Positions 1 to 50,881 of a DNA stretch of 50,881 bases are shown one piece after another. Source of the stretch: an uncultured Lachnospiraceae bacterium (lineage in GTDB: Bacteria; Bacillota; Clostridia; Lachnospirales; Lachnospiraceae); contig CAMWLV010000007.1 in the NCBI GenBank assembly GCA_947175175.1, positions 1 to 50,881 on the forward strand, written 5' to 3'. Below the pieces are notes generated by a model. The model saw only the letters and a program-made list of their open reading frames with translations. It was not told where the DNA came from and ran no database searches. The position numbers and the translations under genes were made by a program. Every line of letters begins with the position of its first letter. Within the stretch, counting starts at the first letter, position 1.

Positions 1-1
1 A

Positions 2-2386
2 TCAGAACTTTGTACGACTGCCATAAAAAAAGACATAACTGCATTGCAGTATGTTCCGAAGGAAATAAGGGACAAATTACTTGATAATAATATAGCAATA
101 TCTTTAATAGATAGTGTAATTACTTGTGCGCCGAATTGGTTAATATATATGTCTGACCGTTCAGACATAGTAGAACTATGCATTAGATATATGGAAAAAG
201 CTTTTAGTATTGCACAGTATATCCCAGACCGGATAAAAGCATCTGCTGAAATATTGAGTTATCAGAAATCAAAAGGGAAATTGTCTTTTGTAAAAAAGTA
301 TTATGATAGTAGAATTAAATGTTTTGGAATTGAAATTAAAGTGTTATATGGACAGTTAAAGTCAGAGTATTATAGAGTTTTGAATCACTATACACACGAA
401 GGTTTTAATGAGTTTTATGATTTTCTGGATGGAGATCTCACTGATGCAGAGATAAGGGAGTATGATTTTAAGGGCATTGATTTAAGAAAATATAATATAA
501 ATGGGGCAGTAATTAATAGTGATGTTTTAGATCGGTATGGGTTATATGATGATAGTTATTTCTCTTTTATAAGACAGAGAAGAGAAAATAGTGAGAATGA
601 ATATACTATGAAAAATGAGATTGTGATAGAAGATGATTTCAGTTATCCGAGATTTATTGATGAAGCATATGAAGGATATGATTGCGCTCACATTCCATTC
701 TTTTATATTAGTGATATTCATCTGACTCACCGCGTTTGCAATAGGTTTAACGATAAAGCAACAAAGGAAGAAATACATTCATATATAAAAGAGTGTGCTA
801 GAAATATGGTAAAATCTATCGGTTCAAAACCTAGTAATAGTTTTTTACTGATAGCTGGAGACACATCTTCTATATGGGAGTTTTCTACTATATTTTACAA
901 TGAGCTGGTTCGGTTGTGGAATCCTGGAAGAATCATAGTTATACTTGGAAATCATGAACTATGGGATCCATGGTTCGATATGGAAGAGAACATAAAGGAA
1001 TATAGGAATTTCTTTAACAAGTTAGGTATAATATTTTTACAGAATGACTTATTGTACATAAATGAGATGGAAATGCAAGAACTTCTTAAAAATCCTTGTA
1101 AAGTTATTAGTGAAAATAAAATATTGAATATAAGCGAAAAGGAAATCAGGAATCTAGTTCAGCATAGTCCGATTGTTATTTTAGGGGGGATAGGTTTTAG
1201 CGGATTGAATAAAGAATTTAATGCTTCAAATTTAAGATACGGAAAAAGTTTTGATGAATTGTCAAGGGAAGAGGCTTTGCAAAAAGATATACAGGAGACA
1301 AATCGGTTTAATAATATATATATGAAGCTGTTAAAGGCAATACCTAGAAATACAGTTTTGGTGTTAACACACACCAAAAAAGAGAATTGGAATATGGAGG
1401 AGTATAATCCTTATTGGATATATTTGAATGGACATAATCATCGTAACTATTGTGAGGTGAGTGATAGATGCAAGATATATGCAGACAATCAAATCGGATA
1501 TAAATCCCAATATATTGGACTTAAATATTTTTTGTGTAATAATGAGTATGATGAATTTGTTTATTATCAAGATGGAATACATGCGATTACAAGACAACAA
1601 TATATTGATTTTAATAGGGGGTATGGGGTTCAGATGGAGTTTAATAGAGACGACGGTACGATTTATATGATAAAGAGGAAAAAAACATATATGTTTCTAT
1701 TACATAAAATATATTCGGGGCCAAGAAAACGTCTGTATCTTATGGAGGGAGGGAAGTTAAGTTTACCTCCACGGAGAGATTTAAAGGATTTGTCTTATTA
1801 TTATGATAATCTTGATAAATATGCGGAAAGTGTAAAATTATTATTGAACAGATATACGGAAAAGCAAAAACAACTATCTAAATTTATAAAAAACATTGGA
1901 GGTTCAGGAAAAATTCATGGTTGTATTATTGATGTAGAAAAACCAAAGGAATGTGATGGATTTTCTTATTGCCATTTATATGTCAATCCTATTGATGGAA
2001 AGGCAACACCATATTTTGCGGAGGATAAAAAGTCAAGGTTGGTTTATAAGGATTTTAAGACATTATTGCAGAAGGAAAGCCGTTGTGAGTTAATGGCAAG
2101 TAATTACTTGCGGCTTGAGAGAGAGGAAAAAGAAAAACTTCCGAGCATTCAGTATTCAGAACAATTAGCGGAATGGGAAGGTGATGAGTGTATATATGAC
2201 GAAGGGAGTTATCCTTATGAAATCTCTTGTATTATAAAAAGTTTGCAATATTGTACTGAGAAAAATATTGTTCGATTATGGAATGAGGAGCTTCTTGATA
2301 ATGATTTTATAAATCGTATTATAAGTGCCAATCAAATTGAAGATATTAATGAAGATAAAAGAATAATTGATATTGACGATGTCTGA
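2..2386 (+). CDS. Calcineurin-like metallophosphoesterase, 5' end outside window
   Basis: The frame is open to the left edge with no stop, so the gene is probably truncated by the window; a TTG at 44 is the first possible internal start. Numbering from that TTG, the metallophosphoesterase motifs are DIH (224-226), GD near 270, GNHE (302-305), a THT near 447 and GHNH (463-466). All metal-ligand blocks of the calcineurin-like superfamily are therefore present, predicting a phosphodiesterase or phosphatase. The first residues, including those encoded before position 44, read like short helical repeats (ITALQYVPKEIRDK, then FSIAQYIPDRIK) of the kind seen in DUF4116 proteins, so more repeats may lie upstream. 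About 300 C-terminal residues have no recognisable domain. Base composition is clearly more AT-rich than in argC and rsmF downstream, suggesting horizontal acquisition. Substrate unknown. Confidence 0.8.
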   Translation, partial: SELCTTAIKKDITALQYVPKEIRDKLLDNNIAISLIDSVITCAPNWLIYMSDRSDIVELCIRYMEKAFSIAQYIPDRIKASAEILSYQKSKGKLSFVKKYYDSRIKCFGIEIKVLYGQLKSEYYRVLNHYTHEGFNEFYDFLDGDLTDAEIREYDFKGIDLRKYNINGAVINSDVLDRYGLYDDSYFSFIRQRRENSENEYTMKNEIVIEDDFSYPRFIDEAYEGYDCAHIPFFYISDIHLTHRVCNRFNDKATKEEIHSYIKECARNMVKSIGSKPSNSFLLIAGDTSSIWEFSTIFYNELVRLWNPGRIIVILGNHELWDPWFDMEENIKEYRNFFNKLGIIFLQNDLLYINEMEMQELLKNPCKVISENKILNISEKEIRNLVQHSPIVILGGIGFSGLNKEFNASNLRYGKSFDELSREEALQKDIQETNRFNNIYMKLLKAIPRNTVLVLTHTKKENWNMEEYNPYWIYLNGHNHRNYCEVSDRCKIYADNQIGYKSQYIGLKYFLCNNEYDEFVYYQDGIHAITRQQYIDFNRGYGVQMEFNRDDGTIYMIKRKKTYMFLLHKIYSGPRKRLYLMEGGKLSLPPRRDLKDLSYYYDNLDKYAESVKLLLNRYTEKQKQLSKFIKNIGGSGKIHGCIIDVEKPKECDGFSYCHLYVNPIDGKATPYFAEDKKSRLVYKDFKTLLQKESRCELMASNYLRLEREEKEKLPSIQYSEQLAEWEGDECIYDEGSYPYEISCIIKSLQYCTEKNIVRLWNEELLDNDFINRIISANQIEDINEDKRIIDIDDV

Positions 2387-2612
2387 GGGGAGAATGTGAT
2401 TATGTTTGCTTGTGTCCCATATACATTCTTTTGAACCTCTAAATACATTACTTTTGGAAATCTAAAGACCTATATTAAATACTTAGGATTTCCCAATAAA
2501 CAGGGAATATGAAAGGAGATAACACGTCGAATTCTGTAGTTGGATAACATTGACTTTTTACAACAATCGCTTTATGATAATCATATTGAATATATGGCAG
2601 AGGAGAATCCAA
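2387..2612. other. Intergenic region upstream of argC
   Basis: No gene is supported. An inverted repeat lies at 2456-2493 (GGAAATC arm and GGATTTCC arm with flanking AAAG/CTT) but lacks a T-tract, so it is only a weak terminator candidate for the metallophosphoesterase gene. The ribosome binding site AGAGGAG for argC is at the right end. I saw no T-box or riboswitch structure I could defend. Confidence 0.4.
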
Positions 2613-3557
2613 ATGAAAAAAGTTTTTATCGATGGAAGTGAGGGAACAACTGGACTGCGCATTTTTGAGCGTTTTGAGGGCAGGGATGATATTGAGATCT
2701 TAAAGATTCCGTCAGAATTGAGGAAAGATCCAGAAGAAATCAGAAAATACATCAATGCATCAGATATCACATTTCTGTGCCTGCCGGACGCGGCGGCGAG
2801 GGAGGCGGCGGCGATGGTCGAGAATGACAATACGATCATCATCGACACATCGACGGCACACCGGACAGAAGAAGGCTGGGCATATGGCTACCCAGAGCTT
2901 TCCAATGCACACAGGGAGGCAATTAGGACCGGAAAGCGAATCGCAGTGCCAGGCTGCTATGCGACAGGTTTTATCACGATTGCATATCCGATGATAGCGG
3001 AGGGAATCCTTCCAAAAGATTACCCAGTGGCGGCGTTTGCGATGTCAGGCTACAGCGGGGCGGGCAAGAAGACGATTGCAGTGTACGAGGCAGACGGGCG
3101 GGACATAGAGCTTGATGCGCCGAGGGAGTATGCGTTGAATCAGAATCATAAGCACCTGAAAGAGATGCAGAAGATTACAGGGCTTTCCAAGGCGCCGCTG
3201 TTCTCACCTTTGATCTGTGATTACTACAGCGGTATGGTAGTAACACTGCAGTTTTACACGGATATGCTAAAAGACAGGCCATTGCCTGAGAAAGTACATG
3301 CGATGTTTACAAAATATTATGAAGGTGAGCAGTTTGTCAAGGTGATGCCGTTTGGAAAGGAAGCGGACTACAATGGGTTCTTATCTGGAAATGCATGTTC
3401 TGGCTGGGACGGCATTGAGATCTATGTGACAGGAAATGAGGACAGGCTGCTTGTCAGCACACGTTTTGACAATCTTGGAAAGGGCGCGTCAGGAGCGGCG
3501 GTACAATGCCTCAATATCATTCTCGGGTGCGATGAGAGCAAGGGATTAGTAGTGTAA
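2613..3557 (+). CDS. argC: N-acetyl-gamma-glutamyl-phosphate reductase (ArgC, short type)
   Basis: Catalyses NADPH-dependent reduction of N-acetylglutamyl-5-phosphate to the semialdehyde, third step of arginine synthesis, in the cytosol. The N-terminal Rossmann segment begins KVFIDGSEGTTGLRI, and the active-site cysteine lies in AVPGCYATGF (Cys115). At 314 residues it matches the shorter ArgC type better than the roughly 340-residue form. The frame is open upstream to 2550, but the ATG at 2613 is preceded by AGAGGAG and begins exactly at the conserved Rossmann strand, so it is preferred. No other arg genes are adjacent; the next gene, 82 bp downstream, is an rRNA methyltransferase. A 9-bp perfect hairpin at 3587-3612 lies in the gap. 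Confidence 0.93.
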   Translation: MKKVFIDGSEGTTGLRIFERFEGRDDIEILKIPSELRKDPEEIRKYINASDITFLCLPDAAAREAAAMVENDNTIIIDTSTAHRTEEGWAYGYPELSNAHREAIRTGKRIAVPGCYATGFITIAYPMIAEGILPKDYPVAAFAMSGYSGAGKKTIAVYEADGRDIELDAPREYALNQNHKHLKEMQKITGLSKAPLFSPLICDYYSGMVVTLQFYTDMLKDRPLPEKVHAMFTKYYEGEQFVKVMPFGKEADYNGFLSGNACSGWDGIEIYVTGNEDRLLVSTRFDNLGKGASGAAVQCLNIILGCDESKGLVV

Positions 3558-3586
3558 AAAACCATATATGGAAGTTTTTTCACACA

Positions 3587-3612
3587 GCGAATTTGAAAGA
3601 ACACAAATTCGC
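3587..3612 (+). other. Perfect 9-bp hairpin between argC and rsmF
   Basis: GCGAATTTG and CAAATTCGC arms surround an 8-nt loop. No T-run follows, so it is not a standard intrinsic terminator. It may stabilise or partly attenuate the transcript between argC and the methyltransferase gene. Confidence 0.4.
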
Positions 3613-3639
3613 GGTTTGTTGTCAGCATGGAGGTAGGGA

Positions 3640-5127
3640 ATGATTCAGTTACCACAGGATTTTATGATTAGAATGCAGGGTATGCTTAAGGAAGCGTATC
3701 CTGCTTTCCTGCGTAGTTACGATGGGGAAAAACATCAGGCGCTCAGGGTCAATATGCTCAAGGGCACGACAGAGGATTTTCTGGAAAAGGCGCCGTTTGC
3801 AAATCTGACGCCGGTTCCGTGGGAGCAAAGCGGTTTTTATTATGATTCCGGCGAAACGCCCGGTAAGCACCCGTTTCACGAGGCGGGTGTTTATTACATA
3901 CAGGAGCCGAGTGCCATGGCACCAGCGGCTTATTTGGAAGCGAAGCCGGGAGAGCGTGTTCTTGATCTGTGCGCGGCACCCGGCGGAAAGACGACACAGA
4001 TTGCCTCTTATATGCGGAATGAGGGGATTCTCGTGTGTAATGAGATTCATTCGGCGCGGGCGAAGATCCTTTCTGAAAATGTGGAGCGCATGGGGATACG
4101 AAATGCCCTGGTCAGCAACGAGACGCCGCAGCATTTGGCGGAGGTATTCGGTGAATATTTTGACCGCATTCTTGTGGATGCCCCCTGTTCCGGCGAGGGT
4201 ATGTTTCGAAAGAATGAGGAGGCATGTAATGAATGGAGCCCTGAGAATGTACAGCTTTGTGCGGACAGACAAGACGAGATTCTTGACTGTGCGGATCTGA
4301 TGCTCCGTCCAGGTGGAAGGCTTGTGTACTCGACTTGTACTTTTGCTCCTGATGAGAATGAGGGGAGCATTGCACGCTTTCTGGAGCGCCACTTGGAATA
4401 TCAGATCGTAGCAGTTCATAAATATGAAGGAATGTCAGAGGGAGTACCAGAGTGGGCATATTATGGTGCAGATTGTCATGACCACAGGAATGTGGCAGAG
4501 TGCGGGAATCAATGTGACAACAGTGAGTGTGGTGATGGAGGCAGAGCGAAAAGAGATGGTATAGATATAAAAGCGTTAAGACATACCATCAGGTTGTTTC
4601 CGCATTTGGTTCATGGGGAGGGGCATTATCTTGCCGTGCTGCAAAAACAGGGTGAAGTCTCAGACGGATATCAGGGATTCTTGCAAAACGGATTGCAGAA
4701 TGGCATCAACACAAAGGAAGTAAAGGAATTTCTGCAGTTTCAGCGGGAGACATTACATATCGATCTAACGGAAAATGCAGAAGGCTGTCTGCTGAAATTT
4801 GGAGACCAGCTCTATTTGATGCCAAAAGACATGCCTTCAATTAAGGGACTCAAAGTGCTGCGGGCAGGACTGCATCTTGGGACGCTCAAGAAAAACCGTT
4901 TTGAGCCTTCCCATGCATTGGCACTGGCGCTGAAAAAAGAGGACGTGAAGCAGTCAATGGAGCTTGAAAGTGATGCGAATGCGAGGGCATATCTGAGCGG
5001 AATGACATTGAATCACAACGGAGAAAAGGGATGGTATCTGATGACATATCAGGGCTACAGCATTGGCTGGGGAAAGCTTGCAGGACAGGTCATGAAGAAT
5101 CATTACCCGAAAGGACTGAGAAAATAA
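3640..5127 (+). CDS. rsmF: 16S rRNA m5C methyltransferase, RsmF/NOL1-NOP2-Sun family
   Basis: Transfers methyl from S-adenosylmethionine to C5 of cytosine in rRNA. The SAM-binding motif I is DLCAAPGGKTTQ. The two family cysteines are visible: motif IV DAPCSGEG (Cys183) and motif VI VYSTCTF (Cys233, the usual nucleophile). The C-terminal ~170 residues match the RsmF-type RNA-binding extension (pre-PUA/PUA-like), with the usual YLSGMTL and GWGK segments near the end. Residues ~275-310 form a Cys/Gly/Asp-rich insertion (CHDHRNVAECGNQCDNSECG) that looks like a low-complexity linker. Start at 3640 is preceded by GGAGGTAGGG. The following MATE gene begins directly after the stop codon, so translation is probably coupled. 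Confidence 0.92.
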   Translation: MIQLPQDFMIRMQGMLKEAYPAFLRSYDGEKHQALRVNMLKGTTEDFLEKAPFANLTPVPWEQSGFYYDSGETPGKHPFHEAGVYYIQEPSAMAPAAYLEAKPGERVLDLCAAPGGKTTQIASYMRNEGILVCNEIHSARAKILSENVERMGIRNALVSNETPQHLAEVFGEYFDRILVDAPCSGEGMFRKNEEACNEWSPENVQLCADRQDEILDCADLMLRPGGRLVYSTCTFAPDENEGSIARFLERHLEYQIVAVHKYEGMSEGVPEWAYYGADCHDHRNVAECGNQCDNSECGDGGRAKRDGIDIKALRHTIRLFPHLVHGEGHYLAVLQKQGEVSDGYQGFLQNGLQNGINTKEVKEFLQFQRETLHIDLTENAEGCLLKFGDQLYLMPKDMPSIKGLKVLRAGLHLGTLKKNRFEPSHALALALKKEDVKQSMELESDANARAYLSGMTLNHNGEKGWYLMTYQGYSIGWGKLAGQVMKNHYPKGLRK

Positions 5128-6471
5128 ATGAAAACTTCAAAAACTGCGTTAAATCTCACTGAGGGCAGACCAGTGAAACGGATCCTGCTGTTTGCAATTC
5201 CAGTGTTTTTGGGAAATCTGTTTCAGATTTGTTATAGCTTAGTTGACACAAAGATTGTGGGCAGCATCCTTGGAGAGACAGCATTGGCGGCGGTGGGCTC
5301 GGTGTCTATCCTGTATACACTGCTCACGGGATTTTTTAATGGATTGAGCCTTGGTTTTAGTGTGCTGACTGCACGTTTTTATGGAAGCGGTGAAGAGAAG
5401 AAGCTGAAGGAGAATGTGGCAGGCGCGATCGTTCTTGGATTCCTGACAGCTGCTGTCATCATCACAGTGGTCGCTGTGTTGCTCCGATTGATTCTGGCGC
5501 TTTTAAATGTGCCGCCACAGCAGATGGACATGGCATTGTCCTACATCACATTGCTGGTGTGGGGAATGTTCGTGACACTGGCGTACAACCTCTGCGCGAA
5601 CACACTCCGCGCGATCGGCGACTCGCTTACGCCGCTGATCTTTCTGGTGATGGCAGCTCTGACCAATGTCGCGCTGGACTATCTGTTTATCCTAGTCTTT
5701 GATATGGGAGTGCAGGGAGCGGCGGTGGCGACGCTTGTCTCTCAGTTGTTGTCGGTGGTGCTCTGTCTGATTCGGATTCATCAGGGTTTTCCGATACTGC
5801 ACATCGGAAAAGAACATTTTGTTCTCTCGAAAGACAGGGTACTTTCGTTATATCAGAGTGGATTATCTATGGGATTGATGTCGAGTCTTGTGAATTTTGG
5901 CTCACTGGTGCTCCAGAGTGGTATCAATCGGTTGGGGACAAATATTATCGTGGCGCACACTGCAGCACGAAAAATATTTGAGATCTGGGGACTGCCTGTG
6001 AGTGTGCTCGGCTCCTCGATGGCTACATACTGTGGGCAGAATTATGGTGCGGGGAGGTACGACAGGATCCGGCAGGGAATGAAAAGTGTGCTGCTTATAG
6101 GCGCTGTGTGGGATGGAATTGTCTTTATCCTGGCACATACTGTTTCACCTTATTTGATCCGTTTTATCACCAGCTCGGACAACGGGGAGATTATCTACTG
6201 GGGAACAACGTATCTTAAGGTGGACATGTCGTTTTTGCTCGTGTGCCTGTTTATCGTAATCCTTAGAAACTGCATGCAGGGCTTCGGGGATTACAGGACA
6301 CCCATTTTATCAAGCTTTATCGAACTTGTGGGAAAACTGGTGTTTACTTTTGCGTTTGTGAAGATGTTTGGATACTGGGGAATCATATGGACGGAGCCAG
6401 TGATCTGGTTTCTGATGGTGATACCGCTGGTGGTCATGACGCTTAGGAATCCGATCATGAAAAAGAAGTAA
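5128..6471 (+). CDS. MATE family efflux transporter
   Basis: Polytopic inner-membrane antiporter of the multidrug and toxic compound extrusion family, expected to export organic cations or other small molecules using a Na+ or H+ gradient. The 447 residues contain about 12 hydrophobic segments in two pseudo-symmetric halves. Family signatures are the N-terminal KRILLFAIPVFLGNLFQ, the VDTKIVG stretch of helix 1, and NTLRAIGDSLTPL in the middle of the first half. The ATG immediately follows the rsmF stop codon, and the next MATE gene starts 64 bp after its end, so the two exporters are probably co-transcribed. Substrate cannot be read from sequence. Confidence 0.9.
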   Translation: MKTSKTALNLTEGRPVKRILLFAIPVFLGNLFQICYSLVDTKIVGSILGETALAAVGSVSILYTLLTGFFNGLSLGFSVLTARFYGSGEEKKLKENVAGAIVLGFLTAAVIITVVAVLLRLILALLNVPPQQMDMALSYITLLVWGMFVTLAYNLCANTLRAIGDSLTPLIFLVMAALTNVALDYLFILVFDMGVQGAAVATLVSQLLSVVLCLIRIHQGFPILHIGKEHFVLSKDRVLSLYQSGLSMGLMSSLVNFGSLVLQSGINRLGTNIIVAHTAARKIFEIWGLPVSVLGSSMATYCGQNYGAGRYDRIRQGMKSVLLIGAVWDGIVFILAHTVSPYLIRFITSSDNGEIIYWGTTYLKVDMSFLLVCLFIVILRNCMQGFGDYRTPILSSFIELVGKLVFTFAFVKMFGYWGIIWTEPVIWFLMVIPLVVMTLRNPIMKKK

Positions 6472-6535
6472 TGGTTTTTAAAGATGTAGTACCGAATCGT
6501 TATGAAAAAAGAATTTGAAGCAGGAGGATTTGTAG

Positions 6536-7924
6536 ATGAACAAGAAATATGAGATTGATATGTGCAGTGGTTCTGTATTCAGTAAAATGCTCCTTTTTGC
6601 ACTGCCGTTGATGTGTTCTAGTATTCTGCAGTTGTTGTTTAACGCTGCGGATATCGTTGTGGTAGGGCGGTTTGCGGGCGATAATGCGCTGGCAGCAGTG
6701 GGTTCCAACACGGCGCTGATTAATTTACTGACCAATATTTTCGTGGGCTTGTCTGTGGGAAGCAATGTTCTGACAGCACAGTATTATGGTGCGAAAAAGG
6801 ATAACGACTTGAAAGAGACCGTGCATACGTCGATGCTGTTGAGCATTTACAGCGGTGTACTCCTCACCGTGATCGGTCTGATCGGGGCACGTGGACTTCT
6901 GGAGCTGATGCAGGCGCCACCGGAAGTGTTGGAGCTTGCCGTCCTATATCTGCGGATTTATTTTCTCGGTATGACTTCCATGATGGTATACAATTTTGGC
7001 AGTGCGATCCTCAGGGCAGTGGGTGATACCAAGAGACCGCTTTATTACTTGTTGAGCGCTGGTATTGTGAATGTGTTATTAAATCTGTTTTTCGTCATAG
7101 TCTGTCATATGGGTGTAGCGGGAGTAGCTATGGCAACCGTAATCTCGCAGACAATCTCGGCGCTATTGGTGGTTCGCTGTCTTGTGAAAGAGCAGGGCGG
7201 CATTCATCTGGAATTAAAAGAACTTGCCATCTCGAAAGAAAAGCTGGGTAAAATCATGCAGATCGGTCTTCCTGCAGGATTTCAGGGAACAGTGTTTTCG
7301 CTGTCGAATGTCGTGATTCAGTCAGCCGTAAATTCGTTTGGAAATATTGCAGTAGCGGGAAATTCTGCGGCCGCAAATATTGAGGGATTTGTCTATATGG
7401 CGATGAATGCATTTTATCAGGCGACGATATCTTTTACAAGTCAGAACTATGGTGCGAGGGAATACAGGCGTATCTATAAAATATTGTTTGCGGGAGAGCT
7501 GTTTGTGATCATAACGGGCGCGGTGCTTGGAAACATGGCAGTATTTTTCGGGGAAACGCTGCTCGGTATTTATTCGCCGAGTGCAGAGGTCATTGCGGCG
7601 GGAATGAGGCGTGTGCGGATCATATGTTCCGTGTATGCGCTGTGTGGGGTCATGGATGTACTGGTCGGTGCGCTTCGCGGAATCGGCTACTCCATTATTC
7701 CGATGATCGTCTCTCTGGTTGGGGCTTGTGGATTGCGGCTTTTGTGGATCGCTACTGTGTTCAAGATACCAGAGTATCACAGTTTGTCTACAGTCTATAT
7801 CTCTTATCCGATCACATGGACGATCACACTGGCAGTACATGCGATCACCTTTGCACTGGCGGCGCGGAAGGTGCTAAAACCTTCTCAACCGGATATTGGC
7901 GATATATATACTCACGGTAAATGA
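6536..7924 (+). CDS. MATE family efflux transporter (second, tandem)
   Basis: A 462-residue paralogue of the preceding exporter with the same architecture: an N-terminal KMLLFALPLMCSSILQLLFNAADIVVVGRFAG block, SAILRAVGDTKRPL in the first half, and about 12 transmembrane helices. Start at 6536 is set by AGGAGG about 8 nt upstream. The two copies are divergent enough to be an old duplication or independent recruitment, and they could work as separate exporters or a heterodimer. The stop codon sits inside a 13-bp hairpin (7911-7938), and the structured element at 7946-8049 follows directly. Confidence 0.9.
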   Translation: MNKKYEIDMCSGSVFSKMLLFALPLMCSSILQLLFNAADIVVVGRFAGDNALAAVGSNTALINLLTNIFVGLSVGSNVLTAQYYGAKKDNDLKETVHTSMLLSIYSGVLLTVIGLIGARGLLELMQAPPEVLELAVLYLRIYFLGMTSMMVYNFGSAILRAVGDTKRPLYYLLSAGIVNVLLNLFFVIVCHMGVAGVAMATVISQTISALLVVRCLVKEQGGIHLELKELAISKEKLGKIMQIGLPAGFQGTVFSLSNVVIQSAVNSFGNIAVAGNSAAANIEGFVYMAMNAFYQATISFTSQNYGAREYRRIYKILFAGELFVIITGAVLGNMAVFFGETLLGIYSPSAEVIAAGMRRVRIICSVYALCGVMDVLVGALRGIGYSIIPMIVSLVGACGLRLLWIATVFKIPEYHSLSTVYISYPITWTITLAVHAITFALAARKVLKPSQPDIGDIYTHGK

Positions 7925-7938
7925 AATTTGCCGTGAGT
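7911..7938 (+). other. Hairpin overlapping the MATE stop codon
   Basis: ACTCACGGTAAAT pairs with ATTTGCCGTGAGT (13 bp, one G-U) around a 3-nt loop. It encodes the last MATE codons and the stop. There is no poly-T tail. It is the first of a series of stem-loops running to 8049. Confidence 0.6.
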
Positions 7939-7945
7939 ATTGCGC

Positions 7946-8049
7946 CAGCCGCAGCCGCGAAGCGGCATATTTCCTTATGCGCATTGCGCATTTGCGGCTG
8001 TGTGCATCACTTTATACTGGCGGTCAGTCTTTTTGACAGCCAGTATAAA
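7946..8049 (+). ncRNA. Three-way-junction element plus trailing hairpin, copy 1
   Basis: Three helices close into a junction: P1 CAGCCGCA (7946-7953) with TGCGGCTG (7993-8000); P3 GCCGC-GAA-GCGGC (7954-7966); P2 ATGCGC-ATT-GCGCAT. The unpaired strand between P3 and P2 is ATATTTCCTT. GTGTGCAT follows the end of P1 (8000-8007), then a perfect 11-bp hairpin TTTATACTGGC / GCCAGTATAAA (8011-8049). The same arrangement, with different paired bases but the same ATATTTCC linker and GTGTGCAT tail, is found on the minus strand at 34183-34298; a reduced copy is at 35664-35783. It lies just 3' of the MATE gene. It may be a 3'-UTR RNA or a small palindromic mobile element. Confidence 0.6.
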
Positions 8050-8134
8050 ACCAAAAGTGAGAAAAGTCTTGCAGAAAATCAAAAGGTGTCATATAATGAT
8101 TCTGTTTTATTGATTACAAGAAGGGAGGATTATT

Positions 8135-8824
8135 ATGCAAAAGAAATCTATTGTAAAAAAATTGTTAGCTCTTATCTGTCTGCTCTCGTCGATCTGTATG
8201 TTTACGGCATGCGGCAGTTCGAAAAAACCGGAAGTTACGATTACACTGGACGGAAAAGCGATTGGGTTGGAAGAGACACTGCGGTCGAGTCTTGACAGAG
8301 GTTTGATCATAACAGATGCTAACGGTGAAGAAACGGAAAGCGCGCTGGTTCTCGGGGCAATGGAAGTAATTTATAGTTCGGTTCACCTTGGCACGGAAAC
8401 AACACCACACCGTTCGGAAATTACTGTTATGCTCTACAATGATACCGACTCCATGAAACCGGCAGCCGGCAGCAAGGTTATGACATTGAATTATGATCTG
8501 ACGAGAGACAGTTCCGATCAGGCGCCTGTTTTATTTAATGACATTGATTTCTGGGGAATGACACAGGATGAGGCGGTTGCGGCACTTGCGGAGAAAGGAT
8601 TTGGGGTTGACAGCGACAGAGTAAATAATGAGTATCATTTCCTTATATTTACCGGCAAAAATGATGTGATGGTCACAATAGATTTTGATTTGGGCAGTGA
8701 ATTTGAGAATGCCGGAGGGACGGCCCCGCAGAAAAAGGTATTGGAGTTTGATCCGGATACATATTATGTCAGCGGACTCAAAGCCAGCATTAGCGGTAAA
8801 TTAAATATTGATTTCGGCAATTAA
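8135..8824 (+). CDS. Putative lipoprotein, unknown function
   Basis: A 229-residue protein with a basic N-terminus, a hydrophobic core and a lipobox MFTAC, so Cys26 should be lipidated and the protein anchored outside the cytoplasmic membrane. The mature part is rich in beta-like segments; one stretch (FWGMTQDEAVAALAEKGF) resembles the helix of PASTA-type or transglutaminase-associated repeats, but I cannot assign a family. Start is set by GGGAGG 8 nt before the ATG at 8135. It is flanked by structured DNA upstream and by the histidine kinase gene 158 bp downstream. It could be a sensory partner, but nothing in the sequence proves this. The overlapping frame 7921-8295 is rejected. Confidence 0.75.
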   Translation: MQKKSIVKKLLALICLLSSICMFTACGSSKKPEVTITLDGKAIGLEETLRSSLDRGLIITDANGEETESALVLGAMEVIYSSVHLGTETTPHRSEITVMLYNDTDSMKPAAGSKVMTLNYDLTRDSSDQAPVLFNDIDFWGMTQDEAVAALAEKGFGVDSDRVNNEYHFLIFTGKNDVMVTIDFDLGSEFENAGGTAPQKKVLEFDPDTYYVSGLKASISGKLNIDFGN

Positions 8825-8982
8825 ATTATTTTTCCCCAAAAGAAGGGGCTGTCGGGAAAAGCTTTTGGACAGTAACCGGATGACGGATGACACATAAGAG
8901 AAATTAAAGCAGCTTATATGCAAAAGAGTGCTGTGAGGAACCGCTGTTTCGCACTTAAGTATCACAAAAAGGATGAAAGAGA
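8825..8982. other. Intergenic region before the first hybrid kinase
   Basis: No gene. Short inverted repeats (CCCC/GGGG at 8832-8847; CTGTC/GACAG around AAAAGCTTTT at 8849-8872; AGTGC/GCACT further right) but no convincing terminator T-run or consensus promoter. Confidence 0.35.
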
Positions 8983-11658
8983 ATGTTGTTATTTTTAAAG
9001 ACAGTGAATATTATAGGGATCCTGCTCATGATTTTTATGCTGGCGGTCATATTCAGGCAGCAGCCTTCCAAAGTGCAGACGGCATTCATTCTGTATAACC
9101 TGTTTACCATTGTATTTGTTGTCGGAATCCATTTGGAACTGATTCATTCGGATACGGTGGGAGAGGCTTTGTCTGGATTATGTGTCCAGTATGTGGGGCA
9201 GGCAGGGCTGCTGATGTCTCTGTTGTGGTTTGTGTCGGAGTTTTCCGGGTTTTTTATTTCAGCGTGGGTGTACAGACTGGAGGCTGTATGCAACGTCATG
9301 GTGCTTGTGGGTGTCTTTACGGCTGAGAGACACCCTCTTTTTTACACTTCCATGAAAATACTGACAGATGGTTTGTATAATCGGATTGAGGTGGGGCATG
9401 GCATTCTCTGGTATCTCCATTTTGCGCACCTGTACCTGGTTGTGATCATGATTCTGATCCTGTGCGTTGTGAGATATAAGGGAAGTACACCCATACAGCA
9501 AAAAAGGATTGTATATATCGCGGTGGGAATCGGTGCCGAGGCGGCATTGCTCCTGTTAAAGATCGCAGGGGTGTTTGGCAGTTATAATCCGATTGTGATC
9601 GCCATGACATTTAGTATGTTTTGCATGATGATGGCAATGGTCCGGTACAGCTATTTTGATTCCCTGCACGCAGCAGTTGATAATGCCTTTAATCATGGAA
9701 ATGAGGGGCTGGTCATTCTCGACAGTGCGGATACGATTATCTTTGCAAACCGCAGAATGGATGAATTGTTTCCGGATATCCGTAAGGGCAGTGTGATCAG
9801 CAGATATGAGGAGATCAGGGAGTTGATGGAGAGCGATGAGCATCTGCTTCGGCGGGATGGTGATGTTTACGAGCTGCGCGAGGAAAATATTGTTGAGCAG
9901 GGGGAAATCAATGGCCGTATGCTGTGGTTTGTGAATCAGACACAGCAGCTTTTGGCACTGCAGAAGCTCAAGGAGGCAGACGAAGCAAAAACTCAGTTTT
10001 TGATGAAGGTCAGCCATGAGCTGCGCACACCTATGAATACCGTACTCGGTATGAATGAGATGATTCTTCGGGAAAGCCATGAAGAGGCGGTCAAACATTA
10101 TGCAAAAGAGGTGGCAGATGCCGGAACCCATATGATGTCCCTGATCGACGAAGTGTTAGATGCCTCCCGGCTTGAAAGTGGAGCGCTTACGATCGTGAGA
10201 AATCCTTATCGGGTAGGAGAGGTGATCGAGAGAGCAGAAGAACTGATGCGCTCGCAGGCGGAGAAAAAGGGACTTATTTTTACAGTGGAAGCTGCAGAAT
10301 GCCTGACAGCAAAAAAATGTATCCAGCTCGGTGATTCTGTGCATATGCTCCAAGTGCTGGTAAATTTGTTGTCTAATGCAGTCAAATATACGGATACTGG
10401 TTTTGTCAGACTAAAAGCGGATATTCTGGAAAAGTCGAAGGGCAAATGGCTCATACTGTCTGTCAGCGACAGTGGTATCGGAATCCAGGATGAAGAATTG
10501 GAACAAATCTTTGAAAATTTTGGCCGTGGGAGCAATACAGGCAGCAGAGATGGTCTGGGACTTGGTCTTGCCATTGTAAAGCAGTTGACAGAGGCAATGG
10601 GAGGGACACTTACAGTAGAAAGCACACAGGGAGAAGGGAGTGTATTCTCTGTCCTGTTCCCATGGATAGAGATGACGGAGGAGGCGGTAAATGGATGGGA
10701 GCATGAGGAGACAGGAAATGAGGAATTCGAGGTACAGGATAGAGAACTAGGCTTTCCAGATTTTCACGCGAAAACCATTCTTGCAGTGGATGACAATGCA
10801 AACAATCTGATGGTGCTCAGGCACTTGTTAAAACGAACTGGGGCTGTGGTGGAAACAGCAGAGGACGGTCAGACTGCTGTAGAAGCATGCAGGCAGCGGA
10901 AATATGATTTAATTCTGTTAGACCATATGATGCCAATAATGGATGGGATTGCTGCGCTCCACCGAATCAGGGAGCAAGAAGACGGAAAGAATCGGGATAC
11001 AAAGATTATAGCACTGACAGCAAATGCCGGGAAAGGAGCCAGGCAGATGTATCGATCGGAAGGTTTTGCAGACTATATAACAAAACCTGTTATTCCAGAG
11101 CGATTAGAACATGTGTTGAGCCACTATCTCGGCACAGGGAAGGAAACAACCATTTCGGATGTGGGTGAAAGGACAAAAGTACGTGAAGAGTCAAACGAGT
11201 GGCCGACAAAAGACCCAGCGGAAAACGGATGGCTGGAACTGCTGGAGCGAAACGGAATTGATACTCGGGACGGTCTTCGCTATGCGGACATGGATGCGGC
11301 GTTTTATCGTCAGCTGCTTATATTATTTGCAGAGCAGCAGGAAATGCAGCAAGGGAAATTGGATACTTTGCGCCAGAATATAAGATGTCAGGATGTGCCA
11401 GAGGCGGGGAACGGCGGATGTGAAACACCTGAGAGTATCTTAGCATGGAATGCATGGATTTCTTTCTGTCATGGACTGAAAGGGGAGGCGAGAGGGCTTG
11501 GCGCATCGGTACTGGGTGCGTACTTTTATCAGCTGGAGCTGGCAGGAAGAACGAAAGATAAAGGAAAAATAGAAGAAATCTATCCACATGCCAATAAAGA
11601 ATGGAAAAAAGTTGTGGAGGGGATACGGCTTGCAATGGAGGAACCGCTTTTGTCATAA
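8983..11658 (+). CDS. Hybrid sensor histidine kinase with receiver and Hpt domains
   Basis: An 891-residue membrane kinase. Residues 1-225 hold about seven hydrophobic segments resembling the HisKA_7TM sensory module. A PAS-like segment (~230-320) precedes the dimerisation domain with phospho-accepting His345 in KVSHELRTPMN. The ATPase domain shows an N-box (NLLSNAVKYTD), G1 (DSGIGI) and G2 (GLGLGLAIV). A receiver follows (AVDDNANN; phospho-Asp647 in LLDHMMP; TKP lysine), and a C-terminal Hpt domain carries His830 in FCHGLKGEARGLGA. All phosphorelay residues are intact. The gene ends tail-to-tail with the LytTR gene, overlapping it by 6 bp within a terminator hairpin. Confidence 0.92.
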   Translation: MLLFLKTVNIIGILLMIFMLAVIFRQQPSKVQTAFILYNLFTIVFVVGIHLELIHSDTVGEALSGLCVQYVGQAGLLMSLLWFVSEFSGFFISAWVYRLEAVCNVMVLVGVFTAERHPLFYTSMKILTDGLYNRIEVGHGILWYLHFAHLYLVVIMILILCVVRYKGSTPIQQKRIVYIAVGIGAEAALLLLKIAGVFGSYNPIVIAMTFSMFCMMMAMVRYSYFDSLHAAVDNAFNHGNEGLVILDSADTIIFANRRMDELFPDIRKGSVISRYEEIRELMESDEHLLRRDGDVYELREENIVEQGEINGRMLWFVNQTQQLLALQKLKEADEAKTQFLMKVSHELRTPMNTVLGMNEMILRESHEEAVKHYAKEVADAGTHMMSLIDEVLDASRLESGALTIVRNPYRVGEVIERAEELMRSQAEKKGLIFTVEAAECLTAKKCIQLGDSVHMLQVLVNLLSNAVKYTDTGFVRLKADILEKSKGKWLILSVSDSGIGIQDEELEQIFENFGRGSNTGSRDGLGLGLAIVKQLTEAMGGTLTVESTQGEGSVFSVLFPWIEMTEEAVNGWEHEETGNEEFEVQDRELGFPDFHAKTILAVDDNANNLMVLRHLLKRTGAVVETAEDGQTAVEACRQRKYDLILLDHMMPIMDGIAALHRIREQEDGKNRDTKIIALTANAGKGARQMYRSEGFADYITKPVIPERLEHVLSHYLGTGKETTISDVGERTKVREESNEWPTKDPAENGWLELLERNGIDTRDGLRYADMDAAFYRQLLILFAEQQEMQQGKLDTLRQNIRCQDVPEAGNGGCETPESILAWNAWISFCHGLKGEARGLGASVLGAYFYQLELAGRTKDKGKIEEIYPHANKEWKKVVEGIRLAMEEPLLS

Positions 11659-11677
11659 AGCGGTTCCTTGTTTTTTC
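11640..11677 (+). terminator. Terminator overlapping two convergent stop codons
   Basis: GGAACCGCTTT / AAAGCGGTTCC forms a perfect 11-bp stem with a TGTCAT loop, followed by TTGTTTTTT. The loop and stem contain the TAA of the kinase gene (11656-11658) and the TGA of the LytTR gene (minus strand, 11653-11655), so the terminator is coding for both proteins. The T-run favours the plus strand. Confidence 0.85.
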
Positions 11678-12378
11678 CACTTTTCCACAATATCTAAGAC
11701 TTCCTCTCGCCTCCGCAGAGGAATCTGTGCGATAGAACCATCAGACATAGCAAGGTCATTGCCAGCCAGTCCAATCACATGATTCAGGTTGATGAAATAA
11801 CTACGGCCCACAGAGAGAAAGCAGTCGATTCCCTTGAAAAACTCTGTGATCTGTGTGAGTGTGCCGGGAAAAGAGTGGATACCAGATACCGTGTGCAGAA
11901 AAACAGTGTGGGACTGTCCTGTCTCAAAAAATACAATGTCCGTATATGGTATGGAAAACTCCTTTCGCTTTTGGGTAAATGTAAAGCAAGGTTTCGCTTT
12001 CTGCAGTAAAGAACCACACCGTGTCATAGCATTTTCAAAATGACCGCGGTCATAGGGTTTTTGGAGATAGTACAGGGCGCCTACCTCATAGCTGTCCATC
12101 GCATGTTCTGTAGAGGAGGTAGTAAAGATAATGCCTCCCTGATAGTGCATGGCCCGGAGTTGTTTAGCTGCTTCCATACCACTTAAATTTGACATGAAAA
12201 TGTCAAGGAATATGAGTTCTGGCTTTTGACGGGTCTGAATGAAAGCGTCAAGCAGTTCCTCGCCCGAAGAAAAGGAGACAGGCTCAAAAGTCAGCTTCAT
12301 TCGTCCCGCATAAGTATTCAGATAATGTTTCAGCCGCAGAATATCGCTCTTGGAGTCGTCGCACAAGTATATCAGCAT
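11653..12378 (-). CDS. LytTR-family response regulator (AgrA/VirR-like)
   Basis: A 241-residue cytosolic regulator: N-terminal receiver with acidic pair CDD, phospho-Asp in FLDIFMSNLSG and the KPYD lysine, then a C-terminal LytTR DNA-binding domain (RKEFSIPYTDIVFFETGQSHTVFLHTVSG ... VGRSYFINLNHVIGL). LytTR proteins bind pairs of short direct repeats. I start at the ATG at 12378, where GGAAGTGAT precedes and the receiver begins at once; the frame is open to 12426. It is divergent from the receiver/kinase operon at 12634. No agrB/agrD or other peptide-pheromone genes are seen, so its partner is more likely one of the three nearby hybrid kinases (inference). Confidence 0.9.
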   Translation of the reverse strand: MLIYLCDDSKSDILRLKHYLNTYAGRMKLTFEPVSFSSGEELLDAFIQTRQKPELIFLDIFMSNLSGMEAAKQLRAMHYQGGIIFTTSSTEHAMDSYEVGALYYLQKPYDRGHFENAMTRCGSLLQKAKPCFTFTQKRKEFSIPYTDIVFFETGQSHTVFLHTVSGIHSFPGTLTQITEFFKGIDCFLSVGRSYFINLNHVIGLAGNDLAMSDGSIAQIPLRRREEVLDIVEKWKKQGTAL

Positions 12379-12439
12379 AAATATCACTTCCACTATTTTG
12401 TTTATGTAAGTATAGCATAGTTTCACCCCTTTTTAAGCA

Positions 12440-12533
12440 GCAATTAGGCAGATTTTATGACAATCAGGCAAAAAAATATGGAAACGAGCAATTATAATTT
12501 TGAAACAATCAGGCGAATTTTACGACAATCAGG
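12440..12533. promoter_or_regulatory. Two pairs of direct repeats, probable LytTR binding sites
   Basis: Four near-identical 9-mers: GCAATTAGG at 12440 and ACAATCAGG at 12460, 12505 and 12525. Within each pair the start-to-start distance is exactly 20 bp, as expected for two LytTR domains on one face of DNA. The first pair abuts the weak -35 region of the lytTR gene (minus-strand -10 TATACT); the second lies upstream of the plus-strand promoter at 12589. Autoregulation and control of the kinase operon are inferred. Confidence 0.65.
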
Positions 12534-12588
12534 AAAGTTATGTTGTAAATAGATGTGATTAAAAGTAAAATTAAAAAGCTAAAAATTG

Positions 12589-12594
12589 TATAAT
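12589..12594 (+). promoter_or_regulatory. -10 element of the receiver/kinase operon promoter
   Basis: TATAAT sits 40 bp before the ATG at 12634. No good -35 hexamer occurs 16-18 bp upstream, which fits a promoter that needs an activator bound at the repeats ending at 12533. Confidence 0.5.
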
Positions 12595-12633
12595 AAGAAC
12601 AAAACAAAAAGGAAAAGAAAGGGTGTTTGTTTG

Positions 12634-12996
12634 ATGAAAAAAATTTTGGTTATTGATGATGATCCGATGAATTTGAGGATGGCGACTTTTCTGCTGACGA
12701 AACAATCCTATGAGGTTGTTACCGCAGGATCCGGAGATGAAGGACTTAAGATACTGGATCATACTCCAGTGGATTTGATTCTGTTGGATATTGAGATGCC
12801 GGGGATGGATGGGATTGAAACATTCCAGTATATTATGGTGGAGCATATTGAGATACCAGTTATTTTTCTGACGGCATCGACTGATACGAAGAATGTTATA
12901 GAGGCACTCAGGCTCGGGGCTGTCGATTATATCACAAAACCGTTCGTACCAGAAGATCTTTTGGGAAGAGTCTCCAAGGTGATTGGATATGAATAA
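12634..12996 (+). CDS. Single-domain CheY/Spo0F-like receiver protein
   Basis: 120 residues forming a receiver domain alone: acidic pair IDDD, phospho-Asp in LILLDIEMPGMDG, conserved Thr/Ala in FLTAST and Lys in ITKPF. With no output domain it should act as a phosphate shuttle between kinases or by protein contact. The ATG at 12634 is preceded by a purine-rich stretch (AAAGAAAGGG); the frame extends upstream to 12586 but only through lysine-rich low-complexity residues. It overlaps the next kinase gene (ATGAATAA arrangement, 12989-12996), so the two are translationally coupled. Confidence 0.88.
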   Translation: MKKILVIDDDPMNLRMATFLLTKQSYEVVTAGSGDEGLKILDHTPVDLILLDIEMPGMDGIETFQYIMVEHIEIPVIFLTASTDTKNVIEALRLGAVDYITKPFVPEDLLGRVSKVIGYE

Positions 12997-15568
12997 AAGC
13001 AAGGAGTACATAGAAGGGCAGACAGGGATTCATTTACTGATGGCAGGCATTGTCAGTGTGTTTGGATTCCTGCTCGTTTTGATAACGCTTGTCATGCAGT
13101 GGGAATTATGGACAGTACCGTTGGTGGCCATGGGGATACTTGCCATATGGGTGATTCATATCGGAAAGCTTGGCACAGATGCATTTTACGAATATCTTTG
13201 TACCGGGGTAATGACAATTGGATTTTTTTATTATGGCGCACATGACGCTGTCTTGTTGGATGTGTCTGTCATTGTCTGTATTCTGCTCTTCATGCTGTCT
13301 CTGTTGAACAAGAAGTCTCTGTTGTATCTAGTGGGAACCATGTATGGAATACTATTGCTGTATCATTTGATTTTTCTTGGAACTGTCAATATTGATGCAG
13401 GAATGCAGAATTTGGCGCGGTTAGGGATTGGAGTGGCAGGAACTGTTGGGGCACTGCTGCTCTCAAACACCATGATCGACAGGCGCAGGGCGGAGCAGGA
13501 GAGCATACGAGGGATTGCAGACCAGCTTGAGACAGCAAAGCAGAGAAATGCAGATTTTCTCTCTAATCTGTCCCATGAGTTGAGAACTCCGATCAATATG
13601 GTAACAGGTATCAGCGAAGTCGCACTGGAAAAGGATATGTCCTCTGAGCTGAGGGAAAGCATGCAGTCGATTCGGATGGCGGGTAAGCGTCTGGCTGGAC
13701 AGATCAATGATATTTTGGATTATACGGAGATTTTTGGGAATACACTGGTTGTCACCAATGACAATTATATGCCGGTTTCTGTCATCAATGACATTATTAC
13801 AACGATGGTTATGCAGAATGGCGGACACGATCTGGAGCTTGTGTATGATCTGGATGCCACGCTTCCGGCTGTATTGGTTGGCGATGCAGAGAAGATTTCC
13901 CGTGTGATTCGGATTTTGCTGCAAAATGCCATAAAGTTTACAGAGAAGGGAGGGGTTTACGTCCAGGTTGGATTTCGCAGGGAAAGTTATGGGGTCAATC
14001 TTGACATTGTAATTTGCGATACAGGCATTGGCATAACACCCACCCAGCTTACGCAGATCTATGATGATTTTTATCAGGCAGACACGGGACGCAGTCGGTC
14101 TGCGGGAGGTCTGGGACTGGGAATTCCGATCGCACTTGGACTGCTCAGGGCGATGGGGGGCTTTATGTATTATAGTAGCAAGGAGAATCAGGGGACACAG
14201 ATCCATATATCCATTCCGCAGGGAGTCGCGGATGATACGCCAGGAATGTCTGTCAATAACCCCAGACAGTTTTGTATCGTCTGCTATCTACGGCATGAGC
14301 GTTACAGCAGCAGTGAAGTTCTGCAGTTTTACGACAATGTTGTGCTGCATATGGCAGAGCAGTTTGGGCTTGAAGTATACCGCGCCTATCAATTCGAAGA
14401 ACAGGAGAGAATGCTGCACAGCCACAATGTGACGCACCTGTTTCTCACAAAAGGGGAGTATGAGGAAAACAGTTCTTATTATGAGGAGCTTGGAAAAAGT
14501 ATCTGTGTTGTGCTGATTGCTGCAGAAGGCTATGTACTTCCGACAGGCAGTAATCTGATTTTGCTGCACAAGCCCTTTTTTGCGCTTCCGATTGCCAATC
14601 TGCTAAACGGCATGGCGCATGGGAACGATCTGGGGAAAAGTGTGATGGAGGACAGATTGTTCGTCTGCACAGACGTCCAGGCGCTTGTTGTGGATGATGA
14701 AGAGATGAACCTTATGGTGGCAAGAGGGATTTTGGATAGATATCACATTCAGGTAGATACCTGTCTGAGCGGTGCAGAAGCAGTTGAGAAATGTACAGAT
14801 ACACCGTATGACTTGATCTTCCTCGACCATATGATGCCGGGAATGGACGGCGTGGAGACGCTGAAACGGATTCGGGCGATAGGAGATGGTATCTACCAGA
14901 ATCTGCCGATCATTGCACTGACTGCAAATGCCATCAGCGGTGCCAGGGAAATGTTTAAGAGTGAGGGATTTACGGAATTTGTGCCGAAACCGATAGACCG
15001 CCATGTATTGGAGCGGGCGCTGCGCAGGGTTTTGCCAGAGCGGAATATACAGTACTATACTGAGGCAGATAAAGACAGCATCATTTCGAACGAAACCAAT
15101 GCGGTATCTGTAAAAGATACGATGTCGGAAACCAGCACAGTATCTTTATGTGATACAGTACCAGCGGTGGAAAACACAACATCATTGTTTGACGGTCTGC
15201 GGCGGATCGGCATGAATGTGGAATTGGGATTAAACTATTGTTATGGTGCGGAAGACTTTTATATGGAGATGCTGCAGATGTATTACGATCAGAGTGCCGA
15301 AAAGCGCTCGGAGATTGTTGCTCTGTATGAAAGCGGAGACTGGGCAGGCTATGCCATCAAAGTTCATGCTTTGAAAAGCACCTCCCTGACCATTGGTGCG
15401 GAGAAGCTTTCCGAGCAGGCAAAAGCACTGGAACTGGCAGGAAAGAGCGGTGATGCTGCGTATATCAGGGAGAATCATCAGACGATGCTCGAATCCTATG
15501 AGGCGGTGTGTGCGTGCATCGCAGACAGTATCAGTACAGCTGGCGGCGGGGAGGAGAAGGCGTTATGA
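12989..15568 (+). CDS. Hybrid histidine kinase with degenerate plus intact receiver and Hpt
   Basis: An 859-residue kinase. Residues 1-160 contain about six hydrophobic segments. His196 lies in NLSHELRTPIN; the ATPase domain has LLQNAIKFTE, DTGIGI and GLGLGIPIAL. Residues ~415-545 look like a receiver that has lost its acidic residues (starts FCIVCYLRHE, ends LLHKPFF). An intact receiver follows (VVDDEEMN, Asp613 in FLDHMMPGMDG, PKPI), then an Hpt domain with His793 in VHALKSTSLTIG. The ATG at 12989 overlaps the preceding stop and is preferred to the TTG at 12983. Its stop codon overlaps the start of the next kinase (ATGA). Confidence 0.9.
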   Translation: MNKSKEYIEGQTGIHLLMAGIVSVFGFLLVLITLVMQWELWTVPLVAMGILAIWVIHIGKLGTDAFYEYLCTGVMTIGFFYYGAHDAVLLDVSVIVCILLFMLSLLNKKSLLYLVGTMYGILLLYHLIFLGTVNIDAGMQNLARLGIGVAGTVGALLLSNTMIDRRRAEQESIRGIADQLETAKQRNADFLSNLSHELRTPINMVTGISEVALEKDMSSELRESMQSIRMAGKRLAGQINDILDYTEIFGNTLVVTNDNYMPVSVINDIITTMVMQNGGHDLELVYDLDATLPAVLVGDAEKISRVIRILLQNAIKFTEKGGVYVQVGFRRESYGVNLDIVICDTGIGITPTQLTQIYDDFYQADTGRSRSAGGLGLGIPIALGLLRAMGGFMYYSSKENQGTQIHISIPQGVADDTPGMSVNNPRQFCIVCYLRHERYSSSEVLQFYDNVVLHMAEQFGLEVYRAYQFEEQERMLHSHNVTHLFLTKGEYEENSSYYEELGKSICVVLIAAEGYVLPTGSNLILLHKPFFALPIANLLNGMAHGNDLGKSVMEDRLFVCTDVQALVVDDEEMNLMVARGILDRYHIQVDTCLSGAEAVEKCTDTPYDLIFLDHMMPGMDGVETLKRIRAIGDGIYQNLPIIALTANAISGAREMFKSEGFTEFVPKPIDRHVLERALRRVLPERNIQYYTEADKDSIISNETNAVSVKDTMSETSTVSLCDTVPAVENTTSLFDGLRRIGMNVELGLNYCYGAEDFYMEMLQMYYDQSAEKRSEIVALYESGDWAGYAIKVHALKSTSLTIGAEKLSEQAKALELAGKSGDAAYIRENHQTMLESYEAVCACIADSISTAGGGEEKAL

Positions 15569-18240
15569 TAAGGAAATATTTTAAACGGATTATGGATCAG
15601 AAAGTAGACATGCAGGAACGAATGTTTCGCTTGATCGCAACAATTGGTGTGATGTCATTAACACTTATGTTGGTCTGCAAATTATTGATTGGCGAGACTG
15701 TCATCAATCTGCTCATGCTGGCATTCTTTATTGCCTGTACCACTGCCATTGGTATTATCAGTGTCAAAAAGAATCATGTCAATGCCGGATCTGTTATTGT
15801 CGCTGTGCTGCTTTTACTTTTTCTGCCTGTTAATTTCGTCATTTCAGGCGGTATGTATGGTGGGGCGCCAGTGTGGTTTGTCTTTGCCTTTTTATATATC
15901 AGCCTGACACTGAAAGGGAAGCACAAAGCAGTCTTCTTGATATTTGGGATGGTGATCGTAAGTTTGTGCTATTATATTGCGTTCCGCTATCCCAATTATA
16001 TGGTACAGCATACGTTGGCTGACGCTTATCTGGACTCTGCACTATCTGTTATCTTTGTGAGTGGGCTGACCTGTATTATGATACAGTTTCAGAACCATAT
16101 CTATCAGGAGGAAAACAGGATTTCGAATCAGCAGAAAAAGGAGATCGAGGAGTTAAATAAAGCAGAAAACCGCTTTTTTTCCAGTATGAGTCATGAAATC
16201 CGCACACCGATCAATACGATCATTGGTCTGAATGAGATGATACTGCGCGATTCGGTTTCTGACGAAGTTGCCGAGAATGCAAGACATATCCAGGGGGCAA
16301 GCAAAATGCTGCTCACTTTGATCAACGATATTCTGGATCTGTCCAAGATTGAGTCCGGCAAGATGGATATCATCAATGTGTCGTACGAAACGGGAGTCAT
16401 GTTCTCTGAGATCATCAATATGATCTGGATCAAGGCAAAGGAAAAAGGGCTGGAATTTAACATGGATGTGGATTCCTCCATTCCGAGTATGCTCTGCGGC
16501 GACGAGGTGCGGATTAAACAGATTTTGATTAATCTGCTGAACAATGCCATCAAATATACAAAAGAGGGCAAAGTCACCCTGGGTGTCAAGTGTGAGCGTA
16601 CTACACTCAACAGAGTGCGCGTATACTACTCTGTGAAGGATACCGGGCAAGGGGTAAAGAAAGAAGATATCCCGTATCTGTTCGATGCGTTTCAGCGGGT
16701 AGATGAGGAGAAAAACCGCCATATAGAAGGAACCGGGCTGGGGCTTAGCATTGTCAAGCAGCTGGTCGATCTGATGGGCGGCGAGATCAGCGTCAACAGC
16801 GTCTATACGAAAGGTACAACGTTTCTTGTCATGTTGGAACAGGATATCATTGAGGAGAAGGAACTTGGTGTTTTTTCATTGGAAACCCGTGTAAATGCAA
16901 AAAGCAGGACGCAGTACAAACAAAGCTTTGAAGCGCCCAAAGCGCAGCTGTTGATCGTGGATGACAACGAAATGAATCTTATGGTGGCAAAGAAGCTTCT
17001 CTCTGATACAAAAATCCAGATTGATACAGCGTCAAGCGGTGCGGAGTGTCTCAAATTAACGCAGAATAAGCATTACGATGGAATATTAATGGATCATCTG
17101 ATGCCCGAGATGGATGGAATCGAATGTCTTCACGCGATCCGCGCTCAGCAGGCAGGTCTATGCCAGGATGTTCCAATTATTGCCCTGACCGCAAATGCAG
17201 GCAGCGATAATCAGGTTTTATATAAGAAGGAAGGATTTAACGGATATCTGGCAAAGCCGATTAGCGGTGCATTGCTGGAAGCCGCGGTATTAAATATCCT
17301 GCCAAAGGAACTGGTGCTGCTCGGTGAGGATTCCCCGGAATTTGAGATCGGAAAGAATGTATTGATGTTTGACCAGCTAAAGCGTGTGCCTATGATGATT
17401 ACGACAGACAGTGTATCGGATTTGCCGCAGGAACTTCTGGAACAGCTTAATATTTCAGTGAGACCCTACTATGTCTGCACAGATCATGGACGCTTTCTGG
17501 ACGGAAAGGAACTTGAGACAGACGCTCTGTTAGCGCATATAGAAGAAGGCAGGCTATGTGCTTCCAAACCGCCAGAAGCGGCAGATTATGAAAGTTTTTT
17601 CGCACAAAAGCTTACAGAAGCAAGAAATATTATACATATCGCAATGGCAAAGTACAGCAGTGAAGGATATCAGAATGCATGTGAGGCAGCAAAAGCATTT
17701 GAAAATGTCACAGTGTTGGATTCCGGACATCTGTCCAGCGGTATGGGAATCGCCGCATTGTATGCGGCCCGTATGGCAGCAGAAGCTGCTGAGGTGACTA
17801 AAATTGCCCAGACCGTAGAGGGAATGCGTACCCGCATCTCCACCTCTTTTATCGTTGACAGCACGGAGACCTTGTACCGCAGCGGGAGAATTCCCAAGAA
17901 TGTAGTTATCATCTGCAATGCCTTAATGCTGCACCCGGTTATTACGCTGCGAAAGAGCAAAATGGCGGTCAGCGGTATATTGATGGGAAGCTTTGCACAT
18001 GTCACTAGAAATTATGTGCGCAGGACATTGAAAAAAACCAAAATGATCGACAGGCGTATTTTATTCATCACGTATGTCGGTCTGGACGAAAAGAAACTGG
18101 AATTCATTCAGGATTTGGTACAGCAGTATTGTCCGTTTGAGCGGATCTATCTGCAAAAAGCATCCTCTTCTATTGCAAGCAACTGTGGACCTGGGACATT
18201 TGGTCTAATGTTTGTGCGGAAAAAGAACGAATCGTGGTAG
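15565..18240 (+). CDS. Hybrid histidine kinase-receiver fused to a C-terminal DegV domain
   Basis: An 891-residue protein. About six hydrophobic segments (1-170) precede His210 in SSMSHEIRTPIN, then an ATPase domain (LLNNAIKYTK, DTGQGV, GTGLGLSIV) and a receiver (IVDDNEMN, Asp510 in LMDHLMPEMDG, AKPI). From about residue 610 the chain is a complete DegV/EDD fatty-acid-binding domain: TTDSVSDLPQELLEQLNI at its start, LDSGHLSSGMG in the middle and SSIASNCGPGTFGLMF at the end. DegV proteins normally stand alone and bind a fatty acid (as FakB does for FakA kinase). Here the domain replaces the Hpt found in the sister kinases. The ATG at 15565 overlaps the preceding stop; the fusion lies within one uninterrupted frame. 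Confidence 0.88.
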   Translation: MIRKYFKRIMDQKVDMQERMFRLIATIGVMSLTLMLVCKLLIGETVINLLMLAFFIACTTAIGIISVKKNHVNAGSVIVAVLLLLFLPVNFVISGGMYGGAPVWFVFAFLYISLTLKGKHKAVFLIFGMVIVSLCYYIAFRYPNYMVQHTLADAYLDSALSVIFVSGLTCIMIQFQNHIYQEENRISNQQKKEIEELNKAENRFFSSMSHEIRTPINTIIGLNEMILRDSVSDEVAENARHIQGASKMLLTLINDILDLSKIESGKMDIINVSYETGVMFSEIINMIWIKAKEKGLEFNMDVDSSIPSMLCGDEVRIKQILINLLNNAIKYTKEGKVTLGVKCERTTLNRVRVYYSVKDTGQGVKKEDIPYLFDAFQRVDEEKNRHIEGTGLGLSIVKQLVDLMGGEISVNSVYTKGTTFLVMLEQDIIEEKELGVFSLETRVNAKSRTQYKQSFEAPKAQLLIVDDNEMNLMVAKKLLSDTKIQIDTASSGAECLKLTQNKHYDGILMDHLMPEMDGIECLHAIRAQQAGLCQDVPIIALTANAGSDNQVLYKKEGFNGYLAKPISGALLEAAVLNILPKELVLLGEDSPEFEIGKNVLMFDQLKRVPMMITTDSVSDLPQELLEQLNISVRPYYVCTDHGRFLDGKELETDALLAHIEEGRLCASKPPEAADYESFFAQKLTEARNIIHIAMAKYSSEGYQNACEAAKAFENVTVLDSGHLSSGMGIAALYAARMAAEAAEVTKIAQTVEGMRTRISTSFIVDSTETLYRSGRIPKNVVIICNALMLHPVITLRKSKMAVSGILMGSFAHVTRNYVRRTLKKTKMIDRRILFITYVGLDEKKLEFIQDLVQQYCPFERIYLQKASSSIASNCGPGTFGLMFVRKKNESW

Positions 18241-18292
18241 AGTGGGGATAAATTGATTGTTATGCGTGCTGGAGCATGCAAGGGGTATAATT
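18241..18292 (+). promoter_or_regulatory. Hairpin leader at the RBS of the solute-binding gene (copy A)
   Basis: TTGATTGTTATGCGTGC is followed by a 4-nt loop TGGA and GCATGCA, a 7-bp stem (18263-18280), then AGGGG and TATAATT before the ATG at 18293. The same arrangement precedes the genes at 46582 and 47148, so this is a repeated translational-leader motif. Confidence 0.6.
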
Positions 18293-19117
18293 ATGAAAAA
18301 AAGGATGAAAAAAATATGTGTCTGGTTACTTTTGGCTGCAGCGTTTGTCGGCTGCGGACAGAACGGAGAGGACGCTTTTGCAGGCAGCCGTTATGATTCC
18401 GATCTGGATTATATCATGGATAAAGGCAGCCTGACCGTCGGGGTGACGGAATTTGAGCCGCTGGATTATATGCAGGATGGCGAGTGGGTTGGATTCGATG
18501 CGGATATGGCGGGATTGTTTGCCCAAAACCTCGGCGTTTCGGTACAATTCGTGGAAATTGACTGGGATAAGAAAGTCAGTTTACTGAATAATGGGACCAT
18601 TGATTGTGTGTGGAATGGCATGACACTCACTGATGAAGTGCAGGCAGATATGTCATGTTCGCTTGCATACCTGAATAATGCGCAGATCATAGTGGTTCCA
18701 GTGAAAAACAGCGGTCAGCTGCAGACGGTGGAGGACTGTATGCATCTGCTCTTTGCAGTAGAAGCAGGTTCCGCAGGTGAGCAGGAGCTGAAAGACAGAA
18801 ATTACCGTTACACTGCAGCAGGTACACAGTTAAGCGCACTGCAGAATGTGGCTTCTGGCAAGGCTGATGCTGCAGTAATCGATGCGATTATGGCAGGCTC
18901 ACTGATCGGTTCCGGAAAACAATTTGAAAATCTGGTTGGTACACTCACTCTTAGCAGTGAAGAATATGGCATCGGCTTTCGGAAAAATTCGGATCTGGCA
19001 GAGCAGCTGAATGTGTTCTGGCTGGAAAACATGGAAAACGGTACAGTTGAGGCAGTCGCAGAACAATATGGAGTACAGGCAGCAGTCATAGATACGATGC
19101 AGCCTTGTAAAGAATAG
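18293..19117 (+). CDS. Amino-acid-type ABC solute-binding lipoprotein (SBP_bac_3)
   Basis: 274 residues with a lipoprotein signal; lipobox AFVGC gives lipidated Cys21. The mature part matches family-3 solute-binding proteins: GSLTVGVTEFEPLDYMQDGEWVGFDADMAGLFAQ at the N-terminal lobe, WNGMTLT in the hinge region, and YGIGFRKNSDL in the second lobe. These usually deliver polar amino acids to ABC permeases, but no permease or ATPase gene is adjacent. It ends the kinase operon (52 bp after the DegV-kinase stop), so it may present ligand to a kinase sensory domain instead (inference). Start chosen at 18293 by the AGGGG site and the signal peptide. A strong terminator follows. Confidence 0.88.
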   Translation: MKKRMKKICVWLLLAAAFVGCGQNGEDAFAGSRYDSDLDYIMDKGSLTVGVTEFEPLDYMQDGEWVGFDADMAGLFAQNLGVSVQFVEIDWDKKVSLLNNGTIDCVWNGMTLTDEVQADMSCSLAYLNNAQIIVVPVKNSGQLQTVEDCMHLLFAVEAGSAGEQELKDRNYRYTAAGTQLSALQNVASGKADAAVIDAIMAGSLIGSGKQFENLVGTLTLSSEEYGIGFRKNSDLAEQLNVFWLENMENGTVEAVAEQYGVQAAVIDTMQPCKE

Positions 19118-19134
19118 CGGAATAAGATAGGCAG

Positions 19135-19164
19135 AAACAGCTTGTTCGCAAGCTGTTTTTCTTA
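19135..19164 (+). terminator. Intrinsic terminator after the solute-binding gene
   Basis: AAACAGCTTG-TTCG-CAAGCTGTTT forms a 10-bp stem with a UUCG tetraloop, followed by TTCTTAT. This closes the operon that begins at 12634. Confidence 0.88.
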
Positions 19165-19245
19165 TGTCAAAAAATTTTCTTATGCAGCCGCACATATCAG
19201 TGGTTTTCTCCGTTATACTTTATGAGAGGGGGAGGTGTTTTTGGA

Positions 19246-19764
19246 ATGTCCATGGATATGGAAGAACAATATGATAAAATTTACCGCTACTGCTATTTCC
19301 GCCTGCACAATCAGCAGACAGCAGAGGATATCACGCAGGAAACATTTCTCCGTTATCTCGAAAAGTATCAGGGAAATACAGTGGAGCAGGCGTTAAAATG
19401 TCTCTACACAATTGCAAGAAATCTGTGTGTAGACGAATATCGAAGGTGTTCCAGAGAACGATTATGCGAGACTCAAAATGCATCAAATGACGGAGCAGTA
19501 AGTGGCTTTATGCAGGATACTTTCATACAACAACGTCTGATCAAAGAAAACGCAGAGGAACATCTTCTCACCAGTCTCGCAGTCAGAAAGGCGGTGGCGG
19601 CGCTTGGGCAGGACGAGCAGGAGCTTTTGCTGCTGCGCTATGTGAATGAAGTTCCGATTCAGACAATCGGGCAGCTGTTGGGGATTTCCCGGTTTACAGT
19701 GTACCGCAGATTGATGATGGTGACAAAGAAATTCAGGGAAGAATTGGGGAAGGAGGGATTTTGA
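19246..19764 (+). CDS. ECF-type RNA polymerase sigma factor
   Basis: About 172 residues with sigma-70 region 2 (YDKIYRYCYFRLHNQQTAEDITQETFLRYLEKY) and region 4 helix-turn-helix (LLLLRYVNEVPIQTIGQLLGISRFTVYRRLM), the architecture of extracytoplasmic-function sigma factors. Start at 19246 follows GGGGGAGG; 19252 and 19222 are alternatives. Its TGA overlaps the ATG of the next gene (TGATG), and an ABC transporter follows, so it likely directs expression of this membrane/ABC operon. No complete anti-sigma gene is adjacent. Confidence 0.88.
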   Translation: MSMDMEEQYDKIYRYCYFRLHNQQTAEDITQETFLRYLEKYQGNTVEQALKCLYTIARNLCVDEYRRCSRERLCETQNASNDGAVSGFMQDTFIQQRLIKENAEEHLLTSLAVRKAVAALGQDEQELLLLRYVNEVPIQTIGQLLGISRFTVYRRLMMVTKKFREELGKEGF

Positions 19765-20465
19765 TGAAGCAGATGTTAAAAAACGAGTTAAAATGTGCGT
19801 TTGAAGCACCAAAATCATTGCACAAAAAGGAGTTTCTGCGGATGCTGGAGCAGCCAAAGATCAGTATGCCGGCATTTGTTTTTTCACAGATTGGCTATAT
19901 CCGCAGATGGATATGGATTGTATCGATGTTGGTTTATGCCATATCTGTCATGGGAGCAGTATGGATGGAGGCAGATACGGTCTGGGTGATCTCTGCATTG
20001 ATGCCATTGCTGGCGCTGACGGTTGTCTCCGAGAGCGGACGTTCGGAGAATTACGAGATGGCAGAGCTGGAGATGGCGACGCGTTTTTCCCTGAGAAGTG
20101 TCCTCTTGGCAAGACTGGGGATTTTGGGCATGGAAAATCTGGTCATTCTCGGTCTGCTGCTGCCTGTCGGGATATGGCGGCAGGGGCTTGGCGTGTTTCA
20201 GGCGGGTGTCTATATTCTGTTTCCCTATCTGATGATGACGTTTGCAGGACTTTCGGTTGTCCGCAGGATTCGTGGGCGCGAGGCAGTCTATATCTGTATC
20301 GGCGTCGCAGTCTGCATTAGCTTTTTTGTGTTGGTGCTGCATGGCAGCATTCCGCAGTTAGATCAGGCGGACAGCCTCGTGGGGTGGATTGCCGCAATAT
20401 CTTTGTTGTGCATCGGAACAGCGCGGCAGTGTGTAGGCATTGTAAAAGGAATTGCGGCGGTGTAA
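19764..20465 (+). CDS. Integral membrane protein, sigma/ABC operon
   Basis: 233 residues: a ~45-residue cytosolic N-terminus (KNELKCAFEAPKSLHKKEFLRML) followed by about six hydrophobic helices with loop RRIRGREAV. I do not recognise a named family. Position between an ECF sigma factor and an ABC ATPase suggests either a third transporter subunit or an anti-sigma-like membrane partner holding the sigma factor through its cytosolic N-terminus (inference). The ATG at 19764 is preferred over the in-frame TTG at 19761 because GGAGGG is well placed and it forms the TGATG coupling. Confidence 0.75.
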   Translation: MKQMLKNELKCAFEAPKSLHKKEFLRMLEQPKISMPAFVFSQIGYIRRWIWIVSMLVYAISVMGAVWMEADTVWVISALMPLLALTVVSESGRSENYEMAELEMATRFSLRSVLLARLGILGMENLVILGLLLPVGIWRQGLGVFQAGVYILFPYLMMTFAGLSVVRRIRGREAVYICIGVAVCISFFVLVLHGSIPQLDQADSLVGWIAAISLLCIGTARQCVGIVKGIAAV

Positions 20466-20494
20466 AGCTGCTTCAAATGAAAGGGAGGTTATCT

Positions 20495-21226
20495 ATGAAG
20501 CTTGTGATTGATCGTGTATCGAAACAGTATCAGAACAGGATTGCGGTAGACCGCATTTCGGTAAATCTGCACCAAGGTGTCTATGGTCTGCTCGGCGCAA
20601 ACGGTGCGGGAAAGACTACGCTGATGCGGATGCTCTGCGGCATCTTAAAACCGACAGGGGGGACAATCGCATTTGACGGAATTGATGTGAGTGAGGAGGC
20701 ATACCGTGCCATTCTCGGGTATCTGCCACAGGATTTTGGGTATTATCCAGAGTTCAGCGCAATGGATTTTCTGCTGTATCTCGCGGCATTAAAGGGAATC
20801 CCGAAGGTACAGGCGAAGCGGAAGGCGAAGGAATTGTTAGAATTGGTATCTTTGCAGGATGTGAGCCGCAAGAAGATCAAGACCTTTTCAGGCGGCATGA
20901 AACAGCGGATTGGCATTGCGCAGGCATTGTTAAATGATCCAAAACTGTTGATTTTGGACGAGCCGACAGCAGGACTGGATCCAAAGGAACGGGTGCGGTT
21001 TCGCAAATTAATCGAAAGTCTGGGCAAGGACAGCATTGTGCTGTTGTCGACACATATTGTCTCGGACATTGAACATATCGCGGACGAGGTGCTGATGATG
21101 AAGGAAGGACAGCTGATTTATCAGGGAAAGTGGGACGATGAAAAAGGTGATCTGGAAGAATTTTATCTAACACAATTTGGGGAGGAAAATGCATATGAAT
21201 CATTTCGGGACGATATACCGCTATGA
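20495..21226 (+). CDS. ABC transporter ATP-binding protein
   Basis: 243 residues; complete nucleotide-binding domain with Walker A GANGAGKTT, Q-loop LPQDFGYYPEF, signature FSGGMKQR, Walker B LLILDEPTAGLDP and switch histidine in LLSTHIVSD. It pairs with the ABC-2-type permease immediately downstream, which it overlaps by 32 bp. Start at 20495 follows AAGGGAGG. The subfamily resembles exporters of lantibiotic-, lipid- or Na+-related substrates, but substrate is not determinable. Confidence 0.93.
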   Translation: MKLVIDRVSKQYQNRIAVDRISVNLHQGVYGLLGANGAGKTTLMRMLCGILKPTGGTIAFDGIDVSEEAYRAILGYLPQDFGYYPEFSAMDFLLYLAALKGIPKVQAKRKAKELLELVSLQDVSRKKIKTFSGGMKQRIGIAQALLNDPKLLILDEPTAGLDPKERVRFRKLIESLGKDSIVLLSTHIVSDIEHIADEVLMMKEGQLIYQGKWDDEKGDLEEFYLTQFGEENAYESFRDDIPL

Positions 21227-22415
21227 GGTGAAAAAAATCTTAAATAAAAAACTGACTTGGATCGTGTTTTTGAGCTGTGTGCTCTGCGCGGGAATGTTTG
21301 CCGCTGCCGACCTGACAGGGAATTACTATGTGGACGGAGAGGTATTTGATACCCATTACCATATGTTTCAGGTTGATCAGGAATACCGGATGGCGCTGTC
21401 CGGAAAGATGCTTGACCAGAAGCTTCTTGAAGAAATGTCGGAGGCATATGGGAAAGTGCCAACTACAGTGGAACGGTATACGCTGACGGATGAATACCAG
21501 ACCTATGCGCGCCCATACAGTGAGATTTTTAATATAGTCCGATTGTGGACACAGCAGTGGGATATTGACGAGCTCAAGGCATGGATACCAGACGAGGAGG
21601 CACTGTATGCATCAAGGATCGAGAATCTTGAGAAGGAGTGGCAGAATCTGCGGCTGTCCGATGTGGAGAAGGAATTTTGGCGGGAGAAAGAGACGCAGAC
21701 GGATACACCAGTTAGATATCTGTGTCACGACGGGTACAGCAAATTGATAAGTAATGGCATTAACACACTTGGTCTTTTAGTTCTTTTGTTTGTCTCGATC
21801 TGTATGGCGAGTGTCTTTACGGAGGAGCACACACGCAGGACTGACCAGTTAATCCTCTCAGGTGCCAAGGGAAAAAGTGTCGTATACTGGGCAAAGTTAG
21901 CGGCGGGAACCAGCATGTCAGCTGCCTGTGCTGCATTGTTGTCTATATTTGTGTTTGTCCTTGTCTTTGTGGTTTATGGGGCCGAGGGATTTCAGGTATC
22001 TTTGTGGCTTTGTCTGTATCTATGGGCATCGTCCTGTACGATGTCGCTCGGGCAGGCGTGTCTTATCGCATATGGCATTCTGATTCTCACGGCGGTTTTT
22101 GTCGGGGGGCTTGTGCTGGTATTGTCGGAGATATTACATAATAATATTGCGACGTTGTCGGTCTGTGTGGGCATGATCATAGCGGGAATGGTCGGCAAGG
22201 TACCTTACCAGTACAGGGTGCTCGCTCAATTTTGGGACTGGCTTCCAGTGCGGTTCTTGAATGCAGAACATATTTTTGATGCAAGGACGATTTCCGTGTT
22301 TGGGTATTGCTTTGTTTCGTGGAAAGTCGTGCCAGTCCTTTATATACTGGTCGGTGTGGCAGCAGCCATAGCCGGGAAGAATGTCTATAGAAATTATCAG
22401 GTATCAGGGCGATAA
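21195..22415 (+). CDS. ABC-2 type transporter permease
   Basis: 406 residues. One N-terminal helix (LTWIVFLSCVLCAGMFAAA) is followed by a ~150-residue charged extracytoplasmic segment and then five to six helices, the usual ABC-2 permease layout. The ATG at 21195 lies 9 nt after GGAGG and is preferred to 21189. It begins inside the ATPase gene, so the two are coupled. It is the last gene of the sigma-factor operon; decayed DNA follows. Confidence 0.87.
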   Translation: MNHFGTIYRYEVKKILNKKLTWIVFLSCVLCAGMFAAADLTGNYYVDGEVFDTHYHMFQVDQEYRMALSGKMLDQKLLEEMSEAYGKVPTTVERYTLTDEYQTYARPYSEIFNIVRLWTQQWDIDELKAWIPDEEALYASRIENLEKEWQNLRLSDVEKEFWREKETQTDTPVRYLCHDGYSKLISNGINTLGLLVLLFVSICMASVFTEEHTRRTDQLILSGAKGKSVVYWAKLAAGTSMSAACAALLSIFVFVLVFVVYGAEGFQVSLWLCLYLWASSCTMSLGQACLIAYGILILTAVFVGGLVLVLSEILHNNIATLSVCVGMIIAGMVGKVPYQYRVLAQFWDWLPVRFLNAEHIFDARTISVFGYCFVSWKVVPVLYILVGVAAAIAGKNVYRNYQVSGR

Positions 22416-22431
22416 AATAAAACAAGGGCGA

Positions 22432-22880
22432 TTACTTGATCTCCACTGGAATATGAATATCTGTGTTCCAATGATCTTGGATATGGATTTCAGCGATATC
22501 ATCCAGCAATACAGGTTCAGCGAAAAGTTCCGCGGCAAAAAAGCGAAAGCTTGTATTGTTCTGGCTGGTATCGCTCAGTGCGTATCCACTGCCGGTGGGT
22601 GATTTTTTTATGACACTGCCATCTTTTAAGACAATCGTTATAGAAGCGGACAATGCCCTTGGTTGTGTGCCTTTTCTTAAGCTTTTTGGCACGTGACAGT
22701 CTGGCAGATGCCAGATTCGGTGTTATGCCAATATCTGGCGCGCGTTGGCTCGATTTTCAATGCCGGGGCGAGTGCGCCAACACCGGCGGCGTCCCTGGCA
22801 GTCAGTTCTCTGGCTGCTTTTTGCTCTGTTTCACAGATTTTTATATTCAGCGGTGCGATTTGTGTTATAATATTCTTAGC
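22432..22880 (-). pseudogene. Degraded minus-strand gene remnant
   Basis: Two consecutive minus-strand reading stretches look protein-like but lie in different frames. From the MITE edge (22880) one reads IITQIAPLNIKICETEQKA ... KIEPTRARYWHNTESG and stops at 22677. The other continues from about 22715 as CHVPKSLRKG ... ASITIVLKDGSVIKK ... DDIAEIHIQDHWNTD and stops at 22432. A frameshift near 22700 in one original gene, cut at its 5' end by the MITE, would explain both. The C-terminal part is beta-rich; I could not name the family. It converges on the ABC permease gene. Confidence 0.4.
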
Positions 22881-23062
22881 CTTAAGGAACTGTAGGAAAA
22901 TAAGTGATACAGATTCCGCAGGATATTTCTTCGAGGTTAAATTGATAAATCAATTGGTCAAAAAACGTAAGCGTAGCGGGCTGCGGCGAGGCTTTTTGAT
23001 ATGCACAATCGGAGAAATAGACAAGTCAAGATGTATCAGTTATTTTCCTACAGTTCCTAAGG
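22880..23062. mobile_element. MITE-like element with 31-bp terminal inverted repeats
   Basis: Left end 22880-22911 and right end 23032-23062 are inverted copies: AAGGAACTGTAGGAAAATAA on the left, TTATTTTCCTACAGTTCCT on the right, differing at one internal base plus one indel at the outer edge. The 120-bp interior carries no ORF of note. The right end abuts an ArsR-type coding fragment exactly at its truncated edge. Shorter relatives with the same AAGGAACTGT ends and the interior string AGAAATAGACAAGTCAA occur at 47007-47066 and elsewhere. Confidence 0.75.
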
Positions 23063-23247
23063 AAGCCTATGGGAGCGAGCTGGCAAAGCATTTGAATCTG
23101 ACGACTGCGACGGTCTCCCATCACATGAATGCTCTTCTACTGGCAGGACTTGTCAAGGTGAGCCATGTGGATCACCGTGTATACTATACAACCGATAAAA
23201 AGGCGCTCGAGGAGGTGCTGGATTACGGTAAGGGAATATTGACTTGA
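23063..23247 (+). pseudogene. ArsR-type winged-helix regulator, 3' fragment
   Basis: The frame after the MITE reads EAYGSELAKHLNLTTATVSHHMNALLLAGLVKV and HVDHRVYYTTDKKALEEVLDYGK, the recognition helix and wing of an ArsR-family repressor. The N-terminal dimerisation part, normally 150 or more residues in this subtype, is absent; the frame upstream runs into MITE sequence. No start codon or ribosome binding site is present. Probably a non-functional remnant produced by MITE insertion and loss of the 5' part. Confidence 0.7.
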
Positions 23248-23356
23248 GGACATGTGGCAGTACACATTTGTTGAAATCATTTGGAAACCGTGCTATAATG
23301 AGCGTTAACGAGAAAGGAATACTTACAAGTTTTGCAGGCACATTTGTAAATGAAAG

Positions 23357-23377
23357 TTAAGGAACTGTTCAGAAATA
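23357..23377 (+). repeat. TAAGGAACTGT-family repeat end
   Basis: TTAAGGAACTGTTCAGAAATA matches the left end of the 47007 element base for base over most of its length. It forms the leader of the DtxR-like gene, directly before GGAGAG. Confidence 0.55.
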
Positions 23378-23387
23378 GGAGAGAGAA

Positions 23388-23756
23388 ATGATAGAAAATG
23401 AATCTGCTGAAAATTATCTGGAAACAATACTGATACTGAGCAAAAAGCTTCCCGTTGTACGTTCTGTTGATATTGCAAACGAACTGGGATTCAAGAAGTC
23501 GAGCGTCAGTATCGCAATGAAGAATCTTCGCGAAAAGAATCATATTACAGTTACAGATGCTGGATTTATATATCTTACAGATTCTGGAAAAAGTATTGCG
23601 GAGTTGATTTATGAGCGCCATCAGTTTATATCCGAGTGGTTTATCAAGCTGGGGGTGCCGGAGAATATTGCGATCGAGGATGCATGCAAGATGGAGCATA
23701 TCCTTAGCAAAGAGAGCTATGATGCAATGAAAAATTTTGTTAAACAACATATATAG
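23388..23756 (+). CDS. DtxR/MntR-family metal-dependent repressor (short)
   Basis: 122 residues. The N-terminal winged helix (ESAENYLETILILSKKLPVVRSVDIANELGFKKSSVSIAMKNLREKNHITV) and the following dimerisation helix (YERHQFISEWFIKLGV ... EDACKMEHILS) are those of DtxR/MntR regulators. It ends after the metal-binding/dimerisation helices, with no SH3-like domain, like MntR. Expected role is metal-dependent repression of iron or manganese uptake genes, none of which is adjacent. Start follows GGAGAGAG. Confidence 0.85.
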   Translation: MIENESAENYLETILILSKKLPVVRSVDIANELGFKKSSVSIAMKNLREKNHITVTDAGFIYLTDSGKSIAELIYERHQFISEWFIKLGVPENIAIEDACKMEHILSKESYDAMKNFVKQHI

Positions 23757-23903
23757 ATTGTTTTCTCATTTTGCGCAATTCTGCAAAATTATCTGTAAAA
23801 ATGGTTAAATTCTGCTAAAAAGCGACCACTTTTTCTAAAAAGATTGATTTTTTGTGGCAATAGTACTAAAATATTTTTAGAAAAAAGAGGGGGAATATGC
23901 AGA

Positions 23904-25700
23904 ATGAATGAAAATAACGGTAAGAAAAAAAGTTTGATCAGTTCAATTATGTTTCTGTGTTGTGCGGCGTCTGTTATTACTGCACTGGGAATTGGTGGAA
24001 ATTCTATTTTTTCTATCAAATCAATGTCGGCAACGTCTTATGTGACCTATGAGAGTGCGGTGGACGAAGGCTATCACACAGAGATCAAGTCACAGGTTCA
24101 GAGTACGATTTCAATTTTGCAGAGCGAATACGATAAAGCGCAGGCAGGGGAGAAAACCGAGGAGCAGGCGAAGAAGGACGCGAAAGAAATTGTGCGGGTC
24201 ATGCGGTACAGTGATGATCAGAGTGGTTATTTCTGGATTGACGATACTGATTACATACTGGTGATGCATCCAATTCTTCCAGAGCAGGAGGGAAATAACC
24301 GCTATGATCTCGAGGATCAGAATGGCATTATGATCATTCAGGAGATTATGAGTGTGTGCAAGAGCGCGGACAAGGGTGGTTATAATGAGTTCTATTTTAC
24401 GAAGTCGGACGGTGTGACCGTCGCGCCAAAGATTGCGTATTCTGAGATTTTTGAGCCATGGGGCTGGATCGTTTCCACAGGAAACTATATTGATGAGATG
24501 GATATGGCAAAAGCCAATGTCAGGAACGAGCTAAATAGAGAATACAGCGGTGTGCTGTTTCGATCCAATGTTGTGTTTGTTGTTGCTATTGTGGTAGCGC
24601 TGGTGGCGGCATTTTTTGTTGGCAAACGGATTGTGGCACCATTAAAGAAGATTCAGGGGTTTGCACAGAAGATATCCGAGGGAAATTTGACCACAGATGT
24701 CGATGTGCGGTCGCGGACGGAGATTGGTCAGACAGCAGATGCACTGCGCGTAGCACAGGAAAATATGCGTGGACTATTGAGGGGAATTACAGAAGTGTCG
24801 AACGGTGTAAATGCTGCACTGGGATCTTTTGATAAGGCATTTTATAATATGAAGGAATCCATCACACAGGTATCGGGTGCAGTGGATTCCATTGCTCAGA
24901 ATGTGACAAAGCAGGCGTCATCCACGGATGAGGCAAATGGCAGTGTCGTGATGATGGCAGATCAGATCAATCAGACGAGCGAAGAGGTGGCAAGTCTCGA
25001 CAGGAATGCAGAGGAGATGAACAGGATCAGTGAGCGGTCGATGAATACGCTGAAGCAGCTGATCGAGGTAAACAATAAGACACGTCAGAGTATCATTGCG
25101 ATGACCGAGCAGACTGCAAATACAAACAAGTCTGTGGAACAGATTCATATGGCGGCGAACCTGATCAATGAGATTTCTGACCAGACAAGCTTGCTTGCCT
25201 TAAATGCAAGTATCGAGGCTGCGAGAGCTGGAGAAGCAGGGAGAGGTTTTTCTGTTGTTGCAGACGAAATTGCGAAGCTGGCAAATCAGTCGGGGGATTC
25301 TGTGGAAGAAATCGGCAAGACAGTTGTGGAGCTGCAGAGCAATGCAGAGCGGTCTGTCGCTGTGATGCAGGAAATCAATGAGGCAATAGAGCTGCAGGTA
25401 AATTCATTGACAGAGACGCAGCGCATTATGGAGCAGCTGCATCGGGAACTTGCAAATTGCTTCTCGTCAGTGCATTCGATTGATACGATGACACAGGAGA
25501 TTGATAACCAGAGAGCAGATGTTACGGGTTCGCTATCTGTTTTGAATGATCTGGCGCAGGACAATGCATCTGTTGCGGAGGAGACCGCAGCAATGTCCAT
25601 GGAGCTTGCCAGAATGGTGGATGATTCCAGTCAAATTGTAGAGGAGCTGGAAGGAAAAGTTGAGACTTTGATCGAAGATGTGAATAAGTTTACATTGTAA
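23904..25700 (+). CDS. Methyl-accepting chemotaxis protein with single Cache sensor
   Basis: 598 residues: N-terminal membrane helix (~15-38), an extracytoplasmic Cache-type domain ([22 protein letters not shown] ... [13 protein letters not shown]), a second membrane helix near 215-235, a HAMP domain, and the signalling coiled coil with hairpin tip [35 protein letters not shown]. It should transmit extracellular small-molecule signals to CheA/CheW. No pentapeptide CheR tether is seen at the C-terminus (ends NKFTL). Start at 23904 follows AGAGGGGGAA; the open frame upstream is non-coding-like. Monocistronic, closed by a strong terminator. Confidence 0.93.
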
Positions 25701-25706
25701 TATAAT

Positions 25707-25735
25707 AAAAAATGCCCTGGTAAAGGGCATTTTTT
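25707..25735. terminator. Bidirectional intrinsic terminator
   Basis: AAAAAATGCCC-TGGTAAA-GGGCATTTTTT: 11-bp stem with A- and T-runs at both sides, between the chemoreceptor (plus) and the IbrB-like gene (minus). Confidence 0.92.
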
Positions 25736-25742
25736 ATTTTAG

Positions 25743-26303
25743 CTATTCAATATCATCTTCTGGAAAGGGTGCGGCAGCGGCGGCCTTTTCATCGACTGGC
25801 GTCCATGCATTTCCAAACGGAATATCGCGAAACAGCGCAGCGAGTCCGGTAATCTGTTTTAGGCGCAGGATCTCATCCCGCTCCATGCCAAGATGTTTGG
25901 AAATCCACGCGTCGGAACGTCCCAACTCATGTAGTTCTTTGATAATATTACTCATCAAATCTACGCTATGGGAACCTCTTGCACGGTTATGGCGGATGGT
26001 GCTTGCCATGCGGTGGTCGAGAGGCTTGTTGATGACAGAAACAGGAAGCATACCGTTCTCACGCTCATAGATATCGGGGTAATCCAACATGATGCGGTAA
26101 CGGTGAAAACCATCCACGATGATATAATTGTCTTCAGGTTCATTGTGGTAGCAGACGATTGGCATCGTGTATCCGTCCTCCTTGATACTGTCATAGAGGA
26201 GTTTGAGTTCGGGTGGTGCTACAGAGTTCGGATTATACGTATTTGGTTTGATCTTCTCAACAGGAACTGAGATCACTTGATATACAGGGCTTTGATATGT
26301 CAT
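25743..26303 (-). CDS. ParB-like nuclease-domain protein, IbrB type
   Basis: 186 residues with a ParB/sulfiredoxin-type N-terminal domain: VPVEKIKPNTYNPNSV ... LYDSIKEDGYTMPIVCYHN ... YIIVDGFHRYRIM, followed by an HTH-like helix pair (LMSNIIKELHELGRSDAWISKHLGMERDEILRLKQI). It follows the PAPS-reductase-like gene by 4 bp on the same strand; this ParB plus PAPS-reductase pairing is that of E. coli IbrB/IbrA, reported as regulators, and is also met on mobile elements. An Ala-rich acidic tail ends the protein. It is not a chromosome-partitioning ParB: no ParA and no parS-binding domain. Confidence 0.82.
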   Translation of the reverse strand: MTYQSPVYQVISVPVEKIKPNTYNPNSVAPPELKLLYDSIKEDGYTMPIVCYHNEPEDNYIIVDGFHRYRIMLDYPDIYERENGMLPVSVINKPLDHRMASTIRHNRARGSHSVDLMSNIIKELHELGRSDAWISKHLGMERDEILRLKQITGLAALFRDIPFGNAWTPVDEKAAAAAPFPEDDIE

Positions 26304-26307
26304 AATT

Positions 26308-27636
26308 TTAGTCTCCTACATTCTGGTATTTCTGTTTTAACAGATTGATATCATCCTTCTGCTGTTTGGTCAGGCCAAAGCCCATGAAGCGGCAGATGTG
26401 GTCATTTTTCAGGATACAATAGCACATACGTTTCCAGCTTGGAATATCCTTGGAGGACTTGATATCGTCAGTGTGGTCAGGAATCTTTCCGTCAAAGACG
26501 ATGCGCGAGTTCTTCATAAGCGTATAGTTGGATACACCGTTTCGACGGACGTGATAGCCATGCGCGATCAGCTCTTCGATTGTCTTCTCCTCGAGGCCGC
26601 CGCCGACATTGTGCCAGAAATCTATGGAAGTCTGAAATTTCTTGATGTAATTGTTGCGTAGCCGCACTGGAAGTGTATCCAGCAAAAATTTTGTGTAAGA
26701 CTCCCATGTATGACCTTCTGGTAAGGTCAGATTGCGGTATCCAAGTGCTTTCGTCTTTCCATAGATGGCTCCAAAGTTAGCCCCCCTGACACGTCCGACA
26801 AGCTTTGCCCAGATTTCGGGATCGATCACGCGGTAGAGGTTCAGGCTCTCCTTGGCATAATCGCCAAATGGGGAAGCGACACGCATCTGATCCAATTTCA
26901 GACCAGACATATAATAGAGGTCATATAAATGGTTGTAATCATAAGAGAATACATAGTTTGCGTGCCATACATCATAGATGGACCAGTCATACATCGGAGA
27001 GGCGCACCAGACGTCTTTGAACTGCCTGCTGATCCAACAGGTGTTGTCATAGCCATATTTCCGGTTTAGAATTCCGCTGTAGCGCTGCATGGACTCTTCG
27101 GCGCGGATGCCAAGCAGACAGATGGTCTTTTTGTTTCCGTGGGAAATGCGGTACCATCTGCCAAATTGTTTTGCCAATTCCTCCTGATGCATCCGATAGT
27201 GGTAGGTTGTCATCGGATTATTTTTCATATTGATGACATAAGGATGGTCTGGCATAGGGCGTATCCATAAATCTTCCTTGGTGTCGTCCCATGGATACCA
27301 GAACATTTCGTAGTTGCTAAGAGCCGTTCTGGTTGCCATGGGAAGGCATACCCAATAGGGTTCTACATCTTTTTCAATTCTGGTAAAGGTGCGCTCGACA
27401 TACTCTGTCGTGAGTGTGTACTGCGCCTCAAAATCCTGATGGAACACACCGATTTTTTTCTTAGGATAATATTTTTTCTGGAAATCCAGGATCAGGTTCA
27501 ACAGCAGTCCGCTGTCTTTTCCGCCTGAAAAGGAAACAAAAATGTTGTCAAATTCTTTGAAAATATAGTGAAATCTGTTTTGTAGTGCATCATATACATT
27601 CTGACTGGCATATTTTCGCTTCGTTGTAATCACCAC
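26308..27636 (-). CDS. PP-loop PAPS-reductase-family protein, IbrA type (DUF3440)
   Basis: 442 residues. The ATP pyrophosphatase loop SFSGGKDSG (35-43) is that of PAPS reductases and DndC. The rest (WYRISHGNKKTICLLGIRAEESMQRY, WISRQFKDVWCASPMYDWSIYDVW) matches the IbrA/DUF3440 group. These act with a ParB-like partner; roles proposed are regulation or nucleic-acid sulfur chemistry, and biochemical function is unclear. Translation begins at GTG 27636 or GTG 27633; no good Shine-Dalgarno is seen, so the start is uncertain. A tandem 10-bp repeat (27690-27709) lies in its upstream region. Confidence 0.82.
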   Translation of the reverse strand: MVITTKRKYASQNVYDALQNRFHYIFKEFDNIFVSFSGGKDSGLLLNLILDFQKKYYPKKKIGVFHQDFEAQYTLTTEYVERTFTRIEKDVEPYWVCLPMATRTALSNYEMFWYPWDDTKEDLWIRPMPDHPYVINMKNNPMTTYHYRMHQEELAKQFGRWYRISHGNKKTICLLGIRAEESMQRYSGILNRKYGYDNTCWISRQFKDVWCASPMYDWSIYDVWHANYVFSYDYNHLYDLYYMSGLKLDQMRVASPFGDYAKESLNLYRVIDPEIWAKLVGRVRGANFGAIYGKTKALGYRNLTLPEGHTWESYTKFLLDTLPVRLRNNYIKKFQTSIDFWHNVGGGLEEKTIEELIAHGYHVRRNGVSNYTLMKNSRIVFDGKIPDHTDDIKSSKDIPSWKRMCYCILKNDHICRFMGFGLTKQQKDDINLLKQKYQNVGD

Positions 27637-27842
27637 CTAAATTTTAGTCATATTATAATTTACCATATTTTTCCAATTTTCACAAGTATTCGACAAAAAT
27701 CGACAAAAAGCAAACATATATTCGTAAATATAAAAAATGCCGGGCTTGACATATAATTGTTTACAATAGTATTCTTATTGTATATAGAGCATAAAGATGC
27801 TTCAAGAAAAGTTTTTCAGTAATGATACAGGAGGATTTCAAG
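27637..27842. promoter_or_regulatory. Divergent promoter region between ibrA-like and GH31 genes
   Basis: Plus strand: TTGACA (27746-27751) and TATTCT (27770-27775), 18-bp spacer, with the inverted repeat ACAATA-n7-TATTGT (27763-27781) over the -10, a likely operator for the glycosidase. Minus-strand side: tandem TCGACAAAAA at 27690-27699 and 27700-27709, a 10-bp direct repeat upstream of the IbrA-like gene. Confidence 0.6.
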
Positions 27843-29840
27843 ATGGTAGAGAAGTACATATTTGGCAGTCCGTTTGAGACGGAGGCGGTTACGGCAGAGA
27901 TGGAGGCTGCAGAGTTTACGGGAAAAGTGATATGTGGGGAGATTTTGCTAGAAAACGGGTTCTGTTATCGTTGTCAGATGGATGACACAGATGTCATTTA
28001 TGGACTGGGTGAGGCGAATCGTGGTATAAATAAGAGGGGATACAAGTATGTCAGCAACTGCACGGATGATCCCCATCACACAGAGGAGAAGACCTCTCTG
28101 TATGGCGCGCACAACTTTATCATTATCTCAGGAAAAAAGCATGTGGGATTGTTTTTTGACTATCCTGCGAATCTTTGCTTTGATATTGGATACACGAGAC
28201 AGGATATGCTGACGGTGAGCTGCGAGCGGGCAGATCTGTATCTGTATGTGATTACTGGTGAGAGTGCATATGATGTAGCAAAGCAGTTTCGCAAAATTAT
28301 CGGAAAAAGTTATATTGCGCCGAAATATGCCTTTGGCTATGGGCAGAGCCGCTGGGGATACAAGACTCACGAGGATATCGAGACTGTAGTGAGAGGTTAC
28401 AGGGATAATCGGATTCCAATTGATATGGTATATATGGATATCGATTATATGCAGGATTATAAGGATTTTACGGTAAACCCTGAGAGATTCCCGGATTTCC
28501 CGCAGTTTGTACAGAAGATGAAAGCAAAACAGATTCATCTGATCCCGATTATCGATGCAGGTGTAAAGATCGAGGAGGGTTACGACATTTACGAAGAAGG
28601 TGTGGAAAAGGGGTATTTTTGCAAGCGCGAGGACGGATCAGATTTTGTTGCGGCAGTGTGGCCAGGCTGGACACATTTTCCGGATGTGCTCAATCCGGAT
28701 GCAAGGGCTTGGTTTGGTGGAAAGTATAAGATATTGACAGATGTTGGAATCGATGGTTTCTGGAACGATATGAATGAGCCGGCAATCTTTTATTCTGAGG
28801 AAGGCATTAAAGCATTAAATCAGGCAATTGTTGATTATGTGAGGGAGTTTGACAGTAATCAGGGTAATATAAAAGCAGACAGCGATACCAGTGAGGATGT
28901 TATGAATAATGCCAAAGCAGTTCCATGGGAGGTTAGGAGCTGTATTGACAAGCTTCAGAATAGTCCAGAGGATTACGAGCGGTTTTATCACAATGTCAAG
29001 GGGAAAAAGGTTCGTCATGACTTTGTGCACAATCTCTATGGTTTTAATATGACAAGGGCAGCGGGTGAGGCACTGCAGAAGATTGCACCAGATAAGAAAA
29101 TGCTGCTGTTTTCACGTTCTTCTTATATCGGAATGCACCGCTATGGAGGAATTTGGACAGGGGACAACCAGTCCTGGTGGTCGCATATTCTGCTGAATCT
29201 GAAGATGATGCCTTCGCTGAATATGTGCGGATTCTTGTACACAGGCGCAGATCTTGGCGGTTTTGGTTCTGACACGACAAGGGATCTGGTGCTGCGCTGG
29301 CTGGCGCTTGGCGTGTTCACACCGCTGATGAGAAATCACACTGCACTCGGCACGAGAGAGCAGGAGTGTTATCAGTTTGAGCACGTTGAGGATTTCCGCC
29401 ATGTGATTGGTGTGAGATACCGTCTGATACCTTATCTGTACAGTGAGTATCTCAAGGCAGTCGAGAATGACGCTATGTATTTCAGACCGCTTGGTTTTGA
29501 TTATCCTGATGACAGAAGGGCAGTGGAGACGGAAGACCAGCTTATGCTCGGAAATGAGGTCATGATCGCGCCTGTCTACACGCAGAATGTGAGTGGCAGA
29601 ACTGTGTATCTTCCAGAGGAGATGAAGTTTGTCAAATTCATGCCAGATGGAAAGATTTATGAGGAGATCTTGAATCGTGGCACACATTATATTGAAGTGG
29701 CATTGAATGAGGTTCCTTTATTTATCAGAAAAGGCAAGTGTATTCCTGTTGTCGATGTGGCAGAGAATGTCGATGCGATTGATATGGATACAGTCAGATA
29801 TCTTGGATATGATGGTGCGGAGTATGAGATCATGGAATAA
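27843..29840 (+). CDS. Glycoside hydrolase family 31 alpha-glucosidase
   Basis: 665 residues. Retaining alpha-glycosidase: catalytic nucleophile Asp309 in WNDMNEP and acid/base Asp441 in WTGDNQSWW, with supporting family motifs YGQSRWGY, DMVYMDIDYM and RNHTALGTREQE. No signal peptide, so it acts in the cytosol on imported maltooligosaccharides, isomaltose or similar. Relative to many GH31 enzymes it has an extra ~60-residue segment between the nucleophile and the acid/base (KADSDTSEDVMNNAKAVPWEVRS). Start is ATG 27843 after AGGAGG, not the upstream ATG at 27822. Single-gene transcript with its own promoter and terminator. Confidence 0.93.
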   Translation: MVEKYIFGSPFETEAVTAEMEAAEFTGKVICGEILLENGFCYRCQMDDTDVIYGLGEANRGINKRGYKYVSNCTDDPHHTEEKTSLYGAHNFIIISGKKHVGLFFDYPANLCFDIGYTRQDMLTVSCERADLYLYVITGESAYDVAKQFRKIIGKSYIAPKYAFGYGQSRWGYKTHEDIETVVRGYRDNRIPIDMVYMDIDYMQDYKDFTVNPERFPDFPQFVQKMKAKQIHLIPIIDAGVKIEEGYDIYEEGVEKGYFCKREDGSDFVAAVWPGWTHFPDVLNPDARAWFGGKYKILTDVGIDGFWNDMNEPAIFYSEEGIKALNQAIVDYVREFDSNQGNIKADSDTSEDVMNNAKAVPWEVRSCIDKLQNSPEDYERFYHNVKGKKVRHDFVHNLYGFNMTRAAGEALQKIAPDKKMLLFSRSSYIGMHRYGGIWTGDNQSWWSHILLNLKMMPSLNMCGFLYTGADLGGFGSDTTRDLVLRWLALGVFTPLMRNHTALGTREQECYQFEHVEDFRHVIGVRYRLIPYLYSEYLKAVENDAMYFRPLGFDYPDDRRAVETEDQLMLGNEVMIAPVYTQNVSGRTVYLPEEMKFVKFMPDGKIYEEILNRGTHYIEVALNEVPLFIRKGKCIPVVDVAENVDAIDMDTVRYLGYDGAEYEIME

Positions 29841-29861
29841 CCAATAAGCAAATAGAAATAG

Positions 29862-29896
29862 CTGTTGCACGAGAGGGTGCAGCAGTTTATTTTTTA
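29862..29896 (+). terminator. Intrinsic terminator after GH31
   Basis: CTGTTGCAC / GTGCAGCAG, 9 bp with one G-U, 6-nt loop, followed by TTTATTTTTT. Confidence 0.87.
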
Positions 29897-29918
29897 CTAT
29901 GCTGTTTTAATTATTTTG

Positions 29919-29981
29919 ATAAAAAGATATTGACATTTTAATATTCGTATTTTATAATCTTATTATCAGATATATAATAAG
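29919..29981 (+). promoter_or_regulatory. Promoter-operator module A (nicotinamidase/TerY-P arm)
   Basis: TTGACA (29930-29935), 17-bp spacer, TATAAT (29953-29958). Upstream flank ATAAAAAGATATTGACAT is identical to module B (35877). Nine bases after the start of the -10, ATTATCAGATATATAATAAG (29962-29981) matches module B at 17 of 20 positions in the same register. It also contains the inverted repeat TTATTAT-n7-ATAATAA. A shared repressor, plausibly the NrtR-like protein at 42876, is inferred. Confidence 0.75.
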
Positions 29982-30000
29982 AAAGCAAGGAGGACTTATC

Positions 30001-30915
30001 TTGAATACAAATTACGCAGATATTGTAAACGTAAATGCAATTGGAAGGGCGGAGAATCCTGTTTCCCTGAACAATATCTTAAAAAGGGCAAATGACGAAC
30101 AGCTCACGCCATCAAAACAGAACAAGGAGAGAGTGTTGTTTATCGGTATTGATGTGCAGCAGGATTTTATGGATCATGGAGCGTTAGGAGTTCCTGGTGC
30201 ACACGGTGATGTGGAGCGCATGACACAGTTTATCTACAACAATATGGATAGCATATCCAATATTGCAGTATCAATTGATACGCACACACCGCATCAGATT
30301 TTTCACCCCTGCTGGTGGGTGGACGGGGACGGCAACAATCCGGCTCCGTCCACGCCAATTACGCTGGCGGATTTAGACAGTGGCAAGTGGAAGGCGGTTA
30401 TCAATCCGATTGCATCGAGAGATTATGTGGAACATTTGGAGAAAGATGGAAAGAAGACATTGTGCATATGGTCATACCATTGCATTCAGGGTACTGCCGG
30501 GTGTGCACTGGAAAATCAGTTTTCCAACATGGTTTATTTTCATTCTGTCGCCAAGAAATCGGTCGTGCAGAGACTGGTCAAAGGACAGGACCCGCTCTCT
30601 GAAATGTACGGAATGATAAAATCAGAGTATGACACAAAAGGATATGTCAATCTTGATTTTCTGAATAAACTGGAGAACTATGACAAGATTGTGGTCGCTG
30701 GGGAGGCGAAGAGTCATTGTGTGCTGGAGAGTATTAAGCAGATACTGGAGTATTATGGGACGAGACCGGAAATTACGCAAAAGATTTATATTTTGGAGGA
30801 CTGCATGTCATCAATTCCTGGTTTTGAGGCAGTGACAGACCAGACATTTGTAGAATTTAAGAAAAAATATCATGTAAACATAGTAAACAGTACAGATGAC
30901 ATATTAGCGCGATGA
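30001..30915 (+). CDS. Nicotinamidase-like cysteine hydrolase (isochorismatase superfamily)
   Basis: 304 residues. The fold core runs from VLFIGIDVQQDFMDHGALGVPGA, with the catalytic Asp in IDVQQDF; a metal-ligand run IDTHTPHQIFH resembles the D-x-H...H of nicotinamidases; the nucleophilic Cys is in GEAKSHCVLESI. HCIQGTAGC matches the HCxxGT substrate-loop motif. It is longer than PncA (about 180-210 residues) because of a ~45-residue N-terminal extension and a central insertion. Predicted reaction is nicotinamide to nicotinate plus ammonia, though related amides are possible. Start is TTG at 30001, 7 nt after AAGGAGG. First gene of the arm with the VWA/PP2C/kinase triad. Confidence 0.8.
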   Translation: MNTNYADIVNVNAIGRAENPVSLNNILKRANDEQLTPSKQNKERVLFIGIDVQQDFMDHGALGVPGAHGDVERMTQFIYNNMDSISNIAVSIDTHTPHQIFHPCWWVDGDGNNPAPSTPITLADLDSGKWKAVINPIASRDYVEHLEKDGKKTLCIWSYHCIQGTAGCALENQFSNMVYFHSVAKKSVVQRLVKGQDPLSEMYGMIKSEYDTKGYVNLDFLNKLENYDKIVVAGEAKSHCVLESIKQILEYYGTRPEITQKIYILEDCMSSIPGFEAVTDQTFVEFKKKYHVNIVNSTDDILAR

Positions 30916-30992
30916 GAGGTATAGGAAAATACTTCGGTGTCTGAATAGTTTCTAAGAATGTGTAATTATGGGATATAAGGAGGAATTGCGGC

Positions 30993-31676
30993 ATGAGCGA
31001 ATTTGAAGATAATATTGGAATGGAAATTGACGGACTCGAGGAAATCGAGTTTGAGAACACTTCCGTAGAGGAGATTGACAGCGAAAACATTAACTTGATT
31101 TTTCTGGGGATAGACCAGTCAGGTTCCATGGATTCCTTTCGCAATGACATGAAGCACAGCCTGAATGAGTTCAAGGATGCGCTGGCCAACTCGAAGGAGG
31201 CGGAGGAGATTCTTGTCGCGAGGGCGGATTTTGAGGACACGATTGCGGTTGGAGGGTACAAGAGGATCAGCGAGTTTGATACGTCTTTCAGGGCTGGCGG
31301 ATGCACTGCCATGTATGATGCAGTCACAGAAGGTACAGTGAAATTAAAAGAGTACAGACAGTATCTGAAAGATCAGGGTGTGCGGGTAAAGGCGGTATTT
31401 GCGGTCTTTAGCGATGGGCTTGACAATGCATCGAAGAGCAGCTTCAGCGAGGCAAAGAAAAGTGTCAATTTCCTGAATGATGAGGAGATCACGACGGCGT
31501 TTATCAGCTTTGGCGGGGAGGCGGCAAGGGAGGCAAAAGACTTAGGTTTTCGCAATATTCTCGATGTCACAAGCTTTGCAAGCGAGTTACGGAAGGCGTT
31601 TGACTGTCTGTCAAAGTCCGTGATCGAGTCATCGAAATCCGTATTGGCTGACGGAGATGACTTTTTCCAGATTTAG
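30993..31676 (+). CDS. VWA-domain protein (TerY-like)
   Basis: 227 residues. A von Willebrand factor A domain with an intact MIDAS: DQSGSM (Asp41, Ser43, Ser45), the threonine in GGCTAMYDA (Thr105) and the aspartate in FSDGLDN. The ~35-residue N-terminus is strongly acidic. Cytosolic (no signal peptide). Together with the PP2C and kinase genes that follow by 37 and 99 bp, it forms the three-gene set known as the TerY-P triad in tellurite-resistance-related stress operons. The predicted role is a metal-dependent adaptor. Start follows AAGGAGG. The end of the gene carries a weak TTAGGAACTGC motif. Confidence 0.87.
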   Translation: MSEFEDNIGMEIDGLEEIEFENTSVEEIDSENINLIFLGIDQSGSMDSFRNDMKHSLNEFKDALANSKEAEEILVARADFEDTIAVGGYKRISEFDTSFRAGGCTAMYDAVTEGTVKLKEYRQYLKDQGVRVKAVFAVFSDGLDNASKSSFSEAKKSVNFLNDEEITTAFISFGGEAAREAKDLGFRNILDVTSFASELRKAFDCLSKSVIESSKSVLADGDDFFQI

Positions 31677-31713
31677 GAACTGCAAAAATGATTCCCAAAT
31701 AAGGGAGGTATCT

Positions 31714-32349
31714 ATGTTTGTAAATAAAATTGGTGCGCAGCATCTTGCATTCGGAAGGAATTGTCAGGATTACGGACTGGAAAAAGAAACAGTAAAATTG
31801 GTGTGCGATGGCTGTTCGGAGGGGGCGCACAGCGAAGTCGGGGTAAAAATGTATTGTCATCTGTCGGAACTTGGCTATAGTACAAAGCAGATCTTTAAAA
31901 GATTAACCGGCATTTTTGGGCAGTCGTCAGCATCAATCAGGGATTATCTGTGTTTTACAATATTAAAAGTGATAGAAACTGAGAATTTTTTCAAGGTTTC
32001 GTATTGCGGAGATGGTTATCTCATTTTGGAAGATTTGGAGGGCGGCATTTCATTTGAAGAGCTGAGTGATGGTGAATATCCGAAATATTTTGCTTACAAT
32101 TATTGTGATGCAAAGATGCTTACTTATTATAAAGATGGTGTTCGGTTTACGGAACAGAATTTTTCAAAAAGGACATATAAGAATGTAGGTATTGCGTCAG
32201 ACGGACTGCGGTTTATCGTGAAGTCAGAGAATGAAACGTTAAAGGCAGAATTAATCGGGCTGCTAAAGGCGGGCAGGGCAGTTGGGGTCAAACGGTTTAT
32301 CAACCGCAATCAGAAATTGTTTCAGGACGATATCACAATTGTATTTTGA
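31714..32349 (+). CDS. PP2C-type protein phosphatase
   Basis: 211 residues. Matches short bacterial PP2C proteins: QHLAFGRNCQDYGLEKETVKLVCDGCSEGAHSEVG holds the metal-binding Asp-Gly pair, then FKVSYCGDGYLI, GIASDGL and the terminal DDITIVF. Expected to reverse phosphorylation made by the kinase encoded next. ATG 31714 follows AAGGGAGG; the frame opens earlier inside the VWA gene but without a start signal. Lacks membrane segments. Confidence 0.85.
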   Translation: MFVNKIGAQHLAFGRNCQDYGLEKETVKLVCDGCSEGAHSEVGVKMYCHLSELGYSTKQIFKRLTGIFGQSSASIRDYLCFTILKVIETENFFKVSYCGDGYLILEDLEGGISFEELSDGEYPKYFAYNYCDAKMLTYYKDGVRFTEQNFSKRTYKNVGIASDGLRFIVKSENETLKAELIGLLKAGRAVGVKRFINRNQKLFQDDITIVF

Positions 32350-32448
32350 AAATGGTTTTTGGAATAAGCACTATTTATAAATAGTATATATCTATAAGTG
32401 ATTTCGAAATAGTTCCTACAGTTCCTTAGACAGCAGAGAGGATTTTGT
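32350..32448 (+). repeat. Repeat remnant in the PP2C-kinase gap
   Basis: Contains the 14-nt perfect palindrome CTATTTATAAATAG (32371-32384) and, inverted, the repeat end CTACAGTTCCTTAG (32416-32429), matching the MITE terminus at 22880. No gene. Confidence 0.5.
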
Positions 32449-34152
32449 ATGAGTGTAGTATATGATTGCGCAAATAAGACACCACTGGCAGAGGGTGGTG
32501 AAGGTGTGATTTACGAGTACAATGGGCAGGTCATAAAAGTTTACAAGCCAGGTGCAAACCTGCAGTCGAAACAGAATAAAGTGCAATGGCTGATCCGAAA
32601 ATCACTTTCCGGTCTGCTCCCCCAAGAGGTAGTCTGCCCAAGGGATATTGTTGTGGATAAGGGCGGGGTATTTATCGGCTTTTCCATGGATAAGGTGGAA
32701 GGAGAAGAAGTAAAAAAACTTGCAAACCGGAAGTTTTTAACGGCAAATAATATCACCACAAAGGACATCATATCGATGCTGGTGAAAATACAGGAGGTGA
32801 TCAGCAGACTCCATGACAATCACATTTTTATCGGTGATTTAAACGACCAGAATATTTTGTTTGATGAGCAGTTCCGTGTTTATTTTATTGACTGTGACAG
32901 CTGGACAGTGGAGAATGAAAAGTGTGAGGTGGCGATGGATTTATTCAAAGATCCGTTGTTGCGGTCTAATGATTTTGATGCCGGTACAGATACTTACTCC
33001 TTTGCCATTCTGATATGGAAACTGCTGACGAGAATACACCCTTTTGGCGGTACCATGGATCCTGACATGAATATTATGGAACGGATGAGGAACGGGATTT
33101 CCGTCATTGATAATCCCCAAGTTACGATACCCAGGACGATAAAGTCATGGAGAAATTTATCTCCGTCCTTGATCGGTGCGTTGCAGCGTATTTTTCGGAA
33201 TCAGAGCAGGGAGTTGTCCGACGAGCTTTCCGAGCTGTTGGGCAGCCTGAAATATTGCAATGTCGACCAAGAATATTATTATGGAAAATATGGAACTTGT
33301 CCGCTGTGTGACCGCAATGCCAGGATACAGACAAAGCCGCAGTCGCAGGGAGTCGTGGACGGACTAAAACTATCCGCACTATTCTCTGCTAAGGATATCA
33401 AGACAGTGTTCAACGAGACGATATATTTAGACCAAAAGGATGAGATTGTCGAACTTCGTCAGGGCAGAAGGGTGAAATACCAATACGGTGTCCGATACTA
33501 TTTTACATCTGACGGTTATCTGATTGAGGACTTGTCAGGGGAATTTGTGATTCATTCGGGAAAAGAGTACAGGATTCAGAAAAAATACAAGAGTCGTATT
33601 GTTGTGGAGGGCAGTCATGTTTATTATATCTCTAAGCAGAACTCGTTTACGGATATGACTGTCTTAAAAATAGGGAACAGCATCAGGCCTGTCTGCAAGT
33701 GCAGTAATACGTCTTATTTTGAAGTAAGTGATGGCAGCTATTGTGTTCTGAATTACTATTGCGGAAAGCTGATCTTGACAATGAATGGGACAAATATGGA
33801 AATAGAATATGACACAGATATTATTTATTATGGGATTCACTATGATGATATTGTGTCGAAATGGCTGATACTTTTGGAGGACAGTGCTGGAACTGATCGA
33901 ACATACGTGGTCAGTGGCAGGAGGATTGAGTACGAGACTGACCAGATTTCTTATCAATGCCCGTTGAGTGCACCATGTATCAGCAACAGCACACTCTATA
34001 TACCTATTGACGGAAAAATCAGAGGTTTTTCCTATATTAAATCGGTATATAAGGATTTTGCATGTGATGTTGTGAACAGTGATAGCACATTGTTAAAAAG
34101 AAAAAACCAGTTTGTGATCGTCAATGATGAGAATGTGTATCGATTGGGGTGA
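32449..34152 (+). CDS. Ser/Thr protein kinase with Zn-ribbon half-site (TerY-P triad kinase)
   Basis: 567 residues. N-terminal kinase domain: Gly-rich loop AEGGEGVIY (14-22), Lys30 in VIKVYK, catalytic loop IGDLNDQNIL (Asp130) and metal-binding DCD (148-150) in place of DFG. After it a CPLC pair (Cys284, Cys287) could be half of a zinc site. The last ~270 residues are beta-rich (repeated short strands, possibly a propeller-like or WD-like sensor domain) with no named family. No membrane segment, so cytosolic. Third gene of the VWA/PP2C/kinase set. Start follows GAGAGGATTT; strong downstream hairpins lie at 34183. Confidence 0.87.
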   Translation: MSVVYDCANKTPLAEGGEGVIYEYNGQVIKVYKPGANLQSKQNKVQWLIRKSLSGLLPQEVVCPRDIVVDKGGVFIGFSMDKVEGEEVKKLANRKFLTANNITTKDIISMLVKIQEVISRLHDNHIFIGDLNDQNILFDEQFRVYFIDCDSWTVENEKCEVAMDLFKDPLLRSNDFDAGTDTYSFAILIWKLLTRIHPFGGTMDPDMNIMERMRNGISVIDNPQVTIPRTIKSWRNLSPSLIGALQRIFRNQSRELSDELSELLGSLKYCNVDQEYYYGKYGTCPLCDRNARIQTKPQSQGVVDGLKLSALFSAKDIKTVFNETIYLDQKDEIVELRQGRRVKYQYGVRYYFTSDGYLIEDLSGEFVIHSGKEYRIQKKYKSRIVVEGSHVYYISKQNSFTDMTVLKIGNSIRPVCKCSNTSYFEVSDGSYCVLNYYCGKLILTMNGTNMEIEYDTDIIYYGIHYDDIVSKWLILLEDSAGTDRTYVVSGRRIEYETDQISYQCPLSAPCISNSTLYIPIDGKIRGFSYIKSVYKDFACDVVNSDSTLLKRKNQFVIVNDENVYRLG

Positions 34153-34182
34153 ATAATTGCATCTAAATATGAAATGTATAAA

Positions 34183-34298
34183 GGCGCATGTTGCTATGGC
34201 AACATGCGCCGCTTATTATGCACACGCCGATGCTAATGCGAAAAAACATATATGGCAGATTTTCGCATGGGAAATATGCCACTGGAGTGGCGCATCGG
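34183..34298 (-). ncRNA. Three-way-junction element plus trailing hairpin, copy 2
   Basis: Read on the minus strand, 10 bp after the FliD-like stop: P1 CCGATGC (34298-34292) with GCATCGG (34233-34227); P3 GCCAC-TCCA-GTGGC; linker ATATTTCCC; P2 ATGCGAAAA / TTTTCGCAT; then GTGTGCAT (34225-34218) and a perfect 12-bp hairpin GGCGCATGTTGC-CATA-GCAACATGCGCC (34210-34183). Helices differ in sequence from copy 1 (7946) but pair fully, while the single-stranded ATATTTCC and GTGTGCAT segments are unchanged. Confidence 0.6.
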
Positions 34299-34307
34299 TA
34301 TAACCGC

Positions 34308-35507
34308 CTATATAGATGCACTATAATCAGAGGCAGCAGGTATATTGTAGGATGCGTTGGATGTATATCCGCTCGCTGCGCTTGCGTTCGTGTTCATATA
34401 GTAGTTCACGCGGGATGCGTTGCTGGCAACATAAGAACCATAATCTTTGAAGAAGTTTTGTACCTTGCTCATATCGGACTTCTTAAAGGTGTCCTCGTCG
34501 AGTTTCATTCTGCCATTTTTATCTACGCTAAATCCAAACTCTTCCAGTGCTTTTGTGTTGTTTTTCGTCTTTTCCCTAATGTAAGACAGGTTTGACAACA
34601 CGCCGGAATTAGAGCTTGATTCAGCGGCATCAAACATTTTGTTGTAATTGCTCACGAAACTCTTTGCTGTGGAAAGGATTTTGTCAACATTATAGGTTTC
34701 ATTGCCATCTTTGTCTTTTGTTTTCGCATACAATTCGCTGGACGCAAGAGCCTCGCTGTCTGTCTTGAGAGCCGCAGCACTTGTTCCCTTTGAAGTTGTG
34801 GTCTCTGTGGTTGTGTTATTTGTCGTAGAGCTCGTGCTGGAACTGCCGCCTGCAAACTTAACACGTGAGGAAATCGTAGAACCATAGCTCTGAATATTGT
34901 CTGCTGAAAACAGCTTTTGCACTTTCGAGATGTCAGCGCCCTTCAATTTGGTTTCATCAAGCTGAAGTGTTCCGTCTTGTTTGAGTGTTACGCCAATTTC
35001 CGCGAGTTCTTTTGCATTCTTAGAGGTAGCACTCATCATGTTTGCCACATATGCAGTTTTGTTTGTAAGCGTAGAGCTCTTGGACGCCGTTACAACGTTA
35101 TTGTAATTCGTCACATAAGATTTCATTGCAGAAACAACTTTATCCGCTGCAGTCGAACCATTCTCCGTATCCTCATAAGTGCTGCTTTTCTGCAGTGCGG
35201 AAACCGATGACTGCAGGCTGTTAAGTCCTGAAGTCAGGTTGGAGTTTGCTTCTTGTGTTTCCTTGGAAACAGTGGGATACATTTTCTCCTTAAGCAGCTT
35301 ATCAATAATATTGTTAGAGCTGCGGTTCTTCTTGGCTGATGTTGTCCCGTCTGAATCGCTTCCCACAGAATTAAAGTAGGATTTGAGCAGTCTTTTGTAT
35401 GTACCATTCTTTATGGAAGCTCTTTCGGAGAACAGGCTGTATAAGTTGGATGAGCTGTTTGAGGTGCCAGATCCAAACAATGAGTTTGTTGAATTCCAGA
35501 AATTCAT
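34308..35507 (-). CDS. FliD-like repeat protein, Ser/Thr/Asn-rich
   Basis: 399 residues of low-cysteine, Ser/Thr/Asn/Lys-rich sequence without signal peptide. Two copies of a ~100-residue module are visible: VVSAMKSYVTNYNNVV ... ELAEIGVTLKQDGTLQLDETKLKGADISKVQKLFSADN and ILSTAKSFVSNYNKMF ... ALEEFGFSVDKNGRMKLDEDTFKKSDMSKVQNFFKDY. This pattern (coiled helix, YN, G-[IV/F]-x-DGxLxLDE, VxxLF) is that of the C-terminal domain of the flagellar cap FliD. No other flagellar genes are nearby. Start at 35507 follows GAAGGAG by 8 nt. It lies opposite to both NAD-related arms. Confidence 0.7.
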   Translation of the reverse strand: MNFWNSTNSLFGSGTSNSSSNLYSLFSERASIKNGTYKRLLKSYFNSVGSDSDGTTSAKKNRSSNNIIDKLLKEKMYPTVSKETQEANSNLTSGLNSLQSSVSALQKSSTYEDTENGSTAADKVVSAMKSYVTNYNNVVTASKSSTLTNKTAYVANMMSATSKNAKELAEIGVTLKQDGTLQLDETKLKGADISKVQKLFSADNIQSYGSTISSRVKFAGGSSSTSSTTNNTTTETTTSKGTSAAALKTDSEALASSELYAKTKDKDGNETYNVDKILSTAKSFVSNYNKMFDAAESSSNSGVLSNLSYIREKTKNNTKALEEFGFSVDKNGRMKLDEDTFKKSDMSKVQNFFKDYGSYVASNASRVNYYMNTNASAASGYTSNASYNIPAASDYSASI

Positions 35508-35663
35508 ATTCATCACTCCTTCACAAAATATAATATCATTTATATGTTACTATTATTTTATACTGTTATGCCTCAAAAATCAATCGCTTTTCATGGATTT
35601 TCTATCCAATTTTAGTTATAAAGTTACTGCTCACTCCCCATCAAAGTAGTGGGAATCGAGCGC

Positions 35664-35783
35664 CAAAATGCTAAAAGCTTTAGCTTTTTCCCTTTAGCAT
35701 TTTGTGTGCATAAATGTTATTATTCAGATATCCGCAAAGTATTGGGTCATAGATAATAGAAGCAAAGCTGTAAAAGCTTCTAT
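35664..35783 (+). ncRNA. Reduced copy 3 of the junction element plus hairpin
   Basis: CAAAATGCTAAA (35664-35675) pairs with TTTAGCATTTTG (35693-35704), enclosing AAAAGC-TTTA-GCTTTT and a TTCCC strand; the P2 arm is missing. GTGTGCAT follows at 35704-35711 exactly as in copy 1. A further hairpin ATAGAAGC / GCTTCTAT is at 35756-35783. Also, frame reading at 35729-35755 gives DIRKVLGHR, reminiscent of a tyrosine-recombinase C-terminus; this is weak. Confidence 0.45.
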
Positions 35784-35876
35784 AGATAGAATATCGGTTT
35801 ATAAATGGAAATATTTAGTGTATGGCAAATAATTTAATAAATTTTTTGTCTGAAGAGATCACTTATTATTAAATTA

Positions 35877-35939
35877 ATAAAAAGATATTGACATGAGTAA
35901 AATTATATGCTATATTGATATTATCAAATAAATAACAAG
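35877..35939 (+). promoter_or_regulatory. Promoter-operator module B (NAD salvage arm)
   Basis: TTGACA (35888-35893), 17-bp spacer, TATATT (35911-35916). The flank ATAAAAAGATATTGACAT (35877-35894) is identical to module A. ATTATCAAATAAATAACAAG (35920-35939) aligns with module A in the same position relative to the -10. TTGATA-T-TATCAA (35915-35927) is a perfect palindrome at the end of the -10. Same length (63 nt) as module A. Confidence 0.75.
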
Positions 35940-35988
35940 TTAAAAGTACAAAACCTGTAAAATGAAAATAGGAAGGAATAGGATTCGT

Positions 35989-36504
35989 ATGAAAAAAGTA
36001 TTAATAGTCGTAGATATGCAGAAGGATTTTATTGATGGGTCATTGGGGACAAATGAGGCTGCTGCCATCGTGGACAATGTGGCAGAGTTCGTCAAGTCCT
36101 TTGACGGGGAAGTGATCTTCACAAGGGATACGCACGATGACAATTATCTGGAGACACAGGAGGGCAGAAATCTTCCGGTAGTGCACTGCATTAAGGGAAC
36201 TGACGGATGGCAGCTCGACAAAAAACTGGAAGTGCTCAAAACGGATTCCATGAAAGTATTTGATAAGCCCACATTTGGTTCTGTTGCCCTTGCGGAGTAT
36301 TTAAAAACGGACAATGCAATTGAAAGTGTTACGCTTGTAGGACTCTGTACGGACATCTGTGTCATATCCAATGCACTGTTGATCAAGGCGAACATGCCAG
36401 AGGTTGAAATCAAGGTCATAGAAAAGTGCTGTGCAGGCGTCACGCCGCAGAGCCACGCGAATGCACTTGAAGCTATGAAGATGTGTCAGATCAAGATTGT
36501 GTAG
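35989..36504 (+). CDS. pncA: Nicotinamidase / cysteine hydrolase
   Basis: 171 residues of the isochorismatase-like superfamily. Catalytic Asp in VVDMQKDFIDG, metal-region FTRDTHDDNY, substrate loop HCIKGTDGW, and nucleophilic Cys in GLCTDICVISNAL. Predicted to hydrolyse nicotinamide to nicotinate. ATG 35989 after GGAAGGAATAGG is chosen because the hydrolase fold begins at residue 2; 35962 is also open. First gene of the NAD salvage arm, driven by module B. It shares only superfamily-level motifs with the larger hydrolase at 30001, so the two are not a recent duplication. Confidence 0.85.
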   Translation: MKKVLIVVDMQKDFIDGSLGTNEAAAIVDNVAEFVKSFDGEVIFTRDTHDDNYLETQEGRNLPVVHCIKGTDGWQLDKKLEVLKTDSMKVFDKPTFGSVALAEYLKTDNAIESVTLVGLCTDICVISNALLIKANMPEVEIKVIEKCCAGVTPQSHANALEAMKMCQIKIV

Positions 36505-36625
36505 TCATCAGTTACATGCATCAAAATATTGTTCGTCGGGCATATTGACAGGAATGTATTGATGGGCTGTATTGAAAAGATGCTGTTTTATACGACAGGC
36601 TTGTGTGGATAAATGGAGGTGTAGG

Positions 36626-37438
36626 ATGATAAGGTTGAATAATAAAAAGGTTGGTATCAATTATTTTCCAGACGGAACACTCTTATTAAAAGAAGCAATA
36701 ACCGATACAGATGATAAGAATGCAGTAATTGAAATCAAATGGAATTATGAAAATAACGAGGAGCTTCTTGTAATATATTTCCTCACAAAGCATATTCAGG
36801 CGGCAGGGTATCACAATCTTATCTTAAATATGCCTTATATTCCAAACGCAAGACAGGACAGGGTGAAAAATCCAGAGGATGTGTTTACACTCAAATATTT
36901 TGCGGAGTTTATCAACAATCTGGACTTTGCAGAGGTAAGAGTACTGGACGCGCATTCTCATGTGAGTCTTGCGTTGATTGACAGGGTAAGGCAGGATACA
37001 CCGCAGAAATATATCGAGAAAGTGATAGACGAGATTGAGCAGGACACTGGCAAAAAGCCACTAATGTTCTATCCAGACGAGGGTGCAGGGAAGCGGTATA
37101 GTGGCATGTTTCCGCTTCCCTATTGTTTTGGCATCAAGAAACGTGATTGGAGCACAGGGGAAATCCAGGGTCTTTCCGTTGCAGGCGAGACAGATCGAAT
37201 TGCTGGAAATGATGTGTTGATCGTGGATGATATCTGTTCCTATGGCGGAACCTTTATCCACTCAGCGGAGATATTAACGTCGCTTGGAGCGGCGGATATT
37301 TACCTTTTTGTGAGTCACTGTGAGGATTCCGCACTTAAGGGAAAGCTTTGTGAATGTGGCAATATCAAACAGATTTATACGACAGACAGCATCTTTCGTG
37401 ACAAGGAAAACACAAGGATTAAAGTGTTTGAATTGTAG
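36626..37438 (+). CDS. PRPP-synthetase-like phosphoribosyltransferase-fold protein (possible Adps)
   Basis: 270 residues resembling ribose-phosphate pyrophosphokinase but shorter (typical Prs about 315). Visible family motifs: the PDGTLLLKE opening, MPYIPNARQDRV (ATP/flexible region), VLDAHSHVS with the metal-binding His, and the phosphoribosyl-pyrophosphate loop VLIVDDICSYGGTF. It lies 24 bp before the NAMPT-like gene. The same two-gene pair in phages (NARP1) encodes Adps, which pyrophosphorylates ADP-ribose, and Namat. Either R5P to PRPP or ADPR to ADPR-PP activity is possible from sequence. ATG 36626 is preceded by GGAGGTG; the frame runs open to 36572. Confidence 0.82.
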   Translation: MIRLNNKKVGINYFPDGTLLLKEAITDTDDKNAVIEIKWNYENNEELLVIYFLTKHIQAAGYHNLILNMPYIPNARQDRVKNPEDVFTLKYFAEFINNLDFAEVRVLDAHSHVSLALIDRVRQDTPQKYIEKVIDEIEQDTGKKPLMFYPDEGAGKRYSGMFPLPYCFGIKKRDWSTGEIQGLSVAGETDRIAGNDVLIVDDICSYGGTFIHSAEILTSLGAADIYLFVSHCEDSALKGKLCECGNIKQIYTTDSIFRDKENTRIKVFEL

Positions 37439-37462
37439 TGTTTTTATAATGGAGGGATTCAG

Positions 37463-38941
37463 ATGAAGAAGACAAACCCAATGCTTTTGATCGATTTTTA
37501 CAAGGCAGTGCATTCTGACATGCTGCCTGAGAAGACAGAGAAATCGGTATCTTATTTTACACCGCGCATGAGCAGGGTAAAAATGTGGGATAATGTAGTC
37601 ATGTTTGGATTACAGGCATTTATCAAGACATATCTGATGGAATATTTTCAAGAGGAGTTTTTTGACAGAGCGCTTGGTGAGGTGGTCGGTGAGTACGACA
37701 GGGTGCTTGGAGCTGCATTGGGCAAAAAGGCTTATAATACTGAAAAAATAGAAAAGCTTCACAGACTAGGTTATCTTCCAATAGAAATCAAGGCACTCCC
37801 GGAAGGAACAAGAGTTCCGATGCATGTGCCAATGTTTGAGATTAGCAATACACACCCTGACTTTGCGTGGCTTCCGCAGGCATTGGAATCCCTGGTCAGC
37901 GCGGAGCTGTGGCACCCGATGATCAGCGCTACGGTCGGCGCGACATACAGGGAAATTGTCAATAAATATTACGATATTTCGGTAGATGATGCGGTGTCAA
38001 AAGCAAGGGCATTGGGCGATTTTTCATTTCGCGGTCAGGAGTGCTTACAGTCCGCAGTAAAGTCCAGTGCAGGCTGGTCTTTATCTTTTTTGAATACAGC
38101 GACAGTTCCAGTGATACCATTTCTGGAGCAGATGTATTGCTGTGACTGTACCAAGGAGCCGGTTGCTTTCGGCGCTGTCAGTACAGAGCATTCCGTGATG
38201 TGCAGCAATTACGCTGTCGACGGCGACGAGATTACACTTCTGCGCAGGCTCCTCACAGAGATTTATCCTGACACGAGCTTTTCCGCAGTGCTTGATTCCT
38301 ACGATTACTGGAATGTCATTGACAATGTGCTTCCACAGCTGAAAGAGGAGATTTTAGCGCATAATGGCTGCATGCTGATGCGCGGCGACAGTGGGGACTG
38401 TGTGGAGGTCGTGACGAAAACGGTATTCAAATTGTGGGATATTTTTGGCGGAACCGTAAACGCTAAGGGATATAAAGTGCTTGACCCGCATGTAAAGGCA
38501 ATCTACGGAGACAGTATTACCATACAGAGATGCAAGGCGATTTATCAGATTTTGATCGAGAATGGTTTTGCGTGCAGCAATGCTGCGCTGGGTGTGGGAA
38601 GTTTCAGTATGCAGTGCATCGAGGAGGAAGATATGTTGAAGCCGTTTACAAGGGATACATTCAGTTCTTGTATCAAGGCGACTTACTGTGAGGTGGACGG
38701 CAGACCGATTCCTATTTTCAAGGATCCGAAAGACGGCGGATTCAAGAAAAGCCAGAGGGGAATGTGCCGCGTGTACTGCGATGAAGGCGGGAACCTGACC
38801 TTTCAGGACGGTTACACGAGCGAGGGCATAACTGGCAAAGAAAACATGTTGGAAGTCGTATTCCGGGATGGGATGCTTGTGAAAGAGCAATCACTTGCGG
38901 AAATCAGAGCAAGGCTCAACAACGGAAATTTTGGAGGCTGA
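37463..38941 (+). CDS. nadV: Nicotinamide phosphoribosyltransferase-like protein (NadV/Namat type)
   Basis: 492 residues, the length of NAMPT rather than of nicotinate phosphoribosyltransferases. Matching segments include YFTPRMSR, TEHSVMCS (catalytic His region), SAVLDSYDYWNVI, MRGDSGD (Asp of the active site), YKVLDPHVKAIYGDSI, GVGSFSMQ, PIPIFKDPKDGGFKKSQRG and a C-terminal VFRDGMLVKEQSLAEIR. It should join nicotinamide to PRPP giving NMN, or, if NARP1-like, to ADP-ribose pyrophosphate giving NAD+ directly. Start follows GGAGG. The next gene begins 1 bp after its stop. Confidence 0.88.
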   Translation: MKKTNPMLLIDFYKAVHSDMLPEKTEKSVSYFTPRMSRVKMWDNVVMFGLQAFIKTYLMEYFQEEFFDRALGEVVGEYDRVLGAALGKKAYNTEKIEKLHRLGYLPIEIKALPEGTRVPMHVPMFEISNTHPDFAWLPQALESLVSAELWHPMISATVGATYREIVNKYYDISVDDAVSKARALGDFSFRGQECLQSAVKSSAGWSLSFLNTATVPVIPFLEQMYCCDCTKEPVAFGAVSTEHSVMCSNYAVDGDEITLLRRLLTEIYPDTSFSAVLDSYDYWNVIDNVLPQLKEEILAHNGCMLMRGDSGDCVEVVTKTVFKLWDIFGGTVNAKGYKVLDPHVKAIYGDSITIQRCKAIYQILIENGFACSNAALGVGSFSMQCIEEEDMLKPFTRDTFSSCIKATYCEVDGRPIPIFKDPKDGGFKKSQRGMCRVYCDEGGNLTFQDGYTSEGITGKENMLEVVFRDGMLVKEQSLAEIRARLNNGNFGG

Positions 38942-38942
38942 G

Positions 38943-39290
38943 ATGATATTATATAGACCCGTAGGGACAAAGGAGCTGGAATTGATCCGGGACAGCGGCT
39001 ATACAAAATATCCGCCGCGATTGCAGGATCAGCCTATCTTTTATCCAGTATTAAATGAAAAGTATGCGACGGAGATCGCATCACAGTGGAATGTAAAATA
39101 TAACTACGATCACAGAGGTTATGTGACAAAGTTTGAGATTGATGACGCCTATTGCAGCCAGTTTGAAATTCATGTTGTCGGCGGCGCGTATCATCAGGAG
39201 TTATGGGTTCCGGCAGAAGAGCTTGACAATTTTAACCAACACATTATAGGATATATACAGGTGAGCAGTGAATTTTCAGCAGAAGAATAA
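38943..39290 (+). CDS. Small conserved protein of ADP-ribosylation/crystallin J1 annotation type
   Basis: 115 residues, no membrane segment. The sequence (LYRPVGTKELELIRDSGYTKYPPRL, QPIFYPVLNEKYATEIASQWN, GYVTKFEID, VVGGAYHQELWVPAEELDNFN) resembles short proteins often labelled ADP-ribosylation/crystallin J1; I assign this from memory of the pattern, not from a search. The opening YRPV and the later ELWVPAEEL hint at a minimal ADP-ribosyltransferase-like fold, as in proteins that bind or use NAD+, but catalysis is unproven. ATG 38943 follows GGAGG. Located between the NAMPT-like and NadE genes with nearly no spacing, so it belongs to the NAD module. Confidence 0.7.
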   Translation: MILYRPVGTKELELIRDSGYTKYPPRLQDQPIFYPVLNEKYATEIASQWNVKYNYDHRGYVTKFEIDDAYCSQFEIHVVGGAYHQELWVPAEELDNFNQHIIGYIQVSSEFSAEE

Positions 39291-39315
39291 AAAGAAAAAG
39301 GAATGGATTATTAAG

Positions 39316-41268
39316 ATGGAGAACGCATTGAATTTATTTCGGGCAGCAGCCGTAACGCCGCGTGTCCACATTGGAAATGTTGCAAAAAATTGTCAGGAGA
39401 TTATCAAATCATACGATAGTCTTGCAGTGCAATCAGATCTGATCGTGATGCCGGAGCTTTCCCTGACAGGGTATACCTGTGCAGACCTGTTCAGCAACAG
39501 AAATCTGCTGGATATGGCGCGCAAAGGGCTTTATGACCTGACCATGTACACGAAAAAATACGGCGAGAACGGGGCGGCGCTCGTGGTTGGCGTGCCGCTG
39601 GAAAAGGAGGGCGAGCTGTTTAACTGTGCCGCACTGATCCAGAATGGCAGGCTGATTGCAGTCGTGCCAAAAACCTATCTTCCAAACTATGGGGAGTTTT
39701 ATGAAAAAAGGTGGTTCAGTGCCGGAGAACAGGATGCAAAGACAATGGAAATTGCCTGCGGAATGGAAACCTTGCAGACTACGTTTGGCAATAATGTCAT
39801 CATAGAAATCGGTACAGACAAAAAGGTTTGTGTCGGCATTGAGATCTGCGAGGATGCGTGGGCAGCCATCTCGCCAGGACGTCTGCTCGCGCTGAACGGA
39901 GCGGAGATCATTGTCAATATCTCTGCTTCCAATGAGGTAATCGGCAAGGCACAGTACCGGAAAAATATGTTGGGCGCCGCGTCGTCAGGCTGTATCTGCG
40001 GCTATGTATATGTATCTGCAGGGCAGTATGAGTCCACCTCAGACCTTGTGTTCAGCGGACATACATTGATGTATGAAAACGGAAAACTCCTTGGCGAGGG
40101 AAAGCCCTTTAGCGATACGGTGCTCGTGAAAGATTTTAACCTCACCAAGATCAGGCATGACAGGATTGCGAACAAGACCTATTCCGAGTGCAAAAATAAT
40201 TTCTCAATGCGATGCTATGAAAGGCTTACATGCAAAAAGCCGCTTATGGAAAAGAAAGAGCTTCTTGCAAAACTGTCCATCACACCGTTTGTGCCATACT
40301 CAAACCGCAGGGAGCGGTGTCTTGATATTTTTCAGATGCAGGTCACTGCACTTGCAAGACGCATTGAGGCGACAAAGAGCAAATGTGTCGTAGTCGGCGT
40401 GTCGGGTGGTCTTGACTCGACGCTTGCACTGCTGGTATCTGCGCAGGCAGTCAAGAACCTGGGGCTTTCCGCAGACACGGTGACAGGAATCACGATGCCG
40501 GGCTTTGGCACCACAAACCGCACAAAGAACAATTCAATTGAATTGATGAAATATCTGGGATGCACGATCAGGGAAATCAGCATTGCTGACTCGGTGAGAC
40601 AGCATTTCAAGGATATCGGGCAGGACGAGAATGTGCACGATGTCACTTATGAAAATTGTCAGGCAAGAGAGCGCACCCAGATTTTGATGGACGTGGCGAA
40701 CAAGGAAGGCGGCTTTGTCGTCGGAACGGGTGACTTGTCAGAGCTTGCCCTTGGGTGGTGCACATACAATGGAGACCACATGAGTATGTATTCCGTCAAC
40801 ACGAGTATTCCAAAAACATTAGTTCGAACACTGGTGGACGAGGTTGGTCATTTTATGGACGAAAACGGATTTGCCGGAATGAAAAAGGTGATCGAGGATA
40901 TCATCGACACACCGGTAAGCCCGGAGCTGCTTCCGCCGAATGTGGACGGAACGATCGCGCAGAAGACGGAAGAGACCGTAGGTTCCTATATTCTGCATGA
41001 CTTTTTCCTATATTATACGCTGCGGTATGGAATGTCGCCTGCTGAGATCTTCAGCATGTGTCAGGAGGCCGTCCGCCGGAGCAGTGAGTACAAATTCAGC
41101 GATGAGGAAATCTCCAAGTGGCAGAAAGTATTTTATAGCAGATTTTTCAGGCAGCAGTTTAAGCGCAACTGTATGCCGGACGGTGTCAAGGTAGGTTCCG
41201 TGTCAGTGAGTCCGCGTGGGGATTTAAGACTGCCTGCGGAGATTGAGCCGGAGGAGTTTGTGGAGTAA
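39316..41268 (+). CDS. nadE: Glutamine-dependent NAD+ synthetase
   Basis: About 650 residues. N-terminal nitrilase-type glutaminase with the Glu-Lys-Cys triad: Glu47 (MPELSLTGYTC), Lys119 (VPKTYLPNYGEFYE) and Cys178 (GIEICEDAW). C-terminal synthetase with the PP-loop SGGLDS (363-368) and GTGDLSELALGWCTYNGDHMSMYSVN. Converts nicotinate adenine dinucleotide to NAD+ using glutamine-derived ammonia. The ATG at 39316, after AAGGAATGG, is preferred to a GTG at 39268 that lies inside the preceding gene. No nadD is adjacent. Confidence 0.93.
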   Translation: MENALNLFRAAAVTPRVHIGNVAKNCQEIIKSYDSLAVQSDLIVMPELSLTGYTCADLFSNRNLLDMARKGLYDLTMYTKKYGENGAALVVGVPLEKEGELFNCAALIQNGRLIAVVPKTYLPNYGEFYEKRWFSAGEQDAKTMEIACGMETLQTTFGNNVIIEIGTDKKVCVGIEICEDAWAAISPGRLLALNGAEIIVNISASNEVIGKAQYRKNMLGAASSGCICGYVYVSAGQYESTSDLVFSGHTLMYENGKLLGEGKPFSDTVLVKDFNLTKIRHDRIANKTYSECKNNFSMRCYERLTCKKPLMEKKELLAKLSITPFVPYSNRRERCLDIFQMQVTALARRIEATKSKCVVVGVSGGLDSTLALLVSAQAVKNLGLSADTVTGITMPGFGTTNRTKNNSIELMKYLGCTIREISIADSVRQHFKDIGQDENVHDVTYENCQARERTQILMDVANKEGGFVVGTGDLSELALGWCTYNGDHMSMYSVNTSIPKTLVRTLVDEVGHFMDENGFAGMKKVIEDIIDTPVSPELLPPNVDGTIAQKTEETVGSYILHDFFLYYTLRYGMSPAEIFSMCQEAVRRSSEYKFSDEEISKWQKVFYSRFFRQQFKRNCMPDGVKVGSVSVSPRGDLRLPAEIEPEEFVE

Positions 41269-41284
41269 TTGAGCGGAGGTATCA

Positions 41285-42856
41285 ATGGGGAATTATTTGA
41301 ATCCAGGGAACCAGGGATTTAAGGAGTCGGTCAACTCTAAAATATATGTAGACAAAACAAAATTGATATCTTTTACAAATGAATGTCTGAATACAGAACA
41401 GAAATTTGTCTGTGTCAGCCGCCCGCGTCGTTTTGGAAAGTCGATGACACTAAAAATGCTGGCTGCATATTATGGAAATGACTGCGATTCGGGCACATTG
41501 TTTGAATCTTATAAAATTGCAGGTGAGCACAGCTTTGAGGTGCATCTGAACAAGTATAATGTCATTTATATCAATATGGTGGATTTTTTCGATCGGGAGA
41601 AAACAGATGAAATGCTTGATTATTTAAAAGCAGAAATTATGGAGGAGCTGTATGAGAATTATGAGGCATATCTGAGAAGTCGTGATATGGAACTGAGTGC
41701 TGCACTGCAGAAAATATATGCACAAACTGGTAAACAGTTCATATTTCTGATCGACGAGTGGGATTGTGTGATGCGAATCAAGGGCATCTTATTGGAACAA
41801 CAGACAAGATATCTTGATTTTCTGAGAAAGCTTTTAAAGGATAAAACGTATGTTGCACTAGCATATATGACAGGTATTCTTCCAATTAAGAAATACGGGG
41901 AACATTCTGCGCTGAATATGTTTGACGAGTATTCCATGACAAATGCTGTACCGATTTCTGAATTTACTGGGTTTACTGCGGAAGAAGTGAAAGTGCTGTG
42001 TGAGCGTTACAATGTTTCTTATGAGGAGACTCGCAAGTGGTATGACGGCTATACTGTGGACGGGATATCGCTCTACAACCCCAAGTCAGTGGTCAGCGCG
42101 ATGCTGCGGAAACGTTTTGACAGTTATTGGAATTTTACGGAGACGTATGATGCACTTAAAGTATACATCTGTATGAACATGGATGGACTGCGTGACAATG
42201 TCATACGGATGATATCTGGGGAAGAGGTATTCGTTGATACGACCTCTTTCCAGAATGATATGACCACGTTCAAATCGGCAGATGATGTGCTGACACTATT
42301 AATTTATCTAGGGTATCTTACATATGATTTTGCGACAAAGAAAGCAAGGATTCCAAATGATGAGGTGGCGCTTGAATATGTGAAGTCAATCAAAGATGGT
42401 GGCTGGGAGTATGTAATGAATGCCATCAATTCATCACATGAACTGTTGAATGCAACGCTTGCAATGGATGCAGATAAAGTGGCAGAGGTTCTTGAAGAGG
42501 TTCACGCCGATAGTACATCTATATTGCAGTATAATGATGAAAATTCAATTTCCTGTGTGATCTCACTTGCATATTATACGGCGAGAAAAGATTATGTGAT
42601 CTGCCGGGAACTGCCAGCTGGTACAGGTTATGCGGATGTGGCATTTGTGCCGAGACGGGGTGTCACTTTGCCTGCGATTATCGTGGAACTGAAATACAAT
42701 AAATCTGTCGATGCTGCCATAGCCCAGATTTATGACAGGAAGTACATGGAGTGTTTCAAAGATTATTCTGGCAGGATGCTGCTTGTCGGTATCAATTACG
42801 ATAAAAACAGTAAAGGCAAAAAACATAGCTGCGTGATAAAAGAGTGGACAAAATAA
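41285..42856 (+). CDS. AAA-ATPase-like / PD-(D/E)XK nuclease-like protein
   Basis: 523 residues of the AAA-ATPase_like plus PDDEXK_9 type common in Clostridia and Bacteroidetes. N-terminus NPGNQGFKESVNSKIYVDKT, Walker A-like RPRRFGKSMTLKML, Walker B FIFLIDEWDCV, and a C-terminal nuclease-like core FVPRRGVTLPAIIVELKYNKS (E-x-K). Function of this widespread family is unknown; many copies per genome are common. It sits 16 bp after nadE and 19 bp before the Nudix regulator on the same strand, so it is read with the NAD genes, though it is AT-richer and may be inserted. Confidence 0.82.
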   Translation: MGNYLNPGNQGFKESVNSKIYVDKTKLISFTNECLNTEQKFVCVSRPRRFGKSMTLKMLAAYYGNDCDSGTLFESYKIAGEHSFEVHLNKYNVIYINMVDFFDREKTDEMLDYLKAEIMEELYENYEAYLRSRDMELSAALQKIYAQTGKQFIFLIDEWDCVMRIKGILLEQQTRYLDFLRKLLKDKTYVALAYMTGILPIKKYGEHSALNMFDEYSMTNAVPISEFTGFTAEEVKVLCERYNVSYEETRKWYDGYTVDGISLYNPKSVVSAMLRKRFDSYWNFTETYDALKVYICMNMDGLRDNVIRMISGEEVFVDTTSFQNDMTTFKSADDVLTLLIYLGYLTYDFATKKARIPNDEVALEYVKSIKDGGWEYVMNAINSSHELLNATLAMDADKVAEVLEEVHADSTSILQYNDENSISCVISLAYYTARKDYVICRELPAGTGYADVAFVPRRGVTLPAIIVELKYNKSVDAAIAQIYDRKYMECFKDYSGRMLLVGINYDKNSKGKKHSCVIKEWTK

Positions 42857-42875
42857 ATCCATTAAAGGAGATAAA

Positions 42876-43799
42876 ATGAGTCAGACAATAAAAAGTAAAG
42901 ATTTTTTGGAAGCATATGACATTAACCAGTACGACCGCCCGTCCATTGCGGCAGATATTGCGGTGTTCTCCATTGGAAGGAAGATGACAGAGAATTCAGA
43001 TTACCGCAAGCTTCCCACCAAAACACTCCGGCTGCTGCTGATCAAGCGTGCCGAACAGCCATTTCAAGGGGAGTGGGCGCTTCCGGGCGGCTTTATGAAG
43101 AAAGGGGAAACCATACAGGAGACCGCCAGGCGCGAGTTGAAGGAGGAGACTGGTACGGACAAGGCATATCTTGAACTGTGCAATGTCTTTAGTGACAGTG
43201 GGCGTGATCCCAGAGGATGGATCATCTCACAATCCTTTATCGCAGTGCTGAATGAGGACGATCTTGCAAACGGACATCTCGAGGCAAGCGGTGATGCCGG
43301 CGAGGCAGGATGGTTTGATATCACAGTGCAGAAAATTGCAGACAAAAAGCAGGAGCAGGATAATGTTGTCACCTGCGACAATGACTATGAGCTGCTGTTG
43401 CAGGGCAGTGGGATATCAGACGAAAATGCGGCTGTCAAGCTTCGGGCAGTGATCAGGGAACACATCGAATATCGTGATTATCATGAGATTGTTACATATG
43501 ATATCACGGATTCACAGGGGATTGCATTTGACCATGCCAAGATTATCACCAGTGTCTTTAACCGGCTTCGGCGAATGCTTGCGAGCGATATACGAATTGC
43601 CTTTGACTTTATGCCAGAGTATTTTACCTTGACAGATCTGCAGGAGGCGGTGGAGCTGATATCAGGTCAGGAACTGATCAAACCCAATTTCCGCCGAAAG
43701 ATCGCAGAGTATGTGATCGAGACAGACATCGTGGCACAAAATGGAGGACACAGACCGCCAAAGGCGTTCGTCAGAAACCTTGAACGGTTTTATCAGTGA
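42876..43799 (+). CDS. Nudix domain plus winged-helix regulator, NrtR-like
   Basis: 307 residues. N-terminal Nudix domain with an intact Nudix box GGFMKKGETIQETARRELKEETGT, and a C-terminal ~110-residue winged helix (SVFNRLRRMLASDIRIAFDFMPEYFTLTDLQEAVELISGQ ... NFRRKIAEYVIETDIV). This is the architecture of NrtR, the repressor of NAD genes that responds to ADP-ribose. The intact box means hydrolysis may also occur. Last gene of the salvage arm; the likely candidate for binding the repeated promoter modules at 29919 and 35877 (inference). Start follows AAAGGAG. Confidence 0.85.
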   Translation: MSQTIKSKDFLEAYDINQYDRPSIAADIAVFSIGRKMTENSDYRKLPTKTLRLLLIKRAEQPFQGEWALPGGFMKKGETIQETARRELKEETGTDKAYLELCNVFSDSGRDPRGWIISQSFIAVLNEDDLANGHLEASGDAGEAGWFDITVQKIADKKQEQDNVVTCDNDYELLLQGSGISDENAAVKLRAVIREHIEYRDYHEIVTYDITDSQGIAFDHAKIITSVFNRLRRMLASDIRIAFDFMPEYFTLTDLQEAVELISGQELIKPNFRRKIAEYVIETDIVAQNGGHRPPKAFVRNLERFYQ

Positions 43800-43961
43800 G
43801 TAAGTTGTCAATCCCCCGATATGCGTTTTCCACAGCTGTCCAGCGTTTTCTATGTAATTTGTGAATTGTCAAAAAAGAAACAACATTTGTTTATTAAAAC
43901 TGTGAAGCAACGTGATTAAACGCATAAACATAATATGTTGCTTAATATAAACAACAGTGCA

Positions 43962-44008
43962 TTGACTCCAATAATAGTATGTGATACTCTATAAGAGATG
44001 AGTATCAC
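43962..44008 (+). promoter_or_regulatory. Promoter with 9-bp palindromic operator
   Basis: TTGACT (43962-43967), 17-bp spacer, TACTCT (43985-43990). GTGATACTC (43981-43989) and GAGTATCAC (44000-44008) are perfect inverted repeats with 10 bp between them, covering the -10 and expected +1. Likely repressor site for the small membrane protein genes. Confidence 0.55.
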
Positions 44009-44063
44009 GTTTAAGCATTTGTTCATAAACAGCAATAGGGAAACTATTAGAAGAGGCAAAAGC

Positions 44064-44414
44064 ATGAAAGAAAAGACAAAAAACAGATTGATCATTTTTG
44101 TGGGGGGTATTCCACTGATTGTTATTGCGATATGCATTGGTATTGAGTGTTATGACGCATATATTGTCAAGACAAAAGAACTGGTGCTCGATCCGTGCAT
44201 TGTAAGGGGAGTCAGCTATGACGGCAAAAAGACGCTGCTGGTCGTCGAACTGCCAGACCATAGTTTTTCCATTGTTGACGCTTCCATTTATAGGGGGAGA
44301 CTCATCACCCTCCGTCCCGTAGTCAGAATCGGGGATTCGATCCGGTGCAGATGGAAATATGGTGACACAGGTAAATTGGGATATAGCAGTAAACAAAAAG
44401 GTGACATGCACTGA
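44064..44414 (+). CDS. Small membrane-anchored protein A
   Basis: 116 residues: short basic N-terminus, one membrane helix (RLIIFVGGIPLIVIAICIGI) and an extracytoplasmic part with the pattern CIVRGVSYDGKKTLLVVELPDHS ... IGDSIRC. It aligns with the C-terminal part of the next gene (CVVKS ... ILFVVELPGPEHS ... IGDAVTC), so the two are tandem paralogues. No known family recognised. ATG 44064 is chosen (weak AGAGG), since upstream residues lie over the promoter. Confidence 0.6.
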   Translation: MKEKTKNRLIIFVGGIPLIVIAICIGIECYDAYIVKTKELVLDPCIVRGVSYDGKKTLLVVELPDHSFSIVDASIYRGRLITLRPVVRIGDSIRCRWKYGDTGKLGYSSKQKGDMH

Positions 44415-44433
44415 TGATCAGGAGGGATGTTGT

Positions 44434-44790
44434 GTGAATGGGAAGAACAAAAAAGGCTTAAAAAAAGCAATCGGGCTGTTTTTTGGGCTGTTAGTGCTCG
44501 TGCTCCCTATTATAGGCCCTATTGGCATTAGGTACTGCGCTGATGTATATTCCAAGAAACGCTCAGTGATCGTCGACGACTGTGTTGTAAAGTCAATCGT
44601 TGAGGCGCCAAAGGAAATCCTCTTTGTAGTGGAACTTCCCGGACCGGAGCATTCTCTTTTGCCAGAAATGCGTGTCGTACATGCATATGGAAAGCGGGAA
44701 AAGGATCAGCAGGAGGTTGAAATTGGTGATGCCGTCACATGCGCATTTCCAGAGAGAAATACCAGCCGAAAAGGATATGTTGTGTGGTAA
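44434..44790 (+). CDS. Small membrane-anchored protein B, paralogue of A
   Basis: About 118 residues beginning at GTG 44434, 8 nt after AGGAGG; the upstream ATG at 44359 would overlap protein A and lacks a site. One membrane helix (AIGLFFGLLVLVLPIIGPIGI) followed by an extracytoplasmic domain sharing C-[IV]-V-x-S/G, LFVVELP and IGDAVTC with protein A. Function unknown; tandem duplication followed by divergence. Confidence 0.6.
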   Translation: MNGKNKKGLKKAIGLFFGLLVLVLPIIGPIGIRYCADVYSKKRSVIVDDCVVKSIVEAPKEILFVVELPGPEHSLLPEMRVVHAYGKREKDQQEVEIGDAVTCAFPERNTSRKGYVVW

Positions 44791-44797
44791 TGGTTGT

Positions 44798-45340
44798 TTA
44801 GGTAAATTCCTCAATATGTTCAGAGTATTCTCTACTGGCGTTTTCATTGTTTGCTGCTTGAAAAATCTCTATTCTTTCATCGCCGTCCAAATATTCCCTA
44901 ATATTAAAAGATAATAGTACGTTTGGATGGCCTTTGTCAATAATCTGCCGAAAACGGATTAGTGCATTTTTGCAATGTTCTATTATTTCATCACAATGCT
45001 GATTAAATAACTCTGTATACTCACAGGTTTCCGGATTTGTAAAAATGCTGTCATTATCATCTATGTATTTACTCATATCTGCTGAGACAGCTTCAAAAGT
45101 ATCGCATTCAAATAAATCCCATTCTTCTTCACAATATTTATAGTACCAATAATCTTCCGAATCTTCTTCGGCTTGTTCCTCTAAATTTGTGATCGTATTT
45201 GCAATCACGGCAACCGAATCCATCGCTCTCGCACAATCTAAAGAAAAAATGTAAAGGTCATCATTTTCCTCTATCCAGCGATTAAAAACAGATGTCATTT
45301 GTTGAACAACATCATTTTCAAATTTTACATAATTAAACAT
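44798..45340 (-). CDS. Acidic cytosolic protein, DUF4303-like
   Basis: 180 residues, strongly acidic and rich in Glu, Asp, Tyr and Trp (EEQAEEDSEDYWYYKYCEEEWDLFE), without signal or membrane segments. The pattern (short helical N-terminus IEENDDLYIFSLDC, then acidic YKYCEEEWD, and a C-terminal LSFNIREYLDG) resembles DUF4303 proteins, often found with SUKH-type or polymorphic-toxin immunity genes; I am not certain. It converges on protein B with a 7-bp gap. GGAGG precedes the start. No toxin gene is adjacent. Confidence 0.6.
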   Translation of the reverse strand: MFNYVKFENDVVQQMTSVFNRWIEENDDLYIFSLDCARAMDSVAVIANTITNLEEQAEEDSEDYWYYKYCEEEWDLFECDTFEAVSADMSKYIDDNDSIFTNPETCEYTELFNQHCDEIIEHCKNALIRFRQIIDKGHPNVLLSFNIREYLDGDERIEIFQAANNENASREYSEHIEEFT

Positions 45341-45559
45341 ATAGGTTAACCTCCAATTTCGGTTTGTATTTCCAATAGAATATCACAATCGCACTCACAG
45401 TTCTATCAAATTTTCATTAAATTTTTTCCCCTCCGCTTAGTCCTGCTTTGTTGTCTGAAACCTATGATCATGATGAAAGTTTAAAACTTAAAATTTATAA
45501 TGCCATAAAGCGTGATTTGTAAAATAGTTTAGTGGGATAGATTATAAGACTAATCTGCC

Positions 45560-45596
45560 AAAGACTGCTGCCTTTACTTGGGTAGTGGTCTTTTTT
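45560..45596 (+). terminator. Intrinsic terminator without an intact upstream gene
   Basis: AAAGACTGCTGCC / GGTAGTGGTCTTT, 13 bp with three G-U pairs, 8-nt loop, followed by TTTTTT. Confidence 0.78.
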
Positions 45597-45660
45597 GCTA
45601 TACAAACATTGCTTTTTATTGTTCTTCCTTGAAAATATAGATGATTTATTACATTACAAC

Positions 45661-45724
45661 TCAATAAAAATTTATCGAATTTCAATAAAAAATTGTTGCA
45701 TTTCGATTAAAATAGTGCTAGTAT
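45661..45724 (+). promoter_or_regulatory. Promoter of the DUF2975/XRE pair with phased repeats
   Basis: TTGCAT (45696-45701), 17-bp spacer, TAGTAT (45719-45724). Upstream, TCAATAAAAA-like units start at 45661, 45682 and (TCGATTAAAA) 45704, about 21-22 bp apart, i.e. two helical turns. They may be operator half-sites or curved DNA. Confidence 0.6.
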
Positions 45725-45780
45725 AGAGATACAGAATTTTCTGGAAAACATTTCTAAGGAATGAGAAGGATGGAGAGACG

Positions 45781-46242
45781 ATGAAAAAGGAAACTGTAAT
45801 TATTTTTACAAAATATTTGTTGGACATCATGTATTTTGCAGGAATCATTATAACAGTGCTCTTACCCGTTCCGGGGCTGGTGCAGAAGGTGGTGGAGTTT
45901 TTCGAATTTCACGATTTTGAGGGGCGTTATACTGAAATTATCGTAATCTACTTTGTGCTCGGAATACTGGCAGTTCTGATACTCGGAGAACTGCGCAAGA
46001 TGTTCAGAACTGTTTTGAAGGATGATTGTTTTGTGAAAGAAAATGTGGTCAGCCTTCAGAGGATGGGAACCTACAGCTTTGTGATCGCAGTAATCTGCCT
46101 GTTGAGGACGGTTCTCTACATGACGATTGCCATGCTGGTTCTGGTGCTGGTATTTATCATAGCAGGTCTGTTCAGCAAAGTGCTCGCTTTCGTGTTTGAC
46201 AAGGCGGTGGAATATAAGCTGGAAAATGACCTGACAATTTAA
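45781..46242 (+). CDS. DUF2975 membrane protein
   Basis: 153 residues with four membrane helices; LGELRKMFRTVLKDDCFVKENVVSLQRMGTYSFVIAVICLL is typical of DUF2975. These proteins are almost always encoded next to a small XRE regulator, as here. Function unknown; a membrane sensor partner of the regulator is commonly assumed. Start follows AAGGATGGAGAG. Confidence 0.87.
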   Translation: MKKETVIIFTKYLLDIMYFAGIIITVLLPVPGLVQKVVEFFEFHDFEGRYTEIIVIYFVLGILAVLILGELRKMFRTVLKDDCFVKENVVSLQRMGTYSFVIAVICLLRTVLYMTIAMLVLVLVFIIAGLFSKVLAFVFDKAVEYKLENDLTI

Positions 46243-46294
46243 CCATACAAAAATGTATAAATCCCATGGAATTTTAAAGAAAGGCAAAGTAACA

Positions 46295-46516
46295 ATGGCA
46301 ATAATTATAAATCTTGACGTGATGATGGCAAAGAGAAAAGTCGGACTCACAGAACTTGCAAAAGAGGTTGACATCACGCTTGCAAACCTGTCAATCCTTA
46401 AAAACAATAAGGCAAAGGCGGTGAGACTGTCAACACTCGACGCGATCTGCAAGGCACTGCAATGCCAGCCGGGAGATATTCTGGAATATGTGGAGAGCGA
46501 CGAAGAGGAGGAATAA
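46295..46516 (+). CDS. Small XRE-family regulator (YozG-like)
   Basis: 73 residues, nearly all helix-turn-helix: VMMAKRKVGLTELAKEVDITLANLSILKNNKAKAVRLSTLDAICKALQCQPGDILEYV, followed by an acidic tail. Cro/CI-type regulator paired with the DUF2975 protein. ATG 46295 follows AAAGGCAA; the earlier in-frame ATG at 46253 lacks a site and its residues are unlike the family. Its last codons run into the leader of the next gene. Confidence 0.87.
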   Translation: MAIIINLDVMMAKRKVGLTELAKEVDITLANLSILKNNKAKAVRLSTLDAICKALQCQPGDILEYVESDEEEE

Positions 46517-46581
46517 GTTTGAAAGGTCATTTTCAAACTATTGATTAGTATGCGTGCCAGAGCATACAGGGAGGTATAACA
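46515..46581 (+). promoter_or_regulatory. Two-hairpin leader (copy B)
   Basis: AGTTTGAAA (46516-46524) pairs perfectly with TTTCAAACT (46531-46539) around GGTCAT; then ATTGATTAGTATGCGTGCCAG, a GTATGC/GCATAC stem, AGGGAGG and the ATG at 46582. It matches copy C at 47079-47147 nearly throughout and copy A at 18253-18292 in its second half. Confidence 0.65.
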
Positions 46582-46992
46582 ATGAAAAAGCTGACAAAGG
46601 TTTGGTTGTTTATTATAGCAGCGGTCTGCCTGTTAGCAGGAGTGTATCTTTTTTCGTGCCCCAAGATACAGCTTCCGCAAAATCCAAGAGTGTATGAGCA
46701 GAAAAATCATAGGGACGAATATGCTTATTTAGTATATGAAGACAAGATGTTTGTCCCGTACTGCCCATTTGAGGCAAAATATTTAGGGGAGTGCATTGGT
46801 TATTATGATGTTCCTGCGTCTGATTATTCGGATGCGAATAGGGTATATGTATGTGAATTGTACGGTTACTCATCGGATGAGTGGATTGTTGATATCATGG
46901 ATACAAACTGCTCAGAAGGTATGATTTGGAAGGAAATCAATGCAGCTGATATTCCAGAGGGACTGACCTCTGAATATGAGTGGAATCAATAA
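46582..46992 (+). CDS. Membrane-anchored or secreted small protein
   Basis: 136 residues. N-terminal signal-anchor helix (VWLFIIAAVCLLAGVYLFSC) ending at a cysteine, then an extracytoplasmic Tyr/Asp/Glu-rich domain with two further cysteines (CPFEAKYLGEC, VCELYGY). A lipobox reading (VYLFSC) is poor, so membrane anchor is favoured. No family recognised. Translated from leader copy B. Confidence 0.65.
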   Translation: MKKLTKVWLFIIAAVCLLAGVYLFSCPKIQLPQNPRVYEQKNHRDEYAYLVYEDKMFVPYCPFEAKYLGECIGYYDVPASDYSDANRVYVCELYGYSSDEWIVDIMDTNCSEGMIWKEINAADIPEGLTSEYEWNQ

Positions 46993-47006
46993 GGCATAAA
47001 ATGAAT

Positions 47007-47066
47007 AAGGAACTGTTCAGAAATAGACAAGTCAATATGCATAGTTTTCTTGAACAGATTCTAAGA
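47007..47066 (+). repeat. Short TAAGGAACTGT-family inverted-repeat element
   Basis: AAGGAACTGTTCA (47007-47019) and TGAACAGATTCT (47051-47062) are imperfect inverted ends. The interior AGAAATAGACAAGTCAA matches the interior of the 22880 MITE next to its right end. It appears to be a short derivative of the same family, sitting directly before leader copy C. Confidence 0.6.
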
Positions 47067-47078
47067 AAGGAATGAATA

Positions 47079-47147
47079 AGCTTGAAAGAAGGTCACTTTC
47101 AAACTATTGATTGGTATGCGTGTCAAAGCACGCAAGGGGGTATTAAA
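47079..47147 (+). promoter_or_regulatory. Two-hairpin leader (copy C)
   Basis: AGCTTGAAAG (47079-47088) pairs with CTTTCAAACT (47096-47105), one mismatch, around AAGGTCA. Then ATTGATTGGTATGCGTG, loop TCAAAG, CACGCA (47129-47134), AGGGGG and the ATG at 47148. The second stem changes bases relative to copies A and B but keeps pairing. Confidence 0.65.
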
Positions 47148-48704
47148 ATGGATAATAATATGGTCACTGTACCGCAGATTCATAATCTGGCAGTACAGGA
47201 AATGAAGACAAATGAGATGAGGAGAAAGGAAAAACGATTTCAGATGTTTGGAATAGGCAGCTTTCTGTATGCACTGTTCTATACATTTTGTCTGTATCGC
47301 AATGCGTCAGGTATCACCTACCCTTTTTTCGCGGGCGGAACCCTCTTGTTTTTTGGTTACTTTATCAGAAAGTCAGAGAACAGCTCCGCAAGCGGGAAGG
47401 AAGAGAAGACCAAGGCGCATATTAACAAAGTTTTTCTGATGATTTCGATTGTCATAGCAGGGGGATTGAACTGCGCAACAGATTCCAATGTGCTGATATT
47501 TTTTAACAAACTGCTGATGATTGTGCTGTTTGGTGTGCTGCTTCTGCAATGCTGGCATGATTTGACTGGGTGGAGTGTCACGGCGTATGTTAAGGGCGGC
47601 ACGACTATGCTGTTTGGTGGGATTGCCCACGCGGCTGCACCAATTTATGATGTGGCAGCGTGCTGGCAGTTAAGACATTTAGATCGTGAAAACAGTGAGA
47701 AAAATGCCAATCGTAAACGACTAATCAAATCGGTAGGAATCGGACTGTTGATCGTGATTCCGATGGCAATGTTCATCGCGTTACTGCTTGCGAGTGCAGA
47801 TGCAGTATTCTATAATCTGATATATGATATTTTTACTTTTTCCGTCGATATCGATGCGTTTGAGGATATCGTTAAAATAGCTGTTCTGATTATGGTAGTA
47901 TTTGTAATGTCCTATGGAATATTTGCTTATAATGTGGAGCCACAGAATATTAAGACAATAGACAATCTTGCCAGGACAGAGAAGCCCAACTGGGATACCT
48001 ATATTGCAGTGACAGTGAATGGTGTGATGTGTGTCATGTATGTAGTTTTTTCAGGAATACAGATCGTCAGTTTGTTTTTTGGAAAACTGCCGGAGGGTTA
48101 CACATACTCTTCTTATGCCAGACATGGATTTTTCGAACTGGTATTTGTATGCCTTTTCAATATTATTCTGGTGTTATGCACATTGGCATATTTTAAGAGT
48201 TCGCGGTTTCTAAGGACGCTTCTGACGATCATATGTGGGTGCACGTACATTATGATCATATCAAGTGCATACAGAATGATATTGTACATTTCAAGTTATC
48301 AGTTGACTTTCCTGCGTCTGCTTGTATTGTGGGGATTAGTCATGATTGCTGTTGTCATGACCGGTGTTTTGGTATATACTTATAATCAAAAGTTTTCGCT
48401 TTTTCGTTTTGTGCTCATGACACTGACAGTAGGATGGCTTTGTTTTTCGGCAGCCCACCCGGATTATTGGATCGCCTCCTACAATATCATGGTAAGTGAG
48501 AACGAACAGGATTACGACAGGTCTTATCTGACAAGGGGCCTCTCTCTTGATGCTGTTCCGGCGCTTCCGCTGGAAATCATCCAGAACACAACCAGTATTT
48601 ACTATAGGCGGGGGCGACAGTATCAGGAGCGGACAGAGGAGTTTATGGGGGCGAGGAAATTTAATTTTTCAAGGGCATATGCGGTTTATAAAATGGGTAT
48701 TTAG
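47148..48704 (+). CDS. Polytopic membrane protein, DUF4173/DUF4153-like
   Basis: 518 residues with about twelve hydrophobic segments. Features of the DUF4153/DUF4173 group are KRLIKSVGIGLLIVIPMAMFIALLLASADAVF in the middle, the cytosolic TEKPNWDTYIAVTVNGVMC, GYTYSSYARHGFFELVFVCLFN, and the C-terminal HPDYWIASYNI. Function unknown in this family. The ATG at 47148 directly follows the leader hairpin and AAGGGGG; an upstream open frame to 47082 covers the leader and is rejected. Confidence 0.78.
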   Translation: MDNNMVTVPQIHNLAVQEMKTNEMRRKEKRFQMFGIGSFLYALFYTFCLYRNASGITYPFFAGGTLLFFGYFIRKSENSSASGKEEKTKAHINKVFLMISIVIAGGLNCATDSNVLIFFNKLLMIVLFGVLLLQCWHDLTGWSVTAYVKGGTTMLFGGIAHAAAPIYDVAACWQLRHLDRENSEKNANRKRLIKSVGIGLLIVIPMAMFIALLLASADAVFYNLIYDIFTFSVDIDAFEDIVKIAVLIMVVFVMSYGIFAYNVEPQNIKTIDNLARTEKPNWDTYIAVTVNGVMCVMYVVFSGIQIVSLFFGKLPEGYTYSSYARHGFFELVFVCLFNIILVLCTLAYFKSSRFLRTLLTIICGCTYIMIISSAYRMILYISSYQLTFLRLLVLWGLVMIAVVMTGVLVYTYNQKFSLFRFVLMTLTVGWLCFSAAHPDYWIASYNIMVSENEQDYDRSYLTRGLSLDAVPALPLEIIQNTTSIYYRRGRQYQERTEEFMGARKFNFSRAYAVYKMGI

Positions 48705-48716
48705 GGGAACAGAAAG

Positions 48717-49166
48717 ATGCAGAATGTGCAGACTGTTTTAGAGCGAATATGGATGGATATAAAGAGCTTTCGAGTTGCGATTTTGGCACTGATACTATAT
48801 AACGTGCTTGTGAGAGGAGTGTATCATGCCTTCTGTCCGCAGCTGATTCTGACGGGTTTTCCCTGTGCAGGCTGTGGAATGACGCGGGCTGTGTTTTGTA
48901 TCCTGACTGGCAGTTTTGTGAGGGGCATGCAGCTCAATCCCGCGGCGCCGCTGTGGATCCTGTTTCTGTGCTGGTTTTTCGGAAACAGGTATTTAAGAGG
49001 TGTGTGCCCAAAGAGAACAACACTGTGGCTTGCACTCGTGTGTGTTATCACACTTGGAATTTATATATACAGGATGCTGCACTTTTTTCCAGGTGAACCG
49101 CCGATGGTATATTATGGAAATAATATTCTGAGGAGAGTTTTTTTGGGGGAAATAAGGAACTGTTAA
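48717..49166 (+). CDS. DUF2752 membrane protein
   Basis: 149 residues, three membrane helices. The DUF2752 signature CPQLILTGFPCAGCGMTRAVFCILTGSF ... LNPAAPLWI is present with its CxxCG and TRA core. Function unknown. It starts 12 bp after the previous stop. The last codons and stop (RNC) are encoded by a TAAGGAACTGT repeat end (49153-49166), meaning the repeat has replaced the native C-terminus. Confidence 0.82.
   Translation: MQNVQTVLERIWMDIKSFRVAILALILYNVLVRGVYHAFCPQLILTGFPCAGCGMTRAVFCILTGSFVRGMQLNPAAPLWILFLCWFFGNRYLRGVCPKRTTLWLALVCVITLGIYIYRMLHFFPGEPPMVYYGNNILRRVFLGEIRNC
49153..49166 (+). repeat. TAAGGAACTGT repeat end inside a coding 3' end
   Basis: TAAGGAACTGTTAA overlaps the final codons and stop of the DUF2752 gene; no matching inverted end was found downstream. 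Confidence 0.4.
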
Positions 49167-49208
49167 TAAATTTTGTTAAAAAAACATAAAATTTCTTGTC
49201 ATTATTTG

Positions 49209-49238
49209 TTGCACAGAGGTACTGACCTGTGATATGAT
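49209..49238 (+). promoter_or_regulatory. Promoter of the Q/P-rich membrane protein gene
   Basis: TTGCAC (49209-49214), 18-bp spacer, TATGAT (49233-49238), 55 bp upstream of the start at 49293. Confidence 0.55.
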
Positions 49239-49292
49239 TATGTCTATGGTACGTTTAAATAGTTAGCAATGAAATATCGGAGGGAGATATTG

Positions 49293-49742
49293 ATGGACAA
49301 CAACAATTTATTTGACAAAGACAATCAGAATGGCGACCAGGGACAGTTCCAGCAGCAGCCATACCAGCCACAGCAGCCGTATCAACAACAGCCGTACCAA
49401 CAGCCGCAATATCAGCAGCCATACCAGCCACAGCAGCCGTATCAACAACAGCCTTTTCAGCCTCAGTATCAACAGCAGCAGCCCTATCAGATGGGAGATG
49501 GCGAGCTGGAAGAGCCAGTAACCTTTGCGGATTGGATGCTCTCAACACTTATTATGTGCATACCCTGTGTAAATATTATCATGGTATTTGTGTGGGCATT
49601 TGGCTCAAACACAAAGAAGAGTAAGTCGAACTACTTCAAGGCAATGCTGGTCTGGATGCTGATTGGTATTGTGTTATCAATCGTTATGATAGGTGCATTC
49701 GGTGCAATCTTTGCATCGCTTGATCCAAGTTATTATTATTAA
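49293..49742 (+). CDS. Gln/Pro/Tyr-rich repeat membrane protein
   Basis: 149 residues. The N-terminal ~70 residues are a low-complexity PYQQPQQ-type repeat tail; then an acidic linker (DGELEEPVTFADWMLS) and two membrane helices (LIMCIPCVNIIMVFVWAF and AMLVWMLIGIVLSIVMIGAFGAIFA). Such proteins are common in Clostridia and usually lack a known role. DNA repeats with 60-bp period at 49353-49453 make the tail length likely to vary between strains. ATG 49293 follows GGAGGGAG. Confidence 0.78.
   Translation: MDNNNLFDKDNQNGDQGQFQQQPYQPQQPYQQQPYQQPQYQQPYQPQQPYQQQPFQPQYQQQQPYQMGDGELEEPVTFADWMLSTLIMCIPCVNIIMVFVWAFGSNTKKSKSNYFKAMLVWMLIGIVLSIVMIGAFGAIFASLDPSYYY
49353..49453 (+). repeat. 41-bp exact direct repeat, 60-bp period, in coding DNA
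   Basis: The segment from 49353 to 49393 recurs identically at 49413-49453 and encodes QQPYQPQQPYQQQP twice. Typical of slippage-prone low-complexity coding DNA. Confidence 0.85.
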
Positions 49743-49830
49743 AACAGGCTGTGTCAAAATTAGAAGAATCGAGCAGGGAAGACTTTTCCTGTACACCTGT
49801 ACTTTATATCTGTACATTTGTACGTAAGAA

Positions 49831-49861
49831 ACGACAGTGTATCAAAGCACTGTCGTTTTTT
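49831..49861 (+). terminator. Intrinsic terminator
   Basis: ACGACAGTG / CACTGTCGT, 9 bp, 8-nt loop, followed by TTTTTTG. It ends the 49293 transcript and lies before the convergent methyltransferase gene. Confidence 0.9.
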
Positions 49862-49877
49862 GAATGTTATATTTAAT

Positions 49878-50771
49878 CTATTCCGCCGTCCAACGCCCGC
49901 TGGCGCCGCAGGGAAGAACGAGTCCGTTTGACGACACAGGAAGACCGATTTCGGATGAGCTGACGCGGCCGCCCCATCTGGATACGAGAACAGTCTCGAG
50001 CATATACGTCAGAACTGCGGGCTGCAGTCCGGTCGTGTAGGAATTGATCAGGAAGAAAAGCGGTTTTTCGGCCAAAACTTTTGCTGTGAGCTCGATAAAT
50101 GGATAGACAGAATCTTCGATTTTCCAGATTTCTCCTTTGGGGCCCCTGCCATATGACGGCGGATCCATAATAACAGCATCATATGTATTTCCGCGCCGGA
50201 TCTCACGCTCCACAAATTTCACACAGTCATCTACAAGCCAGCGGATTGGTGCATTGGAAAGCCCAGATGATGCAGCGTTTTCTTTTGCCCAGCCGACCAT
50301 TCCCTTGGAGGCGTCGACATGTGTCACATGCGCTCCGGCAGCAGCCGCGCTCAAAGTAGCACCTCCTGTATAGGCAAAGAGATTGAGTACTTTGATCTCG
50401 CGTGAGGGATTTCTGTCCAGAGCATTCTTTATAATAGAAGAAAACCAATCCCAATTGACCGCCTGCTCCGGAAAAAGCCCTGTATGCTTGAAGCTGAAAG
50501 GCTTCAGATGAAATGTGAGGTTCCGTTTATCCGAACCATAATAAGAAATATCCCACTCCTGCGGCAGTTTGAAAAACTCCCATTCACCGCCGCCTTTAGA
50601 GCTTCTGTGATAGTGGCCGTTTGGTTTTCTCCAGCGATAATCCTCTTTTGCTGTAGTCCATATAACCTGCGGGTCAGGCCGCACCAATATATAGTTTCCC
50701 CAGCGCTCAAGTTTTTCGCCGGATGATGTATCGATGACTTCGTAATCCTTCCAGTTATCCGCAATCCACAT
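49878..50771 (-). CDS. Class I SAM-dependent RNA methyltransferase (RlmI/RlmK-like)
   Basis: 297 residues. Motif I VLNLFAYTGGATLSAAAAGAHVTHVDAS, then GWAKENAASSGL, and the catalytic DAVIMDPPSYGRG (NPP[FY]-type motif IV) are those of the Methyltrans_SAM group that includes 23S rRNA methyltransferases. The N-terminal part (RPDPQVIW ... FSFKHTGLFPEQAVNWDW) is conserved in this subgroup but there is no clear PUA domain. Target is presumably rRNA; the exact base cannot be told. ATG at 50771; GAAAGGA lies about 13 nt upstream. Confidence 0.85.
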   Translation of the reverse strand: MWIADNWKDYEVIDTSSGEKLERWGNYILVRPDPQVIWTTAKEDYRWRKPNGHYHRSSKGGGEWEFFKLPQEWDISYYGSDKRNLTFHLKPFSFKHTGLFPEQAVNWDWFSSIIKNALDRNPSREIKVLNLFAYTGGATLSAAAAGAHVTHVDASKGMVGWAKENAASSGLSNAPIRWLVDDCVKFVEREIRRGNTYDAVIMDPPSYGRGPKGEIWKIEDSVYPFIELTAKVLAEKPLFFLINSYTTGLQPAVLTYMLETVLVSRWGGRVSSSEIGLPVSSNGLVLPCGASGRWTAE

Positions 50772-50842
50772 AATATAAAGTATCCTTTCTGTATAAAATA
50801 GGTATAAAAAATATCAAAATCAAATCATTCTATGACATAATG

Positions 50843-50878
50843 CTAAGGAACCGTAAAAATAACTTTACAGTTCATTAG
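50843..50878. repeat. Short TAAGGAACTGT-family hairpin at window end
   Basis: CTAAGGAACCGTAAA (50843-50857) and TTTACAGTTCATTAG (50864-50878) are inverted with two mismatches, 6-nt loop. The same termini as the 22880 element but with almost no interior. Lies upstream of the methyltransferase gene. Confidence 0.6.
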
Positions 50879-50881
50879 TAT

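Follow-up and report, generated by a model that had tools for sequence, protein, structure and literature searches.

The window, a stretch of 50,881 nucleotides from an uncultured Lachnospiraceae bacterium, carries an operon that probably encodes a deamidating version of the phage NARP1 pathway, in which ADP-ribose would be recycled via nicotinate under the control of an NrtR-type regulator; from the sequence, this reading is given a probability of about two in three. In the proposed loop, a nicotinamidase would convert released nicotinamide to nicotinate, an Adps-like kinase would form ADP-ribose pyrophosphate (ADPR-PP) from ADP-ribose and ATP, a Namat-like enzyme would join ADPR-PP and nicotinate to deamido-NAD (NaAD) in a single step, and NadE would amidate NaAD to NAD+, so that no NaMN or NMN adenylyltransferase would be needed. 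An NrtR-type repressor would switch the operon on as ADP-ribose accumulates. The kinship of both enzymes, changes in the active site and the conserved operon with its operator-like sites form the direct evidence; from it we infer which substrates the two enzymes use, what they form and that ADP-ribose is sensed. No nicotinate ADP-ribosyltransferase activity or nicotinate variant of NARP1 was found in a limited literature search.

Organisation and regulation of the operon

Inspection of the open reading frames places a PRPP-synthetase-like (Prs-like) gene of 270 codons 24 bp before a NAMPT-like gene of 492 codons, in agreement with the earlier note on this DNA. The former is read from an internal ATG at 36626 in the ORF 36572-37438 (+), and GGAGG closely precedes the ATG of the latter (ORF 37463-38941, +). 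The gene order is nicotinamidase, Prs-like, NAMPT-like, a small ORF, glutamine-dependent NadE, an ATPase and NrtR (Table 1). The closest solved relative of the nicotinamidase-like protein is 1ilw, named pyrazinamidase/nicotinamidase (58 bits), while NadE scores 391 bits to 3dla. Homologs of the small protein are found in some loci and in only part of the close relatives, and at E values up to 0.1 it matches nothing in Pfam or NCBIfam, nor anything significantly in the PDB. That the 131-aa ORF encodes a recognisable enzyme was rejected, with no significant match in these three databases.

Table 1. Features of the operon and its upstream region (positions in the window)
Feature	Position	Strand	Basis
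Operator-like palindrome, perhaps NrtR-bound	35863..35883	+	match to TTATTATCAANTTGATAATAA
Promoter-like TTGACA-17-TATATT	35888..35916	+	consensus match only
Nicotinamidase (PncA-like), predicted nicotinamide to nicotinate	35962..36504	+	PF00857 6.4e-30
Adps-like ADP-ribose pyrophosphokinase (predicted)	36626..37438	+	clade and identity with SPbetaL1 Adps
Namat-like transferase, predicted nicotinate ADP-ribosyltransferase	37463..38941	+	sequence scores, tree, pocket residues
Codon of R38 (Namat R40), clamp residue	37574..37576	+	alignment
Codon of A213 (Namat D215, human NAMPT D219), nicotinamide-amide contact lost	38099..38101	+	alignment
Codon of S240 (Namat A242), second altered nicotinamide-pocket residue	38180..38182	+	alignment
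Clamp helix motif GSFSMQCIEEEDMLKPFTRD: F381 (Namat F392), Y396 to Cys, conserved 9-residue insert before TRD	38597..38656	+	
Small protein	38943..39290	+	start one base past the Namat-like stop
Glutamine-dependent NAD synthetase NadE, predicted deamido-NAD to NAD+	39268..41268	+	PRK02628 764.5 bits
NrtR-family Nudix regulator	42876..43799	+	PF21906 3.4e-16, NUDIX 1.6e-18

Of 79 related loci, 77 have a nicotinamidase gene in the company of the Prs-like and NAMPT-like genes, a grouping beyond chance; in the remaining two (L040 and L054) the contigs break off some 1 kb ahead of the NAMPT-like gene. The NrtR-type protein lies over the cut-offs of both PF00293 and PF21906 and far under that of the equivalog NF050029 (125 of 400 bits). 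The NrtR family is known to sense ADP-ribose. Allowing up to three mismatches to TTATTATCAANTTGATAATAA, two sites occur in the window against 0.02 expected, the tabulated one having already been seen beforehand, and in the 79 related loci 33 of 35 operator-like sites adjoin the start of nicA or nrtR, with one site in the reversed sequences. The promoter-like site agrees at 11 of 12 positions, with TG ahead of the second hexamer, and is the best of 27 in 35400-44000, where shuffles expect 17.6. The chromosomal module with a Nudix regulator proposed in the earlier note is thus upheld by the NrtR domains, the conserved operon and the operator-like sites, and its cluster without an adenylyltransferase by the failure to find one, with no NadD found either in the 160 homolog loci kept for the survey described below.

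Relationships of the kinase and the transferase

In Pfam the Prs-like protein matches Pribosyltran (PF00156, 1.8e-6) and, below their cut-offs, both Prs domains. Against TIGR01251 it scores 95.8 bits, under the cut-off of 113, as does the Adps of SPbetaL1 (106 bits). Its identity to SPbetaL1 Adps is 38.9%, against 18-21% to E. coli Prs and the two Prs of its own genome, and it falls in one clade with this Adps (100/99), apart from those three Prs; long branches elsewhere in this tree warn of their meeting, and its main split alone is used. By sequence kinship the protein belongs with Adps, the structure of which is called unresolved in PMC12774641, and away from ordinary Prs.

The NAMPT-like protein matches NAPRTase (PF04095, 3.9e-19) and NAMPT_N (PF18127, 1.1e-7) in Pfam and exceeds the cut-off of NCBIfam PRK09198 (431 against 405 bits), a name that cannot separate the two kinds since SPbetaL1 Namat passes it too (594 bits). 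It scores 392 bits to SPbetaL1 Namat (9w5x/9w5w), 170 to 7yqo, the next bacterial NAMPT-type chain, and about 157 to human-type chains. A tree that has three plasmid-borne proteins of the NAMPT type as its outgroup, and neither human nor Xanthomonas NAMPT among its rows, places it inside the Namat branch (39 rows, support 100/100). Nor is it of the PncB type (14.3 bits to TIGR01513, cut-off 297; 557.7 for the PncB of its own genome). These scores and this tree place it with the Namat of phage NARP1, not with ordinary NAMPT.

The NARP1-like pair recognised in the earlier note is thereby borne out, and the grouping with classical Prs and NadV that it had named as contrary evidence is seen for neither protein. 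NCBIfam names the pair ribose-phosphate diphosphokinase (below cut-off) and nicotinate phosphoribosyltransferase, which would suit ordinary synthesis of PRPP and NMN by Prs plus NadV, but the proven NARP1 pair of SPbetaL1 receives identical names; with both proteins outside the classical families and the nicotinamide contact lost, ordinary synthesis is very improbable.

The nicotinamide pocket and its genomic company

PMC12774641 and PMC4442680 describe Namat D215 and human NAMPT D219 as holding the amide of nicotinamide, and the latter source describes a Ser at the D219 position of human NAPRT that helps to steer it to nicotinate. Five of the seven nicotinamide-contact residues are identical in all representatives read, while the other two, 215 and 242, are changed throughout the clade with Ala or Ser at 215 (A/S215). 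Disjoint residue sets occur in six of 467 columns, 215 and 242 included (hypergeometric p 0.003, with columns taken as independent and the value computed after both positions had been noticed).

A homolog over 120 bits was found in 211 loci, of which 51 were removed before counting (48 repeated places or short-flank loci and three with frames under 420 aa, L087, L144 and L146). The last 450 residues of the 160 kept give 157 different sequences, the repeats being L058/L059, L063/L139 and L142/L143. A far homolog with D215/A242 (L125), the sole gain of an NF006629 search across 398 genomes of the phylum, was left out as under 120 bits. Residue 215 is Ala or Ser in 141 of the 160 loci, all with S242, and Asp or Glu (D/E215) in 19, 18 of them with A242 and one with H242. 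The A/S215 group forms one clade nested among the Namats.

A nicotinamidase gene is found in 137 of the 141 A/S215 loci against none of the 19 D/E215 loci, where it was also sought with a 183-sequence profile and where 13 have at least 3 kb on both sides. Of the four A/S215 exceptions, L040 and L054 have contigs ending beside the gene, and L172 and L219 have full flanks and A215. NadE is encoded in 103 A/S215 loci and no D/E215 locus, the other 38 A/S215 loci being without it in the stretch covered, and a Prs/Adps-like gene in 140 of 141, the exception (L227) being a cut contig. The 160 loci contain no NadD detectable by phmmer with one relative's NadD as query, which finds eight of eight NadD loci. 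Matches in a second family of the class number 43, and 39 of them are 56-60% identical to SPbetaL1 Namat. A clamp motif of standard length occurs together with S242 and Ala or Ser at 215 in 38 of 40 loci; nicotinamidase occurs in 37 of these 38, between the Adps and Namat genes in 35 (the 40 loci stand for 40 of the 43 matches; L171 and L172 were retrieved separately and G950 was left out). Both the changed acceptor and its company of nicotinamidase trace to one origin in the tree (one change, one independent pair), which gives no independent origins across which to test their association. An independent-contrast test, which with one such pair statistically proves nothing, was rejected, and a Fisher value of 1.3e-22 (137 vs 2, two cut contigs dropped; 0 vs 19) was set aside as treating related rows as independent.

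The nicotinamidase and NadE of the operon, together with the replacement of the amide-holding Asp by Ala, point to nicotinate and deamido-NAD rather than to a transferase that would take nicotinamide and yield NAD+ directly, which the earlier note had supposed. Classical NARP1 chemistry, with NAD+ formed directly from ADPR-PP and nicotinamide and with nicotinamidase and NadE serving other salvage, would fit the placement of both enzymes in NARP1 branches and is what the Paenibacillus NARP1 performs in vitro and in vivo (PMC12774641). It is nevertheless quite unlikely here, as both changes, Asp215 to Ala and A242 to Ser, are clade-wide (A/S and S), homologs without a nicotinamidase keep Asp or Glu except in L172, L219 and the two cut contigs, and the adjoining nicotinamidase would compete for nicotinamide.

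The clamp and the donor

The adenine clamp of Namat is recognised by a residue at 40/41 that stacks and by a GSX-X-X-TRD motif in a helix that has aromatics at 392 and 396. In Namat, R40 stacks on adenine, and of the clamp double mutations R40/F392 is the worst (16.6-fold), against 4.3 for F392/Y396 and 2.4 for R40/Y396 (PMC12774641). Human NAMPT with a transplanted clamp did not become a Namat (PMC12774641), and clamp residues alone are therefore no proof of donor use. The branch of the window keeps R40, F392 and TRD (T398, R399, D400) but has lost Y396, replaced by Cys, has Met for Y394 and carries a conserved insert of nine residues ahead of TRD. Of the homologs with an insert, 100 in number, 97 have P[FY]TRD and 93 have EE. 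Residue 40 is Met in two, Lys in one and Gln in one of 23 A/S-clade representatives. The sister branch has a complete clamp with the standard motif, and the altered clamp makes the use of ADPR-PP less sure in the branch of the window.

This alteration would suit ordinary Preiss-Handler salvage, in which the Prs-like protein would supply PRPP, the Namat-like enzyme, reverted to PRPP, would form NaMN with nicotinate, NadD encoded elsewhere would yield NaAD and NadE would finish. Within the same branch the NadV of H. ducreyi (L152) shows that clamp loss is possible (E40, Q392, R396), Namat still forms NMN from PRPP in vitro (PMC12774641), and NadD is over its cut-off in 49 of 60 genomes, the window's own counted among the 60. 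Such salvage is unlikely, however, given that R40 and F392, the most sensitive pair in Namat, are retained, that the insert is strongly conserved and shows no decay, that the partner is of the Adps type and almost always present, and that no NadD was found in the 160 loci. Furthermore, the genome of the window already encodes PncB (647.8 bits, cut-off 469) and two ordinary Prs, so that a second route through PRPP and NaMN would be redundant. No NadD turned up in the assembly that contains the window (86.5% complete), and none is over the cut-off in four of 19 genomes with a Namat-like match (G000, G001, G008 and G032) and seven of 41 without. The loop as a substitute for a missing NadD was rejected on the 49 of 60 genomes with NadD.

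Comparison with known systems and implications

A bacterial NARP1, the pair of Paenibacillus foliorum, is already in print (PMC12774641). Like this pair and that of SPbetaL1, the operon has genes of the same two families, assigned by kinship, side by side with the kinase first, and shares with the SPbetaL1 sequences compared a conserved catalytic core and the clamp residues R40, F392, T398, R399 and D400. It differs from NARP1 in the exchange of D215/A242 for A/S, in a clamp helix with a conserved insert and without Y396, in the addition of nicotinamidase, NadE and NrtR, and in its predicted product, NaAD instead of NAD+. As in the Preiss-Handler pathway (PncA, PncB, NadD, NadE), nicotinamidase comes first, nicotinate is the predicted acceptor and NadE comes last, whereas PncB and NadD would be replaced by one ADP-ribose-fed step with a transferase of the NAMPT family. 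The NadV of Haemophilus ducreyi plasmid pNAD1 (PDB 9ke8), an NMN-forming enzyme, belongs to the same Namat branch, but unlike the window protein it keeps D215/A242, has lost the clamp and has no Adps beside it.

With a little less assurance than for the operon itself, it is proposed that gut Clostridia have a full ADP-ribose-fed, adenylyltransferase-free deamido NAD cycle, which would repair NAD cleaved by NADases or ADP-ribosylating enzymes. Its key nicotinate ADP-ribosyltransferase, predicted to convert ADPR-PP and nicotinate to NaAD, would have arisen once within the Namats by a change of the pocket, and would be the kind present in every Clostridial Namat-branch gene with the pocket read and in some viral contigs. 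If true, this would represent a new last-step chemistry in NAD synthesis, with NaAD formed without NaMN and without NadD, in a loop linked to a regulator whose family senses ADP-ribose. Gut NAD metabolism, if modelled on the NCBIfam names of these genes, would then be misdescribed at this step. A/S215 with S242 provides a two-residue signature sorting both kinds from sequence. The purpose of bacterial NARP1 would also become testable, as the acceptor predicts a product that is distinguishable from NAD+ by mass.

Family assignment of the paired enzymes

The window represents contig 7 of an assembly that totals 4.1 Mb and is 86.5% complete, the nearest named relatives being Lachnospiraceae assemblies. 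In the earlier note its Prs-like and NAMPT-like genes, the 24 bp spacing of which is confirmed (Table), were likened to the phage NARP1 pair, Adps (ADP-ribose to ADPR-PP) and Namat (ADPR-PP plus nicotinamide to NAD+), and a phylogenetic comparison was proposed. The NAMPT-like protein scores 392 bits against the structures 9w5x/9w5w, 318 against 9ke8, 170 against 7yqo (the Xanthomonas enzyme) and approximately 157 against human-type NAMPT chains. One stretch of 9w5x is identical letter for letter to the phage SPbetaL1 gene (locus L105), and one of 9ke8 to Haemophilus ducreyi NadV (L152). In a maximum-likelihood tree of 42 rows, with the trait columns left out, the protein falls within the Namat branch, in a 23-member clade (support 100/99), bearing out the proposed kinship. 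The same holds for its partner, which groups with SPbetaL1 Adps (100/99), although long branches leave the finer order unsure. The Prs-like protein is 38.9% identical to SPbetaL1 Adps, versus an identity of 18-21% to the E. coli enzyme Prs and to both Prs of its own genome. Both it (95.8 bits) and SPbetaL1 Adps (106 bits) fall under the TIGR01251 cut-off of 113, which two further genes of the genome exceed. The motif GA-x-KRYS after PD and the loop DD-I/L-C/S-S-x-GGTF are common to the Prs-like protein and SPbetaL1 Adps and absent from the Prs of E. coli and both Prs of the window's genome; some phage Prs-like proteins in the tree lack KRY and have CDGGGTF-like loops.

Features of the NAD operon and the upstream cluster in the window
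Feature	Position	Remark
Operator-like palindrome	29960-29980	20 bp upstream of second nicotinamidase-like gene
Second nicotinamidase-like gene	30001-30915	304 aa
vWA-like gene	30993	named from reading the sequence, without family match
PP2C-like gene	31657	
Kinase gene	32449	
Operator-like palindrome	35863-35883	directly upstream of promoter
Near-consensus promoter	35888-35916	
Nicotinamidase	35962-36504	
Prs-like gene	36626-37438	24 bp before NAMPT-like gene
NAMPT-like gene	37463-38941	
Small protein	about 38943-39290	starts one base past Namat-like stop codon; no family match
Glutamine-dependent NadE	39268-41268	
ATPase	41285-42856	matches solely in L022 and the window
NrtR-type regulator	42876-43799	

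The acceptor and donor sites

Nicotinamide is contacted in Namat by F189, R192, D215, A242, R306, D13' and Y15', with D215 hydrogen-bonding it (PMC12774641). The amide contact is D219 in human NAMPT and is replaced in human NAPRT by a serine aiding nicotinate specificity, which also requires further determinants, according to excerpts of PMC4442680; an excerpt of PMC7096376 describes D219 as fundamental to specificity. In the window protein, positions 215 and 242 (Namat numbering) are occupied by Ala and Ser, the other five contacts being unchanged. Residue 215 is Ala (136) or Ser (5) in 141 of the 160 kept homologous loci, all with S242, and Asp or Glu in the remaining 19, with A242 in 18 and H242 in one. 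The 23 representatives of the clade and 16 others from the Namat branch have disjoint residue sets at six of 467 columns (181, 187, 215, 239, 240 and 242). Given the numbering offset of four, position 187 is the equivalent of human H191, a residue sharing a hydrogen-bond network with D219 (PMC4186856). The clade-defining changes thus cluster at the nicotinamide site. The acceptor change has a single origin on the tree, and its association with nicotinamidase genes (see below) thus reflects one long-kept evolutionary event rather than many independent ones. The earlier interpretation is upheld as regards Adps/Namat kinship, but Ala215 and Ser242 in place of D215 and A242 argue against plain NARP1 with nicotinamide.

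The adenine clamp of Namat comprises R40 and a helix motif holding F392 and Y396, followed by TRD; losses in double mutants were 16.6-fold for R40/F392, 4.3-fold for F392/Y396 and 2.4-fold for R40/Y396 (PMC12774641). The window protein retains R40, F392 and TRD, with Cys at Y396 and nine residues inserted ahead of TRD. This insert is conserved in its own right: among 100 insert-bearing homologs, the P[FY]TRD end occurs in 97 and EE in 93. A second family of the same class combines the standard-length motif, mostly GSYTYQYNTRD, with A/S215 and S242 (38 of 40 fetched loci), and offers the strongest case for use of ADPR-PP with nicotinate. In the window's branch the putative ADPR-PP donor is suggested by R40, F392, TRD and the Adps-type partner, and the nicotinate acceptor is the more certain of the two. 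In Ruminococcus albus and other Ruminococcus homologs (L075, L076, L078-L080, L083, L092, L098) the clamp-helix motif has a length of 32, not 15, both ends of the insert being conserved. The NMN-forming NadV of H. ducreyi (L152:3759-5246) lies inside the Namat branch with the clamp lost and no Adps neighbour, and appears to have returned naturally to PRPP.

Operon conservation and regulation

Nicotinamidase is encoded in 137 of the 141 A/S215 loci, Prs/Adps-like proteins in 140, NadE in 103 and NrtR in 96; the lower counts are minima, because contig ends cut many loci. Two of the four loci without nicotinamidase (L040, L054) are on contigs cut approximately 1 kb upstream of the gene, while L172 and L219 have full flanks. 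The 19 D/E215 loci contain 14 Prs/Adps-like and five NrtR-like matches, no NadE and, with a profile built from 183 nicotinamidases, no nicotinamidase. NadE matches are of the short type in most relatives (one such gene was read in each of L065 and L018), whereas close kin of the window have the long, glutamine-dependent form. Only some operons of close relatives include a homolog of the small protein, which in L076 precedes the Namat-like gene. A Curtobacterium plasmid (L154:4308-7925) encodes Prs-like, TerD, Namat-like (D215) and NADAR proteins in a row, possibly another NAD/ADP-ribose repair cluster.

NrtR proteins are known to respond to ADP-ribose. The window's NrtR-type protein scores far under the cut-off of NF050029, the 'ADPR responsive transcriptional repressor' of NCBIfam. 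A palindrome query, TTATTATCAANTTGATAATAA, derived from L026 and L028 and allowing up to three mismatches, has two sites in the window versus 0.02 expected, that at 35863-35883 known beforehand and the other unforeseen. Across 79 related loci there are 35 sites (two being the source sites), 33 of them beside a nicA (nicotinamidase) or nrtR start, versus one in reversed sequences. The palindrome fits an operator of the nicotinamidase/Prs-like/NAMPT-like operon, to which NrtR would bind. The second palindrome and nicotinamidase-like gene head a signalling cluster (29960-34152), which may belong to the same regulon; homologs of its vWA-like, PP2C-like and kinase genes also occur approximately 2 kb upstream of nicA in L025.

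Bacterial NARP1 active on nicotinamide has already been published (PMC12774641), and no nicotinate variant was found in titles or abstract openings among the matches listed in a literature search. The best reading, held at a probability of roughly two-thirds (0.68), is a NARP1 variant that is deamidating and linked to NrtR, in which nicotinamide would be converted to nicotinate, joined to ADPR-PP as deamido-NAD and amidated by NadE to NAD+.

Relation to the usual route and occurrence in phages

No NadD was found in any of the 141 A/S215 and 19 D/E215 loci. Among 60 genomes, 49 have a NadD above cut-off; the assembly of the window has none, perhaps through incompleteness. As this genome also encodes PncB and two ordinary Prs, the loop supplements the usual route rather than replacing it.

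The A215/S242 kind is also found in 14 IMG/VR contigs among the kept loci and in MT835544 (L101), the record of a phage from the human gut. Ten neighbouring proteins were scanned in L101, L131 and L133; six match phage families, most of unknown function, one of the six being a tail-related RNA ligase in L133. L139 is identical to the Clostridium locus L063 across the part read, so that host DNA or predicted prophage may account for some of the viral contigs. The viral contigs (L131-L143, L145) and L101 carry nicotinamidase, Adps-like, Namat-like and NadE genes of this kind, suggesting that the deamidating variant may serve phages too.
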